Source: an uncultured Lachnospiraceae bacterium
Lineage (GTDB): Bacteria > Bacillota > Clostridia > Lachnospirales > Lachnospiraceae
Assembly: GCA_946544235.1 (NCBI GenBank)
Contig: CAMNMC010000105.1
Span: 1 to 64,000 of the forward strand
DNA: 64,000 nucleotides
Direction: 5' to 3'
Shown here: one piece after another, positions 1 to 64,000 of the stretch
How positions within the stretch are numbered: the stretch's first letter is position 1
How the letters are laid out: every line of letters starts with the position of its first letter
Translations under genes and position numbers: made by a program
The notes under the pieces: model-generated
Seen by the model: the letters and a program-made list of their open reading frames with translations, nothing else
Told to the model about the DNA's origin: nothing
Database searches by the model: none

Positions 1-627
1 CTGCCTCCCATCAAGCTCAGCCTTCAGTGCTTCAAGTCCCTTCTTATACTCATCAATAAGATTAAGAGTCCTCTTAAGCTCCTTCTCTTTATCGACTATG
101 CTCCTGTAAGTTGCATCAATATCATCTCTGTTTCTTTCGATATTGGCTATAAGAACACTGGTGTGATCATCTATCTCAGCCATCTTGCTCTCTGTCTTCT
201 CATCAAGCTCATTAAGCCTGGTCGCACCTGTATTATCTATTCCTGCAAGGACCTTATTACCGGCATTCTCAATCTCAATGATCTTGCTCTGTCCTGCATC
301 ATCTATCTTGGAGATATTATCTTCAACCTTCTGATCCATCGTCTGAAGCTTGTTGTTGAACTTCTCCAAGGCCTTCTTATTCTCCTTATCGATCATATCG
401 TTATTACTCTTGATCTTATTTGCGATTTCCTTCTCGATCATCGGCTTAAGGTTTTTTGACTTTCCGCTGATGGATTTATTGATGTAATCATCAACCAATT
501 TATCGATATTCTGCTTTTTGTCATCAGGAAGATCAGTTATCTCCTCTTCTTTTCCATTCATGATAAAACAGCTTGCGATCAGAAATGCAACCGCTATGAT
601 AATAAGAACTATGAGTACTGCTGTCAT
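1..627 (-). CDS. Membrane-anchored coiled-coil hypothetical protein (3' end outside window)
   Basis: Open minus frame from ATG at 627 to the window edge: MTAVLIVLIIIAVAFLIASCFIMNGKEEEITDLPDDKKQNIDKLVDDYINK..., one N-terminal TM segment then a long charged coiled coil. Absent from the ORF track, probably because it has no stop in the window. Confidence 0.7.
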   Translation of the reverse strand, partial: MTAVLIVLIIIAVAFLIASCFIMNGKEEEITDLPDDKKQNIDKLVDDYINKSISGKSKNLKPMIEKEIANKIKSNNDMIDKENKKALEKFNNKLQTMDQKVEDNISKIDDAGQSKIIEIENAGNKVLAGIDNTGATRLNELDEKTESKMAEIDDHTSVLIANIERNRDDIDATYRSIVDKEKELKRTLNLIDEYKKGLEALKAELDGRQ

Positions 628-817
628 TTTTCACTTCTCCTCTTAAATCTTATATTTCTTATACTCCGGATGCCGCCGCGCACCCGTTTTTTGCCACAAA
701 TACATTAAAGCATTTTTTAATATATTTTGCCACATTTTTATTATATTTTTTATTATTTCTTCAGAATCCGAAGACCCGATGTATATCATCTCGCAGACTC
801 CGAATAAAACAGCCTCT

Positions 818-1588
818 TTAAATGCCTAACTCTTCAAATATCGCATCATTGATTATGCGGATATAGGTTCCTCTCATACCCTGGGAACGTGACTCGATGA
901 TACCCGCTCCCTCAAGCTTTTTAAGTGCATTTACTATTATGGATCTGGTTATGCGGTATTTTGTTGCAACTCTGCTTGCAACCAGAAGTCCCTCTTTCTT
1001 GTCCATCTCCTTAAATACACAGACCATGGCATCCTTCTCGGAAACGGAAAGCGACTCTGTTGCAGATTTCACCATAATATGCTTTCTTCTCTCGTCCTCA
1101 TCCTCTTCGTAGATGGCTCTCATCATTTCCAGTTCGATAACGGTATTCATATATTCGCTGAATATGATGTCATCCACAGAGAAGGAGTCCTTCTCCCTGT
1201 AAATAAAGGTAGTTCCAAGTCTTTCGCCTGCAAAATCGACAGGCATGACAATAGCTGAAAAATCCTTATCACTCGCCTTCTCGAACCCAAGCGTCATCAG
1301 ATTGACGTTTTCCTTGGTCGACAGAACAGACAGGAATCTTTCATTAAGACTTTCATCAATAACCTCACCGATATTATCGGCAAGGAGCTCATGAATAGCT
1401 TTAAGCTTGTCATTACCGTATATTCCCAGAACCTTACCTTTAAGGCTGACAACCATCACATTGGCATTAAGTATCTCTCCCGCACATTTGCAGATATCAT
1501 TAAATACAACCTTGTACGAAGAATTATTATGCAGGAGCTTATTCAGTTTTCTTGTTTTATCCAGCAGCTGAACGCTCAAACGGATCAC
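818..1588 (-). CDS. codY: GTP-sensing pleiotropic transcriptional regulator CodY
   Basis: 256 aa; N-terminal GAF-like domain and C-terminal wHTH (ASRVATKYRITRSIIVNALKKLEGAGIIESRSQGMRGTYIRI), characteristic of CodY. Confidence 0.95.
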   Translation of the reverse strand: MIRLSVQLLDKTRKLNKLLHNNSSYKVVFNDICKCAGEILNANVMVVSLKGKVLGIYGNDKLKAIHELLADNIGEVIDESLNERFLSVLSTKENVNLMTLGFEKASDKDFSAIVMPVDFAGERLGTTFIYREKDSFSVDDIIFSEYMNTVIELEMMRAIYEEDEDERRKHIMVKSATESLSVSEKDAMVCVFKEMDKKEGLLVASRVATKYRITRSIIVNALKKLEGAGIIESRSQGMRGTYIRIINDAIFEELGI

Positions 1589-1712
1589 CTCATTCTAAAA
1601 TATATGTGCATAAAAAGAGCCAAATGCCGACGCGACCTTTGACTCTCTGTTTTATTGACATATACAATTTAACATATCAGAACATGAAAAACAACTTAAT
1701 TGTCAAACAAAT

Positions 1713-3689
1713 TTAATTGTTTTCAGACTTTTTATCACTGGACGGTCTGGTCCATGACATATAATCACATTCAGGGAAATCTATACAGCCATAGAATCTT
1801 CTTCCCTTCTTGGTTCTTCTGACGATCAGATCCTTACCGCACTTAGGACATGCCACTCCTATCTTCTCGAGATAAGGCTTGGTATTCTTGCACTCAGGGA
1901 AGCCAGGGCAGGCAAGGAATTTGCCGTGAGGGCCATATTTAATGACCATCATTCTTCCGCATTCCTCACACTGAGTATCAGAAACCTCATCAGCTATATG
2001 TACATTTTCAAGAACTTTTTCGGCATTTTTAACTGCTATATCAAGATCAGGATAGAAATTCCTGACAACCACCTTCCAGTCGATCACGCCCTCGCCGATA
2101 CTGTCCAGAAGACTTTCCATATTGGCAGTAAACTCTGTATTTATGATAACAGGAAATGCCTTTTCCATGATACCGTTTACAGCCTCACCAAGCTCGGTTA
2201 CATAGAGATTCTTCTCTTCCTTGATGATATATCTGCGGTTCATTATGACAGAAATAGTCGGTGCATAGGTTGAAGGACGGCCGATACCGTTTTCCTCCAT
2301 GGTTCTTACAAGAAGAGCCTCTGTATAATGAGCCGGCGGCTGAGTGAAATGCTGCTTCGGATCAAAATAGTCAAGCTTCAGCACGGTTCCCTTCTGAAGA
2401 GCATCTATACTCTTGTTCTTTATATCCTTTTCCTCACTGTCGGACTTATAAACCTTCATAAAGCCTTCGAAGGAAAGTGCGCTTGTATTTGCCTTGAAGG
2501 ATGCATCTCCTGCTTTAACCGTTACAGCCACAGTTTTATAAACAGCCGGTTTCATCCTGCTGGCGAGAAATCTGTTATAGATAAGCTGATAGAGCCTGAA
2601 GAGATCTCTTGAAACACTGTCCTTAAGATTCTCAGGTTTAATATCTATATTTGTAGGTCTTATAGCCTCGTGGGCATCCTGTATCCTCTTGCCCTTATTT
2701 CCGTCTCTGCTCTCCTCGGCAACATAGTCCGCACCATAGTTAGCAGTGATAAAATCTCTTGCAGCCTTGTCTGCCTCTTCGGAAATTCTGACAGAATCGG
2801 TACGCAGGTAGGTAATGAGACCGATGGTTCCCTTACCCTTGACATCAACACCTTCATAGAGCTCCTGTGCAAGCTTCATGGTCTTGGAGGTTGAAAAATT
2901 AAGTCTTGACGACGCATCCTGCTGAAGTGTACTGGTTGTGAAAGGAAGCGGTGCCTTTCTGGTCCTTGTTCCCTCCTTAACCTCACTTACCAGAAATTCT
3001 GCCTTGCCGGCATCCTGCATTATCCTGTCAGCCTCTTCCTTTGAAGCGATATCTCCGGAATAATGAAAAGCTATACTGCTCTTTGATCCCGGAACCTCGA
3101 GAAGACTGTCAAGTGTCCAGTATTCTTCAGGAACAAATGCATTTATCTCATTTTCCCTGTCACATATCATCTTAAGCGCTGCAGACTGTACACGACCTGC
3201 CGAAAGCCCTCTCTTAACCTTCTGCCAGAGAAGCGGACTTATCTCATAACCAACAAGTCTGTCAAGAACACGTCTTGCCTGCTGAGCATCAACAAGACTC
3301 ATATCTATCTCACGCGCATTTTTGATTGATTCCTTAACCGCACTCTTAGTGATCTCGTTGAAGGTAATTCTTTTATATTTCTTATCCTCAAGCTTAAGTG
3401 CGATTGCCAGATGATATGAAATAGCCTCTCCTTCACGGTCAGGGTCAGTTGCGAGATATATCTTATCTGCTTTCTTAACCTCTTTACGAAGCGCAGCAAG
3501 AACATCACCCTTACCCCTTATGGTGATGTACTGTGGTTCGAAATCATTTTCGATATCTATACCCATTTTACTCTTCGGAAGATCCCTTACATGGCCGTAT
3601 GAAGCTATGACCTCGTAGTCCTTTCCGAGAAACTTTTTTATTGTTTTTGCCTTAGCCGGTGACTCGACTATAACAAGATTTTTTGCCAT
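1713..3689 (-). CDS. topA: DNA topoisomerase I
   Basis: MAKNLVIVESPAKAKTIKKFLGKDYEVIASYGHVRDLP Toprim start, TYLRTDS active site, two C-terminal Cys4 zinc fingers. Start set to the MAKNL methionine rather than the longer track ORF. Confidence 0.97.
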   Translation of the reverse strand: MAKNLVIVESPAKAKTIKKFLGKDYEVIASYGHVRDLPKSKMGIDIENDFEPQYITIRGKGDVLAALRKEVKKADKIYLATDPDREGEAISYHLAIALKLEDKKYKRITFNEITKSAVKESIKNAREIDMSLVDAQQARRVLDRLVGYEISPLLWQKVKRGLSAGRVQSAALKMICDRENEINAFVPEEYWTLDSLLEVPGSKSSIAFHYSGDIASKEEADRIMQDAGKAEFLVSEVKEGTRTRKAPLPFTTSTLQQDASSRLNFSTSKTMKLAQELYEGVDVKGKGTIGLITYLRTDSVRISEEADKAARDFITANYGADYVAEESRDGNKGKRIQDAHEAIRPTNIDIKPENLKDSVSRDLFRLYQLIYNRFLASRMKPAVYKTVAVTVKAGDASFKANTSALSFEGFMKVYKSDSEEKDIKNKSIDALQKGTVLKLDYFDPKQHFTQPPAHYTEALLVRTMEENGIGRPSTYAPTISVIMNRRYIIKEEKNLYVTELGEAVNGIMEKAFPVIINTEFTANMESLLDSIGEGVIDWKVVVRNFYPDLDIAVKNAEKVLENVHIADEVSDTQCEECGRMMVIKYGPHGKFLACPGFPECKNTKPYLEKIGVACPKCGKDLIVRRTKKGRRFYGCIDFPECDYMSWTRPSSDKKSENN

Positions 3690-3902
3690 TATCCAAACCC
3701 CTCTATGATTAAAAATCCTTGTAAAATATGCTGTTATAAATACTTCCGGCACCACATAGTGCCTTTCCCTTCGTTACGATTGCATAATATACAACAAATT
3801 TTTTCATAATGCAAGAGAGTTTTTTCTATATTATATATCAGCCTGCCACCATCTGCCTGTCATCTAAGCTGATTGACACATGATGACAGGTCAGGTTTTT
3901 GA

Positions 3903-5114
3903 TCAGCGAATCGTCCTTTGATAGTAGCCTCTTTCGACTTCTGCTATAAGTCCCAGACTCTTCAGTTTTATCAGTCCTGCAATACACATAGCCAGTCCTA
4001 TCCCCGACATTTTAACTATATCATCGATAAAAATCGGATCACTTGAAATGCACTCATAAATCTTCTCTTCAGCCACACTAAACTGTGTAAGCAGTCCTCT
4101 TTCACAGATTCTTCCTCCGGACGTATTATCGCCGGTATAATTATTTGTCACTTTATTTCTTCTACTGCCGGACACAGCTCCGGTCAGACTTTCTTTCTTT
4201 TCTTTATTCGCACAGTGTTGTTCATATTGCGATACTCCCATCAGATCTTCAAGGATCACATCCACATCATCAACCAGAGTTGCACCATTCCTGATAAGCC
4301 TGTTGGTCCCTGCACTCAGCGGATCGTTCAGCCTTCCCGGAACGGCATATATATTTCTCCCCTGAAGGAGAGCCTGATCTGCAGTTATGAGAGACCCGCT
4401 TCTCTCGCGTGCTTCAACAACTATCGTTCCCTGACACAAACCGCTTATGATACGGTTACGTAGTGGAAAATTATAGGCAAACGACGGTATATCAAGTCCA
4501 TTCTCGGAGATCACCAGATGCTCCTCATACATTTTTCTGTAAAGAAGCTCATTCCCCTTCGGGTAAATATAGTTGATCCCGCAGCCCGATACTCCTATGG
4601 TCTTACCGCCGCCTTTGATCGCGCCTTTATGTGAAGCAGTATCTATGCCATACGCAAGGCCGCTCACAACGACCACCCCTGCCTTAGCCAGCCCTGATGC
4701 AATATGCTGAGCCGCCTCTCTTCCATATTCGGTAGCCTGTCTGGAGCCGACCATGGCGATCATATATGGCATGTTTAAGATATCAGGCTGACCCTTATAG
4801 AAAATAATCCTTGGCGGATCAATGATCGACTTAAGTCTCTCCGGATATTCCGGATCATCAAGCATGATATATCCATAGCCTTCTTCCTTAATCCTCTCTT
4901 TATATCTATACACTCTTTCCTCAATATCATCTCCACTGAGGAGCTGTCCGAGCTTTTCCGCCATATTTCCCGTTATAAGAAGCTTAAACTCCTCCGCGTC
5001 CGCTTTGCATACCGCCCGGGCACTGCCAAAATGCTCTATAAGCGTAGATAAACTGACCGTTCCGAGTTCATTTATCCCCGCCAGAAACAGCAGATAATCG
5101 CGTTCCGTTATCAT
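3903..5114 (-). CDS. dprA: DNA-processing protein DprA/Smf
   Basis: Rossmann-like core MVGSRQATEYGREAAQHIASGLAKAGVVVVSGLAYGIDTASHKGAI...VVEARERSGSLITADQALLQGRNIYAVPG. Confidence 0.95.
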   Translation of the reverse strand: MITERDYLLFLAGINELGTVSLSTLIEHFGSARAVCKADAEEFKLLITGNMAEKLGQLLSGDDIEERVYRYKERIKEEGYGYIMLDDPEYPERLKSIIDPPRIIFYKGQPDILNMPYMIAMVGSRQATEYGREAAQHIASGLAKAGVVVVSGLAYGIDTASHKGAIKGGGKTIGVSGCGINYIYPKGNELLYRKMYEEHLVISENGLDIPSFAYNFPLRNRIISGLCQGTIVVEARERSGSLITADQALLQGRNIYAVPGRLNDPLSAGTNRLIRNGATLVDDVDVILEDLMGVSQYEQHCANKEKKESLTGAVSGSRRNKVTNNYTGDNTSGGRICERGLLTQFSVAEEKIYECISSDPIFIDDIVKMSGIGLAMCIAGLIKLKSLGLIAEVERGYYQRTIR

Positions 5115-6673
5115 ATATCATCACCCGTCCTTTCCTCCATGGCTGTATTACGATAAAACATCGCTTCATAGACATCCTCTTCACTTATTTCCTCATGATC
5201 ATTAAGATCTGCCACTGTTCTGGCAAGCTTCTTTATTCGGAAATACCCTCTCGCCGAAAGCTGAGATTTCTCAAATTCGTTTTTAAGGAGTCGCTCGCCG
5301 GAGGATGCTATGTGAATGTATTTTCCCAGAAGCTCCTGACGCAGTTCGGAATTATAATTAAACTGTTCATCTCTGTATCGGTAAAGCTGACGTTCTCTGG
5401 CGGCAAGTATCATATTTCTCATCTCCCCGGATGAAAGTGTCGGAGTATCATCCGAAAGAGCACTGTACGGAACCGGACGGACAAGCAGCCTGATATCTAT
5501 TCTGTCCATTATAGGAAAGCTTATCTTATTCCTGAAGGCTCTGATCTCACGCTCCGAACAGTGGCACAGCCTTCTGTCGGGATAATGTCCGCACGGACAT
5601 GGATTACTCGCAGCAACCAGCATGAATTCAGCAGGAAAATCATAGACAGCGTGCAGCCTCGAGATTGTGACCCTCTTATCCTCCATCGGCTGACGCAGGC
5701 ATTCTATAACATTCTTTTTATACTCGGGAAGCTCATCCAGAAAGAGCACTCCCCTGTGTGAGAGGCTCACCTCGCCGGGCTTCGGCACAATGCCTCCGCC
5801 CATAAGTGCAGTCGAAGTGACAGTGTGATGAGGGCTTCTGAAGGGTCTCCTTGAGATAAGTCCTTCCGTATTTTTAGTCAGTCCTGCGATACTGTATATC
5901 TTTGTAAGCTCAATACTCTCATCAAAACCGAGGGGCGGCATGATTCCCGGAATACATTTGGCAATCATGGATTTACCCGAACCTGCCGCGCCATTCATAA
6001 GTATATTATGGAAGCCCGACACAGCCAGCATAACTCCTCTCTTCATACTGTCCTGCCCTTTGACTGAAAGCATGTCATGTTCTGCCCGAAGCTGCCTGCT
6101 TGCGTTATCATCAGGGGTGTTCATCGTTACCCCGCCCTTTCTGATAATAACCGCATCCTTTTTTCCTTCACACAGATAGTCCACCAGCGCTGCTATATCA
6201 TCCATACCAAATATGGTTATACCTTCTACGAGAGCCGCCTCACTAATATTTCCGCAAGGCAGGATTACTTTTTTTATCCCTTGCTTTGAGGCATAGTGAA
6301 CTATTGGAAGAACGCCCTCTACAGGCTTGATCTCGCCTGAAAGTCCCAGTTCTCCCAGAATAATAGTGTTTTCAAGTTTGTTTTCGGGAATGATCTGCAT
6401 CGAAACAAGAATAGCTGATGCTATTGCCAGATCATAGACTGCTCCGTCCTTTTTTACATCTGCCGGCGATAGATTAACGGTTATCCTGCTGGCCGGAAGG
6501 ACAAAGCCTGAATTTTTGAGCGCGGTTCTCACTCTCTCACCCGACTCCCTGACAGATGATGCAAGGTAGCCCACAAGAGACAGAACCGGCAGTCCGGGAC
6601 TAATGTCTGCTTCAACATTTACCAGCATCCCATCAATACCGAGTGTCATACCACTGATTACTTTACTGTACAT
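5111..6673 (-). CDS. YifB/ComM family Mg chelatase-like AAA ATPase
   Basis: MYSKVISGMTLGIDGMLVNVEADISPGLPVLSLVGYLASSVRESGERVRTALKNSGF; GAAGSGKSMIAKCIPGI Walker A; RPFRSPHHT. Start moved to 6673 because a terminator-like hairpin lies at 6738-6797 inside the longer track ORF. Confidence 0.93.
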   Translation of the reverse strand: MYSKVISGMTLGIDGMLVNVEADISPGLPVLSLVGYLASSVRESGERVRTALKNSGFVLPASRITVNLSPADVKKDGAVYDLAIASAILVSMQIIPENKLENTIILGELGLSGEIKPVEGVLPIVHYASKQGIKKVILPCGNISEAALVEGITIFGMDDIAALVDYLCEGKKDAVIIRKGGVTMNTPDDNASRQLRAEHDMLSVKGQDSMKRGVMLAVSGFHNILMNGAAGSGKSMIAKCIPGIMPPLGFDESIELTKIYSIAGLTKNTEGLISRRPFRSPHHTVTSTALMGGGIVPKPGEVSLSHRGVLFLDELPEYKKNVIECLRQPMEDKRVTISRLHAVYDFPAEFMLVAASNPCPCGHYPDRRLCHCSEREIRAFRNKISFPIMDRIDIRLLVRPVPYSALSDDTPTLSSGEMRNMILAARERQLYRYRDEQFNYNSELRQELLGKYIHIASSGERLLKNEFEKSQLSARGYFRIKKLARTVADLNDHEEISEEDVYEAMFYRNTAMEERTGDDI

Positions 6674-6737
6674 TTTTTCTCCTTCCGCCTCTCCGGTGCA
6701 GTGAAGAAAAATGTATTTAAAATATAACAGAAAAAAC

Positions 6738-6797
6738 AAAAAAGAGCAAATCGGGAAGGTCGCAGTTTTGTGGCGCAACAAACCGAAGCTCTTTTTT
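6738..6797 (-). terminator. Bidirectional intrinsic terminator-like hairpin
   Basis: Perfect 10-bp arms aaaaaagagc (6738-6747) and gctctttttt (6788-6797), inner tcgg/ccga pairing, A/T tracts on both sides; lies between the flavin reductase stop and the yifB start. Confidence 0.7.
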
Positions 6798-6845
6798 ATT
6801 ATCTGATTACCATCTGCCATAATCTTAACAGATGTAAAGTTTAAA

Positions 6846-7409
6846 TTATCGTTTTCTCACAGAGTATCCGAACGAACCCAGCTTCTCGCCCAGTGTGAAA
6901 TACTCACCATGCGAGTAAACCATAAGCCCTGAGGCATTCAGGTCGAATTTACCTGTTTCATCCATAAACTCATTACTTGCAGATACCGAAACGACCTCTG
7001 CGATGAACATATCATGCGAACCGAGCGGTATTATCTCCTTAACCTTGCAGGCGATGCAAAGAGGGCTCTCATCAATTCCCGGACATGACACACCCTTTAC
7101 TTCGACCGGTGTAAGCTTCATCTCAGCAAATTTATCAGTATCCTTTCCGGACTTCACTCCGCAATAATCGGTTGCGAAGGTGAGTTTATCATTTACAAGA
7201 TTGATAACAAACTCTCCGGTTTCTTTGATTATATCATATGAATATCTTGACGGACGGATTGATATGCTGACCATTGCAGGGTCTGAACATATGGTTCCCG
7301 CCCAGGCTATTGTAAGGGCATTTGGCTTCTCGCCCGGTCTCCGGCAGCTTACAAGAACCGCAGGGAGCGGGTAGAGCATGTTGCCCGGCTTAAATTCTGC
7401 TCTGGACAT
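6846..7409 (-). CDS. Flavin reductase family protein
   Basis: PGNMLYPLPAVLVSCRRPGEKPNALTIAWAGTICSDPAMVSISIRPSRYSYDIIKETGEFVINL, FMN-binding split-barrel flavin reductase signature. Confidence 0.88.
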   Translation of the reverse strand: MSRAEFKPGNMLYPLPAVLVSCRRPGEKPNALTIAWAGTICSDPAMVSISIRPSRYSYDIIKETGEFVINLVNDKLTFATDYCGVKSGKDTDKFAEMKLTPVEVKGVSCPGIDESPLCIACKVKEIIPLGSHDMFIAEVVSVSASNEFMDETGKFDLNASGLMVYSHGEYFTLGEKLGSFGYSVRKR

Positions 7410-7450
7410 ATATCCTCTCTTTCTATTCCCACGCCTCGTCTCACTTAATA

Positions 7451-8401
7451 TCAATAATTAAAGTATACCAGTTCCTCACTGGCCGGAGATGTCTTCGAAA
7501 CACTGTCGGCGTAGATTACAGGGCCGTCGCCCTCGAATTCAGGATAGAATTCTTTCTCGATCGTACCTTCAACGATAACCCAGTCGCGGTCCTTCAGAGA
7601 CTTAGCGCCGCCATAGTAGCACTTAAAGCCTACAAAGGCAACATCCGCTGCACAGCAGGTCATTGCGAAACGGCCCGGAACAAATTCATTTGCGCCGTAG
7701 GTGCTTGGCTTATGAACCATTGCCTTGAATTTGATCTTCTTGCCGAGATATTTGTCAGGATTATCTGCAGCATCGATGTAGAACAGACCAAAATCCTCCT
7801 CATCAAAGGTGATGAGCGGACCATCCGTATCGAAAGGAAGCTCAGCCTCCTCCTCGTCAGCATCAGCGACACCGTCTTTGTTTTCAAATATAACCTGAGC
7901 ACGTCTGTTTACAGCTCTTATACTTCTTCTGTATTCAGCCTTCTTGGTATTCTCATCACAGCGATTGAAGATGATCATATCGGCATTCTTAAGCTGATCC
8001 ATGATGATCTTCTTCATGTTACTGATATAAACATCAAAGGTCGATGCATCCACGAAAGAAAGCACCTGAACAACTGTCCAGCCCTTTGGAACACGGATAT
8101 TAAATATCCTGTCAAGCTCCCACATGCCGTTGTACTCGATCATAACCAGCTCCGGCTTAACCCTCGCACTGATATTAAGGAGATTCTCGGCATTCAGAGT
8201 TTCCTCGGTGATGAACTCGACAAATATATTCTTCTTTGCCAGAGCTTCGATATCATATTCTTCCTCTCCGTCCTCGCAGACAAGGAGAAGTGTTTTCTGT
8301 CCGTCAGTAAATGAACGGTCTATCAGAGTTTCCTTGGCAAATCTGGTCTTGCCGCTGCCAAGAAAGCCCATAAATACATAAACAGGAATTTCCTTATTCA
8401 T
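7451..8401 (-). CDS. CobW-like GTP-binding protein with C-terminal DUF1980/TIGR03943-like domain
   Basis: P-loop FMGFLGSGKTRFAKETL; C-terminus YIDAADNPDKYLGKKIKFKAMVHK...FVPGRFAMTCCAADVAFVGFKCYY...DWVIVEGTIEKE resembles DUF1980 (by recall). Confidence 0.75.
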   Translation of the reverse strand: MNKEIPVYVFMGFLGSGKTRFAKETLIDRSFTDGQKTLLLVCEDGEEEYDIEALAKKNIFVEFITEETLNAENLLNISARVKPELVMIEYNGMWELDRIFNIRVPKGWTVVQVLSFVDASTFDVYISNMKKIIMDQLKNADMIIFNRCDENTKKAEYRRSIRAVNRRAQVIFENKDGVADADEEEAELPFDTDGPLITFDEEDFGLFYIDAADNPDKYLGKKIKFKAMVHKPSTYGANEFVPGRFAMTCCAADVAFVGFKCYYGGAKSLKDRDWVIVEGTIEKEFYPEFEGDGPVIYADSVSKTSPASEELVYFNY

Positions 8402-8422
8402 ATTTTTCCTCACATTATAATA

Positions 8423-9619
8423 CTAGTTTACACCAAAGAGTTCAGCAATCTTAGCTTCATCCAGCTTGCTGCCGATAACGCAGAGCTTTCCGGTATAGTC
8501 AGCAACGCCCTCTCTTACCTCATACTCGCCCGGCACAAGGTCAAACTCAAGCCACTTGCCCTCCTTGTTAGGGATGATTCCCTTGGCACGAAGGATGATA
8601 CCGAACTCATTGTCCTCTTCAACTGCAAGCTTATCAAGTATAGCCTTGAGATCTGACTCATCATATTTGTGAGCTGTCTCTCTGCCCCAGCTTGTAAATA
8701 TCTCATCTGCATCATGTCCGTGATGATGGTGATGATGTCCGCAGCTGCATACTCCGTTCTCATCATAGTGATGGTGATGCTCGTGTTCATCGTCATCATC
8801 ATCATCATCATCATCGTCGTGGTGATGGTGGTGATGTTCATGCTCCTCGTCATCATCGTCGTCATGATGGTGGTGATGTTCATGCTCGTCGTCATCATCG
8901 TCATCGTCGTCATCATGATGATGTCCGCAGCTGCATACTCCATTCTCATCATAATGATGGTGATGATGGTGATCATCCTTCTCAGGATCATATTTGAAAT
9001 TCTTCATGATATCTTCTATAGATGAAGAATGCTCAATAGCATCAAGTATAACCGTACCATCGATCTGATCCCAAGGTGTTGTGATGATCCTTGCGTCAGC
9101 GTTATGCTCCTTGATCATATTTACGACCTCAAGAAGCTTCTCTTCGGTCGCATTCTGGCTTCTGCTGAGAACCACGGTTCCGCAGGCCTCTATCTGATTC
9201 AGGAAAAACTCACCAAAGTTCTTGATATACATCTTAGCCTTGGTAACATCAACGACAGTTGTTGCGCTGTTAAGCTTGATATCGACATCAGCCGATGCTT
9301 TCTCAACCGCCTTGATAACGTCTGAAAGCTTACCAACACCCGATGGCTCGATAATAACTCTGTCCGGCTTATATTCACTTACAACCTTCTTAAGAGCCTC
9401 TCCGAAATCGCCAACAAGTGAACAGCAGATGCAACCTGAATTCATCTCGGTGATTTCGATTCCTGCCTCCTTAAGGAAGCCTCCGTCTATTCCTATCTCA
9501 CCAAATTCATTTTCAATAAGTACAACCTTCTCATTCTTAAAAGCATCCGCAATAAGCTTCTTGATAAGTGTTGTCTTGCCGGCTCCGAGAAAGCCTGAAA
9601 TAATATCGATCTTTGACAT
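8423..9619 (-). CDS. COG0523/CobW family GTPase with long His/Asp-rich metal-binding insert
   Basis: MSKIDIISGFLGAGKTTLIKKLI, ENEFGEIGIDGGFL, MNSGCICCSL (CxCC), SQNAT; insert DDHHHHHHYDENGVCSCGHHHDDDDDDDDDEHEHHHHH...HHHHYDENGVCSCGHHHHHHGH; CobW C-terminal domain after it. Confidence 0.93.
   Translation of the reverse strand: MSKIDIISGFLGAGKTTLIKKLIADAFKNEKVVLIENEFGEIGIDGGFLKEAGIEITEMNSGCICCSLVGDFGEALKKVVSEYKPDRVIIEPSGVGKLSDVIKAVEKASADVDIKLNSATTVVDVTKAKMYIKNFGEFFLNQIEACGTVVLSRSQNATEEKLLEVVNMIKEHNADARIITTPWDQIDGTVILDAIEHSSSIEDIMKNFKYDPEKDDHHHHHHYDENGVCSCGHHHDDDDDDDDDEHEHHHHHDDDDDEEHEHHHHHHDDDDDDDDDDEHEHHHHYDENGVCSCGHHHHHHGHDADEIFTSWGRETAHKYDESDLKAILDKLAVEEDNEFGIILRAKGIIPNKEGKWLEFDLVPGEYEVREGVADYTGKLCVIGSKLDEAKIAELFGVN
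8715..8980. repeat. CAT/TCA trinucleotide-rich low-complexity DNA encoding the His/Asp tract
   Basis: Long runs of catcatcatc / gatgatggtg on the + strand; the flanking modules encode HHHHYDENGVCSCGHHH twice. Confidence 0.85.
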
Positions 9620-9841
9620 TTTCTTCTATTCCTCCATTCTGATATCTTCAGTATGATCGCTGTACATCCCTTTGGAAAACTTATTTATTCATCAAAATAT
9701 ATATTTTACTTACATCATATAATATTTTTCTGATTTCACGCTTAATGTTATAGCAAAAATCATCATAAAATGCAAGAGATTTGCAAAACTCATCACGTAA
9801 ACAATACAATTATTCCCAACATGGCTGTTTCATCAATAACT

Positions 9842-9908
9842 GTATCGTGTATCATATATCGTTTATCATGTATCGCTATCATATATCATTTATCATTTAT
9901 CGTTTATC
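9842..9908. repeat. Degenerate 7-bp tandem repeat (consensus NTATCRT), about 9-10 units
   Basis: gtatcgt gtatcat atatcgt ttatcat gtatcgc tatcat atatcat ttatcat ttatcgt ttatcca. Confidence 0.75.
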
Positions 9909-9917
9909 CAGTAAACT

Positions 9918-10664
9918 TTATCTGTAAATTTCAACAGTAACAGACAGTCTGTCCTTCTTCGTCCTGCCATTTTCAGAAATAAAAACAAACTTGCCATATC
10001 CTCTTACTGAAACTCTGTCACCATCAATAAGACTCTTCTCCTTCTTGGCAGCCGTTCGTCCACTGATAAAAACACGTCCGTCAGATATAAGTTCCGCCGC
10101 CGCTTCTCTGGACATCCCGAAGACTCTTGCGATCACCGCATCCAGTCTGTTTGAGCTTATAACCAGCTGTTTCTCTTCTCTGACAGCACGGGCGTCCTCC
10201 GGAAGTTCATCCACAACAGAAACATCAACCGATGTATGCTTAACCGAGAGCAGGTTTTCCATGATATATTCCGCCATATGCTCCGCCACAAAAACGTATG
10301 CCGCTTCATTTTTATCTGCACTTACGACAATATCTCCGATCATTTCCCTCGTAATACCGAGATTCATCAAAGCACCCAGAAAGTCCCTGTGAGTCAGTTT
10401 ATCTGCAAACTTCAAAGCACGGGGCTTTATCCTGATCAGCCTGACAGGCGGTTCTTCATTATATCCGCTAAGTTCTTCACTGCCAAATATAACTATCCTT
10501 CTCTCAGCGTCCGGATAACCTCCATATATCCTGTAAGGCACACCCAGCTTATCGGCATAATCAAGAAATGAGGCAAGGTCACCTTGCCCCATAAAATCCG
10601 TATATGTATATCTTCCCGAACGGAGTGACCTTTCGGCCAGCTCCGTTATTCTGTTTTTATCCAT
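9918..10664 (-). CDS. YlmH-like S4-domain RNA-binding protein
   Basis: MDKNRITELAERSLRSGRYTYTDFMGQGDLASFLDYAD...HRDFLGALMNLGITREMIGDIVV...S4: SSNRLDAVIARVFGMSREAAAELISDGRVFISGR. Confidence 0.9.
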   Translation of the reverse strand: MDKNRITELAERSLRSGRYTYTDFMGQGDLASFLDYADKLGVPYRIYGGYPDAERRIVIFGSEELSGYNEEPPVRLIRIKPRALKFADKLTHRDFLGALMNLGITREMIGDIVVSADKNEAAYVFVAEHMAEYIMENLLSVKHTSVDVSVVDELPEDARAVREEKQLVISSNRLDAVIARVFGMSREAAAELISDGRVFISGRTAAKKEKSLIDGDRVSVRGYGKFVFISENGRTKKDRLSVTVEIYR

Positions 10665-11535
10665 GATTAACCTTAACCTCAAGCTGGTTGAATGGGATGG
10701 TAATTCCCTCTTCATCCAGTCTCTTCTTGATATTTTCCGTTGCTGCCCATTTAGCAGGGAAATAGTTACTGCTCTTAACCCAGAATCTTACAGCAAACAG
10801 TACAGAACTATCCTTGAAATCATCAACAAAGCTTGTAACCTCTCTCTCCTCGATGATGTATTCGTTGTCCTGAACTGCTTCTTCAAGTATCCGTCTGACT
10901 CTGCTCATATTTTCTCTGTAAGCAATACCGACCTTAACCTCGACCACTCTTTCGCCAAGCTGAGAATAATTAACGATTGATGTATTGGACAGGTTGCCGT
11001 TCGGAATAACAACGATCCTGTTATCAATGGTTCTGAGCTTCGTGTAAAATATATCTATGCCGACAACAGTACCCTCGCACTTTGAATTGTTTTCCATGAT
11101 GTAATCGCCGACATCGAAAGGCTTAAGTATAAGTATCAGCACGCCGCCGGCAAGGTTTGAAAGGCTGCCCTGAAGAGCAAGACCTATCGTTATACCTGAG
11201 GCTCCGAGAAGTGTTACAAAAGAAGTAACCTGGAATCCCAGCAGTGCCGCCGCAGAGATATATAACAGCACATAAAGTACTATCCTGAAGAATGAGATAA
11301 GAAATCCCGCAACACTCTCGGATATCTTTCTTCTCTCAAAGGCTTTTTTTGTTATCTTCAGAATAAGCTTGATAACCTTGCTTCCGATATACAGAAAGAG
11401 AAGCGTAAGCAGTATCAGAACGCCCTTGGCAACGATCCAGTCAAGAGCCTTATCGAACCACTTCTCAAGCTTATCATTCTTCTCATTCGCCTTTTCAATT
11501 ATTGTATCTGTAACTTCGTTGTATAAAAAAAACAT
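10657..11535 (-). CDS. Small-conductance mechanosensitive ion channel, MscS family
   Basis: LLGASGITIGLALQGSLSNLAGGVLILILKPFDVGDYI...IVVIPNGNLSNTSIVNYS. Confidence 0.95.
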   Translation of the reverse strand: MFFLYNEVTDTIIEKANEKNDKLEKWFDKALDWIVAKGVLILLTLLFLYIGSKVIKLILKITKKAFERRKISESVAGFLISFFRIVLYVLLYISAAALLGFQVTSFVTLLGASGITIGLALQGSLSNLAGGVLILILKPFDVGDYIMENNSKCEGTVVGIDIFYTKLRTIDNRIVVIPNGNLSNTSIVNYSQLGERVVEVKVGIAYRENMSRVRRILEEAVQDNEYIIEEREVTSFVDDFKDSSVLFAVRFWVKSSNYFPAKWAATENIKKRLDEEGITIPFNQLEVKVNHG

Positions 11536-11633
11536 ACCCTATCACCAACTTTTCATAGAACATCACAGTTGCATAAATACCAAACACTTATTATCTGACC
11601 CGCAGTCATCTAATACAGTTTTTCTTGTCAACA

Positions 11634-11694
11634 CACGCACATATATATCTGTACATATGTATTTACTACACTGAATCAGATATATATGTGCGTG
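11634..11694. repeat. Long perfect inverted repeat, divergent member of the conserved-loop hairpin family
   Basis: cacgcacatatatatctg (11634-11651) and cagatatatatgtgcgtg (11677-11694), 18/18 complementary; 25-nt loop tacatatgtatttactacactgaat shares GTATTT-(n)-CTACA-CTGA with the 37.27 kb loop. Confidence 0.7.
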
Positions 11695-11710
11695 AATATA
11701 ATAGTTATAA

Positions 11711-13993
11711 TTATTTAGCTGCCTTCTTCTTGAAAACAGATACTGAAAGAGCAGGTACAGTGATCTGAATATACTGCTCTCTGTCATCTACCTTACCGGC
11801 TTTACTGAGTTTGGCAGTCTTGTTATTTCTTCCCTCGCCGCCGAACTTGGCATTATCACTTGAGAAGATTTCCTGCCACTTTCCGGCACTAGGAACGCCC
11901 AGCTTGTAATTCTTCTGCTCAACAGGTGTGAAGTTGCAGATAACAACAAGAGTATCCTCTTCCCTGCTGCTCTTTCTCTCATAAGAGACCACACTTCTGT
12001 TGGCATCATTTACGCTTATCCAGCTGAAGCCTTCCGGCTTTGAATCAAGCTCATAAAGAGCAGGTTCTGATTTGTAAAGCTTATTAAGCTGCTTAACGTA
12101 GGTCTGGATGTATTTATGAGCATCAAACTCAAAGAGTGACCAATCAAGCTCTGCTGACTCATTAAACTCTGTAAACTGAGCAAACTCCTGACCCATGAAA
12201 AGAAGCTTGCTGCCCGGATGTGTCATCATGAAACCATAAGCCACACGGAGATTAGAGAATTTGTCCTCATATCCTCCCGGCATCTTCTGAATCATTGAGC
12301 CCTTCTCATGAACAACCTCATCATGAGAAAGAACAAGAATAAATTTCTCGCTGAAGGCGTACATCATACTGAAGGTAAGCTCGTTATGGTGATATTTTCT
12401 GTAAAGAGGATCCAGCTTCATATATGAGAGGAAGTCGTTCATCCAGCCCATATTCCACTTATAATCAAAGCCCATTCCGCCCTCTTCAACGGAATGCGTC
12501 ATCATTGGCCATGCAGTTGATTCCTCGGCGATCATCATGACGCCAGGGAAGTTCTCCTTCATCTTGGTATTTACTTCCTTAATGAAATCGATTGCTTCAA
12601 GGTTCTCGTTGCCGCCGTATTTGTTTGCTCTCCACTCTCCGCCATTTCTTCCGTAATCAAGATACAGCATGGATGCAACAGCATCGACTCTGATACCGTC
12701 GATGTGATATTTATCTGCCCAGTAAAGTGCATTTGCCACGAGGAAGTTTCTTACCTCGTTTCTTCCGTAGTCGAATATGTATGTTCCCCAGTGAGGATGC
12801 TCTCCGCGAAGTGGATCTGCATTCTCATAAAGAGGCGTTCCGTCAAATCTTCCGAGACCATGATCATCCTTAGGGAAATGCGCAGGAACCCAATCGATTA
12901 TGACACCAATACCCTTGGTGTGCATATAGTCAACAAATCCCATGAATTCCGCAGGCGAACCATATCTTGAAGTCGGTGCATAGTAGCCCGTGATCTGATA
13001 ACCCCATGAAGGATCAAAAGGATGCTCCATTACAGGCATAAGCTCAACATAGTTATAGCCCATCTCCTGCATATAATCAGCGAGACGAATTGCAATCTCT
13101 CTGTAGCTGTAAAACTCTCTTCCATCATCAGGACGCTTCCATGAACCAAGGTGAACCTCGTAAATATTTAATGGTTTTTCCTTCGTCTCGGTTTTGGCAG
13201 CTGTTTCTACCGTCTTAGCTGTGTCTCCATCCTTCGTATCCGTCTTAACTGTTACTTCAACGGCTTTATCTCTTGCATCAATCCACTTCTTATCATGCCA
13301 GATATAAGCAAGATTTGTTACGCGGGATGCATTTGCAGGTCTGATCTCATTTGTAAATGCATATGGATCACTCTTAAGGAATACATCTCCAGCCTTGGAT
13401 CTGATCTCATATTTATAGATTTCATCCGTCAGATCTCCCGGAATGAAAAGCTCGAAGATGCCTGAATAATCAAGCTTTCTCATAGGATGACGTCTGCCGT
13501 CCCACTTATTGAAGTTTCCTACAACAGAAACACGCTCGGCATTTGGTGCCCAGACTGCGAAGAGCGTACCCTTCACACCGTCTACGACCATCGGATGTGC
13601 GCCAAGCTTCTCATATATTTCATAGTGTATGCCTTCATTGAATCTGCTGATATCGATAGGATCGATAACAGGCTCAAATACATAAGGATCTATGACCTTC
13701 TCTTCGGTTCCGTCCTCGTATTTGATATCAAGCATATAATCAAAGCTCTTTTTATCCTTGATGCATATCGAGAAGAAACCCTCAACCCTCTCCGATACGA
13801 GAGAATAATTCTTCTTTGCTTCAGTATCTATTACAGTTACAACCTTGGCTCCCGGTATATATGCATTAACATATACATCATCGATACACTCATGAATACC
13901 AAGTATATGATGAGGATTATCATGCTTTGCCTGTACGAGAGCTTCTACCTCCATCCAGTTAATTGCAAAAACCGCTCTTCGTTTTGATACCAT
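11711..13993 (-). CDS. glgB: 1,4-alpha-glucan branching enzyme
   Basis: GTLFAVWAPNAERVSVVGNFNKWDGRRHPM, YNYVELMPVMEHPFDPSWGYQITGYYAPTSRYG, DGIRVDAVASMLYLDYGR, LSHDEVVHEKGSM. Confidence 0.97.
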   Translation of the reverse strand: MVSKRRAVFAINWMEVEALVQAKHDNPHHILGIHECIDDVYVNAYIPGAKVVTVIDTEAKKNYSLVSERVEGFFSICIKDKKSFDYMLDIKYEDGTEEKVIDPYVFEPVIDPIDISRFNEGIHYEIYEKLGAHPMVVDGVKGTLFAVWAPNAERVSVVGNFNKWDGRRHPMRKLDYSGIFELFIPGDLTDEIYKYEIRSKAGDVFLKSDPYAFTNEIRPANASRVTNLAYIWHDKKWIDARDKAVEVTVKTDTKDGDTAKTVETAAKTETKEKPLNIYEVHLGSWKRPDDGREFYSYREIAIRLADYMQEMGYNYVELMPVMEHPFDPSWGYQITGYYAPTSRYGSPAEFMGFVDYMHTKGIGVIIDWVPAHFPKDDHGLGRFDGTPLYENADPLRGEHPHWGTYIFDYGRNEVRNFLVANALYWADKYHIDGIRVDAVASMLYLDYGRNGGEWRANKYGGNENLEAIDFIKEVNTKMKENFPGVMMIAEESTAWPMMTHSVEEGGMGFDYKWNMGWMNDFLSYMKLDPLYRKYHHNELTFSMMYAFSEKFILVLSHDEVVHEKGSMIQKMPGGYEDKFSNLRVAYGFMMTHPGSKLLFMGQEFAQFTEFNESAELDWSLFEFDAHKYIQTYVKQLNKLYKSEPALYELDSKPEGFSWISVNDANRSVVSYERKSSREEDTLVVICNFTPVEQKNYKLGVPSAGKWQEIFSSDNAKFGGEGRNNKTAKLSKAGKVDDREQYIQITVPALSVSVFKKKAAK

Positions 13994-14139
13994 CTTACAC
14001 CTCTCCATTATTCTATCATATAACAATGATCACCATGTTTACTGCAGTTCCGCCCGATTAATAATATTTAATATTAATCAGTGTCACTGTCTAACACATT
14101 ATGGTTTTTGTCCTATGATATAAATCTATTCAGTAATCA

Positions 14140-15375
14140 TCAGTCCAGTTTATGTATAAAAAGTCCGCTTCTGAGCTTTGGCTCAAACCATGTTGACTTC
14201 GGTGGCATGAGCATCTTGTTGTCAGCGACATCAAAAAGCTCGGCTATTGAAGTCGGATACATTGAAAATGCAAGCTTCATATCGCTTTCAGACCTCTTCT
14301 CGAGTTCCTTAAGTCCTCTGATACCTCCGACAAAATCAACTCTCTTATCCACTCTCGGATCACCGATACCAAGAACAGGTCCGAGAATATAATCCTGAAG
14401 AAGTGAAACATCCAGTCCCTTTACAGGATCATCGTTTCTAAATTCCTTCTTCATTACAAGTTTATACCATTTTCCTGAAATGTACATACCGAAAACACCT
14501 TTTTCATCCGGCTGATATGCAGCATTTTCTTCTGTTACATCACATATCTCACTAAGCTTTGCAAAGAACTCTTCCTCTGAAAGTCCGTTAGTATCCTTAA
14601 CGACTCTGTTATACGGAAGAATCTTCAGCTCGCTGTCCGGGAAAAGAACTGAAAGGAAGAAGTTGAATTCCTCCTCACCGGTATAACCCGGATTCTCTTC
14701 TCTCTTTCTGAGGCCTACCTTAACTGCCGAAGCAGCTCTGTGATGTCCGTCAGCAATATATATCTTATCGGTCGCAGCAAACTCCGACCTGATATTTTCA
14801 ATATCATCTGCAGAATCGATCACCCATACATTGTGAGCAATTCCGTCATCTGAAACAAAGCTGTATAAAGGCTCATTCTTCTTTACTCTGTTAACAACCT
14901 CATCGATAGCTTCTCTGTCTCTGTATGCAAGGAAGATAGGACCCGTCTGAGCATTACAGGTATATACATGATTGATCCTGTCCGCTTCCTTCTCTGCACG
15001 TGTATTTTCATGCTTCATGATCACACCGTTCTGATAATCATCAATTGATGCTACCGCAACAATACCGGTCTGATGTCTTCCATCCATGATAAGCTCATAG
15101 ATATAATAAACAGCACCGTCTTCCTTAACGTATTCTCCATCTGTGATCATGCCGTCAAGAAGCTCTCTGGCCTTATCATAAACCTCAGGAGCATACATAT
15201 CATGATCCGGCTCAAACTGTGTCTCAGGTCTGTCTATACGTAAAAATGTGTATTTATCACCTTCAACAACCTCTCTGGCCTCTGCTCTGTTATATACATC
15301 ATATGGTAACGCTGCAATCTTGTCTGCAAGTCCTGCTGCAGGTCTAAAAGCTGCAAATGGTCTAACTTCTGCCAT
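14140..15375 (-). CDS. DUF1015 family protein
   Basis: MAEVRPFAAFRPAAGLADKIAALPYDVYNRAEAREVVEG...FLRIDRPE...IYIADGHHRAASA, typical DUF1015. Confidence 0.93.
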   Translation of the reverse strand: MAEVRPFAAFRPAAGLADKIAALPYDVYNRAEAREVVEGDKYTFLRIDRPETQFEPDHDMYAPEVYDKARELLDGMITDGEYVKEDGAVYYIYELIMDGRHQTGIVAVASIDDYQNGVIMKHENTRAEKEADRINHVYTCNAQTGPIFLAYRDREAIDEVVNRVKKNEPLYSFVSDDGIAHNVWVIDSADDIENIRSEFAATDKIYIADGHHRAASAVKVGLRKREENPGYTGEEEFNFFLSVLFPDSELKILPYNRVVKDTNGLSEEEFFAKLSEICDVTEENAAYQPDEKGVFGMYISGKWYKLVMKKEFRNDDPVKGLDVSLLQDYILGPVLGIGDPRVDKRVDFVGGIRGLKELEKRSESDMKLAFSMYPTSIAELFDVADNKMLMPPKSTWFEPKLRSGLFIHKLD

Positions 15376-15412
15376 GTTCCTTCTTCCTTCCTGAATCAAG
15401 TTTTAAAAAAAC

Positions 15413-15444
15413 GGCTGCATTCGTGCTTAAACACCAACGCAGCC
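15413..15444 (-). terminator. Intrinsic terminator
   Basis: ggctgcattcgtg-cttaaa-caccaacgcagcc stem; minus-strand product is followed by gtttttttaaaa. Confidence 0.75.
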
Positions 15445-15450
15445 TTTTTA

Positions 15451-16017
15451 TTAACCTCTTATAAATTTAACCGCCCCGGCAATCGATGCCTTAAAATCTT
15501 CTTCTGTATTATTATTAAATACATAAAGCTCCGGAATATTCTCCGGCTTATTAAAATTCTGGGTTGCAACATATTCATCCCAGTGCTCAAGCTTCCAGAT
15601 GTCTCTGTCGGAATTCCTGCTTATCATTCTCTGATGAGCAATCTCAATGTCTGTGTGAACCCAGATAACCGCAAGTTCAGCACCCTTCTCAGCGAGCTTC
15701 TCGCGAAGGCTCTTAAGGTAATCATCGTCTCTTATCTCTTCTGTAAACGGGGCATTGATAAGAACTGTGTCATTGTACTCAAGCGCATCAAAAGCAAGGT
15801 CAAGAACTGCATAATACTCATAATCCCTGATCTCTTTCTGGAAGAAATCAGATGATCTGTTATATTCCTGTCCTGCAACCTTGAAAATCTGCTTTGATAG
15901 AACGATCAGAGTATCCTTGTCAAGGTATACGCAGTTCGTAAGTGCTTTAGCGAGCTTCTTTGAAATAAATGTTTTCCCACAAGCCGGCGGAGAAGTAACT
16001 AATACTAGCTTCTTCAT
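15451..16017 (-). CDS. AAA/P-loop kinase-like (zeta-toxin-like) protein
   Basis: LVLVTSPPACGKTFISKKLAKAL Walker A, DKDTL, HQRMISRNSDRD. Confidence 0.7.
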   Translation of the reverse strand: MKKLVLVTSPPACGKTFISKKLAKALTNCVYLDKDTLIVLSKQIFKVAGQEYNRSSDFFQKEIRDYEYYAVLDLAFDALEYNDTVLINAPFTEEIRDDDYLKSLREKLAEKGAELAVIWVHTDIEIAHQRMISRNSDRDIWKLEHWDEYVATQNFNKPENIPELYVFNNNTEEDFKASIAGAVKFIRG

Positions 16018-16101
16018 TCGACTTTACCTCCCTATCTATCAACTATCCATCTCAAATAAAACTATTTGGATTAAATTCGCAAAGTGTATTATAACACACT
16101 T

Positions 16102-17190
16102 TTACTTCTTTTGTATATAGTCTTTTGCACAAAGTAACTCAGCTGATAAAACTGCTCCACCTGCAGCGCCTCTGAGTGTATTGTGCGAAAGTCCTACAAA
16201 CTTGTAATCAAATATGCTGTCCTCTCTGAGACGTCCCATTGAAACGCCCATGCCGTTCTCATAATCAACATCGAGAGAAACCTGAGGTCTGTTATCATCC
16301 TCAAGATACTGGATAAACTGCTTTGGAGCTGAAGGAAGATTCAGCTTCTGTGGCTCGCCGCTGAAGCTCGTCCATCTGTCGATGATCTCTTCCTTAGTTG
16401 GCTTCTTGCCGAAGTTAACGAAAACAGTTGCTGTATGTCCATTAAGAACAGGAACTCTGATACACTGGCTTGTGATCTTAGGACCGTTCTCACATTTCTT
16501 GATAACTCCGTCCTCAACCTTACCCCAGATTCTGAGCGGCTCCTGCTCACTCTTCTCTTCTTCACCACCGATATATGGAATGATATTTCCTACCATTTCC
16601 GGCCAATCCTTGAAAGTCTTGCCGGCACCTGAGATAGCCTGGTATGTTGAAACAACTACCTCCTTAGGCTCAAACTCCTTGAGTGCGAAAAGTGCAGGGG
16701 CATAGCTCTGGATAGAACAGTTTGGCTTAACAGCGATGAAGCCCCTCTTTGTTCCGAGTCTTTCTCTCTGATACTTGATAACCTCATAGTGCTCAGGATT
16801 GAGTTCAGGAACTACCATAGGTACATCAGGTGTCCATCTGTGGGCGCTGTTATTTGAAACAACAGGTGTCTCTGTCTTGGCATAAGCCTCTTCTATAGCT
16901 TTGATCTCTTCCTTAGACATATCAACTGCACTAAATACGAAATCAACTGTTGCTGCAACCTTTTCAACCTCATTTACATTATAAAGATTAAGCCCCTTAA
17001 CAGCCTCAGGGATCGGAGTATCCATCTTCCATCTTCCTTCAACTGCTTCTTCATATGTTTTACCTTCGCTTCTTGGGCTTGCGGCTACAGTCACCACTTC
17101 AAACCAAGGATGGTTCTCAAGTATAGAGATAAATCTCTGGCCAACCATACCCGTAGCTCCGAGTATACCTACTTTAAATTTCTCGCTCAT
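16102..17190 (-). CDS. asd: Aspartate-semialdehyde dehydrogenase
   Basis: [51 protein letters not shown]. Confidence 0.96.
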
Positions 17191-17273
17191 TATGTTCATT
17201 CCTCTCTATTATGCTGTATTTAAAGCATAACCTGATGAGCAGACGGCCGAAGCCGTCTTACTCTTTCCGTTCA

Positions 17274-18437
17274 TTATTTAACTATTCTTACTCTTACAAC
17301 GCCATCGATAGCTGCGATATGTGCTGCCATCTCTTCTGTAGCCTTAGCGCCGATATCGAGGATTGTGTATGCAAAGTCACCCTTTGACTTGCTTACCATC
17401 TCAGATACGTTGATGCCTTCCTTAGCGAAAAGACCTGTAAACTGAGTAAGCATGTTAGGTATATTCTTATGGCATACTGTGATTCTTGACTCAGCCTCAC
17501 ATACACCTGCTTCGCAGCGTGGGTAGTTAACTGAGTTAACAACATTACCGTTCTCGATGAAATCACGGATCTCCTTAACAGCCATAACTGCACAGTTATC
17601 CTCTGATTCCTCTGTAGAAGCTCCAAGGTGAGGTGTACAAACAACACCCTTGTGACCTGCAACTGTCGGGTTAGCAAAGTCAGTAACGTATTTCTTAACA
17701 TGTCCCTCGTCGATAGCCTCAAGAAGAGCCTTCTCGTCGATGAGGATATCTCTTGCGAAGTTAAGTACAACTACTCCGTCCTTCATACGGCTGATAGCAT
17801 CAGCGTTGATCATACCCTTTGTTGAATCAAGAAGTGGAACGTGTACTGTGATGTAATCGCAGTTTGAATAAATATCATTTACATTTGTGATGTGCTTAAC
17901 GCTTCTTGAAAGCTTCCAAGCTGCATCAACTGATACATATGGATCATAACCGTAAACTTCCATACCGAGAGCTACTGCTGCGTTAGCAACAAGAGCACCT
18001 ATGGCACCAAGTCCGATTACTCCAAGCTTCTTGCCCTGAATCTCGTTTCCGGCAAAAGCCTTCTTCTTTTTCTCAGCAGTCTTGCCGATCTCAGCATCAT
18101 CCTTATTTTCAACTACCCAGTTTGCACCGCCTACGATATCTCTTGAACCAAGAAGAAGTCCTGCGATAACAAGCTCCTTAACGCCGTTAGCGTTAGCACC
18201 AGGTGTGTTAAATACAACGATACCTTTCTCTGCATATGCATCGATAGGAATATTATTTACTCCTGCACCTGCACGAGCAACTGCGAGAAGCTTATCTGAA
18301 ACAGCGAGATCATGCATTGCTGCACTTCTTACTAGTACAACGTCAGCCTCGTTGAATTCTTCTGTGATCTGATAATCATTTGATAAGAGATCCGTACCGC
18401 ACTTGGCAATAGGATTGAGACAATTTACTTTCGTCAT
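17274..18437 (-). CDS. serA: D-3-phosphoglycerate dehydrogenase with C-terminal ACT domain
   Basis: ARAGAGVNNIPID, GKKLGVIGLGAIGALVANAA, VCTPHLGASTEESEDNCA, ACT: HKNIPNMLTQFTGLFAKEGINVSEMVSKSKG. Confidence 0.95.
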   Translation of the reverse strand: MTKVNCLNPIAKCGTDLLSNDYQITEEFNEADVVLVRSAAMHDLAVSDKLLAVARAGAGVNNIPIDAYAEKGIVVFNTPGANANGVKELVIAGLLLGSRDIVGGANWVVENKDDAEIGKTAEKKKKAFAGNEIQGKKLGVIGLGAIGALVANAAVALGMEVYGYDPYVSVDAAWKLSRSVKHITNVNDIYSNCDYITVHVPLLDSTKGMINADAISRMKDGVVVLNFARDILIDEKALLEAIDEGHVKKYVTDFANPTVAGHKGVVCTPHLGASTEESEDNCAVMAVKEIRDFIENGNVVNSVNYPRCEAGVCEAESRITVCHKNIPNMLTQFTGLFAKEGINVSEMVSKSKGDFAYTILDIGAKATEEMAAHIAAIDGVVRVRIVK

Positions 18438-18487
18438 TTTTGTAATCTCCTTATATTATAGAGCTGTTTTATTTATATAGTCCGTTC

Positions 18488-18546
18488 GTGATCAGGATAT
18501 GTGTTCAGTTGTAGCAAGAATACGCCTTCACACATATCCTGATCAC
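18488..18546. repeat. Conserved-loop hairpin, copy 1 of the 95-bp array
   Basis: gtgatcaggatatgtgt (18488-18504) / acacatatcctgatcac (18530-18546), 17/17 complementary; loop tcagttgtagcaagaatacgccttc (18505-18529). Confidence 0.9.
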
Positions 18547-18736
18547 TCACTCATTGGCTTCAATATTGGATATAATCCATCCAGAATATGTATATGCATT
18601 CAGTTGTAGCAAGAATACGCCTTCACACACATCCTGAGCACTCACTCATTGGCTTCAATATTGGATATAATCCATCCAGAATATGTATATGCATTCGGTT
18701 GTAGTATGAATACGCCTTCACACACATCCTGATCAC
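18505..18736. repeat. 95-bp-period tandem array carrying three copies of the conserved loop
   Basis: Loops start at 18505, 18600 and 18695 (spacing exactly 95). The spacer cactcactcattggcttcaatattggatataatccatccagaatatgtatatgcat is repeated almost identically. Confidence 0.9.
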
Positions 18737-18790
18737 TCACTCAATGGTTATTTCTATTTAATACTATCGTATTTAAAATGCGAAAGTAAA

Positions 18791-19873
18791 TTATGAGTTA
18801 GCTTCCTCGAATGCCTTCATGAACTCAACGAGCTTCTCAACGCCTTCGATTGGCATAGCATTGTAGATAGATGCACGCATACCGCCAACTGATCTGTGAC
18901 CCTTAAGGTTAACAAATCCGGCTGCTGTAGCTTCCTTTACAAACTTAGCATCAAGCTCATCGTTACCTGTAACGAATGGTACGTTCATGAGTGAACGATC
19001 CTTCTTAACTACTGTTCCTCTAAACATCTTAGACTCATCAAGGAAGTCATAAAGGATCTTAGCCTTCTTCTCGTTGTGAGCCTTCATAGCCTTAAGGCCG
19101 CCCATAGACTTAACCCACTTGAATACAAGTCCGCAGATGTAAATACCATAGCATGGAGGTGTATTGTAAAGTGACTCGGCATCAGCCTGTGTCTTGTACT
19201 TAAGCATTGTAGGAACGAACTCAGGAAGGTCATCTCTGATGAGGTCTTCTCTGATGATAACAACTACAACACCTGCAGGACCAACGTTCTTCTGAACACC
19301 GAAGTAGATAAGACCGTAGTCGCTTACATTTACAGGCTGTGAAAGAATGTCTGATGACATATCAGCTACAAGGATCTTGCCCTTAGTATTTGGAAGCTCC
19401 TTGAAAGCTGTTCCGTAGATTGTATTGTTATGGCAGATATATACATAATCAGCATCATCATCGATTGGAAGATCTGAACAGTCAGGGATGTACGAGAAAG
19501 TCTTGTCCTCTGATGAAGCAACTGCAACTGCCTTGCCGTATTTCTTAGCTTCCTGATAAGCCTTCTTAGCCCACTGTCCTGTGATGATGTAATCAGCCAC
19601 ACCATTCTTCATGAGGTTCATAGGTACTGCTGCGAACTGCTGAGATGCTCCACCCTGAAGGAAAAGTACCTTATAATTGTCAGGGATCTCCATAAGCTCT
19701 CTTAAGTCCTTTTCAGCTTCCTTGATGATAGCGTCGTAAGTCTTGGATCTGTGACTCATCTCCATAACGCTCTGTCCTGAGCCCTGATAATCAAGCATCT
19801 CATCTGCTGCCTGCTTAAGGACAACCTCAGGTAAAATTGATGGTCCAGCTGAAAAGTTATACACTCTTGCCAT
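18791..19873 (-). CDS. serC: Phosphoserine aminotransferase
   Basis: MARVYNFSAGPSILPEVVLKQAADEMLDYQGSGQSVMEMSHRSKTYD...FLQGGASQQFAAVPMN. Confidence 0.97.
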   Translation of the reverse strand: MARVYNFSAGPSILPEVVLKQAADEMLDYQGSGQSVMEMSHRSKTYDAIIKEAEKDLRELMEIPDNYKVLFLQGGASQQFAAVPMNLMKNGVADYIITGQWAKKAYQEAKKYGKAVAVASSEDKTFSYIPDCSDLPIDDDADYVYICHNNTIYGTAFKELPNTKGKILVADMSSDILSQPVNVSDYGLIYFGVQKNVGPAGVVVVIIREDLIRDDLPEFVPTMLKYKTQADAESLYNTPPCYGIYICGLVFKWVKSMGGLKAMKAHNEKKAKILYDFLDESKMFRGTVVKKDRSLMNVPFVTGNDELDAKFVKEATAAGFVNLKGHRSVGGMRASIYNAMPIEGVEKLVEFMKAFEEANS

Positions 19874-20059
19874 TTTTTAATTCCTCCATAAAAATATATT
19901 CGTTAATATAATTACCGTGTCATGCGGAGTCTGACTCCATGTTAAATAGAATGTTATCTATTATGCTACACTTATTTCTAAAAATCTACTATTTTTTAAA
20001 TTTTTTTGTAAATACAGGTAACTGCTCTGCCCGCAGTTTTGCTCCGGTTTTTACCGGTA

Positions 20060-21742
20060 TTATTTCTTCAGCTCAGCCTCAGAATCGAAGCAGGTTTCGA
20101 TAGCAGCGCCAGGTGCAACCATTGGCCAAACCTTGTCATCCTGATTGATAACGCACTCGATGAGGTAAGCTCCCTCGCCGTTTATAGCTTCTCTGATTGC
20201 CTTCTCAAACTCTTCTACTGTTGTAGCTCTGAGTCCCTTTGCTCCGAGAGCATCAGCAACCTTTACGAAATCAACCTTATCGTTGAGAATTGTATTTGAA
20301 TATCTCTTGTCATAGAACAGTGTCTGCCACTGTCTTACCATACCGAGAACATGATTGTTGATAACAACTTCAATAACATGTGTGTTGTATCTTGCTGCTG
20401 TTGCAAGCTCGTTCATGTTCATTCTGAAGCATCCGTCACCGGCAATATTTATAACAGTCTTGTCAGGACAGCCTATCTTGGCACCGATAGCAGCTCCTAG
20501 ACCGTAGCCCATTGTTCCGAGACCGCCTGATGAAAGGAACTGTCTTGACTTCTTATACTTATAATACTGTGCAGCCCACATCTGATGCTGTCCAACATCT
20601 GTACAGATGATCGCATCACCATTAGTCTCTTCATATATCTTATTTATAACCGCAGGACCTGTAAGGTGCTCCATATCATATGTAAGAGGATACTGCTCTT
20701 TGATAGCCTTGATCTCATTCATCCACTCAGGATTCTTCTTTGCAGAGATCTTGGTATTGAGTGTCTTAAGAACCTCAACGGCATCTCCTACTATCTTGGC
20801 ATCAACCTCAATGTTCTTATCAATCTCAGCCGCATCGATATCGATGTGGATGATCTTTGCATTATTTGCAAACTTTGATGCATTTCCGATAACACGGTCA
20901 GAGAATCTTGCACCTACAACTACAAGAAGGTCAGCCTTGTTAACGCCAAAGTTTGAAGCCTTGGTACCATGCATACCGATCATTCCTGTATATCTCTCAC
21001 TTGTACCGTCAAATGCGCCCTTACCCATAAGAGTATCGCATACAGGAGCATCTATCTTCTCAACGAACTCCTTAAGTTCCTTCGATGCTCCGGAAAGTGT
21101 AGCACCACCACCTACTAAAACGAAAGGTTTCTTGGATGCATCAATTATATTTACAGCCTTCTCAACGTCATCACTCTTGATCGTTGATGTGACCCTTGCG
21201 ATAGGTTCAGGCTTATGATATTCATAATCAGCAAAACTTGCTGTAACGTCCTTGGTAATATCAACAAGAACAGGACCAGGTCTTCCGGTCTGTGCGATCT
21301 TGAATGCACGTCTGATGGTATCAGCCAGTTCGTGAACATTCTTAACAATAAAGCTATGCTTTGTTATAGGCATAACTACGCCTGCTATATCAACCTCCTG
21401 GAAGCTGTCCTTACCAAGGAGTGAAACGCCTACGTTAGCAGTGATCGCAACAAGCGGAATTGAATCCATATATGCTGTTGCAATACCTGTTACAAGGTTT
21501 GTTGCACCAGGGCCTGAGGTTGCCATACAAACGCCGACCTTGCCGGTAGCTCTTGCATAGCCGTCAGCTGCATGTGCTGCACCCTGCTCATGTGAAGTAA
21601 GTATATGTGTTATCTCGTCCGAATGCTTATAAAGTGCATCATAAACATTAAGGATCGTTCCTCCCGGATAACCAAATACGGTATCAACTCCCTGCTCTTT
21701 AAGGCATTCAATTACGATTTCTGATCCGTTTAACTGTTTCAT
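20060..21742 (-). CDS. ilvB: Acetolactate synthase large subunit
   Basis: [38 protein letters not shown]...[47 protein letters not shown]. The upstream in-frame extension to 21880 is judged untranslated. Confidence 0.96.
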
Positions 21743-22056
21743 GTTTTTTCTCCTGTTTTTGTATATGTTAATATGTACCGTTTTTATGATAATGTGAATC
21801 GCTCCGTTTCTTCGAAACTCCCGCAATTCTGCTGACATTCGGAATCCACTGTTATCCTTCGAAAAGAGATTCTTCCTCATGTCCGGTGAGTAAAGCAGCC
21901 ATGCGGCAGATCATGAAATCATGACTGCCAGCCGGCTCTCAACTCTATCATCATATAATTTAACGAAAATACAATATTTGTCAATACCCGATATAACTAT
22001 TTAAGGTTATGGATTGATTATTTTCCGTTATATTTGTTCCGCTTAACAAGAAGCCT

Positions 22057-23727
22057 TTACTGCTTTGGTATCTCAAGGATTGCTCCTCTGTTACCTGAAG
22101 TAACCATTGAAGCGTATCTTGCAAGATAGCCGGTCTTAACCTTAGGCTCGCGTGGTGTCCATGCAGCCTTTCTCTTAGCAAGCTCTTCGTCGGAAACCTT
22201 AAGGTTGATAGAGTAATTGTTGATATCGATTTCGATCATATCGCCTTCCTCAACAAGAGCGATAGGTCCGCCTACTGCAGCTTCAGGTGAAACATGTCCG
22301 ATAGAAGCTCCACGGCTTGCGCCTGAGAAACGTCCGTCTGTGATAAGAGCAACTGTTGAACCAAGTCCCATACCTGCAATAGCTGATGTAGGATTGAGCA
22401 TCTCTCTCATACCAGGGCCGCCCTTAGGTCCTTCGTAACGTATAACAACCACATCGCCTTCTACGATTTTGCCGCCAAGGATTGCTGCGATAGCATCCTC
22501 CTCAGAATCAAATACTCTTGCAGGTCCTTCATGCTTAAGCATCTCAGGAACAACCGCTGAACGTTTAACAACCGAACCATCCGGTGCAAGGTTACCCTTG
22601 AGTACTGCAAGTCCGCCTGTTCTGCTGTATGGATTATCTGTAGGTCTGATAACCTCAGGGTTTCTGTTTACGCTGTTCTTTACAGCTTCACCTATTGTCT
22701 TGCCGGTTACTGTCATGCAGTTTTCATTTATAAGTCCGAGATCACAGAGCTCCTTAACAACTGCATATACACCACCTGCTTCATTAAGGTCTTCCATATA
22801 TGTAGGACCTGCAGGTGCAAGGTGGCAGAGGTTAGGTGTCTTCTCGCTTATTGGATTTGCAAATGAGATATCGAAGTCAAAGCCGATCTCATGAGCGATT
22901 GCCGGAAGATGAAGCATTGAGTTTGTTGAGCATCCGAGTGCCATATCTACTGTAAGCGCATTGAGGATAGCATCCTTTGTGATGATATCACGCGGACGGA
23001 TATTTTTCTCAAGCATATCCATTACAGCGTAGCCTGCCTTCTTTGCAAGTCTGAGACGCTCTGAATATACGGCAGGGATTGTTCCGTTTCCCGGAAGACC
23101 CATACCGAGAACCTCTGTAAGACAGTTCATTGAGTTGGCTGTGTACATACCTGAGCATGAACCACAGGTTGGGCAGACTTTCTCTTCGAACTCTACTACA
23201 TCCTCATCTGTGATCTTGCCGGCAGTTCTCTCTCCTACCGCCTCGAACATTGATGAAAGACTTCTCTTTCTTCCGTGGATATGTCCTGCAAGCATAGGAC
23301 CGCCTGAAACAAATACAGTAGGTACATTTACTCTTGCTGCTGCCATAAGAAGACCAGGCACGTTCTTGTCACAGTTAGGGATCATGACAAGTGCATCAAA
23401 CTGGTGAGCTATAGCCATAGCCTCTGTTGAATCAGCTATAAGATCTCTTGTTACAAGAGAATATTTCATTCCGATGTGTCCCATTGCAATACCGTCACAA
23501 ACAGCGATTGCCGGGAACATAACAGGTGTTCCGCCTGCTTCTGCTACGCCGAGCTTTACAGCCTCAGCAATCTTGTCCAGGTTCATATGTCCCGGAACGA
23601 TCTCGTTGTAGGAACAAACGATTCCTACCATAGGTTTTCTTATCTCTTCTGCAGTATAGCCAAGTGCGTTCAGAAGTGAACGTGCAGGTGCCTGCTGCAG
23701 ACCGCATTTCATATTATCACTTTTCAT
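22057..23727 (-). CDS. ilvD: Dihydroxy-acid dehydratase
   Basis: [77 protein letters not shown]. Confidence 0.97.
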
Positions 23728-23776
23728 AACCTGATCTCCTCTTTATTATTTCAAACATTATTTAGTCTGTCATATA

Positions 23777-24859
23777 TTAAACTCTCTCTGCGATGAGTGT
23801 TCCCATTTCATCTGTTTTGACCTGTGGTTCGCCCGGTTTTGCGATATCGATCGTACGGTATCCCTCTTCGAGAACCTGCTTAACAGCGTTTTCAATCGCA
23901 TCAGCTTCCTTATCCAGATCAAATGTATACCTGAGCATCATTGCAGCAGAAAGGATGGTTGCGATAGGGTTCGCAATATTCTTACCTGCTATATCAGGTG
24001 CAGATCCGCCCGATGGCTCATACAGACCGAACTTCGTTTCGTTGAGTGATGCAGAAGGAAGCATTCCGATAGAACCTGTGATCATTGACGCTTCATCGGA
24101 AAGGATATCGCCGAACATATTCTCTGTAAGCATTACATCGAACTGTGCAGGATCCTTAACGAGCTGCATTGCCGCATTGTCCACAAGCATTACTGTGAAT
24201 TCTACTTCCGGATAATCAGCTGCTACTTCTGTAACAATCTTTCTCCAGAGTCTTGATGAATCAAGAACGTTTGCCTTATCTACAAGTGTTACCTTCTTAC
24301 GACGCTTCATAGCGATATCGAAGCCCTTGATAGCGATACGGCGTATTTCCTTCTCTGTATAGGTAAGTGTATCGACTGCTGTCATTACACCGTCTATTTC
24401 CTTTGTGTATCTCTCACCGAAGTAAAGGCCGCCTGTAAGCTCTCTCATGATCATCATGTCGAAGCCTGCTGCTGCAACCGACTCCTTAAGAGGACAAGCC
24501 TCCTTAAGCTCTGGATAGAGATATGCAGGACGAAGGTTTGCAAAAAGTCCAAGCTCCTTACGGATCTTCAGAAGACCTGCTTCAGGTCTCTTGTTAGGTG
24601 GAAGCTTGTACCAAGGAGAGGTCTGTGTATTTCCACCGATCGATCCAAGGAGTACAGCATCCTTCGACTTTGCGATCGCTACAGTTTCATCTGTAAGTGG
24701 ATCGCCGTATTTATCGATTGAGCAGCCGCCCATAAGGATCTGCTCATAATTAAATGTATGTCCAAATTTCTTTCCGACAGCATCGAGAACCTTCATAGCC
24801 TCTGTTACTATCTCAGGTCCGATTCCGTCTCCCTTAATAACCGCAAGATTACAAATCAT
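23777..24859 (-). CDS. leuB: 3-isopropylmalate dehydrogenase
   Basis: LAVIKGDGIGPEIVTEAMKVLDAVGKKFGHTF...RELTGGLYFGER...TENMFGDILSDEASMITGSIGMLPSASL. Confidence 0.96.
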   Translation of the reverse strand: MICNLAVIKGDGIGPEIVTEAMKVLDAVGKKFGHTFNYEQILMGGCSIDKYGDPLTDETVAIAKSKDAVLLGSIGGNTQTSPWYKLPPNKRPEAGLLKIRKELGLFANLRPAYLYPELKEACPLKESVAAAGFDMMIMRELTGGLYFGERYTKEIDGVMTAVDTLTYTEKEIRRIAIKGFDIAMKRRKKVTLVDKANVLDSSRLWRKIVTEVAADYPEVEFTVMLVDNAAMQLVKDPAQFDVMLTENMFGDILSDEASMITGSIGMLPSASLNETKFGLYEPSGGSAPDIAGKNIANPIATILSAAMMLRYTFDLDKEADAIENAVKQVLEEGYRTIDIAKPGEPQVKTDEMGTLIAERV

Positions 24860-24909
24860 TTTTTACCAGTCTCCATTTCTATTATCGGCCGTGATATTTT
24901 CGCCGATCA

Positions 24910-25401
24910 TTACTCTGCTTTTGAATTAATATAATTGATAAGGCCGCCCTTAGAGATAAGATTTTGCATAAATGGAGGGAAAGCCTGTCCCTGATATGTT
25001 TTGCCTGTTGTTTCGTCGGTGATCACACCCGAATCAAAATCTATATCAACTATATCTCCTGCCTTGATCTCATTTGCAGCTTCCTCACATTCAATGATAG
25101 GAAGTCCGATGTTGATGGCATTTCTGTAAAATATTCTTGCAAATGTATCTGCTATAACGCAGCTGATACCTGATGCCTTGATGGCGATCGGTGCATGCTC
25201 TCTTGAAGAACCACAGCCGAAGTTCTTGCCGGCAACCATGATATCTCCTGCCTTAACTCTGTTTACGAATTCTGCGTCGATATCCTCCATACACTTCTTG
25301 GCAAGCTCTGCCGGGTCTGCTGTATTAAGATATCTTGCAGGAATGATAACGTCTGTATCAACATTATCGCCATATTTATGTACTGTTCCGTGTGCTTTCA
25401 T
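24910..25401 (-). CDS. leuD: 3-isopropylmalate dehydratase small subunit
   Basis: [22 protein letters not shown]...[21 protein letters not shown]. Confidence 0.95.
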
Positions 25402-25414
25402 GACGTTCTCCTCC

Positions 25415-26680
25415 TTATTTCAAAAGCTCTTCAGGACTGCTGATCTTACCTGTGACAGCTGAAGCAGCTGCAACTGCCGGGCTGGCAAGATAAATCTCTG
25501 AATCGATAGCTCCCATACGTCCTACAAAGTTACGGTTTGTTGTTGAAACCGCCTTCTCACCATGAGCAAGGATACCCATATGGCCTCCAAGACATGGACC
25601 GCAGGTAGGTGTAGAAACGATAGCTCCTGCATTTACAAATATCTCAGCAAGACCTTCCTTGATCATCTGAAGGTAAACATCCTGAGTTCCCGGAATAATG
25701 ATAACTCTCACATCCTCAGCACATTTACGTCCGTTAAGTATATCAGCTGCGATACGCATATCTGAAATACGTCCGTTTGTACAAGAACCGATAACTACCT
25801 GATCGATCTTGATATCACCGATCTCATCGATAGTCTTTGTATTCTCCGGAAGATGAGGGAATGATACAGTAGGACGAAGTGTCGAAAGATCGATAGTATA
25901 TGTCTCATCATATACTGCATCAGGATCTGCTTCGTAAGCAGTGTACTCTCTTACCGAATGCTCCTTCATATATTCTATAGTCTGCTCGTCAACAGGGAAG
26001 ATACCGTTCTTAGCGCCTGCTTCGATAGCCATATTTGCGATTGTAAATCTGTCATCCATAGTAAGCTCTGCGATACCATCGCCAACGAACTCCATAGATC
26101 TGTATCTTGCACCATCAACGCCGATCATACCGATGATATGAAGGATGACATCCTTACCGCTGATCCACTCAGCCTTCTTGCCTGTGATGATGAATTTGAT
26201 AGCTGACGGAACTCTGAACCATGTCTGTCCTGTAACCATACCGCAGGCCATATCAGTTGATCCTACACCTGTTGAGAATGCGCCAAGCGCACCGTATGTA
26301 CATGTGTGTGAATCCGCACCGATAACCGCATCACCCGCTACTACAAGACCTTTCTCAGGAAGGAGCGCATGTTCGATACCCATCTGTCCAACGTCAAAAT
26401 AGTTTGTAATGTTATTTGCTCTTGCAAAGTCCCTTACCTGCTTAACGTGCTCTGCACTCTTAATATCCTTATTAGGTGTGAAATGATCCATAACAAGAGC
26501 TATCTTGTCCTTATCAAATACATCCTTCTTCTTAAATTTACTCAGTTCATTGATGGCAACAGGTGTTGTAACATCATTTCCGAGAACAAGATCTAACTTT
26601 GCCTCGATCAGATCGCCTGCTGCAACGCTTAGAAGTCCCGCATGAGCTGCAAGTATCTTCTGTGTCATCGTCATTCCCAT
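25415..26680 (-). CDS. leuC: 3-isopropylmalate dehydratase large subunit
   Basis: [13 protein letters not shown]...[25 protein letters not shown]...[24 protein letters not shown]...[31 protein letters not shown]. Confidence 0.96.
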
Positions 26681-26792
26681 CTTATTTTCCTCCCTTTATA
26701 AAATGATCAAACCGGATGATAACTTAAGTCCTGCCACAGTCTTTTCGTAGCAGCTACCGTGCATTGATTGCACTTATCCGATTATATTGCTG

Positions 26793-26820
26793 TTGATTAT
26801 AGCATCAAACATGTTATAAT
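26793..26820 (+). promoter_or_regulatory. Candidate sigma70-type promoter for the LysR gene
   Basis: ttgatt (26793-26798) - 16 bp - tataat (26815-26820). Confidence 0.55.
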
Positions 26821-26846
26821 AAAAATATATATTAATTATCTTTATC

Positions 26847-26861
26847 ATAACTTATAGTTAT
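26847..26861. promoter_or_regulatory. Candidate LysR-type operator dyad (ATAAC-N5-GTTAT, containing T-N11-A)
   Basis: ataac ttata gttat immediately upstream of a divergent LysR-family gene. Confidence 0.35.
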
Positions 26862-26879
26862 ACTTCATGGAGGTTCACA

Positions 26880-27908
26880 ATGCTCGGAAACCTGAATTAT
26901 TATAATGTATTTATCACGGTTGCTCGTACCGGCAGTATCAGCCGTGCAGCAGACAAGCTATTCATAAGCCAGCCGGCCGTAAGTAAATCCATAAAGAGTC
27001 TCGAGGAACAGCTTGGTACTGTCCTCTTCGAAAGAAACAAAAAAGGGGTTAAACTTACCGCTGAAGGCAGGCTCCTTTACGAACATGTTGAAAGCGCTTT
27101 TTCCAGCATTGAAAATGCTGAGGATGATATAGCCGGTTCTGCTAATTCCTCAGGAATTGAACTTCGTATCGGAGTCAGCACCTCTCTCTGCCGTTATGTG
27201 CTTCTTGATTATCTGAGAGACTATATAAACGATCATCCAAACGTTAATATAAACATCGACTGTCACGCGACCTTAAACACCATACCTCTCGTTGCCGATG
27301 GCACTTTGGACCTTGGATTGATATGTAAAACAGACCTGCCCAGCGGAGTATCTTATGTAAACCTCAAAGAGATTCATGATGTCTTTGTTACAAACAAAAC
27401 TTATCTTGATAAACTAAAGAGTGATCACGAAAAACCGGCAGCTGTATCAAACCCTTATCTTATGATGGGAAACTTTACCGGTATTATTGAAGAGAGTTCT
27501 CGCGAAAACACCATCACAGCTACGAAATTGCCTGATACCGGTAACCATTCTGGTGACGTGCTTGATCGCACCACTCTTTCAACCCGCGACATCCTCGAGA
27601 CCGGTAATCTCATGCTGCTTGAAAAAGGCAATATAACCCGCCGTCATATTGACAATTATCTTTTCGAGAAAGGAATCGAGCCTTCCCGCATATTAGAGGT
27701 AAACAATATGGATCTTCTGATTGACTTTGCTGCTATCGGAATGGGCGTATCCTGTGTTGTAAAGGAATTTGCAGAGGACAAGCTTCGTGACGGCAGTCTC
27801 GTAACCCTGCCGCTCTCCTCACCGCTTCAACCACGAAAGATCGGCTTTATCTACAAAAGAAAAAGACATGAAATCACGTCTTTTCTTGAGGAATACGTAT
27901 TTAATTAG
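26880..27908 (+). CDS. LysR family transcriptional regulator
   Basis: N-terminal HTH NYYNVFITVARTGSISRAADKLFISQPAVSKSIKSLEEQLGTVLFERNKKGVKLTAEG. Confidence 0.95.
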   Translation: MLGNLNYYNVFITVARTGSISRAADKLFISQPAVSKSIKSLEEQLGTVLFERNKKGVKLTAEGRLLYEHVESAFSSIENAEDDIAGSANSSGIELRIGVSTSLCRYVLLDYLRDYINDHPNVNINIDCHATLNTIPLVADGTLDLGLICKTDLPSGVSYVNLKEIHDVFVTNKTYLDKLKSDHEKPAAVSNPYLMMGNFTGIIEESSRENTITATKLPDTGNHSGDVLDRTTLSTRDILETGNLMLLEKGNITRRHIDNYLFEKGIEPSRILEVNNMDLLIDFAAIGMGVSCVVKEFAEDKLRDGSLVTLPLSSPLQPRKIGFIYKRKRHEITSFLEEYVFN

Positions 27909-28217
27909 TTCAACTGATTCCGAAGCTCCGCCCTGTCATCCTCGCTAATACTCATTATTTCCATAGCCTCTTTATATGGTTCTTTAACATTTTTGTTTTT
28001 ACGCTCTCTGATTCTCTGACACAGCTCGCTGTATTCCCATAGAATGTGACAGTTTTTCAGCAGAGAATTATCCTCTTTGCCCACCTTTGAATTGATATTA
28101 ACTACCGTAACAGTTAATTCCACCTCACCAGCTCTTTTGCGTTACTGATCGCACCATCCCATTTTTGAAACAGGTCAACAAATACACTGTCCCTTACTTT
28201 ACGGTTTTCATTCGACA
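27905..28217 (-). pseudogene. Internally deleted remnant of an Rpn-type (PD-(D/E)XK nuclease family transposase) gene
   Basis: N-terminal piece MSNENRKVRDSVFVDLFQ...NAKELVRWN* (from 28217) followed out of frame by ELTVTVVNINSKVGKEDNSLLKNCHILWEYSELCQRIRERK...; both ends resemble Rpn-family termini (by recall) and the catalytic middle is missing. Confidence 0.65.
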
Positions 28218-28449
28218 TATTCTGTTTCTCCTTTTTTATAGAAAAAAACAAAATATATCTAAATGAATTCCTCATAATCATAATATCGCTTACGAAAAAG
28301 CTGTATCAAGCAACAATTTGAAGCATCTACAATGCAAATCTGAACTTTCTGTGACCGCTGCAACAGACTGAAGCAAAAAGCAACAGATTGTTGCGCGAGA
28401 TACAATCTCACGATCATAAATCGAGATTTTCTATCACACAAAAAATCAA

Positions 28450-28470
28450 GTGCTTGCGAAATGCAAGCAC
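28450..28470 (-). terminator. Intrinsic terminator after the lipoprotein gene
   Basis: gtgcttgc-gaaat-gcaagcac hairpin, followed on the minus strand by ttgattttttg. Confidence 0.75.
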
Positions 28471-28492
28471 CTGATAAAAACACGTTCATTAT

Positions 28493-29797
28493 TTAATACG
28501 CCGAATCAGCATCATAGACTCCATAGCCCAAATACTTGAACTGCTTTATTTCTGTAATCCTTCCGTTACCGTCAGTTGTAACATAGCAGAGACACGGCTG
28601 ATAGCAGCCGCTGTTTGCCTTATCTTCGGCACCCTTTATCTCATAGGTCGGAGCATATATACTCATTGGATCACTTGATCTGATATACGTGAGTACATGA
28701 AGCTCCTCACCATACCAGTTATCCGTCATATTAATTACATCCATCGGCTGAAGGTTTACACTCGAACCACTGTCGAACCATTTAAACGCATAGAAGCTCT
28801 GCCCCTTCTTCAGCAGGCTGTCATTCATCTCTGCTGTGATCACAGGTGCATCCTCATCCTTTCGAAATACCCACATATTTTCCCACGCTGTATTTTCGTA
28901 GTCGAGTCCGTAATATGCAAACTGCGATTCACCATTTCCGGTTTCTCTGATGCCAAATACCTTACCTCTGTTAGTCACAGCGGTCATAAGCTGAATGGTT
29001 GCTCTTGAATCCGTAATGCTCTGGTCCATGCCTGATGCATAATCCACCTGAACATTCATAAAATTGGTGTAATCTCTTCCATCCTGGAACAGACTTTCAA
29101 AATCTGTATAGGCATAAATATAAATATCATTTTCTTCTCTTGAAAGCTCTATAAAGCTTGTATTTTTATCCCAGAGAATAGTACTGCCGGGTCTTGTAGT
29201 GATCGGATTGCCTCCGACAACCATCGTCCATGAACCATCCAGATATTCACGCATCTTATCTTCCGTACTGACATCAATATCCTTCAGCTCGGCAGGCTCC
29301 TGTGTCGCACTTTCCGTTGTTGTCTCAGTTGTTGTTTTGGTTGTCTTCTCCGTGGTAGACTCTGTCGTCGTCTTGGTGGTCTTCTCAGTTGTTGACTCTG
29401 TCGTAGTTTCTGTCGTCGTCTTGGTAGTCTTCTCGGTTGTTGACTCTGTCGCAGATGCTGTCGTCAGATCCGTTGTTGTCTGTTCTGTGGTTGTCTCCGT
29501 ACTGCTGTTTGAACCTGACTCCGTTGTAACCTCAGTCGATGACGTATCCGTTGACGCTTCCGACGAACTGCCTGTTGACGTATCGGCAGTATCCCCGGTA
29601 GTTTCCTGTGTATCTGTCGTGTCCGAACCTGTTGTCGCCTCTGTTACCGCTCCGGTTGTTGCTTCAGTTGTCGATACTGTAGCAACCGAGCTTGTTCTTT
29701 CAATCTTCTTAACGCCGCTCTGCTCATCATCCTTGCCGCAGCCGGCTGCAAGCATAAGTGTAAGCATCAAAGTCCCCGCTGTTATCTTCTTCCTCAA
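28493..29797 (-). CDS. Secreted lipoprotein with Thr/Ser-rich repetitive linker
   Basis: Lipobox LMLTLMLAAGCG near the N-terminus; low-complexity TTTESTTEKTTKTTTE repeats; globular C-terminal domain of unknown function. Confidence 0.8.
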   Translation of the reverse strand: MRKKITAGTLMLTLMLAAGCGKDDEQSGVKKIERTSSVATVSTTEATTGAVTEATTGSDTTDTQETTGDTADTSTGSSSEASTDTSSTEVTTESGSNSSTETTTEQTTTDLTTASATESTTEKTTKTTTETTTESTTEKTTKTTTESTTEKTTKTTTETTTESATQEPAELKDIDVSTEDKMREYLDGSWTMVVGGNPITTRPGSTILWDKNTSFIELSREENDIYIYAYTDFESLFQDGRDYTNFMNVQVDYASGMDQSITDSRATIQLMTAVTNRGKVFGIRETGNGESQFAYYGLDYENTAWENMWVFRKDEDAPVITAEMNDSLLKKGQSFYAFKWFDSGSSVNLQPMDVINMTDNWYGEELHVLTYIRSSDPMSIYAPTYEIKGAEDKANSGCYQPCLCYVTTDGNGRITEIKQFKYLGYGVYDADSAY

Positions 29798-29941
29798 ACT
29801 TTCCCTCCTGTCACTATATGACCATAATCATCTAACGTAATTCCGTAATAATATATACATTAATTATCCGTTATTTCGAATGATCCATTCATGATATCTC
29901 TATTGATTCACTCCTATCACTCCTGGATATTTTATCTGCGT

Positions 29942-31189
29942 TCATTCGCCCCTGTAATATTTCACCTTTGAAGCAGATTTCTTCATCTCAGAAAGTGTCT
30001 TTCTGTCCGGAACCATTTCACTGTATCTCAGTTTATTATACAACTCAGTGATCTCACTTAAATCATATACTGAATTCTCACTTATCTTGTCCCTTATGTC
30101 AAGTGTTGTATCATATTCTTCCGGAACATAAGGTCTGCCTGTCTTAAGAACAGTATCTCTGTAGACCCTCCTGGCTCTTTCATCGAGAGACATCCTCTCC
30201 TTCATGACGGTCACAAAGCCCTTACGTTTCTCCTTCTGATCATGAGGTATTTCAACTATCTGCTCAACTATGTCCGAAGGCATCCTTCTCTTCGCTATGA
30301 TAAATCTTACGATCCTTCTGACCAGATAATAAACAAATACAGCCGCCAGTATTATTATCGCAATAACAACTATGGTAGTCATACTGTCAGCAAAGCTGTT
30401 ATCCTCAACAAGCTGTTTAACCTCTTCCCTGCTCTTCGCAGCCTGATTTTTAACGGAGCCGCCTGAAAGTGCTGACATGAGCAGTGTATAAATAAATTTG
30501 ATACACAGCATGAAGAGCCTGAGCACTGTCAGAAGCCCTTTAAAGAAGCCCCTCATCAATATATCAAGCTTAAATATATATGATATTGCAATTGATATCA
30601 GTGTGATCACTATGATACCTGATACGATGATCGAATTGACACTCATCATCCTTCTGACAGGCAGATCATTAATATCCTTGGTTCTGTCGAAATAATCATA
30701 AACACCATCGAGATAGATCACGATAAGATAGGTTATGAACAGCATTACAGGAATTAAATATGCTGTAAAAAGCATTTCCTTATTGTTCATATAAAGGCCA
30801 AATGCATACATTACCATTCCCGCAAGGAACATCGGCCACGGTATCTCATCCAGCCGCCTCAGTCTTCCGCCGTTTCTGTTATATCTCATCGCAAAGATCA
30901 TGATGACAAATACAGTTACAGCAATGACGGTCTTCTCCGCCGTTGTTTTCTCTATATAAATTACTCCTGCTATCATCGCAACATGCGTGAAGAACAGTAT
31001 AATGTTATTTCCGGTTTTCTCCCTCATGAGCCATGAAATGCTCATAACTGCCGCAAAGATCAGATAATTCTCCGCTGAAAGGCTGCCCTGTCTCAGAAGG
31101 TAAAGGGCAAAGGTTGCGAAGAAGGCTACCAGAAGATAATAGTAAAGCAGCCGCACAAGTTTTCGTGCTGCTTCTATTTTAGTCTTCAT
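29942..31189 (-). CDS. Multi-pass membrane protein with C-terminal DUF4129-like region
   Basis: Several TM segments; C-terminus DERARRVYRDTVLKTGRPYVPEEYDTTLDIRDKISENSVYDLSEITELYNKLRYSE; adjacent to DUF58 and MoxR genes. Confidence 0.65.
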   Translation of the reverse strand: MKTKIEAARKLVRLLYYYLLVAFFATFALYLLRQGSLSAENYLIFAAVMSISWLMREKTGNNIILFFTHVAMIAGVIYIEKTTAEKTVIAVTVFVIMIFAMRYNRNGGRLRRLDEIPWPMFLAGMVMYAFGLYMNNKEMLFTAYLIPVMLFITYLIVIYLDGVYDYFDRTKDINDLPVRRMMSVNSIIVSGIIVITLISIAISYIFKLDILMRGFFKGLLTVLRLFMLCIKFIYTLLMSALSGGSVKNQAAKSREEVKQLVEDNSFADSMTTIVVIAIIILAAVFVYYLVRRIVRFIIAKRRMPSDIVEQIVEIPHDQKEKRKGFVTVMKERMSLDERARRVYRDTVLKTGRPYVPEEYDTTLDIRDKISENSVYDLSEITELYNKLRYSEMVPDRKTLSEMKKSASKVKYYRGE

Positions 31190-32363
31190 CCATCATCACC
31201 TCCAGCCCATACATCCCTTTCCTCGGGTTATTAAAGCCAAAAGTATCATAATATGGAACTACCATTGCTGCACCGATATCCCTCTGCTGCATCCTGCGAA
31301 GTCTTTCGGCAATATCAGCCTTATGATATGGTGAGATGATAAGATAAAATACATTTTCCTCTGCTCTCTTTATCTCAGCATCGAGAAGGCGCAGAAATTC
31401 ATCCTTACCCGAAGAAGCAAGGATTGACGAAAGAACCTTATCTATGGTCAGCGCGTGGGACATATCAGAGCCCTTGCCAACCGGCGGAAGGTTCACATGA
31501 TCCTCAGTTATACGGAAGCTGACGCTTTTCATATTTTCCATAGTATCAAACAGCCTGCCGCTCTTTCTTGTCATGCCGTTTGTCACCAGCGAAACTCCGG
31601 TCTTCTTCTTCAGTAAATCTCTGGATATCGAACTTGCGAGTGATATGGAGGTTTCGAGAAGTCTCGTCGGATGGATCATATTTTCGGTATCGAGATTGAG
31701 AAGAATACGCACCTCACGATCCATGGTATGATCATAAAGATTGACCATGAGCTCACTTCTCTTGGCAGACTGACGCCAGTTGATGCTTCTCATCCCGTCA
31801 AAGCTGGTATAATCCCTGATGCCTCTGAAGGTCATATTATCCTCGATCAGACTGTTTCTGGCAGCGATCTCGCCCATTATACCTCTCATCAGTTCGTCAT
31901 ATTCACTTGATCTTATTTTCTGTGGAAATACATACAGAAGGGAATTTTGTTCAAGCTGCTTTGCGAAGGTGGAAATAAGGAAGAACTCCTTGACGTGCAC
32001 CGTACAGCTCGGAATATCATAAACTCCCCTTTTGGTTCCGTGAAAGGAATGCCTTCTTATGATCCTCTGATTACCGAGGATCGAGAAGGCATCATTTTTA
32101 TAATAGAGATCCGTCACGGCGGAATTCTCATTTTCATCAAATACAAAGGATCTGTCTACCGAATATTTCAGATGAAATACCGGAAGCGGAAGCAGCTTTC
32201 TGTTTTCTATCTCAAGGGTCAGGGTTGCGTCCTCACCACATTCCAGGTGATTTTTGTCAAAACTAAGTTTAGCCAGAAGGCCCCTGTCCCAATGTCTCCT
32301 GTACATATTTCTCTGAAATGCAAATATGAAACAAAAAATAAGGAAAGCTATAAGTAAACTCAC
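31179..32363 (-). CDS. DUF58 domain-containing protein
   Basis: RGIRDYTSFDGMRSINWRQSAKRSELMVNLYDHTMDREVRILLNLD; GTG start at 32363 overlaps the upstream TGA. Confidence 0.88.
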   Translation of the reverse strand: MSLLIAFLIFCFIFAFQRNMYRRHWDRGLLAKLSFDKNHLECGEDATLTLEIENRKLLPLPVFHLKYSVDRSFVFDENENSAVTDLYYKNDAFSILGNQRIIRRHSFHGTKRGVYDIPSCTVHVKEFFLISTFAKQLEQNSLLYVFPQKIRSSEYDELMRGIMGEIAARNSLIEDNMTFRGIRDYTSFDGMRSINWRQSAKRSELMVNLYDHTMDREVRILLNLDTENMIHPTRLLETSISLASSISRDLLKKKTGVSLVTNGMTRKSGRLFDTMENMKSVSFRITEDHVNLPPVGKGSDMSHALTIDKVLSSILASSGKDEFLRLLDAEIKRAEENVFYLIISPYHKADIAERLRRMQQRDIGAAMVVPYYDTFGFNNPRKGMYGLEVMMDED

Positions 32364-33304
32364 TTTGTCCAGTTCTCCGTAGGTACTGCTACTGATCTGA
32401 TAACCTCGTCTATGACAGCCTTGCATTCACCGATGGACTGAACGCCCGAAGCGGTGATCACTCTGTGTCCGAAAACATAAGGTGCAAGGAATCTTACATC
32501 ATCCGGCTTAACATAGTCACGTCCCGAGATTGCGGCAAACGCCTGTGACATTCTCATAAGAGCAAGACTTGCTCTCGGACTCACGCCTGCTATAAGCTTC
32601 GATGAATTCCTTGTTGCTGCTGCTATGTCAACTATATATTCTTCAATACATCTGTGAACAAAAACAGTCTTGATATTATCAGCCGCGCTGAGTATATCCT
32701 CACAGTTGCATACGGCCGATATCAGGAGGAGCGGATCATCGGTCTTGTATCTCTCAAGAACAGCTGTCTCCTCTTCTCTTGTAAGGCTGTCCATAGATAG
32801 TCTGATCATAAAACGGTCCAGCTGAGCCTCCGGAAGCGGATAGGTTCCGGTCGTTTCGATCGGATTTTCGGTTGCAATTACAAGAAACGGTTTCGGAAGC
32901 GGTATCGTCTCACGGTCTATGGTGCAGTTTCTCTCCTCCATCGCTTCAAGCAGGCTGGACTGTGTCCTCGGAGTTGCACGGTTGATCTCATCAGCGAGAA
33001 GTATATTTGTAAATACAGGTCCCTTGACCAGATGAAATTCCTCATCCTTCCTGCTGAAAACATTGATACCCGTAATATCCTGTGGCATCAGATCGGGTGT
33101 GAACTGAACACGCTTCATCTCTCCGTCAATACTCTTCGCGATGCACTTCGCAAGAGTTGTCTTGCCTGTACCGGGATTGTCCTCCAATAAAACATGTCCC
33201 CCTGCAAGGATAGCAGCAAATATGAGGGAGAAGGTTTCATCCCTTCCGATGATGCACTTTCTGACGTTCTCTAATACCTTAAGATACGTTTCTCTGACTT
33301 CCAT
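32360..33304 (-). CDS. MoxR-family AAA ATPase
   Basis: GGHVLLEDNPGTGKTTLAKCIAKSI, LADEINRATPRTQSSLLEAMEER, FLVIATENPIETTGTYPLPEAQLDRFM. Confidence 0.95.
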   Translation of the reverse strand: MEVRETYLKVLENVRKCIIGRDETFSLIFAAILAGGHVLLEDNPGTGKTTLAKCIAKSIDGEMKRVQFTPDLMPQDITGINVFSRKDEEFHLVKGPVFTNILLADEINRATPRTQSSLLEAMEERNCTIDRETIPLPKPFLVIATENPIETTGTYPLPEAQLDRFMIRLSMDSLTREEETAVLERYKTDDPLLLISAVCNCEDILSAADNIKTVFVHRCIEEYIVDIAAATRNSSKLIAGVSPRASLALMRMSQAFAAISGRDYVKPDDVRFLAPYVFGHRVITASGVQSIGECKAVIDEVIRSVAVPTENWTK

Positions 33305-33420
33305 AAAAATACCTTTTTATCACTAATATATATCAATATTGAATTAACCAATTATTGTTTTGTTAATACACAGCCGAATTGAGATAATATATAATCCGCA
33401 TACTGCTGCAGCTGCTCAAC

Positions 33421-36400
33421 TTAACTAAAGTATTCAACACCTGACTCGAAGATCTGCTGATCCTTCTCTCCGAAGATATTGATATAGCATGCTGTTGAGC
33501 GTCTCTCTGAGTGACCCATCTTACCGAGGATACGTCCGGTAGCGTCTGTGATACCTTCGATAGCCATGTATGATGCGTTAATGTTGTACTCTTCATCCAT
33601 TGTAGGATTACCGTTAAGGTCAACGTACTGAGTCGCAACCTGTCCGTTCTCGAAGAGTTTCTTAAGCCACTCATCATTTGCAACGAAACGGCCTTCACCG
33701 TGTGACATTGCGATTGAATAAATACCGCCGAGTTCTGCACGTCTCAGCCATGGTGACTTATTTGAAACAACCTTTGTATAAGCCATCTTAGACTGGTGAC
33801 GTCCGATAGAGTTACGTGCAAGTGTAGGACTGTTCTCGCTCTGAGGTCTTACTTCACCGTATGGAAGAAGTCCAAGCTTGAGGAGTGCCTGGAATCCGTT
33901 ACAGATACCGAGTACAAGTCCGTCTCTTTCATTTATGAGTTTCATAAGCTCATCTGCAATCTTCTGATTTCTGAATGCTGTTGCGATGAACTTACCTGAA
34001 CCGTCAGGCTCGTCACCTGCAGAGAATCCGCCAGGGAACATAACGATCTGTGACTGGCTGATAGCCTTGCTGAATGCATCAACCGACTCTCTGATTCCGT
34101 CAGCGTCCATATTGTTAAGAACTATAGTTGTAACCTCTGCGCCTGCTCTCTCAAATGCATGAGCTGAATCGTATTCGCAGTTGGTTCCCGGGAATACAGG
34201 AATAAATACATGTGGCTTTGCAACCTTGTTCTTTGCAACAAGAATTGTCTTGGCATCGAACAGTCCTGTTTCAATCTTCTTATCTTCTACATTTGATCTT
34301 GTAGGGAATACTTTTTCAAGCTTTCCTGTCCAGATAGCAACTGCCTCATCAACTGAAAGCTTGCTGCTTCCGTAGCTGAAGAAACCGTCATCTGTAACTT
34401 CACCGATAACTGTATATGGTGCGCTGAGCTTCTCAAGATTTTCAGGCTCTATCTCAACTATGATTGAACCGTAATCTCTGCTGATAAGATCTTCTTTTGA
34501 AAGAACCTTGTCATCAAGCCGAGCGCCGTATTTATTACCAAATGCCATCTTGCTGACAGCCTCAATAACACCACCGAAGCCTACTGCGAAGGATGACTCG
34601 ATGAGATCTGCTTCAACATCACTTCTCAGCTTAGCATATTTCTCAAGAACATCATTATAATCAGGAACAAGGAAGCTGTCCTTATTTACATCGAGCTTAA
34701 GGATAAGGTTGCCCGGCTTCTTAAACTCGGTTGTTACTATATTCATATAGCTGTTGATATCAACGGCAAATGAGCAGAGTGTCGGAGGAACATCAATATC
34801 GTTGAATGATCCTGACATACTGTCCTTACCACCGATTGATGGAAGTCCGAGACCGATCTGTGCACTGTATGAACCAAGGAGAGCTGCGAGAGGCTTGCCC
34901 CAGCGTGTCGGATCCTCAGTCATTCTTTCAAAATACTCCTGGAAGGTAAGTCTGATCTTGCTTACATCACCACCGGCTGCAGCGATCTTAGCTACTGAAT
35001 GAAGCACTGCATAGATAGCTCCGTGATATGGGCTCCAGCTTGAAAGATATGGATCAAGACCGTAGCTCATCATGGTTACTGTATCTGTCTTGCCCTTAAG
35101 AACAGGGAGCTTTGCTGTCATTGTCTGGATAGGTGAAAGCTGGTATTTTCCACCATAAGGCATGGTAACTGTACCTGCACCGATGGTTGAGTCAAACATC
35201 TCAACAAGACCCTTCTGTGAACATACATTAAGGTCTGCAAGAACTGCCTTCCAGATGTCAGCTGCATCTGCTGTATCGTCAAGACCGAAAGCTGAAGCCT
35301 TCTTAGTCTCTGTGAAATAATCATCTCCTGAAGGAGTCTCAACAACTGCTGTTGTCTCCTGATGAGCTCCGTTTGTGTCGAGGAAGGCACGGCTGAGATC
35401 AACTATTGTCTTGCCTCTCCACTTCATAACAAGACGAGGGTTCTCTGTAACAGTAGCAACCTTAACTGCTTCGAGGTTCTCCTCTCTTGCATAGTCAAGG
35501 ATCTTGTCCGCATCTGCAGGATCAACAACGAGTGCCATTCTCTCCTGAGATTCTGAGATAGCAAGCTCTGTACCGTCGAGACCTGCGTATTTCTTAGGAA
35601 CAAGATCAAGATTGATATCAAGACCTGCTGCAAGCTCACCGATAGCTACCGATACACCGCCTGCACCGAAGTCGTTACATTTCTTTATAAGTGAAGCAAC
35701 CTCTTCTCTTCTGAAGAGTCTCTGAAGCTTTCTCTCTGTAGGGGCATTTCCCTTCTGAACCTCAGCACCGCATGTTGTAAGCGATTCAGAGGTATGAGCC
35801 TTTGAAGAACCTGTTGCACCGCCGCAGCCATCACGTCCTGTACGTCCGCCGAGGAGGATGATAACATCACCCGGATCAGAGGTAAGTCTCTTAACATTCT
35901 TCTTAGGAGCTGCACCGATAACTGCACCGATCTCCATACGCTTTGCAACGTAGTTTGGATGATAAACCTCATTTACGATACCTGTAGCAAGACCGATCTG
36001 GTTACCGTATGAAGAATATCCTTCTGCTGCTGTTCTTACGATCTTTCTCTGTGGAAGCTTGCCCGGCATAGTCTCCTTAAGTGACTTTGTAGGATCAGCT
36101 GCACCTGTAACACGCATTGCCTGATATACATATGTACGTCCTGACAGCGGATCACGGATAGCACCACCGAGACAGGTAGCCGCACCACCGAATGGCTCGA
36201 TCTCTGTAGGATGGTTATGTGTCTCATTCTTGAAGCTTACCAGCCAGTCCTCTGTCACGCCGTCGATGGTAACAGGAACAACGATGGTACATGCATTTAT
36301 CTCGTCTGACTCATCAAGGTCAGCAAGCTTACCATCGGCTTTAAGCTTCTTCATGCCCATAAGAGCTATATCCATAAGGCAGATGAACTTGTCGTTACGA

Positions 36401-37197
36401 TCCTTGTAAATAACTGCTCTGTCAGCCTTGTATTTTTCGAAGGTCTGCTCGATGGCATCCTTGAAGAATCCGTCGGTGAATTTAACATCTGTAAGCTCTG
36501 TCGCAAATGTAGTATGACGGCAGTGATCTGACCAGTAGGTATCAAGAACTCTGATCTCGGTCATTGAAGGGTCACGGTTTTCTTCGCCGTTAAAATATTT
36601 CTGAATATGAAGGAAATCCTTAAAGGTCATTGCAAGTCCGAGACTGTCATAGAGAGCCTTAAGCTCTGCCTCTGGCATGTCCTTAAAGCCATCAAAGATC
36701 TTAACATCTTCCGGCTCCGGATGCTGCATAACAAGAGTATCAGGCTTAACCTCGTCTGTAATCCTTGAATCTACAGGGTTTACAACATATTCCTCGATAG
36801 CCTTCTTATCATCCTCTGAAAGCTCTCCGGAAATAACATAGGTTACTGCAGATCTGATGATAGGCTCCTCGTTCTCATTGAGAAGCTTAACACACTGCTC
36901 TGCCGAATCCGCTCTCTGGTCAAACTGTCCAGGAAGAAATTCAGTTGCAAATACGAAATCGCCATCCTCCTTCGGGAAGCTCTCCTCGTAAACTATATCA
37001 ACAGGCGGCTCTGAAAATACAGTAGGAATAGCCTTCTTATAGGTATCCTCTGTAACATCTTCAATGTCGTATCTCACAAGCTCACGAACCGTGATATGCT
37101 TTAATCCGAGATACTCCCTGAACTGCTGCTGAAGGTCCTTTGCCCTTACAGCATAATCCTGTTTCTTCTCCACATAGATTCTTCTTACGTTACTCAT
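33421..37197 (-). CDS. purL: Phosphoribosylformylglycinamidine synthase, single chain (PurL plus GATase)
   Basis: About 1260 aa; DTYWSDHCRHTTF, FKNETHNHPTEIEPFGGAATCLGGAIRD, GGRTGRDGCGGATGSSK; C-terminal GATase PGGFSAGDE...LGICNGFQAL. Confidence 0.97.
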   Translation of the reverse strand: MSNVRRIYVEKKQDYAVRAKDLQQQFREYLGLKHITVRELVRYDIEDVTEDTYKKAIPTVFSEPPVDIVYEESFPKEDGDFVFATEFLPGQFDQRADSAEQCVKLLNENEEPIIRSAVTYVISGELSEDDKKAIEEYVVNPVDSRITDEVKPDTLVMQHPEPEDVKIFDGFKDMPEAELKALYDSLGLAMTFKDFLHIQKYFNGEENRDPSMTEIRVLDTYWSDHCRHTTFATELTDVKFTDGFFKDAIEQTFEKYKADRAVIYKDRNDKFICLMDIALMGMKKLKADGKLADLDESDEINACTIVVPVTIDGVTEDWLVSFKNETHNHPTEIEPFGGAATCLGGAIRDPLSGRTYVYQAMRVTGAADPTKSLKETMPGKLPQRKIVRTAAEGYSSYGNQIGLATGIVNEVYHPNYVAKRMEIGAVIGAAPKKNVKRLTSDPGDVIILLGGRTGRDGCGGATGSSKAHTSESLTTCGAEVQKGNAPTERKLQRLFRREEVASLIKKCNDFGAGGVSVAIGELAAGLDINLDLVPKKYAGLDGTELAISESQERMALVVDPADADKILDYAREENLEAVKVATVTENPRLVMKWRGKTIVDLSRAFLDTNGAHQETTAVVETPSGDDYFTETKKASAFGLDDTADAADIWKAVLADLNVCSQKGLVEMFDSTIGAGTVTMPYGGKYQLSPIQTMTAKLPVLKGKTDTVTMMSYGLDPYLSSWSPYHGAIYAVLHSVAKIAAAGGDVSKIRLTFQEYFERMTEDPTRWGKPLAALLGSYSAQIGLGLPSIGGKDSMSGSFNDIDVPPTLCSFAVDINSYMNIVTTEFKKPGNLILKLDVNKDSFLVPDYNDVLEKYAKLRSDVEADLIESSFAVGFGGVIEAVSKMAFGNKYGARLDDKVLSKEDLISRDYGSIIVEIEPENLEKLSAPYTVIGEVTDDGFFSYGSSKLSVDEAVAIWTGKLEKVFPTRSNVEDKKIETGLFDAKTILVAKNKVAKPHVFIPVFPGTNCEYDSAHAFERAGAEVTTIVLNNMDADGIRESVDAFSKAISQSQIVMFPGGFSAGDEPDGSGKFIATAFRNQKIADELMKLINERDGLVLGICNGFQALLKLGLLPYGEVRPQSENSPTLARNSIGRHQSKMAYTKVVSNKSPWLRRAELGGIYSIAMSHGEGRFVANDEWLKKLFENGQVATQYVDLNGNPTMDEEYNINASYMAIEGITDATGRILGKMGHSERRSTACYINIFGEKDQQIFESGVEYFS

Positions 37198-37250
37198 TTT
37201 GTCCTCCATATGATAAATAAAAATTGTTAGCTTGTAATAATCCTCGCAGA

Positions 37251-37314
37251 GTATGCACCAGTATACCTCTGAAGGAGTATTTGGCTACAACTGAAGAGGT
37301 ATACTGGTGTATAC
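37251..37314. repeat. Conserved-loop hairpin (inverse orientation)
   Basis: gtatgcaccagtatacctct / agaggtatactggtgtatac (19/20 Watson-Crick plus one G-T); loop gaaggagtatttggctacaactga (37271-37294). Confidence 0.88.
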
Positions 37315-37328
37315 CCTTAGTTGTATGA

Positions 37329-38264
37329 TTACTTGTGTAGCTTTCTAATGATCTTGTAGATTACAACGTTCTGGAAAACCATCGGTTTGTCATGTACAAA
37401 GAATATAATTCCGCTGGTCGGCGCAAGCACGGTGGAAATAACATTTCCTGTCATAGGATCGATTATCTCCGCGAGCCTCTGGCCACGTGTTACCTCTTCA
37501 TTGGTTCCCACATATCTTCTGAAGAAGCCTGCCTCATCAGATCTGATGGAAAGCATCTTCTCCTCATCCATAACGGTTGATATGTAACCGCCCTGGCAGT
37601 TATATTTGATGATACCCATTCTTGAAAGGAATCTGAGAACCGCGGAAACAGCTGTCTCTGCATAGCCTTCATGGATACGCTCGGTTCCTCCGGAATAGAT
37701 CGAGAAAACCTCGGTTCCGGCCTTCTGCCAGTTATTTGCGAGAGTGATTGCCTCGTAAGGTCTTCCCTCACTCATAAGAACATACGGCATTCCGAAGAGA
37801 TTTGCAAGGTTTGTTGCTTCACTTTCGAGTGACATCATCCTTATATGAGGTATGAACTGTCCCTGAAGATAGAAGCTTCTGAACTGAATTCCGTAGGAAT
37901 ATTTGCTTGCAACCTCAAGCGTGGCATAGGCTATACGGCTTGTCGCCGGTCCGCTCGGATTGCCCGGAAACTGTCTGTTGATATCAGAATCATCCGACAG
38001 CCAGTATTTCTTACTTGCATTCATCGCACTGTAATTAAGCGACGGAATGACCATAACCTGCTTCCCGGAAACTATATTTCCCTCTTCCTCAAGCCTTGCA
38101 AGCTTTTTAGAAAGAAGTGAGCAGATAAAAAGCTGCTGGAACTCATGTCCACGAAGGGCGCCGACTATGCAGGCCGACTTCTCTCCTCTGCCATATGTAT
38201 ATCCATAAACCGAATACTCGCCCCTGAAGGCCGTATTCATCGTATATAGCGTTTCTTTTGTCAT
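37329..38264 (-). CDS. Succinylglutamate desuccinylase/aspartoacylase (AstE/AspA) family protein
   Basis: SACIVGALRGHEFQQLFICSLL, SLNYSAMNASKKYWLSDDSDINRQFPG, C-terminal barrel-like region ending ...IDPMTGNVISTVLAPTSGIIFFVHDKPMV. Confidence 0.8.
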   Translation of the reverse strand: MTKETLYTMNTAFRGEYSVYGYTYGRGEKSACIVGALRGHEFQQLFICSLLSKKLARLEEEGNIVSGKQVMVIPSLNYSAMNASKKYWLSDDSDINRQFPGNPSGPATSRIAYATLEVASKYSYGIQFRSFYLQGQFIPHIRMMSLESEATNLANLFGMPYVLMSEGRPYEAITLANNWQKAGTEVFSIYSGGTERIHEGYAETAVSAVLRFLSRMGIIKYNCQGGYISTVMDEEKMLSIRSDEAGFFRRYVGTNEEVTRGQRLAEIIDPMTGNVISTVLAPTSGIIFFVHDKPMVFQNVVIYKIIRKLHK

Positions 38265-38332
38265 TAATGTTCTCCCCAACTACAACTATTTTTGAACTAT
38301 CAGCTTCTGCTGATCTCTCGTAACCATTTCTC

Positions 38333-39262
38333 TTACTTGAGTCCGACTATCCTCGCGAGAAGCGAGCCTTCCTCGATTGCCGGATACTCTCTCATTCCGG
38401 TGATCATTCCGTTGATCGGAGCCTTTATGATCTCATCAACCGATCCGGTAATAACATTGACTACTCTTCCGATCTCGTCGTTTTCTTTAACTATGTCATG
38501 CACGGAAGTATTTGGAATAAATATACCGCTGCTCTCCGAATTGATATATACCATATCGCTGTCATGAACCACAAACGGATCTCTGATCTGTGCTATTTCG
38601 CCCTTCCATATCCCCATATATTTCATAAGAGCAAATATACCGTCAACGATCTGATTGCAGTATTTCTGATCGATCTTAAATGCATAGCTCGACTCACAGA
38701 CGCAGCATTTAACGCCTATCTTGTTCAGCTCGTAGGCAAGACTTCCCTTCTTAACCTGTGTTGAAGGGTGTACCCAGATCATGTCTGTGTTGAGATGCTC
38801 TGCGTAAGGCATGATCAGATGCTCGACATCATCATTCATTCTTATCTGGGGTATCTCATTAAGATACATATCACTTCCGTGAACATCGAGGCAGAAATCC
38901 GCACCTTCAATATCCCTCATCACCTTATAGGCTGCATACTCTCCCATGGCTCCTGTTTCAGAACCCGGAAAGAGCTCGTTCATATTTAACTCCGGTCCCG
39001 GAATCTCTCTGACACCGGCCTCAAGCCCCATAGGATTGAGCGCCGGATAAATATCAACTATACCTGTAAGATCCTCATAGCTGTTCTTAATTCTTCTTAT
39101 GGTTTCATAACAGATGTACTGTCCCTGCAGTTCATCTCCGTAAATACCGGATACGATGCAGAGTCTTTTTGCTCCCCTTGAATAATCCGGTTCAAGACGG
39201 TTCTTCTTAATCTTCAGTGTTTCACCTACCATGAGGTTCACTGATACTACTGTGTCAATCAT
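38333..39262 (-). CDS. Succinylglutamate desuccinylase/aspartoacylase (AstE/AspA) family protein, paralogue
   Basis: LCIVSGIYGDELQGQYICYE, PALNPMGLEAGVREIPGPELNMNELFPG, DFCLDVHGSDMYLNEIPQIR. Confidence 0.85.
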   Translation of the reverse strand: MIDTVVSVNLMVGETLKIKKNRLEPDYSRGAKRLCIVSGIYGDELQGQYICYETIRRIKNSYEDLTGIVDIYPALNPMGLEAGVREIPGPELNMNELFPGSETGAMGEYAAYKVMRDIEGADFCLDVHGSDMYLNEIPQIRMNDDVEHLIMPYAEHLNTDMIWVHPSTQVKKGSLAYELNKIGVKCCVCESSYAFKIDQKYCNQIVDGIFALMKYMGIWKGEIAQIRDPFVVHDSDMVYINSESSGIFIPNTSVHDIVKENDEIGRVVNVITGSVDEIIKAPINGMITGMREYPAIEEGSLLARIVGLK

Positions 39263-39348
39263 ATTGTAATCCCCTAATATTTAATCAATTGATTCATGTA
39301 TAACCACTGATATTATCAGCTGATGTAATGATTCTGAATAGCCAGATT

Positions 39349-41067
39349 CTACTGCAGCATCTCTCTTGCCGCAGAAATAACGGCCTCAGAAACACTGTCG
39401 CCGCCGAGAAGTCTTGCAAGCTCCATGACCTTTTCTTCCCCATCAATAGGTCTGATGCCTGTAAAGGTTCTTCCTCCCTCAACGGTTTTCTCGATAAGAT
39501 AGCTTCTGTCAGCCTTCGCAGCGATCTGCGGCAGATGCGTGATCGAGATGATCTGATGAGTTTCTGCAAGCCCCTTCATCATCTCAGCGACCTTCTGCGC
39601 CGTGATACCGCTTATACCGGTATCAACCTCATCGAAAATAAGTGTAGGCGTTTTCCAGGTGTCTGCAAGAACAGATTTTATCGCAAGCATTATTCTTGAA
39701 AGTTCACCTCCGGATGCCACCATATGAAGTGGCTTCGGAGTCTCTCCCACATTGGTTGAGATCATAAAGCAGATACTGTCTCTGCCATCTGCAGTGCACT
39801 CCTTCTGTTCTTCAAAATTCATATAAAATATAACTTCATTGAAATTAAGAGACTTAAGTGCCTCGGTTATGCTCTGCGACAGCTCCTCAGCCTTTTTCTT
39901 TCTTGCTTCAGTCAGCAGACTGCATTTAGCTGAGAGTTCCTTATACAGCACCTCATCCTGCTTCTGCAGACGGATAAGGTTTTCCTCATAATCCTCAAGC
40001 TCCATTAGTTCTGACTTAATAGCATCAAGCTGTGCAAGTATATCATCTGTAGTTCTTCCGTATTTTGCCTTAAGACCGTTGATCAGATTGAGTCTCTGCT
40101 CTGTCTCGGTGAAGGCTTTTTCATCAAAGCTTGCGCTTCCGATATATTCACTGAGTGAATGATTGAATTCATTCAGTATTGCTTCGATGTCCGTAAGCTG
40201 GCTGATAAGCGGCTCTGCGTCTCTGTCCAGCCTTTCTACGGTCTTAAGCTTCTGAAGTGACCGGCTTATCTGACTGCCTGCGGAATCCGAGGCATCATAG
40301 CCGGTACAGCTGTATACACTTTCCGCTGCCTCACAGATCTCCTTGCTGTTGTTCATCTTCGTATAGAGCGCTTCAAGTTCCTCATCCTCACCCGGAAGAA
40401 GTCTGGCGCTTTCAATCTCATTTTCCTCGAATTTAAGGAAATCTATACGTTTAGCTCTTTCGGAAGCAGATGTATTCATCCTTCCGAGTTTTGTATGATT
40501 CTCCATATAGAGGCTGTAGGCTTCATGTACGTCTGCCTTAAGCCTAAGCAGCTCCTTACTTGAAGAATCCAGTATTTCTATATGGTTTTCTTCGTGAAGA
40601 AGCGTCGTCTGCTCGTGCTGTGCATGAAGATTGATGAGTGTTTCGGCAAGCTCCTTTATCTGTTTTGCAGTGACCGTCTCGCCGTTAACGCGATTGATCG
40701 TGCGATCATTCGAAAGCTTTCTCGAAATAGTAAGTATTCCGTCCTCTGAGGCTTTAATAAACTCTGAGGTATCATCCGACTTATCATCATCCGTAGTTTT
40801 CTCCCGGGATGAATCCATATCATAATTCTTTAAAATATCCTGTACATTAAATGTAAGCTCTACAAGCCCTTCCTTCGCAGGATCACGAAGCAGTTCTCTG
40901 CTGAACTTTCCTCCGAGTCCGATACCGATCGAGCCGATGATGATCGACTTTCCGGCTCCGGTCTCACCTGTAAGAATGTTCAGTCCTTTTTCAAAATCAA
41001 TATCCAGCTCATCAATAAGAGCCAGATTTTTTATGTGCAAATTGATCAGCATTTGTTCACTCTCCAT
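39349..41067 (-). CDS. recN: DNA repair protein RecN
   Basis: MLINLHIKNLALIDELDIDFEKGLNILTGETGAGKSIIIGSI...ASGGELSRIMLAIKSVLAD...IFDEVDTGISGITAQKV. Confidence 0.97.
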   Translation of the reverse strand: MESEQMLINLHIKNLALIDELDIDFEKGLNILTGETGAGKSIIIGSIGIGLGGKFSRELLRDPAKEGLVELTFNVQDILKNYDMDSSREKTTDDDKSDDTSEFIKASEDGILTISRKLSNDRTINRVNGETVTAKQIKELAETLINLHAQHEQTTLLHEENHIEILDSSSKELLRLKADVHEAYSLYMENHTKLGRMNTSASERAKRIDFLKFEENEIESARLLPGEDEELEALYTKMNNSKEICEAAESVYSCTGYDASDSAGSQISRSLQKLKTVERLDRDAEPLISQLTDIEAILNEFNHSLSEYIGSASFDEKAFTETEQRLNLINGLKAKYGRTTDDILAQLDAIKSELMELEDYEENLIRLQKQDEVLYKELSAKCSLLTEARKKKAEELSQSITEALKSLNFNEVIFYMNFEEQKECTADGRDSICFMISTNVGETPKPLHMVASGGELSRIMLAIKSVLADTWKTPTLIFDEVDTGISGITAQKVAEMMKGLAETHQIISITHLPQIAAKADRSYLIEKTVEGGRTFTGIRPIDGEEKVMELARLLGGDSVSEAVISAAREMLQ

Positions 41068-41130
41068 ACCTCATCCGCACTGGAAATATCTTGTTTGTTT
41101 TTCTCAGTGCATATATACCCCTTCGCGTGC

Positions 41131-41238
41131 CATAATTCTGCAAGCAGAATTATGCATACATCATTTCATGACGTATGTAGCATGCTTCGCATGCTGCATC
41201 ATTCGCTTCGCTCATGATAGCAATATGCTTCGCATATT
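41131..41238. repeat. Run of five tandem short hairpins
   Basis: cataattctgc-aa-gcagaattatg; catacatcat-ttc-atgacgtatg; agcatgc-ttc-gcatgct; atcat(tcgcttcgctc)atgat; aatatgc-ttc-gcatatt. Confidence 0.85.
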
Positions 41239-41243
41239 ACTAC

Positions 41244-41278
41244 TTAGTTGTAGCAAGAATACGCCTTCAAGGGCATAT
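41244..41278. repeat. Conserved-loop element (24/25 match) with partial right arm
   Basis: ttagttgtagcaagaatacgccttc followed by aagggcatat. Confidence 0.8.
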
Positions 41279-41302
41279 CTTTACGATTAAACTTTTCTTT
41301 AA

Positions 41303-41752
41303 TCACACAAGTTTCCTGCGGATGGCCTTGATTACGCTATCGGTATATGTGTGCGATCTGACGGCGAGGAAGATGGTATCATCGCCGGCAATACAACCGA
41401 TCAGTCCTTCTATTTCCATATTGTCCAGTGCCGCTGCCACAGCCATGGCCACTCCGGAAACAGTTTTGATAACAATAAGATTCTCTGCCGGTTCTATGGA
41501 CAAAATTCCCGACCTGAGAACCGATTTATAAGAATCACTGCTTACGGCAGCGTTCTCATTCCTTGCAGTATACCGCTGGCCTCTTCCCGGAAGATTTTCC
41601 TTCTTCAGGCCAAGCGCACGGATATCTCTTGAAACTGTCGCCTGGGTAACATCATAACCGTATTTTCCAAGCTCGTCCTTCAGTTCCTCCTGAGTTTCGA
41701 TATCCTTCATTCCGATTATTTCAATTATCTTCTTCTGTCTTGAATTCTTCAT
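41303..41752 (-). CDS. argR: Arginine repressor ArgR
   Basis: KNSRQKKIIEIIGMKDIETQEELKDELGKYGYDVTQATVSRDIRALGL...AAALDNMEIEGLIGCIAGDDTIFLAVR. Confidence 0.96.
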   Translation of the reverse strand: MKNSRQKKIIEIIGMKDIETQEELKDELGKYGYDVTQATVSRDIRALGLKKENLPGRGQRYTARNENAAVSSDSYKSVLRSGILSIEPAENLIVIKTVSGVAMAVAAALDNMEIEGLIGCIAGDDTIFLAVRSHTYTDSVIKAIRRKLV

Positions 41753-41871
41753 TTTAACTCCATTTCAGGATAATCCCTTTAATCCCCGTACAGTTTATTT
41801 CAATATCACTATACTATGATCACTACAGCTGCCTCTGTCGCTGTAAATGATCGATCACTATATCAATACTA

Positions 41872-42723
41872 TCATCCGAGTTTACTTCTGAGAATATCAT
41901 AAAAATTCCTGTCAGAAACAGATATAAACTTGACGGTTTCGTCCATAACACTTATGTCACACTTGCAGGACTCGGATATACTGACATCCTTATAACCGTC
42001 ATACGAAACAAGTGCACTGCTGCCTTCCTTCTCACTCTTCTCCACGACCTCGATACTGATACGGTCAGTATCCGCAAACACAAAGCTCTTGCCAGTAAGT
42101 GAATGCGGAGCGATAGGTGTCAGGATTATATTTCTGGCTGTCGGCGAAACAAGCGGTCCTCCTGCCGAAAGATTATATGCGGTTGAACCGGTTGGTGTTG
42201 AGATTATCACACCGTCAGCCTTATAGGTTTCAAAAAACTGCCCGTTTACAAATATATTCAGCATGATTATGCGGAGCTTGCCATCTCTGTAAATAACTAT
42301 ATCATTGATTGCTGTGTATCTCTCCTCGCTGTCCTCCCGGCATATCTTACCCTCAAGCACCATCTTGTCTACCATGTTGTAGTCGCCTGACATGAGACGG
42401 TCTATAAGTTCCTCCGCACGGGAGAAATCCGTTTCAGCAAGAAAGCCTACGGTTCCGAGATTGATTCCGGTAAGCGGAAGCTTGTATTTTGAAGTGGTGT
42501 GGGCTGCACGGAGCATGGTTCCGTCGCCTCCGAGCACTATGACAGCTTCCTTATCCCTGATAAGATCACTTCTTACGCTGCCGCCCTCGGTATCCTGGTC
42601 ACCGCTTGCCACGCTGACAACGCCGCCTCTCTCGCGGATAATGTCTGCGACACGGTTGGTTAGCGTGCGGTCGCTGTCTTTTATGCTGTTTACATATATC
42701 AGAAACTTAGTTAGTTTTTTCAT
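41872..42723 (-). CDS. nadK: NAD(+) kinase
   Basis: VIVLGGDGTMLRAAHTTSKYKLPLTGINLGTVGFLAE...ADGVIISTPTGSTAYNLSAGGPLV. Confidence 0.96.
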   Translation of the reverse strand: MKKLTKFLIYVNSIKDSDRTLTNRVADIIRERGGVVSVASGDQDTEGGSVRSDLIRDKEAVIVLGGDGTMLRAAHTTSKYKLPLTGINLGTVGFLAETDFSRAEELIDRLMSGDYNMVDKMVLEGKICREDSEERYTAINDIVIYRDGKLRIIMLNIFVNGQFFETYKADGVIISTPTGSTAYNLSAGGPLVSPTARNIILTPIAPHSLTGKSFVFADTDRISIEVVEKSEKEGSSALVSYDGYKDVSISESCKCDISVMDETVKFISVSDRNFYDILRSKLG

Positions 42724-42739
42724 TTTTGTACCTGCGGAC

Positions 42740-42812
42740 GGATTCAGTAATAGCTATACCCCTTCAGTTGTAGCAAGAATACGCCTTCAGGGGTATAGCT
42801 ATTACTGAATCC
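42740..42812. repeat. Conserved-loop hairpin with longest perfect stem
   Basis: ggattcagtaatagctatacccct (42740-42763) / aggggtatagctattactgaatcc (42789-42812), 24/24 complementary; loop tcagttgtagcaagaatacgccttc (42764-42788) identical to copy 1 at 18.5 kb. Confidence 0.93.
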
Positions 42813-42852
42813 TGTTTATGGAAAAATCACATAATTATATTTGTTTTACTAT

Positions 42853-43668
42853 CTATTCAACTTTATCTAAGACCTTGTGGCTTTCTTCTACTACCTTATC
42901 GACACTCTCATCACTTATTATCACATCGCCTTGAGATGCGGATTTGCGGAGTTGGAGGAGGTATTCGATATTGCCTTCGGGACCTTTGACGGGTGAAAAG
43001 TCGAGGTTCAGGATCTGAAAACCATTCTGTGAGGCGAAGCTTATTACTTCTTTGATAACGTCCTTATGGACTGACTTGTCACGAACAACGCCCTTCTTAC
43101 CTACCTTTTCACGGCCTGCTTCAAACTGTGGTTTTATGAGGCAGACTATCTCGCCCTCATCCTTAAGCAGCTCTCTGACCGGAATAAGTACCTTAGTCAG
43201 CGAAATAAAGGAAACGTCAATTGAAGCAAAATCAAGAACATCATTTATATCTTCCGGAGTGACATATCTGATATTTGTCTTCTCCATACAGACTACTCTC
43301 TCATCATTTCTGAGCTTCCAGTCCAGCTGGCCATGACCGACATCAACGCTGTATACCTTGACTGCACCGTTCTGAAGCATACAGTCCGTAAAGCCGCCGG
43401 TTGAAGCACCGACATCCATACAGACAGTTCCGTCAAGCGTAATATCGAAGTTCTGCATAGCCTTCTCAAGCTTGAGGCCTCCGCGGCTGACGTATTTTAA
43501 AGTCTTACCTCGAACCTCTATCACAGCCGTTTCTTCAAAGGTGCTGCCGGCTTTATCCTCTTTGTTATTATCTACATATACTATTCCTGCCATTATGAGG
43601 CGCTTTGCCTTCTCCCTTGAGTCGGCAAGTCCTTTCTCAAACAGCAGTACGTCAAGTCTCTTCTTCAT
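42853..43668 (-). CDS. tlyA: TlyA family rRNA methyltransferase/hemolysin (S4 plus FtsJ-like)
   Basis: MKKRLDVLLFEKGLADSREKAKRLIMAGIVYV...GGLKLEKAMQNFDITLDGTVCMDVGASTGGFTDCMLQNGAVKVYSVDVGHGQL. Confidence 0.95.
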   Translation of the reverse strand: MKKRLDVLLFEKGLADSREKAKRLIMAGIVYVDNNKEDKAGSTFEETAVIEVRGKTLKYVSRGGLKLEKAMQNFDITLDGTVCMDVGASTGGFTDCMLQNGAVKVYSVDVGHGQLDWKLRNDERVVCMEKTNIRYVTPEDINDVLDFASIDVSFISLTKVLIPVRELLKDEGEIVCLIKPQFEAGREKVGKKGVVRDKSVHKDVIKEVISFASQNGFQILNLDFSPVKGPEGNIEYLLQLRKSASQGDVIISDESVDKVVEESHKVLDKVE

Positions 43669-43798
43669 TCTTATTTATCACCATCATCTTTTTATTATAT
43701 ACAAATAATCAACGATGTGTTTCCTATCAATCATTTTTCATTATGATATAACAATCTCTCAGTCTGCAAAACCATCTCGCATCATACGCGTGATATCA

Positions 43799-45856
43799 TT
43801 AAAGCATACTCGTTATTTTTTCATACATGCAATCTGCAGAGATTCCGAGCATCTCGCGAAGCTCATCTACCGAGCCCTGCGGAACACTCTCAACCTTAAT
43901 ACAGAAGTTTATTATCTTCGGTATCCTTATGTCGGTCTGGGATGAACCCAGCTCGTATTTTTCACCGTTCAGAAGCTTGGACAGTTCATCCTGGATCACT
44001 GCAACGGCACGTTCTCCGTAGCTTCCGGCCTCGCAGGTTTCTTCCGCAAATGCGATTATGTCAAACTTACCCGTTATATCTCGGAGAAGCGTTTCATCGA
44101 TAGGCTTGATAAAACGCGCATTAATAAACAGCGGAGTGATTCCTGCTTCAGCTATAAGTCTGTCGCGTGTTTTAACCGCTTCTTCAACCATATTTCCGCA
44201 GGCAATAAGTGCTACTCTCTTCTTAGGAAGCACTTCCAGGCCTGCCTGGTCATCATTTGCTTCAGATGAATTGTTCCTGTTATCGGATCTTTCTGCATGA
44301 TCCGAAATGGTTGAACCTGATGATTCAGCATTTACTGTATTTCTATTATCTGCAAAACCGATCTCGCCGGATATTATTTCAGACTTTCCGGTCATCAGAT
44401 CAGCGCAGCAATTTGTAAGCCCTTTATAGGCATAGCCACGGCTGTATTTTATCGCAACCGGTCCCTCCTGCTGTACTGCAAAATCAAAAGCATTGCAAAG
44501 CTCAGCCGCATTCTTCGGTTCGATAACGATGAGTCCCGGCATATCGGCAAGATATGCGTCATCATAAATACCCTGATGCGTCTCACCATCGCGGCCGACT
44601 ATTCCCGAACGGTCTATCGCAAATATAACGTGCAGCCCCTGAAGGCATACGTCGTGAAGTATCTGATCGTAAGCTCTCTGAAGGAAGGACGAATAAATTG
44701 CAACCACCGGAATATATCCTCCGGCAGCAAGTCCTGCCGCAAAGGTCACCGCATGCTGTTCGGCAATCCCGACATCAAAGGTTCTTTCAGGAAAACTCTT
44801 CTGAAAATACGAAACTCCGGTACCATGAGCCATGGCAGCCGTGATAGCAACTATTTTATCATTTTCCTCACCGAGACTGCAGAGCTTCTTGCCAAATACG
44901 TCGGTATAAGTCGCTCTTGTCTTTCTGACTAAACTGCGTCCGGTTTCTATATCAAAAGGATCTACCCCATGGAAATGCTCAGGATATTTTTCTGCATATT
45001 TATAGCCTGATCCCTTGGTTGTTTTAACATGAACAAGTATAGGCTTGTTAAGCCTGAAGGCCTTGCGGAAGGTCTTGGTCATCTCCTTTATGTTGTGGCC
45101 GTCTACCGGACCGATATAGGTGATTCCCATTTCCTCAACGAAGCTTCCCTGAACAAAGAGACCTTTAAGACTGTCCTTGGATTTCTTCAGACCCTTGGCT
45201 ACCTTGGCACCGACATCAGGGATACTCATCAGCACATTTTCAAGTCCGGATTTGAACTCATTATAAGATTCACCGACTCTCATTCTGTTTAAATATTTGG
45301 AAACCCCTCCGACATTACGGTCGATGGACATTTCATTATCATTAAGTACTATCACAAGGCTGGATTTCAGCTGAGAAAGCTGATTAAATGCCTCGTAAAC
45401 CATACCGCCGGTCATAGAGCCGTCGCCGATCACGGCGCATATCTTCTCATTTCCGCCACGAAGATCTCGGGCCGCTGCCAGTCCGACTGCAGCGGAAATA
45501 CTGGTCGAGCTGTGGCCTGTATCAAAAGCATCACAGGGATTCTCTCTCCTCTTCGGAAAACCGCTGAGCCCTCCCTGCTGACGAAGGGTATCAAACTCCT
45601 TCCTTCTGCCTGTTAAAATCTTGTGCGTATAGGCCTGATGACCAACATCAAATATCAGTTTATCCTCAGGAAAATCCATACATCTGTGAAGAGCCATGGT
45701 GAGTTCGACCACGCCAAGATTGGCGGCCAGATGCCCGCCATTTTCACTGACTTTTTCTATTATGAAGCTGCGTATCTCGGAGGCAAGCTCATCGAGGCTC
45801 TCATCCGGAAGCAGCTTGATGTCGTTTGGGTGTTTTATGTCTTTCAATAAACTCAT
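43799..45856 (-). CDS. dxs: 1-deoxy-D-xylulose-5-phosphate synthase
   Basis: DVGHQAYTHKILTGRRKEFDTLRQQGGLSGFPKRRENPCDAFDTGHSSTSISAA...GIAEQHAVTFAAGLAAGGYIPVVAIYSSFLQRAYDQ. Confidence 0.96.
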   Translation of the reverse strand: MSLLKDIKHPNDIKLLPDESLDELASEIRSFIIEKVSENGGHLAANLGVVELTMALHRCMDFPEDKLIFDVGHQAYTHKILTGRRKEFDTLRQQGGLSGFPKRRENPCDAFDTGHSSTSISAAVGLAAARDLRGGNEKICAVIGDGSMTGGMVYEAFNQLSQLKSSLVIVLNDNEMSIDRNVGGVSKYLNRMRVGESYNEFKSGLENVLMSIPDVGAKVAKGLKKSKDSLKGLFVQGSFVEEMGITYIGPVDGHNIKEMTKTFRKAFRLNKPILVHVKTTKGSGYKYAEKYPEHFHGVDPFDIETGRSLVRKTRATYTDVFGKKLCSLGEENDKIVAITAAMAHGTGVSYFQKSFPERTFDVGIAEQHAVTFAAGLAAGGYIPVVAIYSSFLQRAYDQILHDVCLQGLHVIFAIDRSGIVGRDGETHQGIYDDAYLADMPGLIVIEPKNAAELCNAFDFAVQQEGPVAIKYSRGYAYKGLTNCCADLMTGKSEIISGEIGFADNRNTVNAESSGSTISDHAERSDNRNNSSEANDDQAGLEVLPKKRVALIACGNMVEEAVKTRDRLIAEAGITPLFINARFIKPIDETLLRDITGKFDIIAFAEETCEAGSYGERAVAVIQDELSKLLNGEKYELGSSQTDIRIPKIINFCIKVESVPQGSVDELREMLGISADCMYEKITSML

Positions 45857-45958
45857 TAGGATATGTCTCCAATAGAATATGTGTTAAAGCTGACGACAAA
45901 TAATCCATTAATAAATATTTATTTTCAATAAATCATTATCTATAAAATTCTTTTGATT

Positions 45959-47146
45959 TTATTTTTTTCTGTCTATCAGTTGCTTGACCAGATTAACCAG
46001 TAGTTTCAAATAGACATTCTCACTCTCAGCGACGGTGTCTACGCCGTTTGACTTAGCAGCCTTGGCGGTAAATGCAGAGTAGGTTTCATTAATAAGCGTG
46101 ATGGCAAGATCAGAAGCCTGCTTAACGTATTCCGAAGCCTTGTCGAGGCCGTAAATAGTTACGAAGGTTACCTTTCCGTTTTTCTCATCCTGACTCACGT
46201 CTTTGCCAAGCTCCTCAGGGTTTCCGGTGACATCAAGTATATCATCCTGAACCTGAAATGCCATTCCGATATAATATGCGGCATTCTGAAGCTTGTCAAG
46301 CTCTTCACCGGACACTCCGGCAAGCGTTGCACCGATAGTCATCGCACATTCAAGAAGTGCTGCTGTTTTATTTGAATAAATATATGAAAGCTGTTTTGCA
46401 GTAGGCTTCTTGCCGGTCAGAACCACATCAGCCGTCTGTCCGCCAAGCATTCCGTAAATACCCGGCTTGGATGCAAGTATGAACATAGCTTTTTCAACAT
46501 CAGTATCACCCGGACAGTAAATAAAGCTCTTAACAGCAGTTTCATAAGCATAATTAAGCAGACCGTCTCCTGCAAGGATGGCGATATCTTCACCAAACGC
46601 CTTATGGACGGTCGGTTTGCCGCGCCTCATCTCATCATTATCAAGTGCAGGCAGATCGTCATGTATAAGCGAATATGTATGGATCATCTCGAGTGCAGCC
46701 ATGAAATAATCTATAGCCTTATCGTGAGAACCCGGACCTCCGAAATCAATATTCTTATCGGGTGCTTTATCTGCTACACCGCCTTTATCTTCTGCCTTGT
46801 TCAGAACAGAAAAAGCCTTGTAGGTAAGATACATCAGAAGCGGTCTTACTCTCTTGCCGCCTGCTTCCACAGCGTATACCATGGCATCTCTTACCTTATC
46901 GGACATTCCGTCAGCCTCAGGAAGATTACTCATAACGATATCCTCAATGTAAGCACGGATGTCATCAAGTTTGACTGTTTTCTTTTTTGATGTCATCTTG
47001 CTGCCTGCTGCAGTTGATTTTTTTGATGACGCTTTTTTCTTTGTCTCGGTTGTTTTTGTCGTTTTAGCAGTTCCAGCCGCCTTGGTTGTTCCGGCTGTTT
47101 TGGTTGTTTTTGTTTTGCTGTTCTTACTGTCTGTTTTATCGGCCAT
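45959..47146 (-). CDS. ispA: Polyprenyl (farnesyl/geranyl) diphosphate synthase with Lys/Thr/Ala-rich N-terminal extension
   Basis: GGKRVRPLLMYLTYKAF, HTYSLIHDDLPALDNDEMRRGKPTVHKAFGEDIAILAGDGLL, FQVQDDILDVTG; N-terminus MADKTDSKNSKTKTTKTAGTTKAAGTAKTTKTTETKKKASSKKS. Confidence 0.93.
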   Translation of the reverse strand: MADKTDSKNSKTKTTKTAGTTKAAGTAKTTKTTETKKKASSKKSTAAGSKMTSKKKTVKLDDIRAYIEDIVMSNLPEADGMSDKVRDAMVYAVEAGGKRVRPLLMYLTYKAFSVLNKAEDKGGVADKAPDKNIDFGGPGSHDKAIDYFMAALEMIHTYSLIHDDLPALDNDEMRRGKPTVHKAFGEDIAILAGDGLLNYAYETAVKSFIYCPGDTDVEKAMFILASKPGIYGMLGGQTADVVLTGKKPTAKQLSYIYSNKTAALLECAMTIGATLAGVSGEELDKLQNAAYYIGMAFQVQDDILDVTGNPEELGKDVSQDEKNGKVTFVTIYGLDKASEYVKQASDLAITLINETYSAFTAKAAKSNGVDTVAESENVYLKLLVNLVKQLIDRKK

Positions 47147-47270
47147 ATATGCCTCCCCGTGAACGATTATTTCCCGCTCGTTCAAGTTTATTTAATGTAT
47201 GTGATTTAAATCTCAACTACTATATTTATAATCCGATTTAATTATTATCCTATGGATTCGAGAACTCAAT

Positions 47271-47498
47271 TCAATTCTCATCCTCTGCATTGAGGATCTT
47301 GATTTCCTTCTCGACACCTTCCAGGTTGTCTCTGCATTTTTCGGAGAGAACAACACCTTCCTTATAGAGCTCCATCGCATCACTCAGCTTGGTCTCCGGC
47401 TCCTCGAGAGCCCTGATGATCTCTTCAATCCTCGCAAAGGCATCCTCTACGATGAACTTCTCTTCCTCATTTGTTTCTTTAATCTTTTTCTCGGCCAT
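47271..47498 (-). CDS. xseB: Exodeoxyribonuclease VII small subunit
   Basis: 75 aa; FARIEEIIRALEEPETKLSDAMELYKEGVVLSEKCRDNLEGVEKEI. Confidence 0.92.
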   Translation of the reverse strand: MAEKKIKETNEEEKFIVEDAFARIEEIIRALEEPETKLSDAMELYKEGVVLSEKCRDNLEGVEKEIKILNAEDEN

Positions 47499-47604
47499 CT
47501 TCTATCCTCTGTCCTGAATCTGATTTATATAAATCTATATTTGTCTATATATCTATAAAGACCATTCCGATGCTGTCGAGCATCATGGTCAGAATTAATC
47601 CGCC

Positions 47605-48873
47605 TTAGTTATCGGAAACGCTCACAACATCTGCATTTACCGTTCCGTCTGAGAGAGTTACGGAAATCCTGTTACCTGCGGAAACTTCCTTCACACTCCT
47701 CAGCGGTTTCTCATCATGTGTGATATATCCGAAACCGTTTATCAGCTTAGCCGTCGGCGAAAGTGCATGCAGCCTTGTGACATCGATCTCATAGCGGTGA
47801 AGCGTGTCACGATATTTGTTATTTGCAGCCGACTTAAGATTGTCGTGAAGCATATTTTCCTTAAGAGCTGCCGCATCAAACTTCTGCCTGATAAGTGTTG
47901 TCATGCTGTCTCTGTAATCCACTAGCCTCTGCTGCTTCTCGATAAGTATTCGCTCCGGATTCTTCTTTTCAAGCTTGGCGCGTAATACCTGAAGTCGTGT
48001 ACTGACTATGTTCAGCCTGTTGGAAATATCACTGTCCAGTCTGCTTCGATAGCTTCTGAGCTGTCTGATGGAGGTCATAACATCCGAAACCGCGATCTCT
48101 GCTGCGGCTGACGGTGTCGGTGCACGCATATCTGCAACGTAATCAGCTATTGTGTTATCAACCTCGTGGCCGGTACCGGAAATGATCGGCGTTTTGGCTT
48201 CAAATATTGCCCTGGCGACTATCTCCTCGTTGAAGGCCCAGAGATCCTCGATGGAACCGCCTCCCCGGCCTACGATAATGATATCAAGCCCCATTTTATC
48301 AAGAGTCTTTATACCCTTGACAATAGTCTCGGCCGCGCCCTCACCCTGAACCTTTGCAGGATAGAGGATCAGCTGAACGAATGGATTCCTGCGTTTTGAA
48401 ACATTAATGATATCCTGTATGGCCGCTCCCGTTGGAGCCGTTACGATTCCGATATTTTTAGCGAACTGCGGTATCTTCTTCTTAGCTTCAAAATCAAAGA
48501 GCCCTTCATTATAAAGCTTCTCTTTAAGCTTCAGAAACTCAGCATTGAGCTTTCCTTCCTTGTCCTCAGCAAGGATGATCTCTGTCGCATAAAGCTGAAC
48601 GGAGCTGGTTTTCTCATACATACCGATGCTGCATTTCATTACTACAGCCTGTCCGTCCTGAAGCTGGAACTTAAGCCCCCGTGGCCGGTTACCTTTAAAC
48701 ATGACAGCAGGCATGGAGCCTGTCTCATCTTTTAAAGAAAAATAGATGTGCCCCATGCTGTGGTATTTGCAATTTGAAATTTCACCCGTAACATACATGC
48801 TCCCGAGAAAAATATCATTCTCCAGAAGATTCTTTGTATGCTTTATTACCTGTCCGACTGTGTAAGTTTTCAA
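47605..48873 (-). CDS. xseA: Exodeoxyribonuclease VII large subunit
   Basis: YTVGQVIKHTKNLLENDIFLGSMYVTGEISNCKYHSMGHIYFSLKDE...IGIVTAPTGAAIQDIINVSKRRNP...IIVGRGGGSIEDLWAFNEEIVARAI. Confidence 0.97.
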   Translation of the reverse strand: MKTYTVGQVIKHTKNLLENDIFLGSMYVTGEISNCKYHSMGHIYFSLKDETGSMPAVMFKGNRPRGLKFQLQDGQAVVMKCSIGMYEKTSSVQLYATEIILAEDKEGKLNAEFLKLKEKLYNEGLFDFEAKKKIPQFAKNIGIVTAPTGAAIQDIINVSKRRNPFVQLILYPAKVQGEGAAETIVKGIKTLDKMGLDIIIVGRGGGSIEDLWAFNEEIVARAIFEAKTPIISGTGHEVDNTIADYVADMRAPTPSAAAEIAVSDVMTSIRQLRSYRSRLDSDISNRLNIVSTRLQVLRAKLEKKNPERILIEKQQRLVDYRDSMTTLIRQKFDAAALKENMLHDNLKSAANNKYRDTLHRYEIDVTRLHALSPTAKLINGFGYITHDEKPLRSVKEVSAGNRISVTLSDGTVNADVVSVSDN

Positions 48874-48992
48874 TTTATGTGCGTCCTTATCCGGTGTACG
48901 ATACTGCTATAGTAAATTGAACCGATTACAGTGAATTGATAAATCCTGTCCGATCATTACGAAATATCGGTTCATCTTATCCTGTCTTCGTA

Positions 48993-49460
48993 CTACGATG
49001 CAAATGACGAAAGGATTCCGTTGATAAATGCTCCCGCTTCAGGTTCGCAGTATTTCTTGGAAAGTTCGAGTGCTTCATTTACCGCAACCTTGAATGGAAT
49101 ATCATCATCAAACCTGATCTCGTAAACCGCAACCCGAAGGATGGCAAGCTCTGCTCTGCCTATACGCTTTATGCTCCAGCCCTTTGAAGCACCTTCGATC
49201 AGCTTATCGATCTCATCCTTTTTCTCCAGGATATCGTCTGATTTATTCTTGATATAAGCTATATCTCTTGCTTCTTCAGCCTCGATATCATTTTCTTCAG
49301 TTGCTGCATCGCTGTCACTTTTGGCAGCGCCGACTTTATCAACGCCCTCGTCAATATCCTTTATGTATTCCTGTACCTGCTCAGGCATCTCCTCATCTGC
49401 AAAAAATGATGCTCTGAACACTATTTTAAAAATATTCTCTCTTAATTTGCTTCTGGTCAT
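48993..49460 (-). CDS. nusB: Transcription antitermination factor NusB
   Basis: KLRENIFKIVFRASFF...RIGRAELAILRVAVYEIRFDDDIPFKVAVNEALELSKKYCEPEAGAFINGILSSF. Confidence 0.93.
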   Translation of the reverse strand: MTRSKLRENIFKIVFRASFFADEEMPEQVQEYIKDIDEGVDKVGAAKSDSDAATEENDIEAEEARDIAYIKNKSDDILEKKDEIDKLIEGASKGWSIKRIGRAELAILRVAVYEIRFDDDIPFKVAVNEALELSKKYCEPEAGAFINGILSSFAS

Positions 49461-49495
49461 TGTTTTTCCTTAGTTATTATTTATTGTTATTATAA

Positions 49496-49978
49496 TTATT
49501 TATCATCCGCGTCCATGTCGATTCCGGACACTCTTACGTTTACGGTGCTGACCTTAAGTCCGGTCATCGTATTTACGTTGGTCTTAACTCTGTCCTGAAC
49601 GTTCTTCGACACCTCAACTATATTATAGCCAATCTTAACCTCAATTGAAACATCAACAGAAATCTCATTACCGCTGAAATTAAGCCTGATACCCTTCGAC
49701 AGACTCTTCCTTCCAAGCTTTGTGATAAGCTCTCTGGTTATGTTTCCGGTAAGCCTTGCGACACCCTCTATCTCCATTACAGCAAGTCCGGCAATACTCG
49801 AAACCACATCATTAGCGATCTGGATCACGCCCTCGCCATCAGACTTGATGGACATAAGCTCACCGGCTCTGTCGCCGGATTTTGATGCCGCAGCTGCATT
49901 TCTGCCGCCGACAGACTTATCCTGATCAGCCTGTTCCTGCGCCGCAGCCACCTTCCTTTTTTTCTCTTTATCTGTCAT
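49496..49978 (-). CDS. Asp23/Gls24 family envelope stress response protein
   Basis: GVIQIANDVVSSIAGLAVMEIEGVARLTGN...VDVSIEVKIGYNIVEVSKNVQDRVKTNVNTMTGLKVSTVNVRVSGI. Confidence 0.92.
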   Translation of the reverse strand: MTDKEKKRKVAAAQEQADQDKSVGGRNAAAASKSGDRAGELMSIKSDGEGVIQIANDVVSSIAGLAVMEIEGVARLTGNITRELITKLGRKSLSKGIRLNFSGNEISVDVSIEVKIGYNIVEVSKNVQDRVKTNVNTMTGLKVSTVNVRVSGIDMDADDK

Positions 49979-50302
49979 CTGGTTTCCCTCCGTATGTATA
50001 TATTTCATAGAATAATGCAAAATATGCATCAGCCAGCCGTATCACGCGATGTAAAAACAAGTCCATTCATTTATATAAGCTCTTTATGTTCCTGCCTCGA
50101 ATTCTTCTTCTGGTCTTATCGTAGATAAAAATTTTTTAAATGAGATTGTTATACTCACGCCTCTATCTTACCACAACTCAAGGTGTAAATCACTAATAAG
50201 TTTTTTAAGTTTTTTTGAGACAAAATGGGTGGATTGTGATATAATTTTAAAGGTTATATGCCGTTTTTTACGGTTAAATGATGTGTGGAGGAAATACTTG
50301 TA

Positions 50303-53300
50303 ATGAAGGATACAAAAAGCAGCAATAATACAGCCATTGATACAACGAAAGAGAATAATAAATCAATCAAAAAGAAAGACAAAAACACTAAAGAAGGACT
50401 GCCAAAGAAGCACGAAAAAAGTCTTCTATACGTACTTGCCTTTGCCATACCATTTGCAGTTGCTCTGATCGCACTTGCCATGGGAGGCTTTGCTCCGTTC
50501 GGAGATAAGGATGTTCTGACAACCGGCGGCTTTGAAAAATACAGATATTTTCTTAATGATCTGCATGACAAGGTGAATGAAGGGACGATAAACACTACAG
50601 GTCTGGTATCATCACAGGGATACAGTGTATCCTCTTTCTGGGCTTATTACCTTTCAGATCCGACCAACCTCATCACTCTGCTCTTCTCCAAGGACAGTAT
50701 GGCAGATGTGCTGAATCTTTTATATGCCATAAAGCTTGGTCTTGCAGGTCTCTTCTTCAGCTTCTTCCTTTCTTACAGAAGACGTATTTCTGCAGAAAAG
50801 AAGCTCGTTATGGAAGGCGAAAGAGCTGATATCATAACCACCTACAGAGAGAAGATAGCCGCTAAAAAGAAGGCAAAGCTTGTTGCGAAGAGTGGTGCCA
50901 AGAATGCCAAGAACCAGCAGTTTGATGTTAAGCTGGGAGGAACTGATGACCCTGAGGGCGGCGCGCTTCTCTTCCTTAAGAAGTTTGATATGATCACTCT
51001 CGCTCTTTCAGTTACCTATGCACTTTCAGCATATATGCTCGGAAGCGGACTTAATGTTACATGGCTCGGCGCTGTAGCTGTATTTCCGCTTGTAATGCTC
51101 GGCATAGATAAGCTTGTCAACGAAAAGAAATGGCTCTTCTACACGCTTTCTCTTGCCGTATCCTTCTATATGAATTTCTATATAACGATCATTGTATTTA
51201 TCTTCACTTTTGTTTATTTCTTCCTTCAGGATTACAGAGATACAAGACATATCGTTACTACAACACTTTATAAAATAATGAGTGATATATTGGCGATCGG
51301 AACCGCGTCTCTTGTAATAGTTACATCGATGAGAAGCAGTCTGATGAGCAGTATGCTTTCACTTGAGTTTCCTTATGCAGAATCCAGTGTCAAGATATTT
51401 GACGTCATCAAGTATCAGCTTGCCGGTGTTAAGCCTGATGCCGCAACAAAAGGTTCAGACGGCGTAATGATCTATGCAGGTATATTTGTCCTGCTGCTCA
51501 TTTTCATGTATGCACAGAACGGCAACATCAATCTGAATACACGTATCAGGAACATTATTCTTACATCTGTTCTTTATGTTGCAACCTTCCAGACCACACT
51601 AAATTATCTCTTTAATGGTTTCTACTATACTAGTACAAATTCAACAGTTTTCGGATTCATACTTATATTCATGCTGCTCCAGATAGCAGAAAGCGTTCTG
51701 ACAAATATCGAGCATCAGAGAGGCACAACAGTCACAGTATCATTTATCATTTTACTGGGGCTTATCTTTGCGTCACTCTCACTTTCATCAAACTATACTT
51801 CAATGTCACCTTTCATGACGAGTCTTGAGCTTGCTGCATTATATTTCTTCATAGTAATCCTTTACAGAAATGACAGTATGACTCACATACTCTTCAAGAC
51901 TGTTTTCGGTCTTGCTGTTATAGCTGAAATAGCCGTATCCTTCGTAAATGGTCTCAGCAGTTCAGGAAAGAAATCAATAACTTACGCTGAGACAGACGTT
52001 GCAAGATACGAAGCTGCCGAAGATCACATCCATGAAACAGATCCAAATGCAAAGGTGGATGTATTTATAGATGGTCAGAGTTCTTCAAATCCAGTTACAA
52101 ACATGCTTGCCGGCATAGATTACGTTATAGCACTTGAAGGTACAGATCATATTGTAGATTACCTCGACCACCAGGAAACCTACAACGGAATTGAAATATA
52201 TAAGAACAGAGTCTCTGTTGATAATGGTTTCTTTGTAGACGAAGAAGTCAAAGATATTGCTTTTGATGACGAAGAAGTATTTAAATCATTGAATCTTCTA
52301 ACAAAATCACTTGGAGACGTAGAATGCTTCGATCTGCTTTCCGGTAGTTTTTCTGCCGAACGTGTTTTTAAAGTTGAAAATGATGATTTTATTGAGACGC
52401 GTGATCTCAGGCTCACTTTTGTAACTCCAACAACAGGACGTCTTTACGCTACAATCCTTGGAGATGTGGTCTGTCTTGGCGAAAAATTTTACGATCAGAC
52501 AACCATGTTTGTTTATACTCCTCACAACAAACCATCTATTTACCTGCTCACGCAATGCAGCTATGCAAATATTAATGTCTCTGAATATGACAAACTGTTC
52601 GATTCGATCAGGGTTAATGCCTCTGCCTATACAAATGACAGCAGACATATTTCCTACAATGCTGAATCAGATGGTTATATTGCTCTTCCATATGATCCGG
52701 ATTCCGGTTATGAAATATCGGATGCTGCTTATATCAGAATTCTTGATACAGAATACTGTCTTGTTCCGGTTAAGGCCGGTTCAAATGATATCAGTTTAGA
52801 GGTTGATAACTGTTCTATGGTTACAGCCATAATTCTGACTGTCATTTCTGTAATCTGTCTTATCGCCGTGGCAATGCTCGTCAGGTCAAAAATAGCCGGC
52901 AAATCCGAAGTTACGGAAAAGAATGGGGAATCAGTCAGATTCGGACGTCTTATATCCTTTGCTTCATCAAACAGAGTTTACATACTTTTATTTGCGATCA
53001 CAAGTATGGTCTTCTGTATGCTGCTCTTTCTCAGATCAACAACACCATTTGGTAAAGGACTGTTCCTTACACATGACGGAATGCATCAGTCTTATCCAAA
53101 TATAACCGGAACCATCAAATCATTATTCAGTGGTGATTTCAGCCTTGTTGATTATCATGTTGGAGCAGGAATAGATAATTATGTAGCAAACTTCCCGCTG
53201 ATCATAATACCTGTTTATTATTTAGTTGCACTATTCCCACTGTCAAAAATGCAGCTTTGTTTCACTCTGATCAGTTATATCACTTTTCTTCTTCCGGGAA

Positions 53301-55603
53301 TGGCTCTGCTGGTATATCTCACACACAGACCGCGCGGAAAGAAACTCGAGAAAACAAATCTCCTTCTGTTACCACTTGCGCTTGCATATAACCTTTCAGC
53401 CTTTGTAGTATCATATATTTCACACGTAGGCTTCGTTCAGCTGGCTATTCTCTTCCCGCTCTTCATTCTTGCCTTTGAGAGACTGATATATAACAAGAAA
53501 TATCTTATGTACGTGATAATACTCTCTTATATGATGGTATGGGGTGTATATTATGCCTTTATGGTTGCTGAATTCACCGTGCTTTATTTCCTTTGTTCCG
53601 AATTTGATGGTGTTAAGGATTTCTTCGTAAAAGGCATCCGAACACTCATCTATTCAATTGTGTCTGCAGGACTCGCTATGGTAATGATACTTCCATATTA
53701 TCTTTCAACACTTTCATCACCATACAAGGGACTTGACAGTTCAGTGCCGGGATTCAGCTTTGTTCCTGAATTCTTTAATATCTTTGACTTTATGAAGACA
53801 GGCTCTAAAGCTGTTATCATTACCGAACATGATTGGCATGTTAACCTTTACTGTGGCTTACTGATATTCCTTCTGATTCCAGTCTATGCTTTCATAAAGA
53901 ATATTAAGCCATCCATTCGCATCAGAAAACTTGTTTTGGCCGTATTTTTGTTCATATCATTCGGAAATCCTTTCCTGAACTTCGTACTTCATGGTTTCCA
54001 CGTACAGTCTAAGGTTCCTAACAGATTTTCATTATTCCTTATATTCCTGATCATTACCATGGTTTACGATATAATAGTTAATGCTTCAGATTATAAGCTT
54101 ACGTTCCCGGCATTTTCCGGTATGGTAGCTCTCGGAGCAGCTTTATCAGTTATCTTCATCATGAATGATAAAGGTACGTTGAACCTTTCAACAAAGGTCA
54201 GCATCACTTATATAGTGATCTACCTGGCTATATTTACACTTGTAAAAGTAAAAAAGAAACATCTAAATATTATGAAGCCATTATCACTGCTTCTGATATC
54301 AGAGCTTCTGTTTTCAACTTTCTATCTAACAAGACATGATATTCTCGGATCACATTATACATCTGAAGATAAGTCATATTATACAGCCGAGAAGCTTATT
54401 GAAAATAATGATCTGGACAAATACCATGATCGAACAGAATACCTGTCATCTCATCTTAACAGTTCGATGTTCCTCGGTACTGAGTCCGTTTCTATTTTCC
54501 ATTCAAATATGACTTCTGCAAATATCGATTTCGCCAGAATACATGGTTTAGGTGTTGCACCAATAACCAATAATATTAATTATACTCTTACCAACCCTAT
54601 AGCTGATCTCTTCCTGAATGTAAGATACCACATAATTAACGATTACTTTGAAGATAATCTTACCTACAGCTATATGAAGGAAATCGACTCATCTTCTAAC
54701 CTGACGTTATATGAGAATCCATATGCTGTTTCATTTGGTTTCTTTATTGATAAAAACAACATCTATAACAAACTCAATGATGGCTCTATTTATAATGATC
54801 AACCATTCGTGAGTCTCATGGATACTCAGAATCTCATTGCTCGTGAGATGACCGGTTCAGATTTGTACGATCTTATCGAGATAGAAACCGAACTTGAGAA
54901 TGTGACCGAAAAATCCTCATACATCATGACAGATGATTCTGAATTTGATGATCCAAATAACGAAGAACCTGTTGCTCATGTTAAGGTTGTCCTTGGTGAG
55001 GACATTACGGGCGATATCTATGTAAGTTTTGGATTCTTTGCATATCTTACTGATAAGGAAACAACAGATGTAAAAGAAATATACTTTGATATTGACGCTG
55101 ACAGGTATTATACATATTCAGGCAGCACCTTCTATCTTGCAAAGCTGAATGAGGATACTCTGGCAAAGATGCATGAAACTCTTTCCATAGCACCTCTTAC
55201 CGACATCAAAGACACCTTCAATTCTATCAGCGGAAATATAAACGCACCTTCTGACGGTACAGTTTACATCTCCCTTCCATATCAGGATGGATGGACAGCA
55301 ACCGTTGACGGCAAGGATGTAGAGATAGTTGAATTTCTTGAAGGAATCGGAATTCCGGTCAGTGCAGGTCAGCATAAGATTACTATCAGTTATATGACTC
55401 CGGGACTTAAAGCCGGTGGACTTATCAGTCTTATCACTCTCATACTCTTCATCGGTTTTATAATATTTGATCGCAAGGTTCTTTCAAAACGTAAAAACGA
55501 TGAGGATACGACTGATGAAGATGAATCTGTCAAAGACGAATCTGTTGATTGTAATTCAGATGATAGCGCCTCTGAGGCAGCTGAGGTCAGCAATGAGGCA
55601 TAA
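50303..55603 (+). CDS. Very large YfhO-like membrane protein with two consecutive YfhO-type modules
   Basis: About 1766 aa. Module 1: YVLAFAIPFAVALIALAMGGFAPFGDKDVLTTGGFEKYRYFLNDLHDKV...; module 2: STTPFGKGLFLTHDGMHQSYPNITGTIKSLFSGDFSLVDYHVGAGID...; C-terminal ISLPYQDGWTATVDGKDVEIVEFLEGIGIPVSAGQHKITISYMTPGLKAG. Confidence 0.88.
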   Translation: MKDTKSSNNTAIDTTKENNKSIKKKDKNTKEGLPKKHEKSLLYVLAFAIPFAVALIALAMGGFAPFGDKDVLTTGGFEKYRYFLNDLHDKVNEGTINTTGLVSSQGYSVSSFWAYYLSDPTNLITLLFSKDSMADVLNLLYAIKLGLAGLFFSFFLSYRRRISAEKKLVMEGERADIITTYREKIAAKKKAKLVAKSGAKNAKNQQFDVKLGGTDDPEGGALLFLKKFDMITLALSVTYALSAYMLGSGLNVTWLGAVAVFPLVMLGIDKLVNEKKWLFYTLSLAVSFYMNFYITIIVFIFTFVYFFLQDYRDTRHIVTTTLYKIMSDILAIGTASLVIVTSMRSSLMSSMLSLEFPYAESSVKIFDVIKYQLAGVKPDAATKGSDGVMIYAGIFVLLLIFMYAQNGNINLNTRIRNIILTSVLYVATFQTTLNYLFNGFYYTSTNSTVFGFILIFMLLQIAESVLTNIEHQRGTTVTVSFIILLGLIFASLSLSSNYTSMSPFMTSLELAALYFFIVILYRNDSMTHILFKTVFGLAVIAEIAVSFVNGLSSSGKKSITYAETDVARYEAAEDHIHETDPNAKVDVFIDGQSSSNPVTNMLAGIDYVIALEGTDHIVDYLDHQETYNGIEIYKNRVSVDNGFFVDEEVKDIAFDDEEVFKSLNLLTKSLGDVECFDLLSGSFSAERVFKVENDDFIETRDLRLTFVTPTTGRLYATILGDVVCLGEKFYDQTTMFVYTPHNKPSIYLLTQCSYANINVSEYDKLFDSIRVNASAYTNDSRHISYNAESDGYIALPYDPDSGYEISDAAYIRILDTEYCLVPVKAGSNDISLEVDNCSMVTAIILTVISVICLIAVAMLVRSKIAGKSEVTEKNGESVRFGRLISFASSNRVYILLFAITSMVFCMLLFLRSTTPFGKGLFLTHDGMHQSYPNITGTIKSLFSGDFSLVDYHVGAGIDNYVANFPLIIIPVYYLVALFPLSKMQLCFTLISYITFLLPGMALLVYLTHRPRGKKLEKTNLLLLPLALAYNLSAFVVSYISHVGFVQLAILFPLFILAFERLIYNKKYLMYVIILSYMMVWGVYYAFMVAEFTVLYFLCSEFDGVKDFFVKGIRTLIYSIVSAGLAMVMILPYYLSTLSSPYKGLDSSVPGFSFVPEFFNIFDFMKTGSKAVIITEHDWHVNLYCGLLIFLLIPVYAFIKNIKPSIRIRKLVLAVFLFISFGNPFLNFVLHGFHVQSKVPNRFSLFLIFLIITMVYDIIVNASDYKLTFPAFSGMVALGAALSVIFIMNDKGTLNLSTKVSITYIVIYLAIFTLVKVKKKHLNIMKPLSLLLISELLFSTFYLTRHDILGSHYTSEDKSYYTAEKLIENNDLDKYHDRTEYLSSHLNSSMFLGTESVSIFHSNMTSANIDFARIHGLGVAPITNNINYTLTNPIADLFLNVRYHIINDYFEDNLTYSYMKEIDSSSNLTLYENPYAVSFGFFIDKNNIYNKLNDGSIYNDQPFVSLMDTQNLIAREMTGSDLYDLIEIETELENVTEKSSYIMTDDSEFDDPNNEEPVAHVKVVLGEDITGDIYVSFGFFAYLTDKETTDVKEIYFDIDADRYYTYSGSTFYLAKLNEDTLAKMHETLSIAPLTDIKDTFNSISGNINAPSDGTVYISLPYQDGWTATVDGKDVEIVEFLEGIGIPVSAGQHKITISYMTPGLKAGGLISLITLILFIGFIIFDRKVLSKRKNDEDTTDEDESVKDESVDCNSDDSASEAAEVSNEA

Positions 55604-55632
55604 AATATAAACAAATTATTGATAATTATTAG

Positions 55633-55661
55633 TTGAAATTATTTTTCAATTATATTAAAAT
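55633..55661 (+). promoter_or_regulatory. Candidate sigma70-type promoter for efp
   Basis: ttgaaa (55633-55638) - 17 bp - taaaat (55656-55661), followed by a strong SD aaggagg before efp. Confidence 0.5.
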
Positions 55662-55693
55662 ATTACAAGATATGTTTTCTAAGGAGGAAAAAT

Positions 55694-56251
55694 ATGATTT
55701 CAGCAGGTGAAATAAGAAATGGTGTAACCGTAGAGATTGAAGGAAATATCTTTCAGGTAATCGAATTCATGCATGTTAAGCCTGGTAAGGGTGCTGCATT
55801 TGTTAGAACAAAGCTTAAGAATATCAAGAGTGGCGGTGTTGTTGAGAAGACCTTCCGTCCAACAGAGAAGCTTGAGACAGCACATATCGATAAGAAGGAT
55901 ATGACATATTCATACAAGGATGGCGAACTCTTCTACTTCATGGATCCTGAAAGCTTCGAAATGATTCCTGTAAGTGAAGCACTTATCAAGGATGATATGA
56001 AGTTCGTTAAGGAGAATGAAAACTGTAAGATCAGCTCATACAAGGGTGAGGTGTTCTCAATTGAGCCACCTATCAACGTTACTCTTCTTGTAACAGAGTG
56101 CGAGCCTGGTGTAGCAGGAAATACAGCTACTAACGCTACAAAGCCTTGTACAGTTGAGACAGGAGCTACACTTAATGTACCTCTCTTCGTTAACCAGGGT
56201 GATTCAATTAAGATTGATACACGTACAGGCGAATATATGTCGAGAGTTTAA
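55694..56251 (+). CDS. efp: Elongation factor P
   Basis: [60 protein letters not shown]. Confidence 0.97.
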
Positions 56252-56295
56252 TATCACTAATGATATTAAGACTACCTGATATACATCTTGTATAA

Positions 56296-56336
56296 ATAAA
56301 AAAGACGATCATTTGATCAATGACCGTCTTTTTATT
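56296..56336 (+). terminator. Intrinsic terminator after efp
   Basis: ataaaaaagacgatca...tgaccgtctttttattttg hairpin plus T-tract. Confidence 0.75.
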
Positions 56337-56461
56337 TTGTTCAGAACCTCTGGTCTTTCATTAATGTTTACAGTAGTATTGCATATTGCATATTGCTAAG
56401 CTAATCGACTGGGTTTGCTGAAGTATCTTTCGGCGAGATTAGGCATATTTAAATTCGATAA

Positions 56462-57103
56462 CTATCTAACTACCTTCTCAAAATCTTCTTTAGGATGCTT
56501 GCAAATTGGGCAAATGAAGTCATCAGGAAGTTCTTCTCCCACGTATTCATATCCACAGATAGTGCAACGCCATATTGTCTCTCCCTTTGGTGTCTGTCCA
56601 ACAGCCTGTGGCTTTGGTTTAATATTGATCTGGTAATACTCATAAGTACATGATGGCACATCCGAAAGTACTGTCATAAAATCCGGTTTGCAAATAAATA
56701 GTGTATGCGAGCCAAGATCCACCGTACTTATAACACTTAATGAAAAGAAGGCATTTGTTCCTTTAACGATAAATGGAATACCATTATCAGCCATCTCATA
56801 ATTATCAGCAGGATAATCAGCTGCAAACTTGTCTACATCTCTTCCGGATTGGAATCCGAAATGCTTAAATACCTCAAAATCAGCGTCATTACTTAAAACA
56901 GATATGTTGCATTTACCTGTCTTGACTATCATATCATGTGTAAAATTAGCCTTATTTATAGCTACAGAAATCGTATTAGGGTCAGAAGCAACCTGAATAG
57001 CTGTATTTGTTATACATCCATTCATCTTAGTTCCGTTAACCGCTGTGCATACGAAAAGACCATAAGATAACTTATACATTGCTTTTGTGTTGTTCTCAGG
57101 CAT
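56462..57103 (-). CDS. Flavin reductase-rubredoxin fusion
   Basis: N-terminal flavin reductase domain (KLSYGLFVCTAVNGTKMNGCITNTAIQVASDPNTISVAINKANFTHDMI) and C-terminal rubredoxin WRCTICGYEYVGEELPDDFICPICKHPKEDFEKV. Confidence 0.93.
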   Translation of the reverse strand: MPENNTKAMYKLSYGLFVCTAVNGTKMNGCITNTAIQVASDPNTISVAINKANFTHDMIVKTGKCNISVLSNDADFEVFKHFGFQSGRDVDKFAADYPADNYEMADNGIPFIVKGTNAFFSLSVISTVDLGSHTLFICKPDFMTVLSDVPSCTYEYYQINIKPKPQAVGQTPKGETIWRCTICGYEYVGEELPDDFICPICKHPKEDFEKVVR

Positions 57104-57271
57104 TTTTTTGTTCCTCCCTTATAATACCAATATAACAGTAGAACTGATACAAATGAAAAATATTCACTTATTACTAATCTGCATAGCATAATTATATTAT
57201 TTATCAGCTGCTATTTCAATTATGAAATCTAAGGGATTATATATATTTGATCTTTCACATACTTAAAATTA

Positions 57272-57295
57272 GCCCCCGGGGAAAACCCCGAGGGC
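57272..57295 (-). terminator. Strong GC-rich intrinsic terminator
   Basis: gcccccgggg-aaaa-ccccgagggc; minus-strand product continues taatttt. Confidence 0.8.
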
Positions 57296-57333
57296 CATTA
57301 CTTTTGTTATTAATACTTTTGCAAGTATCTACA

Positions 57334-60300
57334 TTAAGTCAGATCATGAAGTTCAGGCTTAAGAATGATCTTAATTCTTGTGTAAATCGGATCACCCTTT
57401 GAAGGAATTACCTTTACAACGATATATGTATATTCATTATTGTAGAGATAGTTATCCTGAATCTCAAGCATTGATGGAGTAATCGTCGTACCATTAAGGT
57501 TATAAGGTGTACCCTTAAGAGCTGTATCCTCATCAATCCATAAGAGATATCCGGAAGCTATCCATGGATTCTCTGTCTTGCTATATGTACCAGACTTATT
57601 GAAATTCTTGTCATATACAAGTACATGCTTTCCATCTTCTGAATGATATTCATCATCCGGATTTACTTCATCATAATCAAGATCGTAGTAAGCTAAAACT
57701 TCTGCTATCTCAACTGAAGAATCTGATGTAAAGAGAGATGAGAACTTAGGAACTGAACCCTCTGTTATAGTCATCTTGTAACCAAGTGTACCATTCTCCT
57801 GTACAGTCTTATTTGTAAGACTTGAAGACTGAATAGTACCTGATGAGGTCACAACCTGTGATGAACTATGATCATAAAGGTCAAGAGTTGAATTCTTCGT
57901 ACTCTTACGTCCTGTGTTAAGAATAAGGTTAATGAAGAATCTACGCTCATCGTTATTCTCTCTCTTGTAACCTGTTACAACTGTACGTCCAGCACCAAGA
58001 TACGTTACTGTACCTGCATTGTTACCCTTTGGCTGATACTGGTATACAAAGTAATTGTTACCACCATCAAGAGGGTTTGCTGCATAGTTCGATGACATCG
58101 TACCGGATGTACCACCTGATAATGAATAGTATACAATGAGATTCTCATCAGCAACATTGATCGTAAAATCACCTTCAACTGTTGGTGTAACACGGAGATT
58201 AGCACCGATACTGAATGGATACATTGTAACTATACCTTCATTATTCTGTTCTGCGGCATTCGTTGCTACATAATTCTGTGCTGCAAACTGCATCATATCT
58301 TTTCTCGGATGGGTCTTTCCTTCCGCCTCAAGATTTGGATAATATAAGCTGTAATTAAATGTGGTTGACTTATCTGAATCAGATGTCTGACCAAGCGCCG
58401 TAGCATATGTTAGTTTTGAAGGATTAAGTGCAAGTGGAGCACTATTACCACCACCATTATCGCCTGAATTCTGTTCTTCTTTAATAATAGCATTCGAAAC
58501 AGTTATACTAACTGAAGATGTCCCTCCATTACCTGGAATAGAACCTTTTTCAGCTCCATTAACAAATACTCTTCCACCCGAACCATAATATTGATTTGAA
58601 CTAGTTGCTGTTATATTAATCTTAATATTATGTTTTCCGTAGTTTCCTTCATTACTGGTTCTGTTATCATAAGCTGTAATACTAAAGTCGCTTCCTATAT
58701 TACCATTGTAATTAATAGTAATATTTACTTCTGTAGCTGCTGTATCAACTGTATAAGTTCCGAGAGCTCCAGAATTCCAAGGATCCAATATATCTATTTT
58801 TATGGTTCCTTCATAAGTATCTTCTGATGTTGATACATCTGATCCACCACCTGATGTGATATCAGACTCAGGCTCTGAATAAGCATTCATACCAAAGTAC
58901 GATGAAAGCCTTTTAGTCATATTTGCAGTGGAATTTGTTGATCCATATTTATCACCGCCAGATGTAAGTGAATCATAGAAAAGCATTGTCTGACCACCAT
59001 CATTGATATATTTAATGATAGAATCAATAGCAGCGTCATTAAGATCACCACCAGCAAAGTTTTCAGCCGCACCAAAAACGATACAGTTATAATACTTTGC
59101 AAGTTCAAATTCACCTGAATCATTTACAGCTGCAAGCAGTGTATAATACTCAAACATCTTACGGAAGAACTGCTCATAAATCTTTCCATCACGCCAGTTT
59201 TGATATTCACTCGCATATCCGGCCGGTACATGTCCACCTGACTGATAGAGTGAGAAGAAATCATAATAAGGTCTGTCTGAGTAGTTATCAAAAGACAACT
59301 CATAATCTACTTCTCTGGCTAACACAGCACTACCGGATCTGTAACTGAGAAGAAGATTCTCGAGCTTACCTCCTGAGGTTGCAAAAACATCAAGAATTGT
59401 TTCGAAGTTAGAATACAGGATTTCAGAAAGCTTCTTTTCCTTGTACTCATTGACCCAGTTCGTTCTTTCTTCACCTGTAAGAGCCGGAGTAAGCTTATCA
59501 ACTTCTGCTTCAGCCTCAAGCTGTGCAGCTAATATTTGAGCGTTAGTTGGAGCAATACCGTAACCCATTGCATCTTTCCTGAACAAATACTTCTGAATGG
59601 CTGATTTTTCATTTGTTGTGAGTCCACCATTTTTCACTTCATTCTTGTATGTTCCATTAACAACCTTCACCATACCATTATAGGCATTCTGGAATTCAGA
59701 GGCTGCTATAGAGAATTTACTTCTTAAAGTCTTAATCTCAGAAGTATCTTTGCCATAATAAAGATCATTTATATCGTCAATTAGTTTCTCAAACTCACTG
59801 ATATAGATGATATTCATATTAACATCATAATCATTCTCAACTTCTCTGAACCAGTTTGTATTCCAGTCATCAAGCCCTGTCCAATTACCGGAATCTGTGG
59901 TGAGATCACTAAAATACTTAACTATTCCAAACCTGTGCTGATGTACACCCAGTCTAGTTGGTATACTAAATCCAAACTCTCCCGATGTACCATAATCCTG
60001 CATGCCTTCAAGATAAAGTGTACTGTCTGTATTCTGAGCACTGGAAATATAGTGTTTGATATTATTCTCTACAGTGGTGGTTTCGCCAACACTTGTCCAA
60101 CCGCCATCCATAGGATTTCTATCAGTGAAACCGGCAGTTAACTTTAATACGGAGTCATCTCCATACTTGTTAAGAGCAATTCTGTTACCATGAAGAACAA
60201 ATCTTGATTCCTGACATTCTGTACAGAGGAACAATGACAATTTACTGTTATCAGAACCGTTCTTCTCTTCCTGTGTACCATCCGGCATAATCTGAAGAAG

Positions 60301-63276
60301 ATTAACTTTAATCTTTTCCTGATTTGTTCTCTTAATCTTGAGACATCCTGTTGTTGATGCCTTTGAGCCTGAATTATTCTCAACCTCAAGTTTCCAATAT
60401 ACAACACCAAAGTAATCAGGATCAAATTTCTTTGAAAGCGTTCCCTTAGCGCCATCCTCTGTATCAACTATTTCATCAGCCTCGAAACGACTGTTTGCAT
60501 TATCATCGATATAGAGACGACCGGTAAATCCGGCTCCGCCAGCTGCTTCATAACTCCATCTTACAGTACGATCTGTTATCCAGGTTGACTCATCGCCTTC
60601 CTTGTACTGAACAGGAGCACTGGTAATAACAAGCTTAGGTCTCTTAGAGGAATCATTAAGTACTCTTCTAAGATCAGCTTCGTTTACGCTTGATGAATCA
60701 ATGGTAACAGGATTACCCATATAATCCTCGAGTTCATTACCACTAAATACAGTTACATAGCCATCATAAGTATTTCCGTACGCTCCTCCGGCATTCTGGA
60801 TCTTAACCTTGTCCTCAAAATTGAAGTTCCAAAGTATATTATCCTTACCGTTTGCATGATCAGTCTGACAAGCTGTAAGGAAACTATACATGTAAGAATC
60901 CGGATCAATTGCATTTCTTCTTGCAGAAGTCAAACCGGCGCATGCATCTTTACCGATTATAATCGGCATGCCGTTCTTCTTATACTCCATAAGCTCGTCA
61001 TACTTATTCTTGCTTATGTCATTACCCTCAAGGGTTCCTACTGAGCCATCGCTTGCGCCATATTTCTGCGAATAATCATAAGCATCACCATTTGTAAAAT
61101 ACATATTGTAGGTATCAAGACCAATGCTGGCAAGCTTTGATGAATGGTAAGCGTTTAGATTCTTAATTCCGGAATTATCGCCTCCAATATATATCGCATC
61201 AAAATTATCAAGAACCGTCTTCTTCGTACAATTAAATTCGTATGTTGACATATGTACAACATTAACTTCATTGTATTCAAGGCCAGTTGCATGAGCTATC
61301 TTGGCTTTTGAAAGTGTCCACGCATAATAATCGGTTACAGTTCCAAGCTGAGCACTTGTTATATTATCTCCGCTCTCAAGGAAAGTTGTAAGTGAATGTT
61401 CTCCATCAAACGATATCTCATCTGAGGTTGTATTATTTATAACTCCTTGATTTCTAATATAATACCAACTGTTATTTGCCGTATTTGCATATTCGCCTGA
61501 TGACATTGGTCGATCACGTCCGGTAACCTTAGCAAAAGTCATATTGGCAACATATGGATTGTTCTCAAGAGGATCAGTATATCCTTTTATATGATTACCG
61601 CCATCAATTTTAGCAAATTTTTTAGCAAGCGTTGTATCTATCGGATAAGCAGGCTGAATCTCAAGTACTGTGTACAGATTTGAGGAATCACCATTACCAC
61701 CACCGATACCTCTGTATGAAGCATAGTTGATGATATCTGCAATATCCTTGACAGCTTCCTTATTATTAGCTGACATATAAACCTTCATTCTCGAAGGACT
61801 GGTTACAAGAATATTATCATACTTACCAACTTCTGTTGAGGTCATAGTCTTTCCACAAACATAGAGGTAATTCTGACCATAATCTGTATCATTACTTACG
61901 CTGTTATCGATACTTCCGGTAGCAAGAGAGCTATCATAAAGTATACAAACATTACCCATCATAGCACTATACAGATTATTATAATTCTCCTGACTAAGCA
62001 TTGTTAATCCGGCTGCTGCCTCAACGATAACTATATCATATGCTGCATAATCTATAGTATCGAGTGCAGGATCACCACCATCATAATAATCATAGGTTAC
62101 AAATCCCGGTATATTCTTACGACTTGCATAAGCTGATCTGAGCGGAGAATCCTCCTTAATGCTATACAGATTCTTGGTATATACAGCTGCATCTGCTGTA
62201 GCCTTATCGATAAGTTTGATTTCATTACCATCCTTATCAACCGTATCAATAGCATATGTTTCTCTTGTATCAGCTGTTACAAGCTTGTAATTAAGGCCTT
62301 CCGGTGTACCATCGTTTAATGGCTCAAGACCGATCTTGGTAAGATCAGATATCTTCTTCTCAGAACCACCCTTTCCTATAACAAGGATACTTGCGGTGTT
62401 ACCAAGCTTATCGTTAAGCTTATAATACTCGCCGCCTTCAACTACATCCTTGACTGCATCACCTGATGTAGCTATCTCACCATCAGCAAGGTTTGTAAGA
62501 TCATAATTAGATAAAGAGCAAAGTCTTACCCATCTTGATTTTCTCGTAGAACCATCGATCTGAATATAGTAAGAGGTTTTATGTGTAAAGTAATCAAGTG
62601 GTGAAGTCTGTGTTGTAGGATTCCACTCAGTTGTGAAATACTTACCACCCTTCTTCTTAAAGCCATTTGTTGCAAGATCGCCATAAGAAGCAGAATTATC
62701 ATCAATTATTTCCTGTGTAGCAACAGGTCCATCGATGATGAATGGGACATAATCACCAACAGCAGCACTACAGAGCTGTAATTTGATCATCTCTGGGATA
62801 TCATTACTGTTCTTTCCGAAGAAATTGTACGGATCATTATGAACATATATGAGATCTGCCTTTGCTATTGCATCAATACAATTCTGGATTGCAGCATCAG
62901 ACATATTAACAGTATCATATGCCTTATAATCGATCATGCCTTCCTTCATTGACTGATCAGTGATTGTTTTGTATCCATTAAATACATATTCAGTAAATAT
63001 CTCTGAAGTATTTGATCCGCTCATTGCTGAATAGCTGCTGCTTGAACTGATCTCAACAATATGGAAATACGGATCAGAGCCACTATTTGAATTCTGTACT
63101 ATTCTATCAATATTGTAAATCGTTACAATATCGATATCCGGTTCAGCTTCAACAGTATTGGTAGTATCTCCGCCTCCGTCTGCCGCCATAGTGAATGAAA
63201 GTACAGTAACAAATGCGCATACAACTAACAGAAGTGATAAAGCTGCAACTAAAATCTTTTTATTAATTTTTCTCAT
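57334..63276 (-). CDS. Very large secreted protein, DUF5057-like
   Basis: 1980 aa; signal peptide MRKINKKILVAALSLLLVVCAFVTVLSFTMA; DPYFHIVEISSSSSYSAMSG..., IKVNLLQIMPDG repeat-like motifs; resemblance to DUF5057 is by recall. Confidence 0.7.
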   Translation of the reverse strand: MRKINKKILVAALSLLLVVCAFVTVLSFTMAADGGGDTTNTVEAEPDIDIVTIYNIDRIVQNSNSGSDPYFHIVEISSSSSYSAMSGSNTSEIFTEYVFNGYKTITDQSMKEGMIDYKAYDTVNMSDAAIQNCIDAIAKADLIYVHNDPYNFFGKNSNDIPEMIKLQLCSAAVGDYVPFIIDGPVATQEIIDDNSASYGDLATNGFKKKGGKYFTTEWNPTTQTSPLDYFTHKTSYYIQIDGSTRKSRWVRLCSLSNYDLTNLADGEIATSGDAVKDVVEGGEYYKLNDKLGNTASILVIGKGGSEKKISDLTKIGLEPLNDGTPEGLNYKLVTADTRETYAIDTVDKDGNEIKLIDKATADAAVYTKNLYSIKEDSPLRSAYASRKNIPGFVTYDYYDGGDPALDTIDYAAYDIVIVEAAAGLTMLSQENYNNLYSAMMGNVCILYDSSLATGSIDNSVSNDTDYGQNYLYVCGKTMTSTEVGKYDNILVTSPSRMKVYMSANNKEAVKDIADIINYASYRGIGGGNGDSSNLYTVLEIQPAYPIDTTLAKKFAKIDGGNHIKGYTDPLENNPYVANMTFAKVTGRDRPMSSGEYANTANNSWYYIRNQGVINNTTSDEISFDGEHSLTTFLESGDNITSAQLGTVTDYYAWTLSKAKIAHATGLEYNEVNVVHMSTYEFNCTKKTVLDNFDAIYIGGDNSGIKNLNAYHSSKLASIGLDTYNMYFTNGDAYDYSQKYGASDGSVGTLEGNDISKNKYDELMEYKKNGMPIIIGKDACAGLTSARRNAIDPDSYMYSFLTACQTDHANGKDNILWNFNFEDKVKIQNAGGAYGNTYDGYVTVFSGNELEDYMGNPVTIDSSSVNEADLRRVLNDSSKRPKLVITSAPVQYKEGDESTWITDRTVRWSYEAAGGAGFTGRLYIDDNANSRFEADEIVDTEDGAKGTLSKKFDPDYFGVVYWKLEVENNSGSKASTTGCLKIKRTNQEKIKVNLLQIMPDGTQEEKNGSDNSKLSLFLCTECQESRFVLHGNRIALNKYGDDSVLKLTAGFTDRNPMDGGWTSVGETTTVENNIKHYISSAQNTDSTLYLEGMQDYGTSGEFGFSIPTRLGVHQHRFGIVKYFSDLTTDSGNWTGLDDWNTNWFREVENDYDVNMNIIYISEFEKLIDDINDLYYGKDTSEIKTLRSKFSIAASEFQNAYNGMVKVVNGTYKNEVKNGGLTTNEKSAIQKYLFRKDAMGYGIAPTNAQILAAQLEAEAEVDKLTPALTGEERTNWVNEYKEKKLSEILYSNFETILDVFATSGGKLENLLLSYRSGSAVLAREVDYELSFDNYSDRPYYDFFSLYQSGGHVPAGYASEYQNWRDGKIYEQFFRKMFEYYTLLAAVNDSGEFELAKYYNCIVFGAAENFAGGDLNDAAIDSIIKYINDGGQTMLFYDSLTSGGDKYGSTNSTANMTKRLSSYFGMNAYSEPESDITSGGGSDVSTSEDTYEGTIKIDILDPWNSGALGTYTVDTAATEVNITINYNGNIGSDFSITAYDNRTSNEGNYGKHNIKINITATSSNQYYGSGGRVFVNGAEKGSIPGNGGTSSVSITVSNAIIKEEQNSGDNGGGNSAPLALNPSKLTYATALGQTSDSDKSTTFNYSLYYPNLEAEGKTHPRKDMMQFAAQNYVATNAAEQNNEGIVTMYPFSIGANLRVTPTVEGDFTINVADENLIVYYSLSGGTSGTMSSNYAANPLDGGNNYFVYQYQPKGNNAGTVTYLGAGRTVVTGYKRENNDERRFFINLILNTGRKSTKNSTLDLYDHSSSQVVTSSGTIQSSSLTNKTVQENGTLGYKMTITEGSVPKFSSLFTSDSSVEIAEVLAYYDLDYDEVNPDDEYHSEDGKHVLVYDKNFNKSGTYSKTENPWIASGYLLWIDEDTALKGTPYNLNGTTITPSMLEIQDNYLYNNEYTYIVVKVIPSKGDPIYTRIKIILKPELHDLT

Positions 63277-63294
63277 CTGTTATCACCTTCCTTT

Positions 63295-64000
63295 CTACTT
63301 AGGATCAACGAAGACGAATGAATTTCTAACATTTGTTATACCACTAACGTTATAGGTCATTCCGTTGTCTAAAAATCTTAATTCAAGACTGATACGCTGA
63401 TAATCAGAGTCAACTGTTGCTATCGCTGCACTAATCTGAGTTCCGGATGCAGTTTTAACATAGTTGAGCTTTGAAGTATAGAGGCAAGCCTCCTTCTCAG
63501 CCGCAGAACTCGAATCTGAATATGTTGCATCAAGAAGATTCATATATGTATAATCTCTGGTTATATAAATCTTATTGCCTTCAAATATGATCTCAGTTTT
63601 ACAGATATCATTTGTTGTACCAGCCGGTACAGTAACTCCATCATTGTATGCTGAATCATACGGAACACTGTATTTTACAGTAATCTTTTTAAGATAAAGC
63701 GTTCTATATACTGTGCTTGACTCACCACCGGATACTGTTGTTTTCTTCAGATAGAAATCAGAAACAGGACCACTTGATATCTTTGATCCATTATCCTCAA
63801 AGTTTTTCTCTGTTCCAACGGCCTCGCTCTTCTTAGCAAAGGTCATCTGATCAAATGTGAAACCTGATATTTCTTCTCCGGACTTCTTCTTCGGAAATAC
63901 TATTGCAGCTCCTGCCTGTGGAACATACGCAGTAATCTTGATTGAATTTGCCTGCATTATGATATCAGAGATATCATTGTAGGTTTCCTGTGCGGCATTC
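63295..64000 (-). CDS. Hypothetical extracellular/pilin-like protein (5' end outside window)
   Basis: Open frame continues past the track ORF to the window edge (...NAAQETYNDISDIIMQANSIKITAYVPQAGAAIVFPKKK...); directly upstream of the DUF5057-like gene. Confidence 0.6.
   Translation of the reverse strand, partial: NAAQETYNDISDIIMQANSIKITAYVPQAGAAIVFPKKKSGEEISGFTFDQMTFAKKSEAVGTEKNFEDNGSKISSGPVSDFYLKKTTVSGGESSTVYRTLYLKKITVKYSVPYDSAYNDGVTVPAGTTNDICKTEIIFEGNKIYITRDYTYMNLLDATYSDSSSAAEKEACLYTSKLNYVKTASGTQISAAIATVDSDYQRISLELRFLDNGMTYNVSGITNVRNSFVFVDPK

Follow-up and report, generated by a model that had tools for sequence, protein, structure and literature searches.

Several described families of dispersed hairpins resemble the repeats reported here. 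The REP/REPIN elements that go with RAYT are likewise short, palindromic intergenic repeats of high copy number, sometimes clustered (PMC2817692, PMC3733652). REP elements keep the palindrome and a Y1 (RAYT) transposase, whereas in the present hairpins the stem is variable and no Y1 gene was found in the host genome or in its relative G303. ERIC, NEMIS/Correia and the Efa stem-loop repeats are likewise dispersed and intergenic, occur in tens of copies and form RNA hairpins, and cotranscription and effects on mRNA stability have been proposed for them (PMC1590033, PMC2267715). Sponge mitochondria also contain families of dispersed repetitive hairpin elements, thought to be mobile, and the paper that describes them sets these elements against structured RNAs (PMC2800124). 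The family described below was met in a 64-kb stretch of DNA (the window, taken at its full length) and, as in the definition of intergenic stem-loop repeats (SLS), consists of dispersed stem-loops in tens of copies.

Hairpin copies in the window

Family members in the window are collected in Table 1. The first-pass annotation had described the perfect 24-bp inverted repeat with its 25-nt loop at 42.7 kb, the identical loop at 18505-18529 on a different, also perfect, 17-bp stem, and related loops at 37271-37294 (inverse orientation) and 41244-41268. All of these were borne out, the loop at 41244-41268 having one mismatch to that at 42.7 kb, and to them are added the loops at 18600 and 18695, the member at 11634-11694 and the long-form nature of the 41.2-kb copy. 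The loop of this last copy had appeared stemless because it is part of a long, multi-branched form; its basal stem is weakened.

Table 1. Location and character of the hairpin-family members in the 64-kb window.
Feature	Coordinates	Strand	Remarks
Diverged short-form member	11634..11694	+	Perfect 18-bp stem; 25-nt loop TACATATGTATTTACTACACTGAAT; G303 orthologue is a typical copy
Short-form hairpin	18488..18546	-	serC-serA gap; perfect 17-bp stem unlike the one at 42.7 kb
Two tandem 95-bp units	18592..18727	-	Loops 18600-18624 and 18695-18719; pairing of arms lost
Short-form hairpin	37248..37317	+	Inverse orientation; flanked by the 37329 gene and purL; loop relative 37271-37294
Long form, ~190 nt	41105..41290 (ends approximate)	-	argR-recN gap; tip 41244-41268, then multi-hairpin domain
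Short-form hairpin	42740..42812	-	Perfect 24-bp inverted repeat with arms 42740-42763 and 42789-42812; loop TCAGTTGTAGCAAGAATACGCCTTC

By chance, 0 loop matches of this kind would be expected in the window, and the three simple window hairpins have folding z-scores of about -7 to -11 against shuffles. The copy at 42740..42812 (covariance-model score 87.8 bits) lies in the tlyA-nadK gap and is built of a 24-bp basal stem, a GA/GA internal loop, an inner stem and a 7-nt apical loop. That at 37248..37317 has a 20-bp stem with one non-Watson-Crick pair and is missing in two relatives. Judged by Pfam domain, the neighbours of the window copies are serC/serA, purL, argR/recN and tlyA/nadK.

Elsewhere in the window, a Clostridiales-1 RNA (RF01699) was found at 21787-21953 (-) with 80.5 bits; it overlaps the 5' end of the ORF at 20060-21880, whose start codon may lie further in. 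Runs of CAT/ATG repeats at 8703-8921 correspond to a histidine-rich stretch in the ORF at 8423-9619, and 50285-55603 and 57334-63276 each hold an exceptionally long ORF (1772 and 1980 aa).

A genome-wide family with a conserved tip

Genome searches by pattern and by covariance model turned up many further copies of the conserved loop, whose lack would have counted against the first-pass reading. In the host genome the loop pattern has 49 copies and the reversed control 2, and a model seeded on 29 short copies gave 77 host matches, 5 of which were opposite-strand duplicates, leaving ∼72 distinct sites in a genome that is 82% complete in 119 contigs (model E-values are rough). The tip exists in a small number of distinct versions, with CUUG, UUAU, UCAC or UUAG as the variable nucleotides; its constant part, GGCGUAUU...CUAC, is invariant, GA almost always faces GA, and the inner stem is longer in some copies (GGCGUA...UACGCC).

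The palindromic stem itself is not conserved, outer-stem identity between copies being 0.34-0.35 against 0.26 for random sequence. Host copies with an identical tip are no more alike in their outer stems than the others (0.337 vs 0.354; permutation P 0.79). Toward the base of the stem the information content declines, and past ±24 almost none is left; the base itself is only weakly GATTC-like. Flanks of the type AAACA/GG...CC-GTNCG are common to a subset of copies (among them window 42740-42812, L151, L099, L153, L110 and L104); such flanks could be an additional basal module or reflect a preferred insertion site, and their AAACA part exists in an empty site of the genome G160.

The long form (∼190 nt) is represented by 19 host copies, in which the basal stem's 3' arm is preceded by a ∼120-nt domain of extra helices. 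This domain directly follows the tip in all copies but one, which bears a further insertion. Its consensus fold is multi-branched, with both-sided changes in 29 of 69 pairs, several of which fall within the inner helices. Identity with a described Rfam family, left as a possibility by the first-pass annotation, was not found: neither form gave a match above the gathering cut-off. The RT-5 RNA (RF03026) matched the 42.7-kb hairpin over its full length at 28.7 bits, below the cut-off of 45.7, and on the complement of the selected strand.

Distribution was narrow. Among 299 genomes of the bacterial family, matches (loop pattern, or model E <= 1e-7) occurred only in the host and one congener. Across 61 genomes of the genus, under stricter filters than those behind the host-genome count, we obtained 67 copies in the host, 44 in G303, 14 in G160, 7 in G330, 2 in G300, 1 in G351 and 0 in the others. 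SerA identities of 91-96% place the host, G303, G160, G300 and G330 in a close group that includes G299 (92%), which has zero copies. The family is restricted to gut bacteria of a single genus, and within it to a small number of close species. The nearest named genomes found were Eubacterium sp. RGIG2622 and E. ruminantium, in neither of which did the covariance model detect a copy. In the former, the tlyA-nadK, argR-recN and purL gaps are 22-34 nt long where the window has 120-236 nt, and the tlyA-nadK gap, at 22 nt, contains no hairpin. Viral, phage and plasmid collections gave no match to the family.

Covariation and the selected strand

The basal stem (∼24 bp) differs from copy to copy with its pairing kept, which the first-pass annotation had read as compensatory covariation; this reading is strongly supported, both across copies and between orthologous copies. 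Gauged across copies by shuffle and slide controls and without tree correction, the covariation score of short-form pairs was 0.684 vs 0.194 shuffled, with both-sided changes in 25 of 31 pairs. Double-change cells numbered 238 vs 67 in shuffles, and the signal was lost when the partner was slid. By hand count, copies L147 (G303) and L331 (G160) differ at 6 of 19 stem pairs (2 double, 4 wobble-compatible, 0 broken), and L157 (G303) and the window copy at 11634 at 7 of 18 (5 double, 1 single, 1 mismatch).

Non-Watson-Crick stem pairs distinguish the two strands. With G.U and A.C treated alike and one recurrent position excluded, 41 G.U stood against 5 A.C on one strand (P ∼6e-6, composition-based expectation); looser counts of 33:5, 91:8 and 65:6 favoured wobbles, and the symmetric 41:5 is the trustworthy figure. 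The folding strand is therefore GAAGGCGUAUU...CUACAACUGA (GAAGGCGUAUUnnnnCUACAACUGA), and selection for folding acts on this strand. The G.U:A.C ratio was still 11:1 in copies that are antisense to both flanking genes (P 0.015, with orientation called by simple ORF picking and copies that are not fully independent). The orthologue pairs and the wobble bias are support of another kind than tree-aware covariation statistics. Of the structured RNA or protein-binding element proposed from the first reading, it is the structured-RNA part that gains by the one-strand G.U preference and the covarying long form.

Orthologous sites and mobility

Sister genomes hold both filled and empty sites. Of 16 G303 sites compared with G160, 14 are empty in the latter, the flanks being mostly 82-93% identical, and of 15 G303 sites with flanks located in the host, 7 are also filled there. 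As 7 of 15 is far above the few per cent that would be filled by chance, copies are mostly old and were lost singly, or else gaps were hit again. Some filled/empty junctions share 2-6 nt, which may be target-site duplications or, just as well, deletion repeats; in L331 the stem is retained and the tip was deleted between TGAAGG repeats. One candidate, that stems are made anew at each insertion, had been raised by identical tips on unrelated stems and was dropped: orthologues show compensated drift and the shared sites are old.

The serC-serA gap holds three tandem units in the host, a long form in G303, none in G160, and in G300 a short form with a near-host stem and a diverged loop. Long hairpins with other loops occupy it in G299 (L279) and G330 (L281), so that hairpins of any kind may be attracted to this gap or needed there. 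In G318 (L291), a more distant congener, it contains tandem ∼30-bp units (TGATCATTCCGAATGAA...CGTGAACAG). Another short repeat, unrelated to the hairpins, lies in G303 (C10 L242:7243-7360) and has matches at several sites in both the host and G160.

Searches for a mobility partner gave no Y1 (RAYT) transposase in the host (82% complete), G303 (100%) or G330; one is present in G299, a genome without hairpin copies. A RAYT partner was rejected on the lack of Y1 in G303 and the unconserved stem. No reverse transcriptase was found in G303 (100% complete, 44 copies), and the host genome has one; a retron or other RT-associated RNA was rejected because the copy-rich G303 does without the enzyme. Terminal inverted repeats common to all copies, a MITE-like feature of ERIC and NEMIS/Correia, were not found either. 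The small mobile element put forward in the first-pass annotation is only partly upheld: the filled and empty sites of sister species suit it, no transposase partner or shared terminal sequence was found, and the shared sites indicate old insertions with later loss.

The main rival reading, possible if rather unlikely, is that the hairpins are a non-autonomous mobile element moving via a folded single strand (RNA or ssDNA), with the fold selected at transfer and most copies lacking a host function. The well-matched flanks of filled and empty sites, the strongly varying copy number, the occurrence of both orientations and of short and long forms, and wobbles that are strand-specific regardless of host-gene orientation would all suit such an element, whose enzyme would nevertheless have to be neither a Y1 transposase nor a reverse transcriptase in the complete, copy-rich G303. 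Its ends, moreover, would be the variable part, as conservation does not reach past the base of the stem; where non-tandem copies share a tip their stems are unrelated, so that recent copying is not seen; occupancy common to the host and G303 indicates old copies; and the pairing of orthologous stems was maintained after insertion.

Position at gene boundaries and proposed role

All 49 host copies examined are intergenic. Flanking genes are co-directional in 41 of the 47 copies with both neighbours known (31 sense, 10 antisense), and in sense copies the stem mostly ends 10-50 nt upstream of the next start codon. On balance, we consider it probable that these hairpins are clade-specific dispersed intergenic structured-RNA repeats that act mainly as intercistronic mRNA hairpins. 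From the observed fold, strand and gene-boundary position we infer that most copies would be transcribed together with the operon and that the hairpin could have a cis effect on the operon mRNA where two genes meet, as a nuclease barrier, a processing or stability element, or an insulator of the next ribosome-binding site. A ribonuclease or RNA-binding protein of the host may bind the conserved tip. Dispersal would have taken place before or around the split of the few species, with loss copy by copy afterwards.

Some observations sit uneasily with intercistronic mRNA hairpins. Copy number ranges from 67 to 0 in close species, single genes tolerate the absence of a copy, and one orthologue (L331) keeps the stem without the tip. 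The wobble bias of antisense copies weighs against a purely cis mRNA role because the operon mRNA is the other strand; it better fits a transcript of their own or a folding step during dispersal. A bolder and more doubtful proposal is a new class of structured-RNA repeat, with short and multi-branched forms, that colonised gene boundaries via a folded single strand without RAYT or reverse transcriptase, each site keeping its own stem while exchange, or a dedicated binding partner, holds the tip in common genome-wide.

Template switching from arm to arm (quasi-palindrome correction) is an established mutational mechanism in bacteria and may speed up the change of stems. That it keeps neutral palindromes perfect here with no selection on folding is, for all the length and near perfection of the stems, very improbable: it predicts a G.T:A.C ratio near the composition ratio of 0.585:0.415, where 41:5 was observed, and it leaves unexplained both the near-invariant tip and the long form's short helices, which covary.

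Least credible of all are intrinsic terminators with a common loop, largely refuted as a general role by the 25-nt loop, the T-run after the stem in only 3 of 73 copies, convergent neighbours in only 9 of 71 oriented copies and the location of most copies in co-directional runs adjoining a downstream start, even though a few copies (L132, L134, L136, L137, L097) have A- and T-tracts and L155 of G303 takes the place of two terminator-like hairpins in G160.

Comparison with known systems

Read as structured-RNA repeats, the hairpins matter in several ways. Taken alone, the long form is already a structured RNA with good support, and Rfam has no entry for it. Should the tip be read by a protein, dozens of operons would stand under one undescribed post-transcriptional signal. 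The shallow depth of the family (few close species, with filled and empty sister sites) makes it a natural experiment on the origin of RNA repeats, the co-change of their stems and their loss.

No bacterial repeat with a conserved loop and a variable stem was described in the open-access literature searched. Compared with ERIC, NEMIS/Correia and Efa repeats, the present hairpins hold the tip, vary the paired stem and add a multi-branched form (PMC1590033, PMC2267715). In the sponge mitochondrial elements stems are conserved and loops vary (PMC2800124), whereas the present family shows the reverse, the pattern of a structured RNA. In many hairpin repeats on record it is the stem that is conserved, and they are ascribed to RAYT or MITE movement; the family described here does the opposite.
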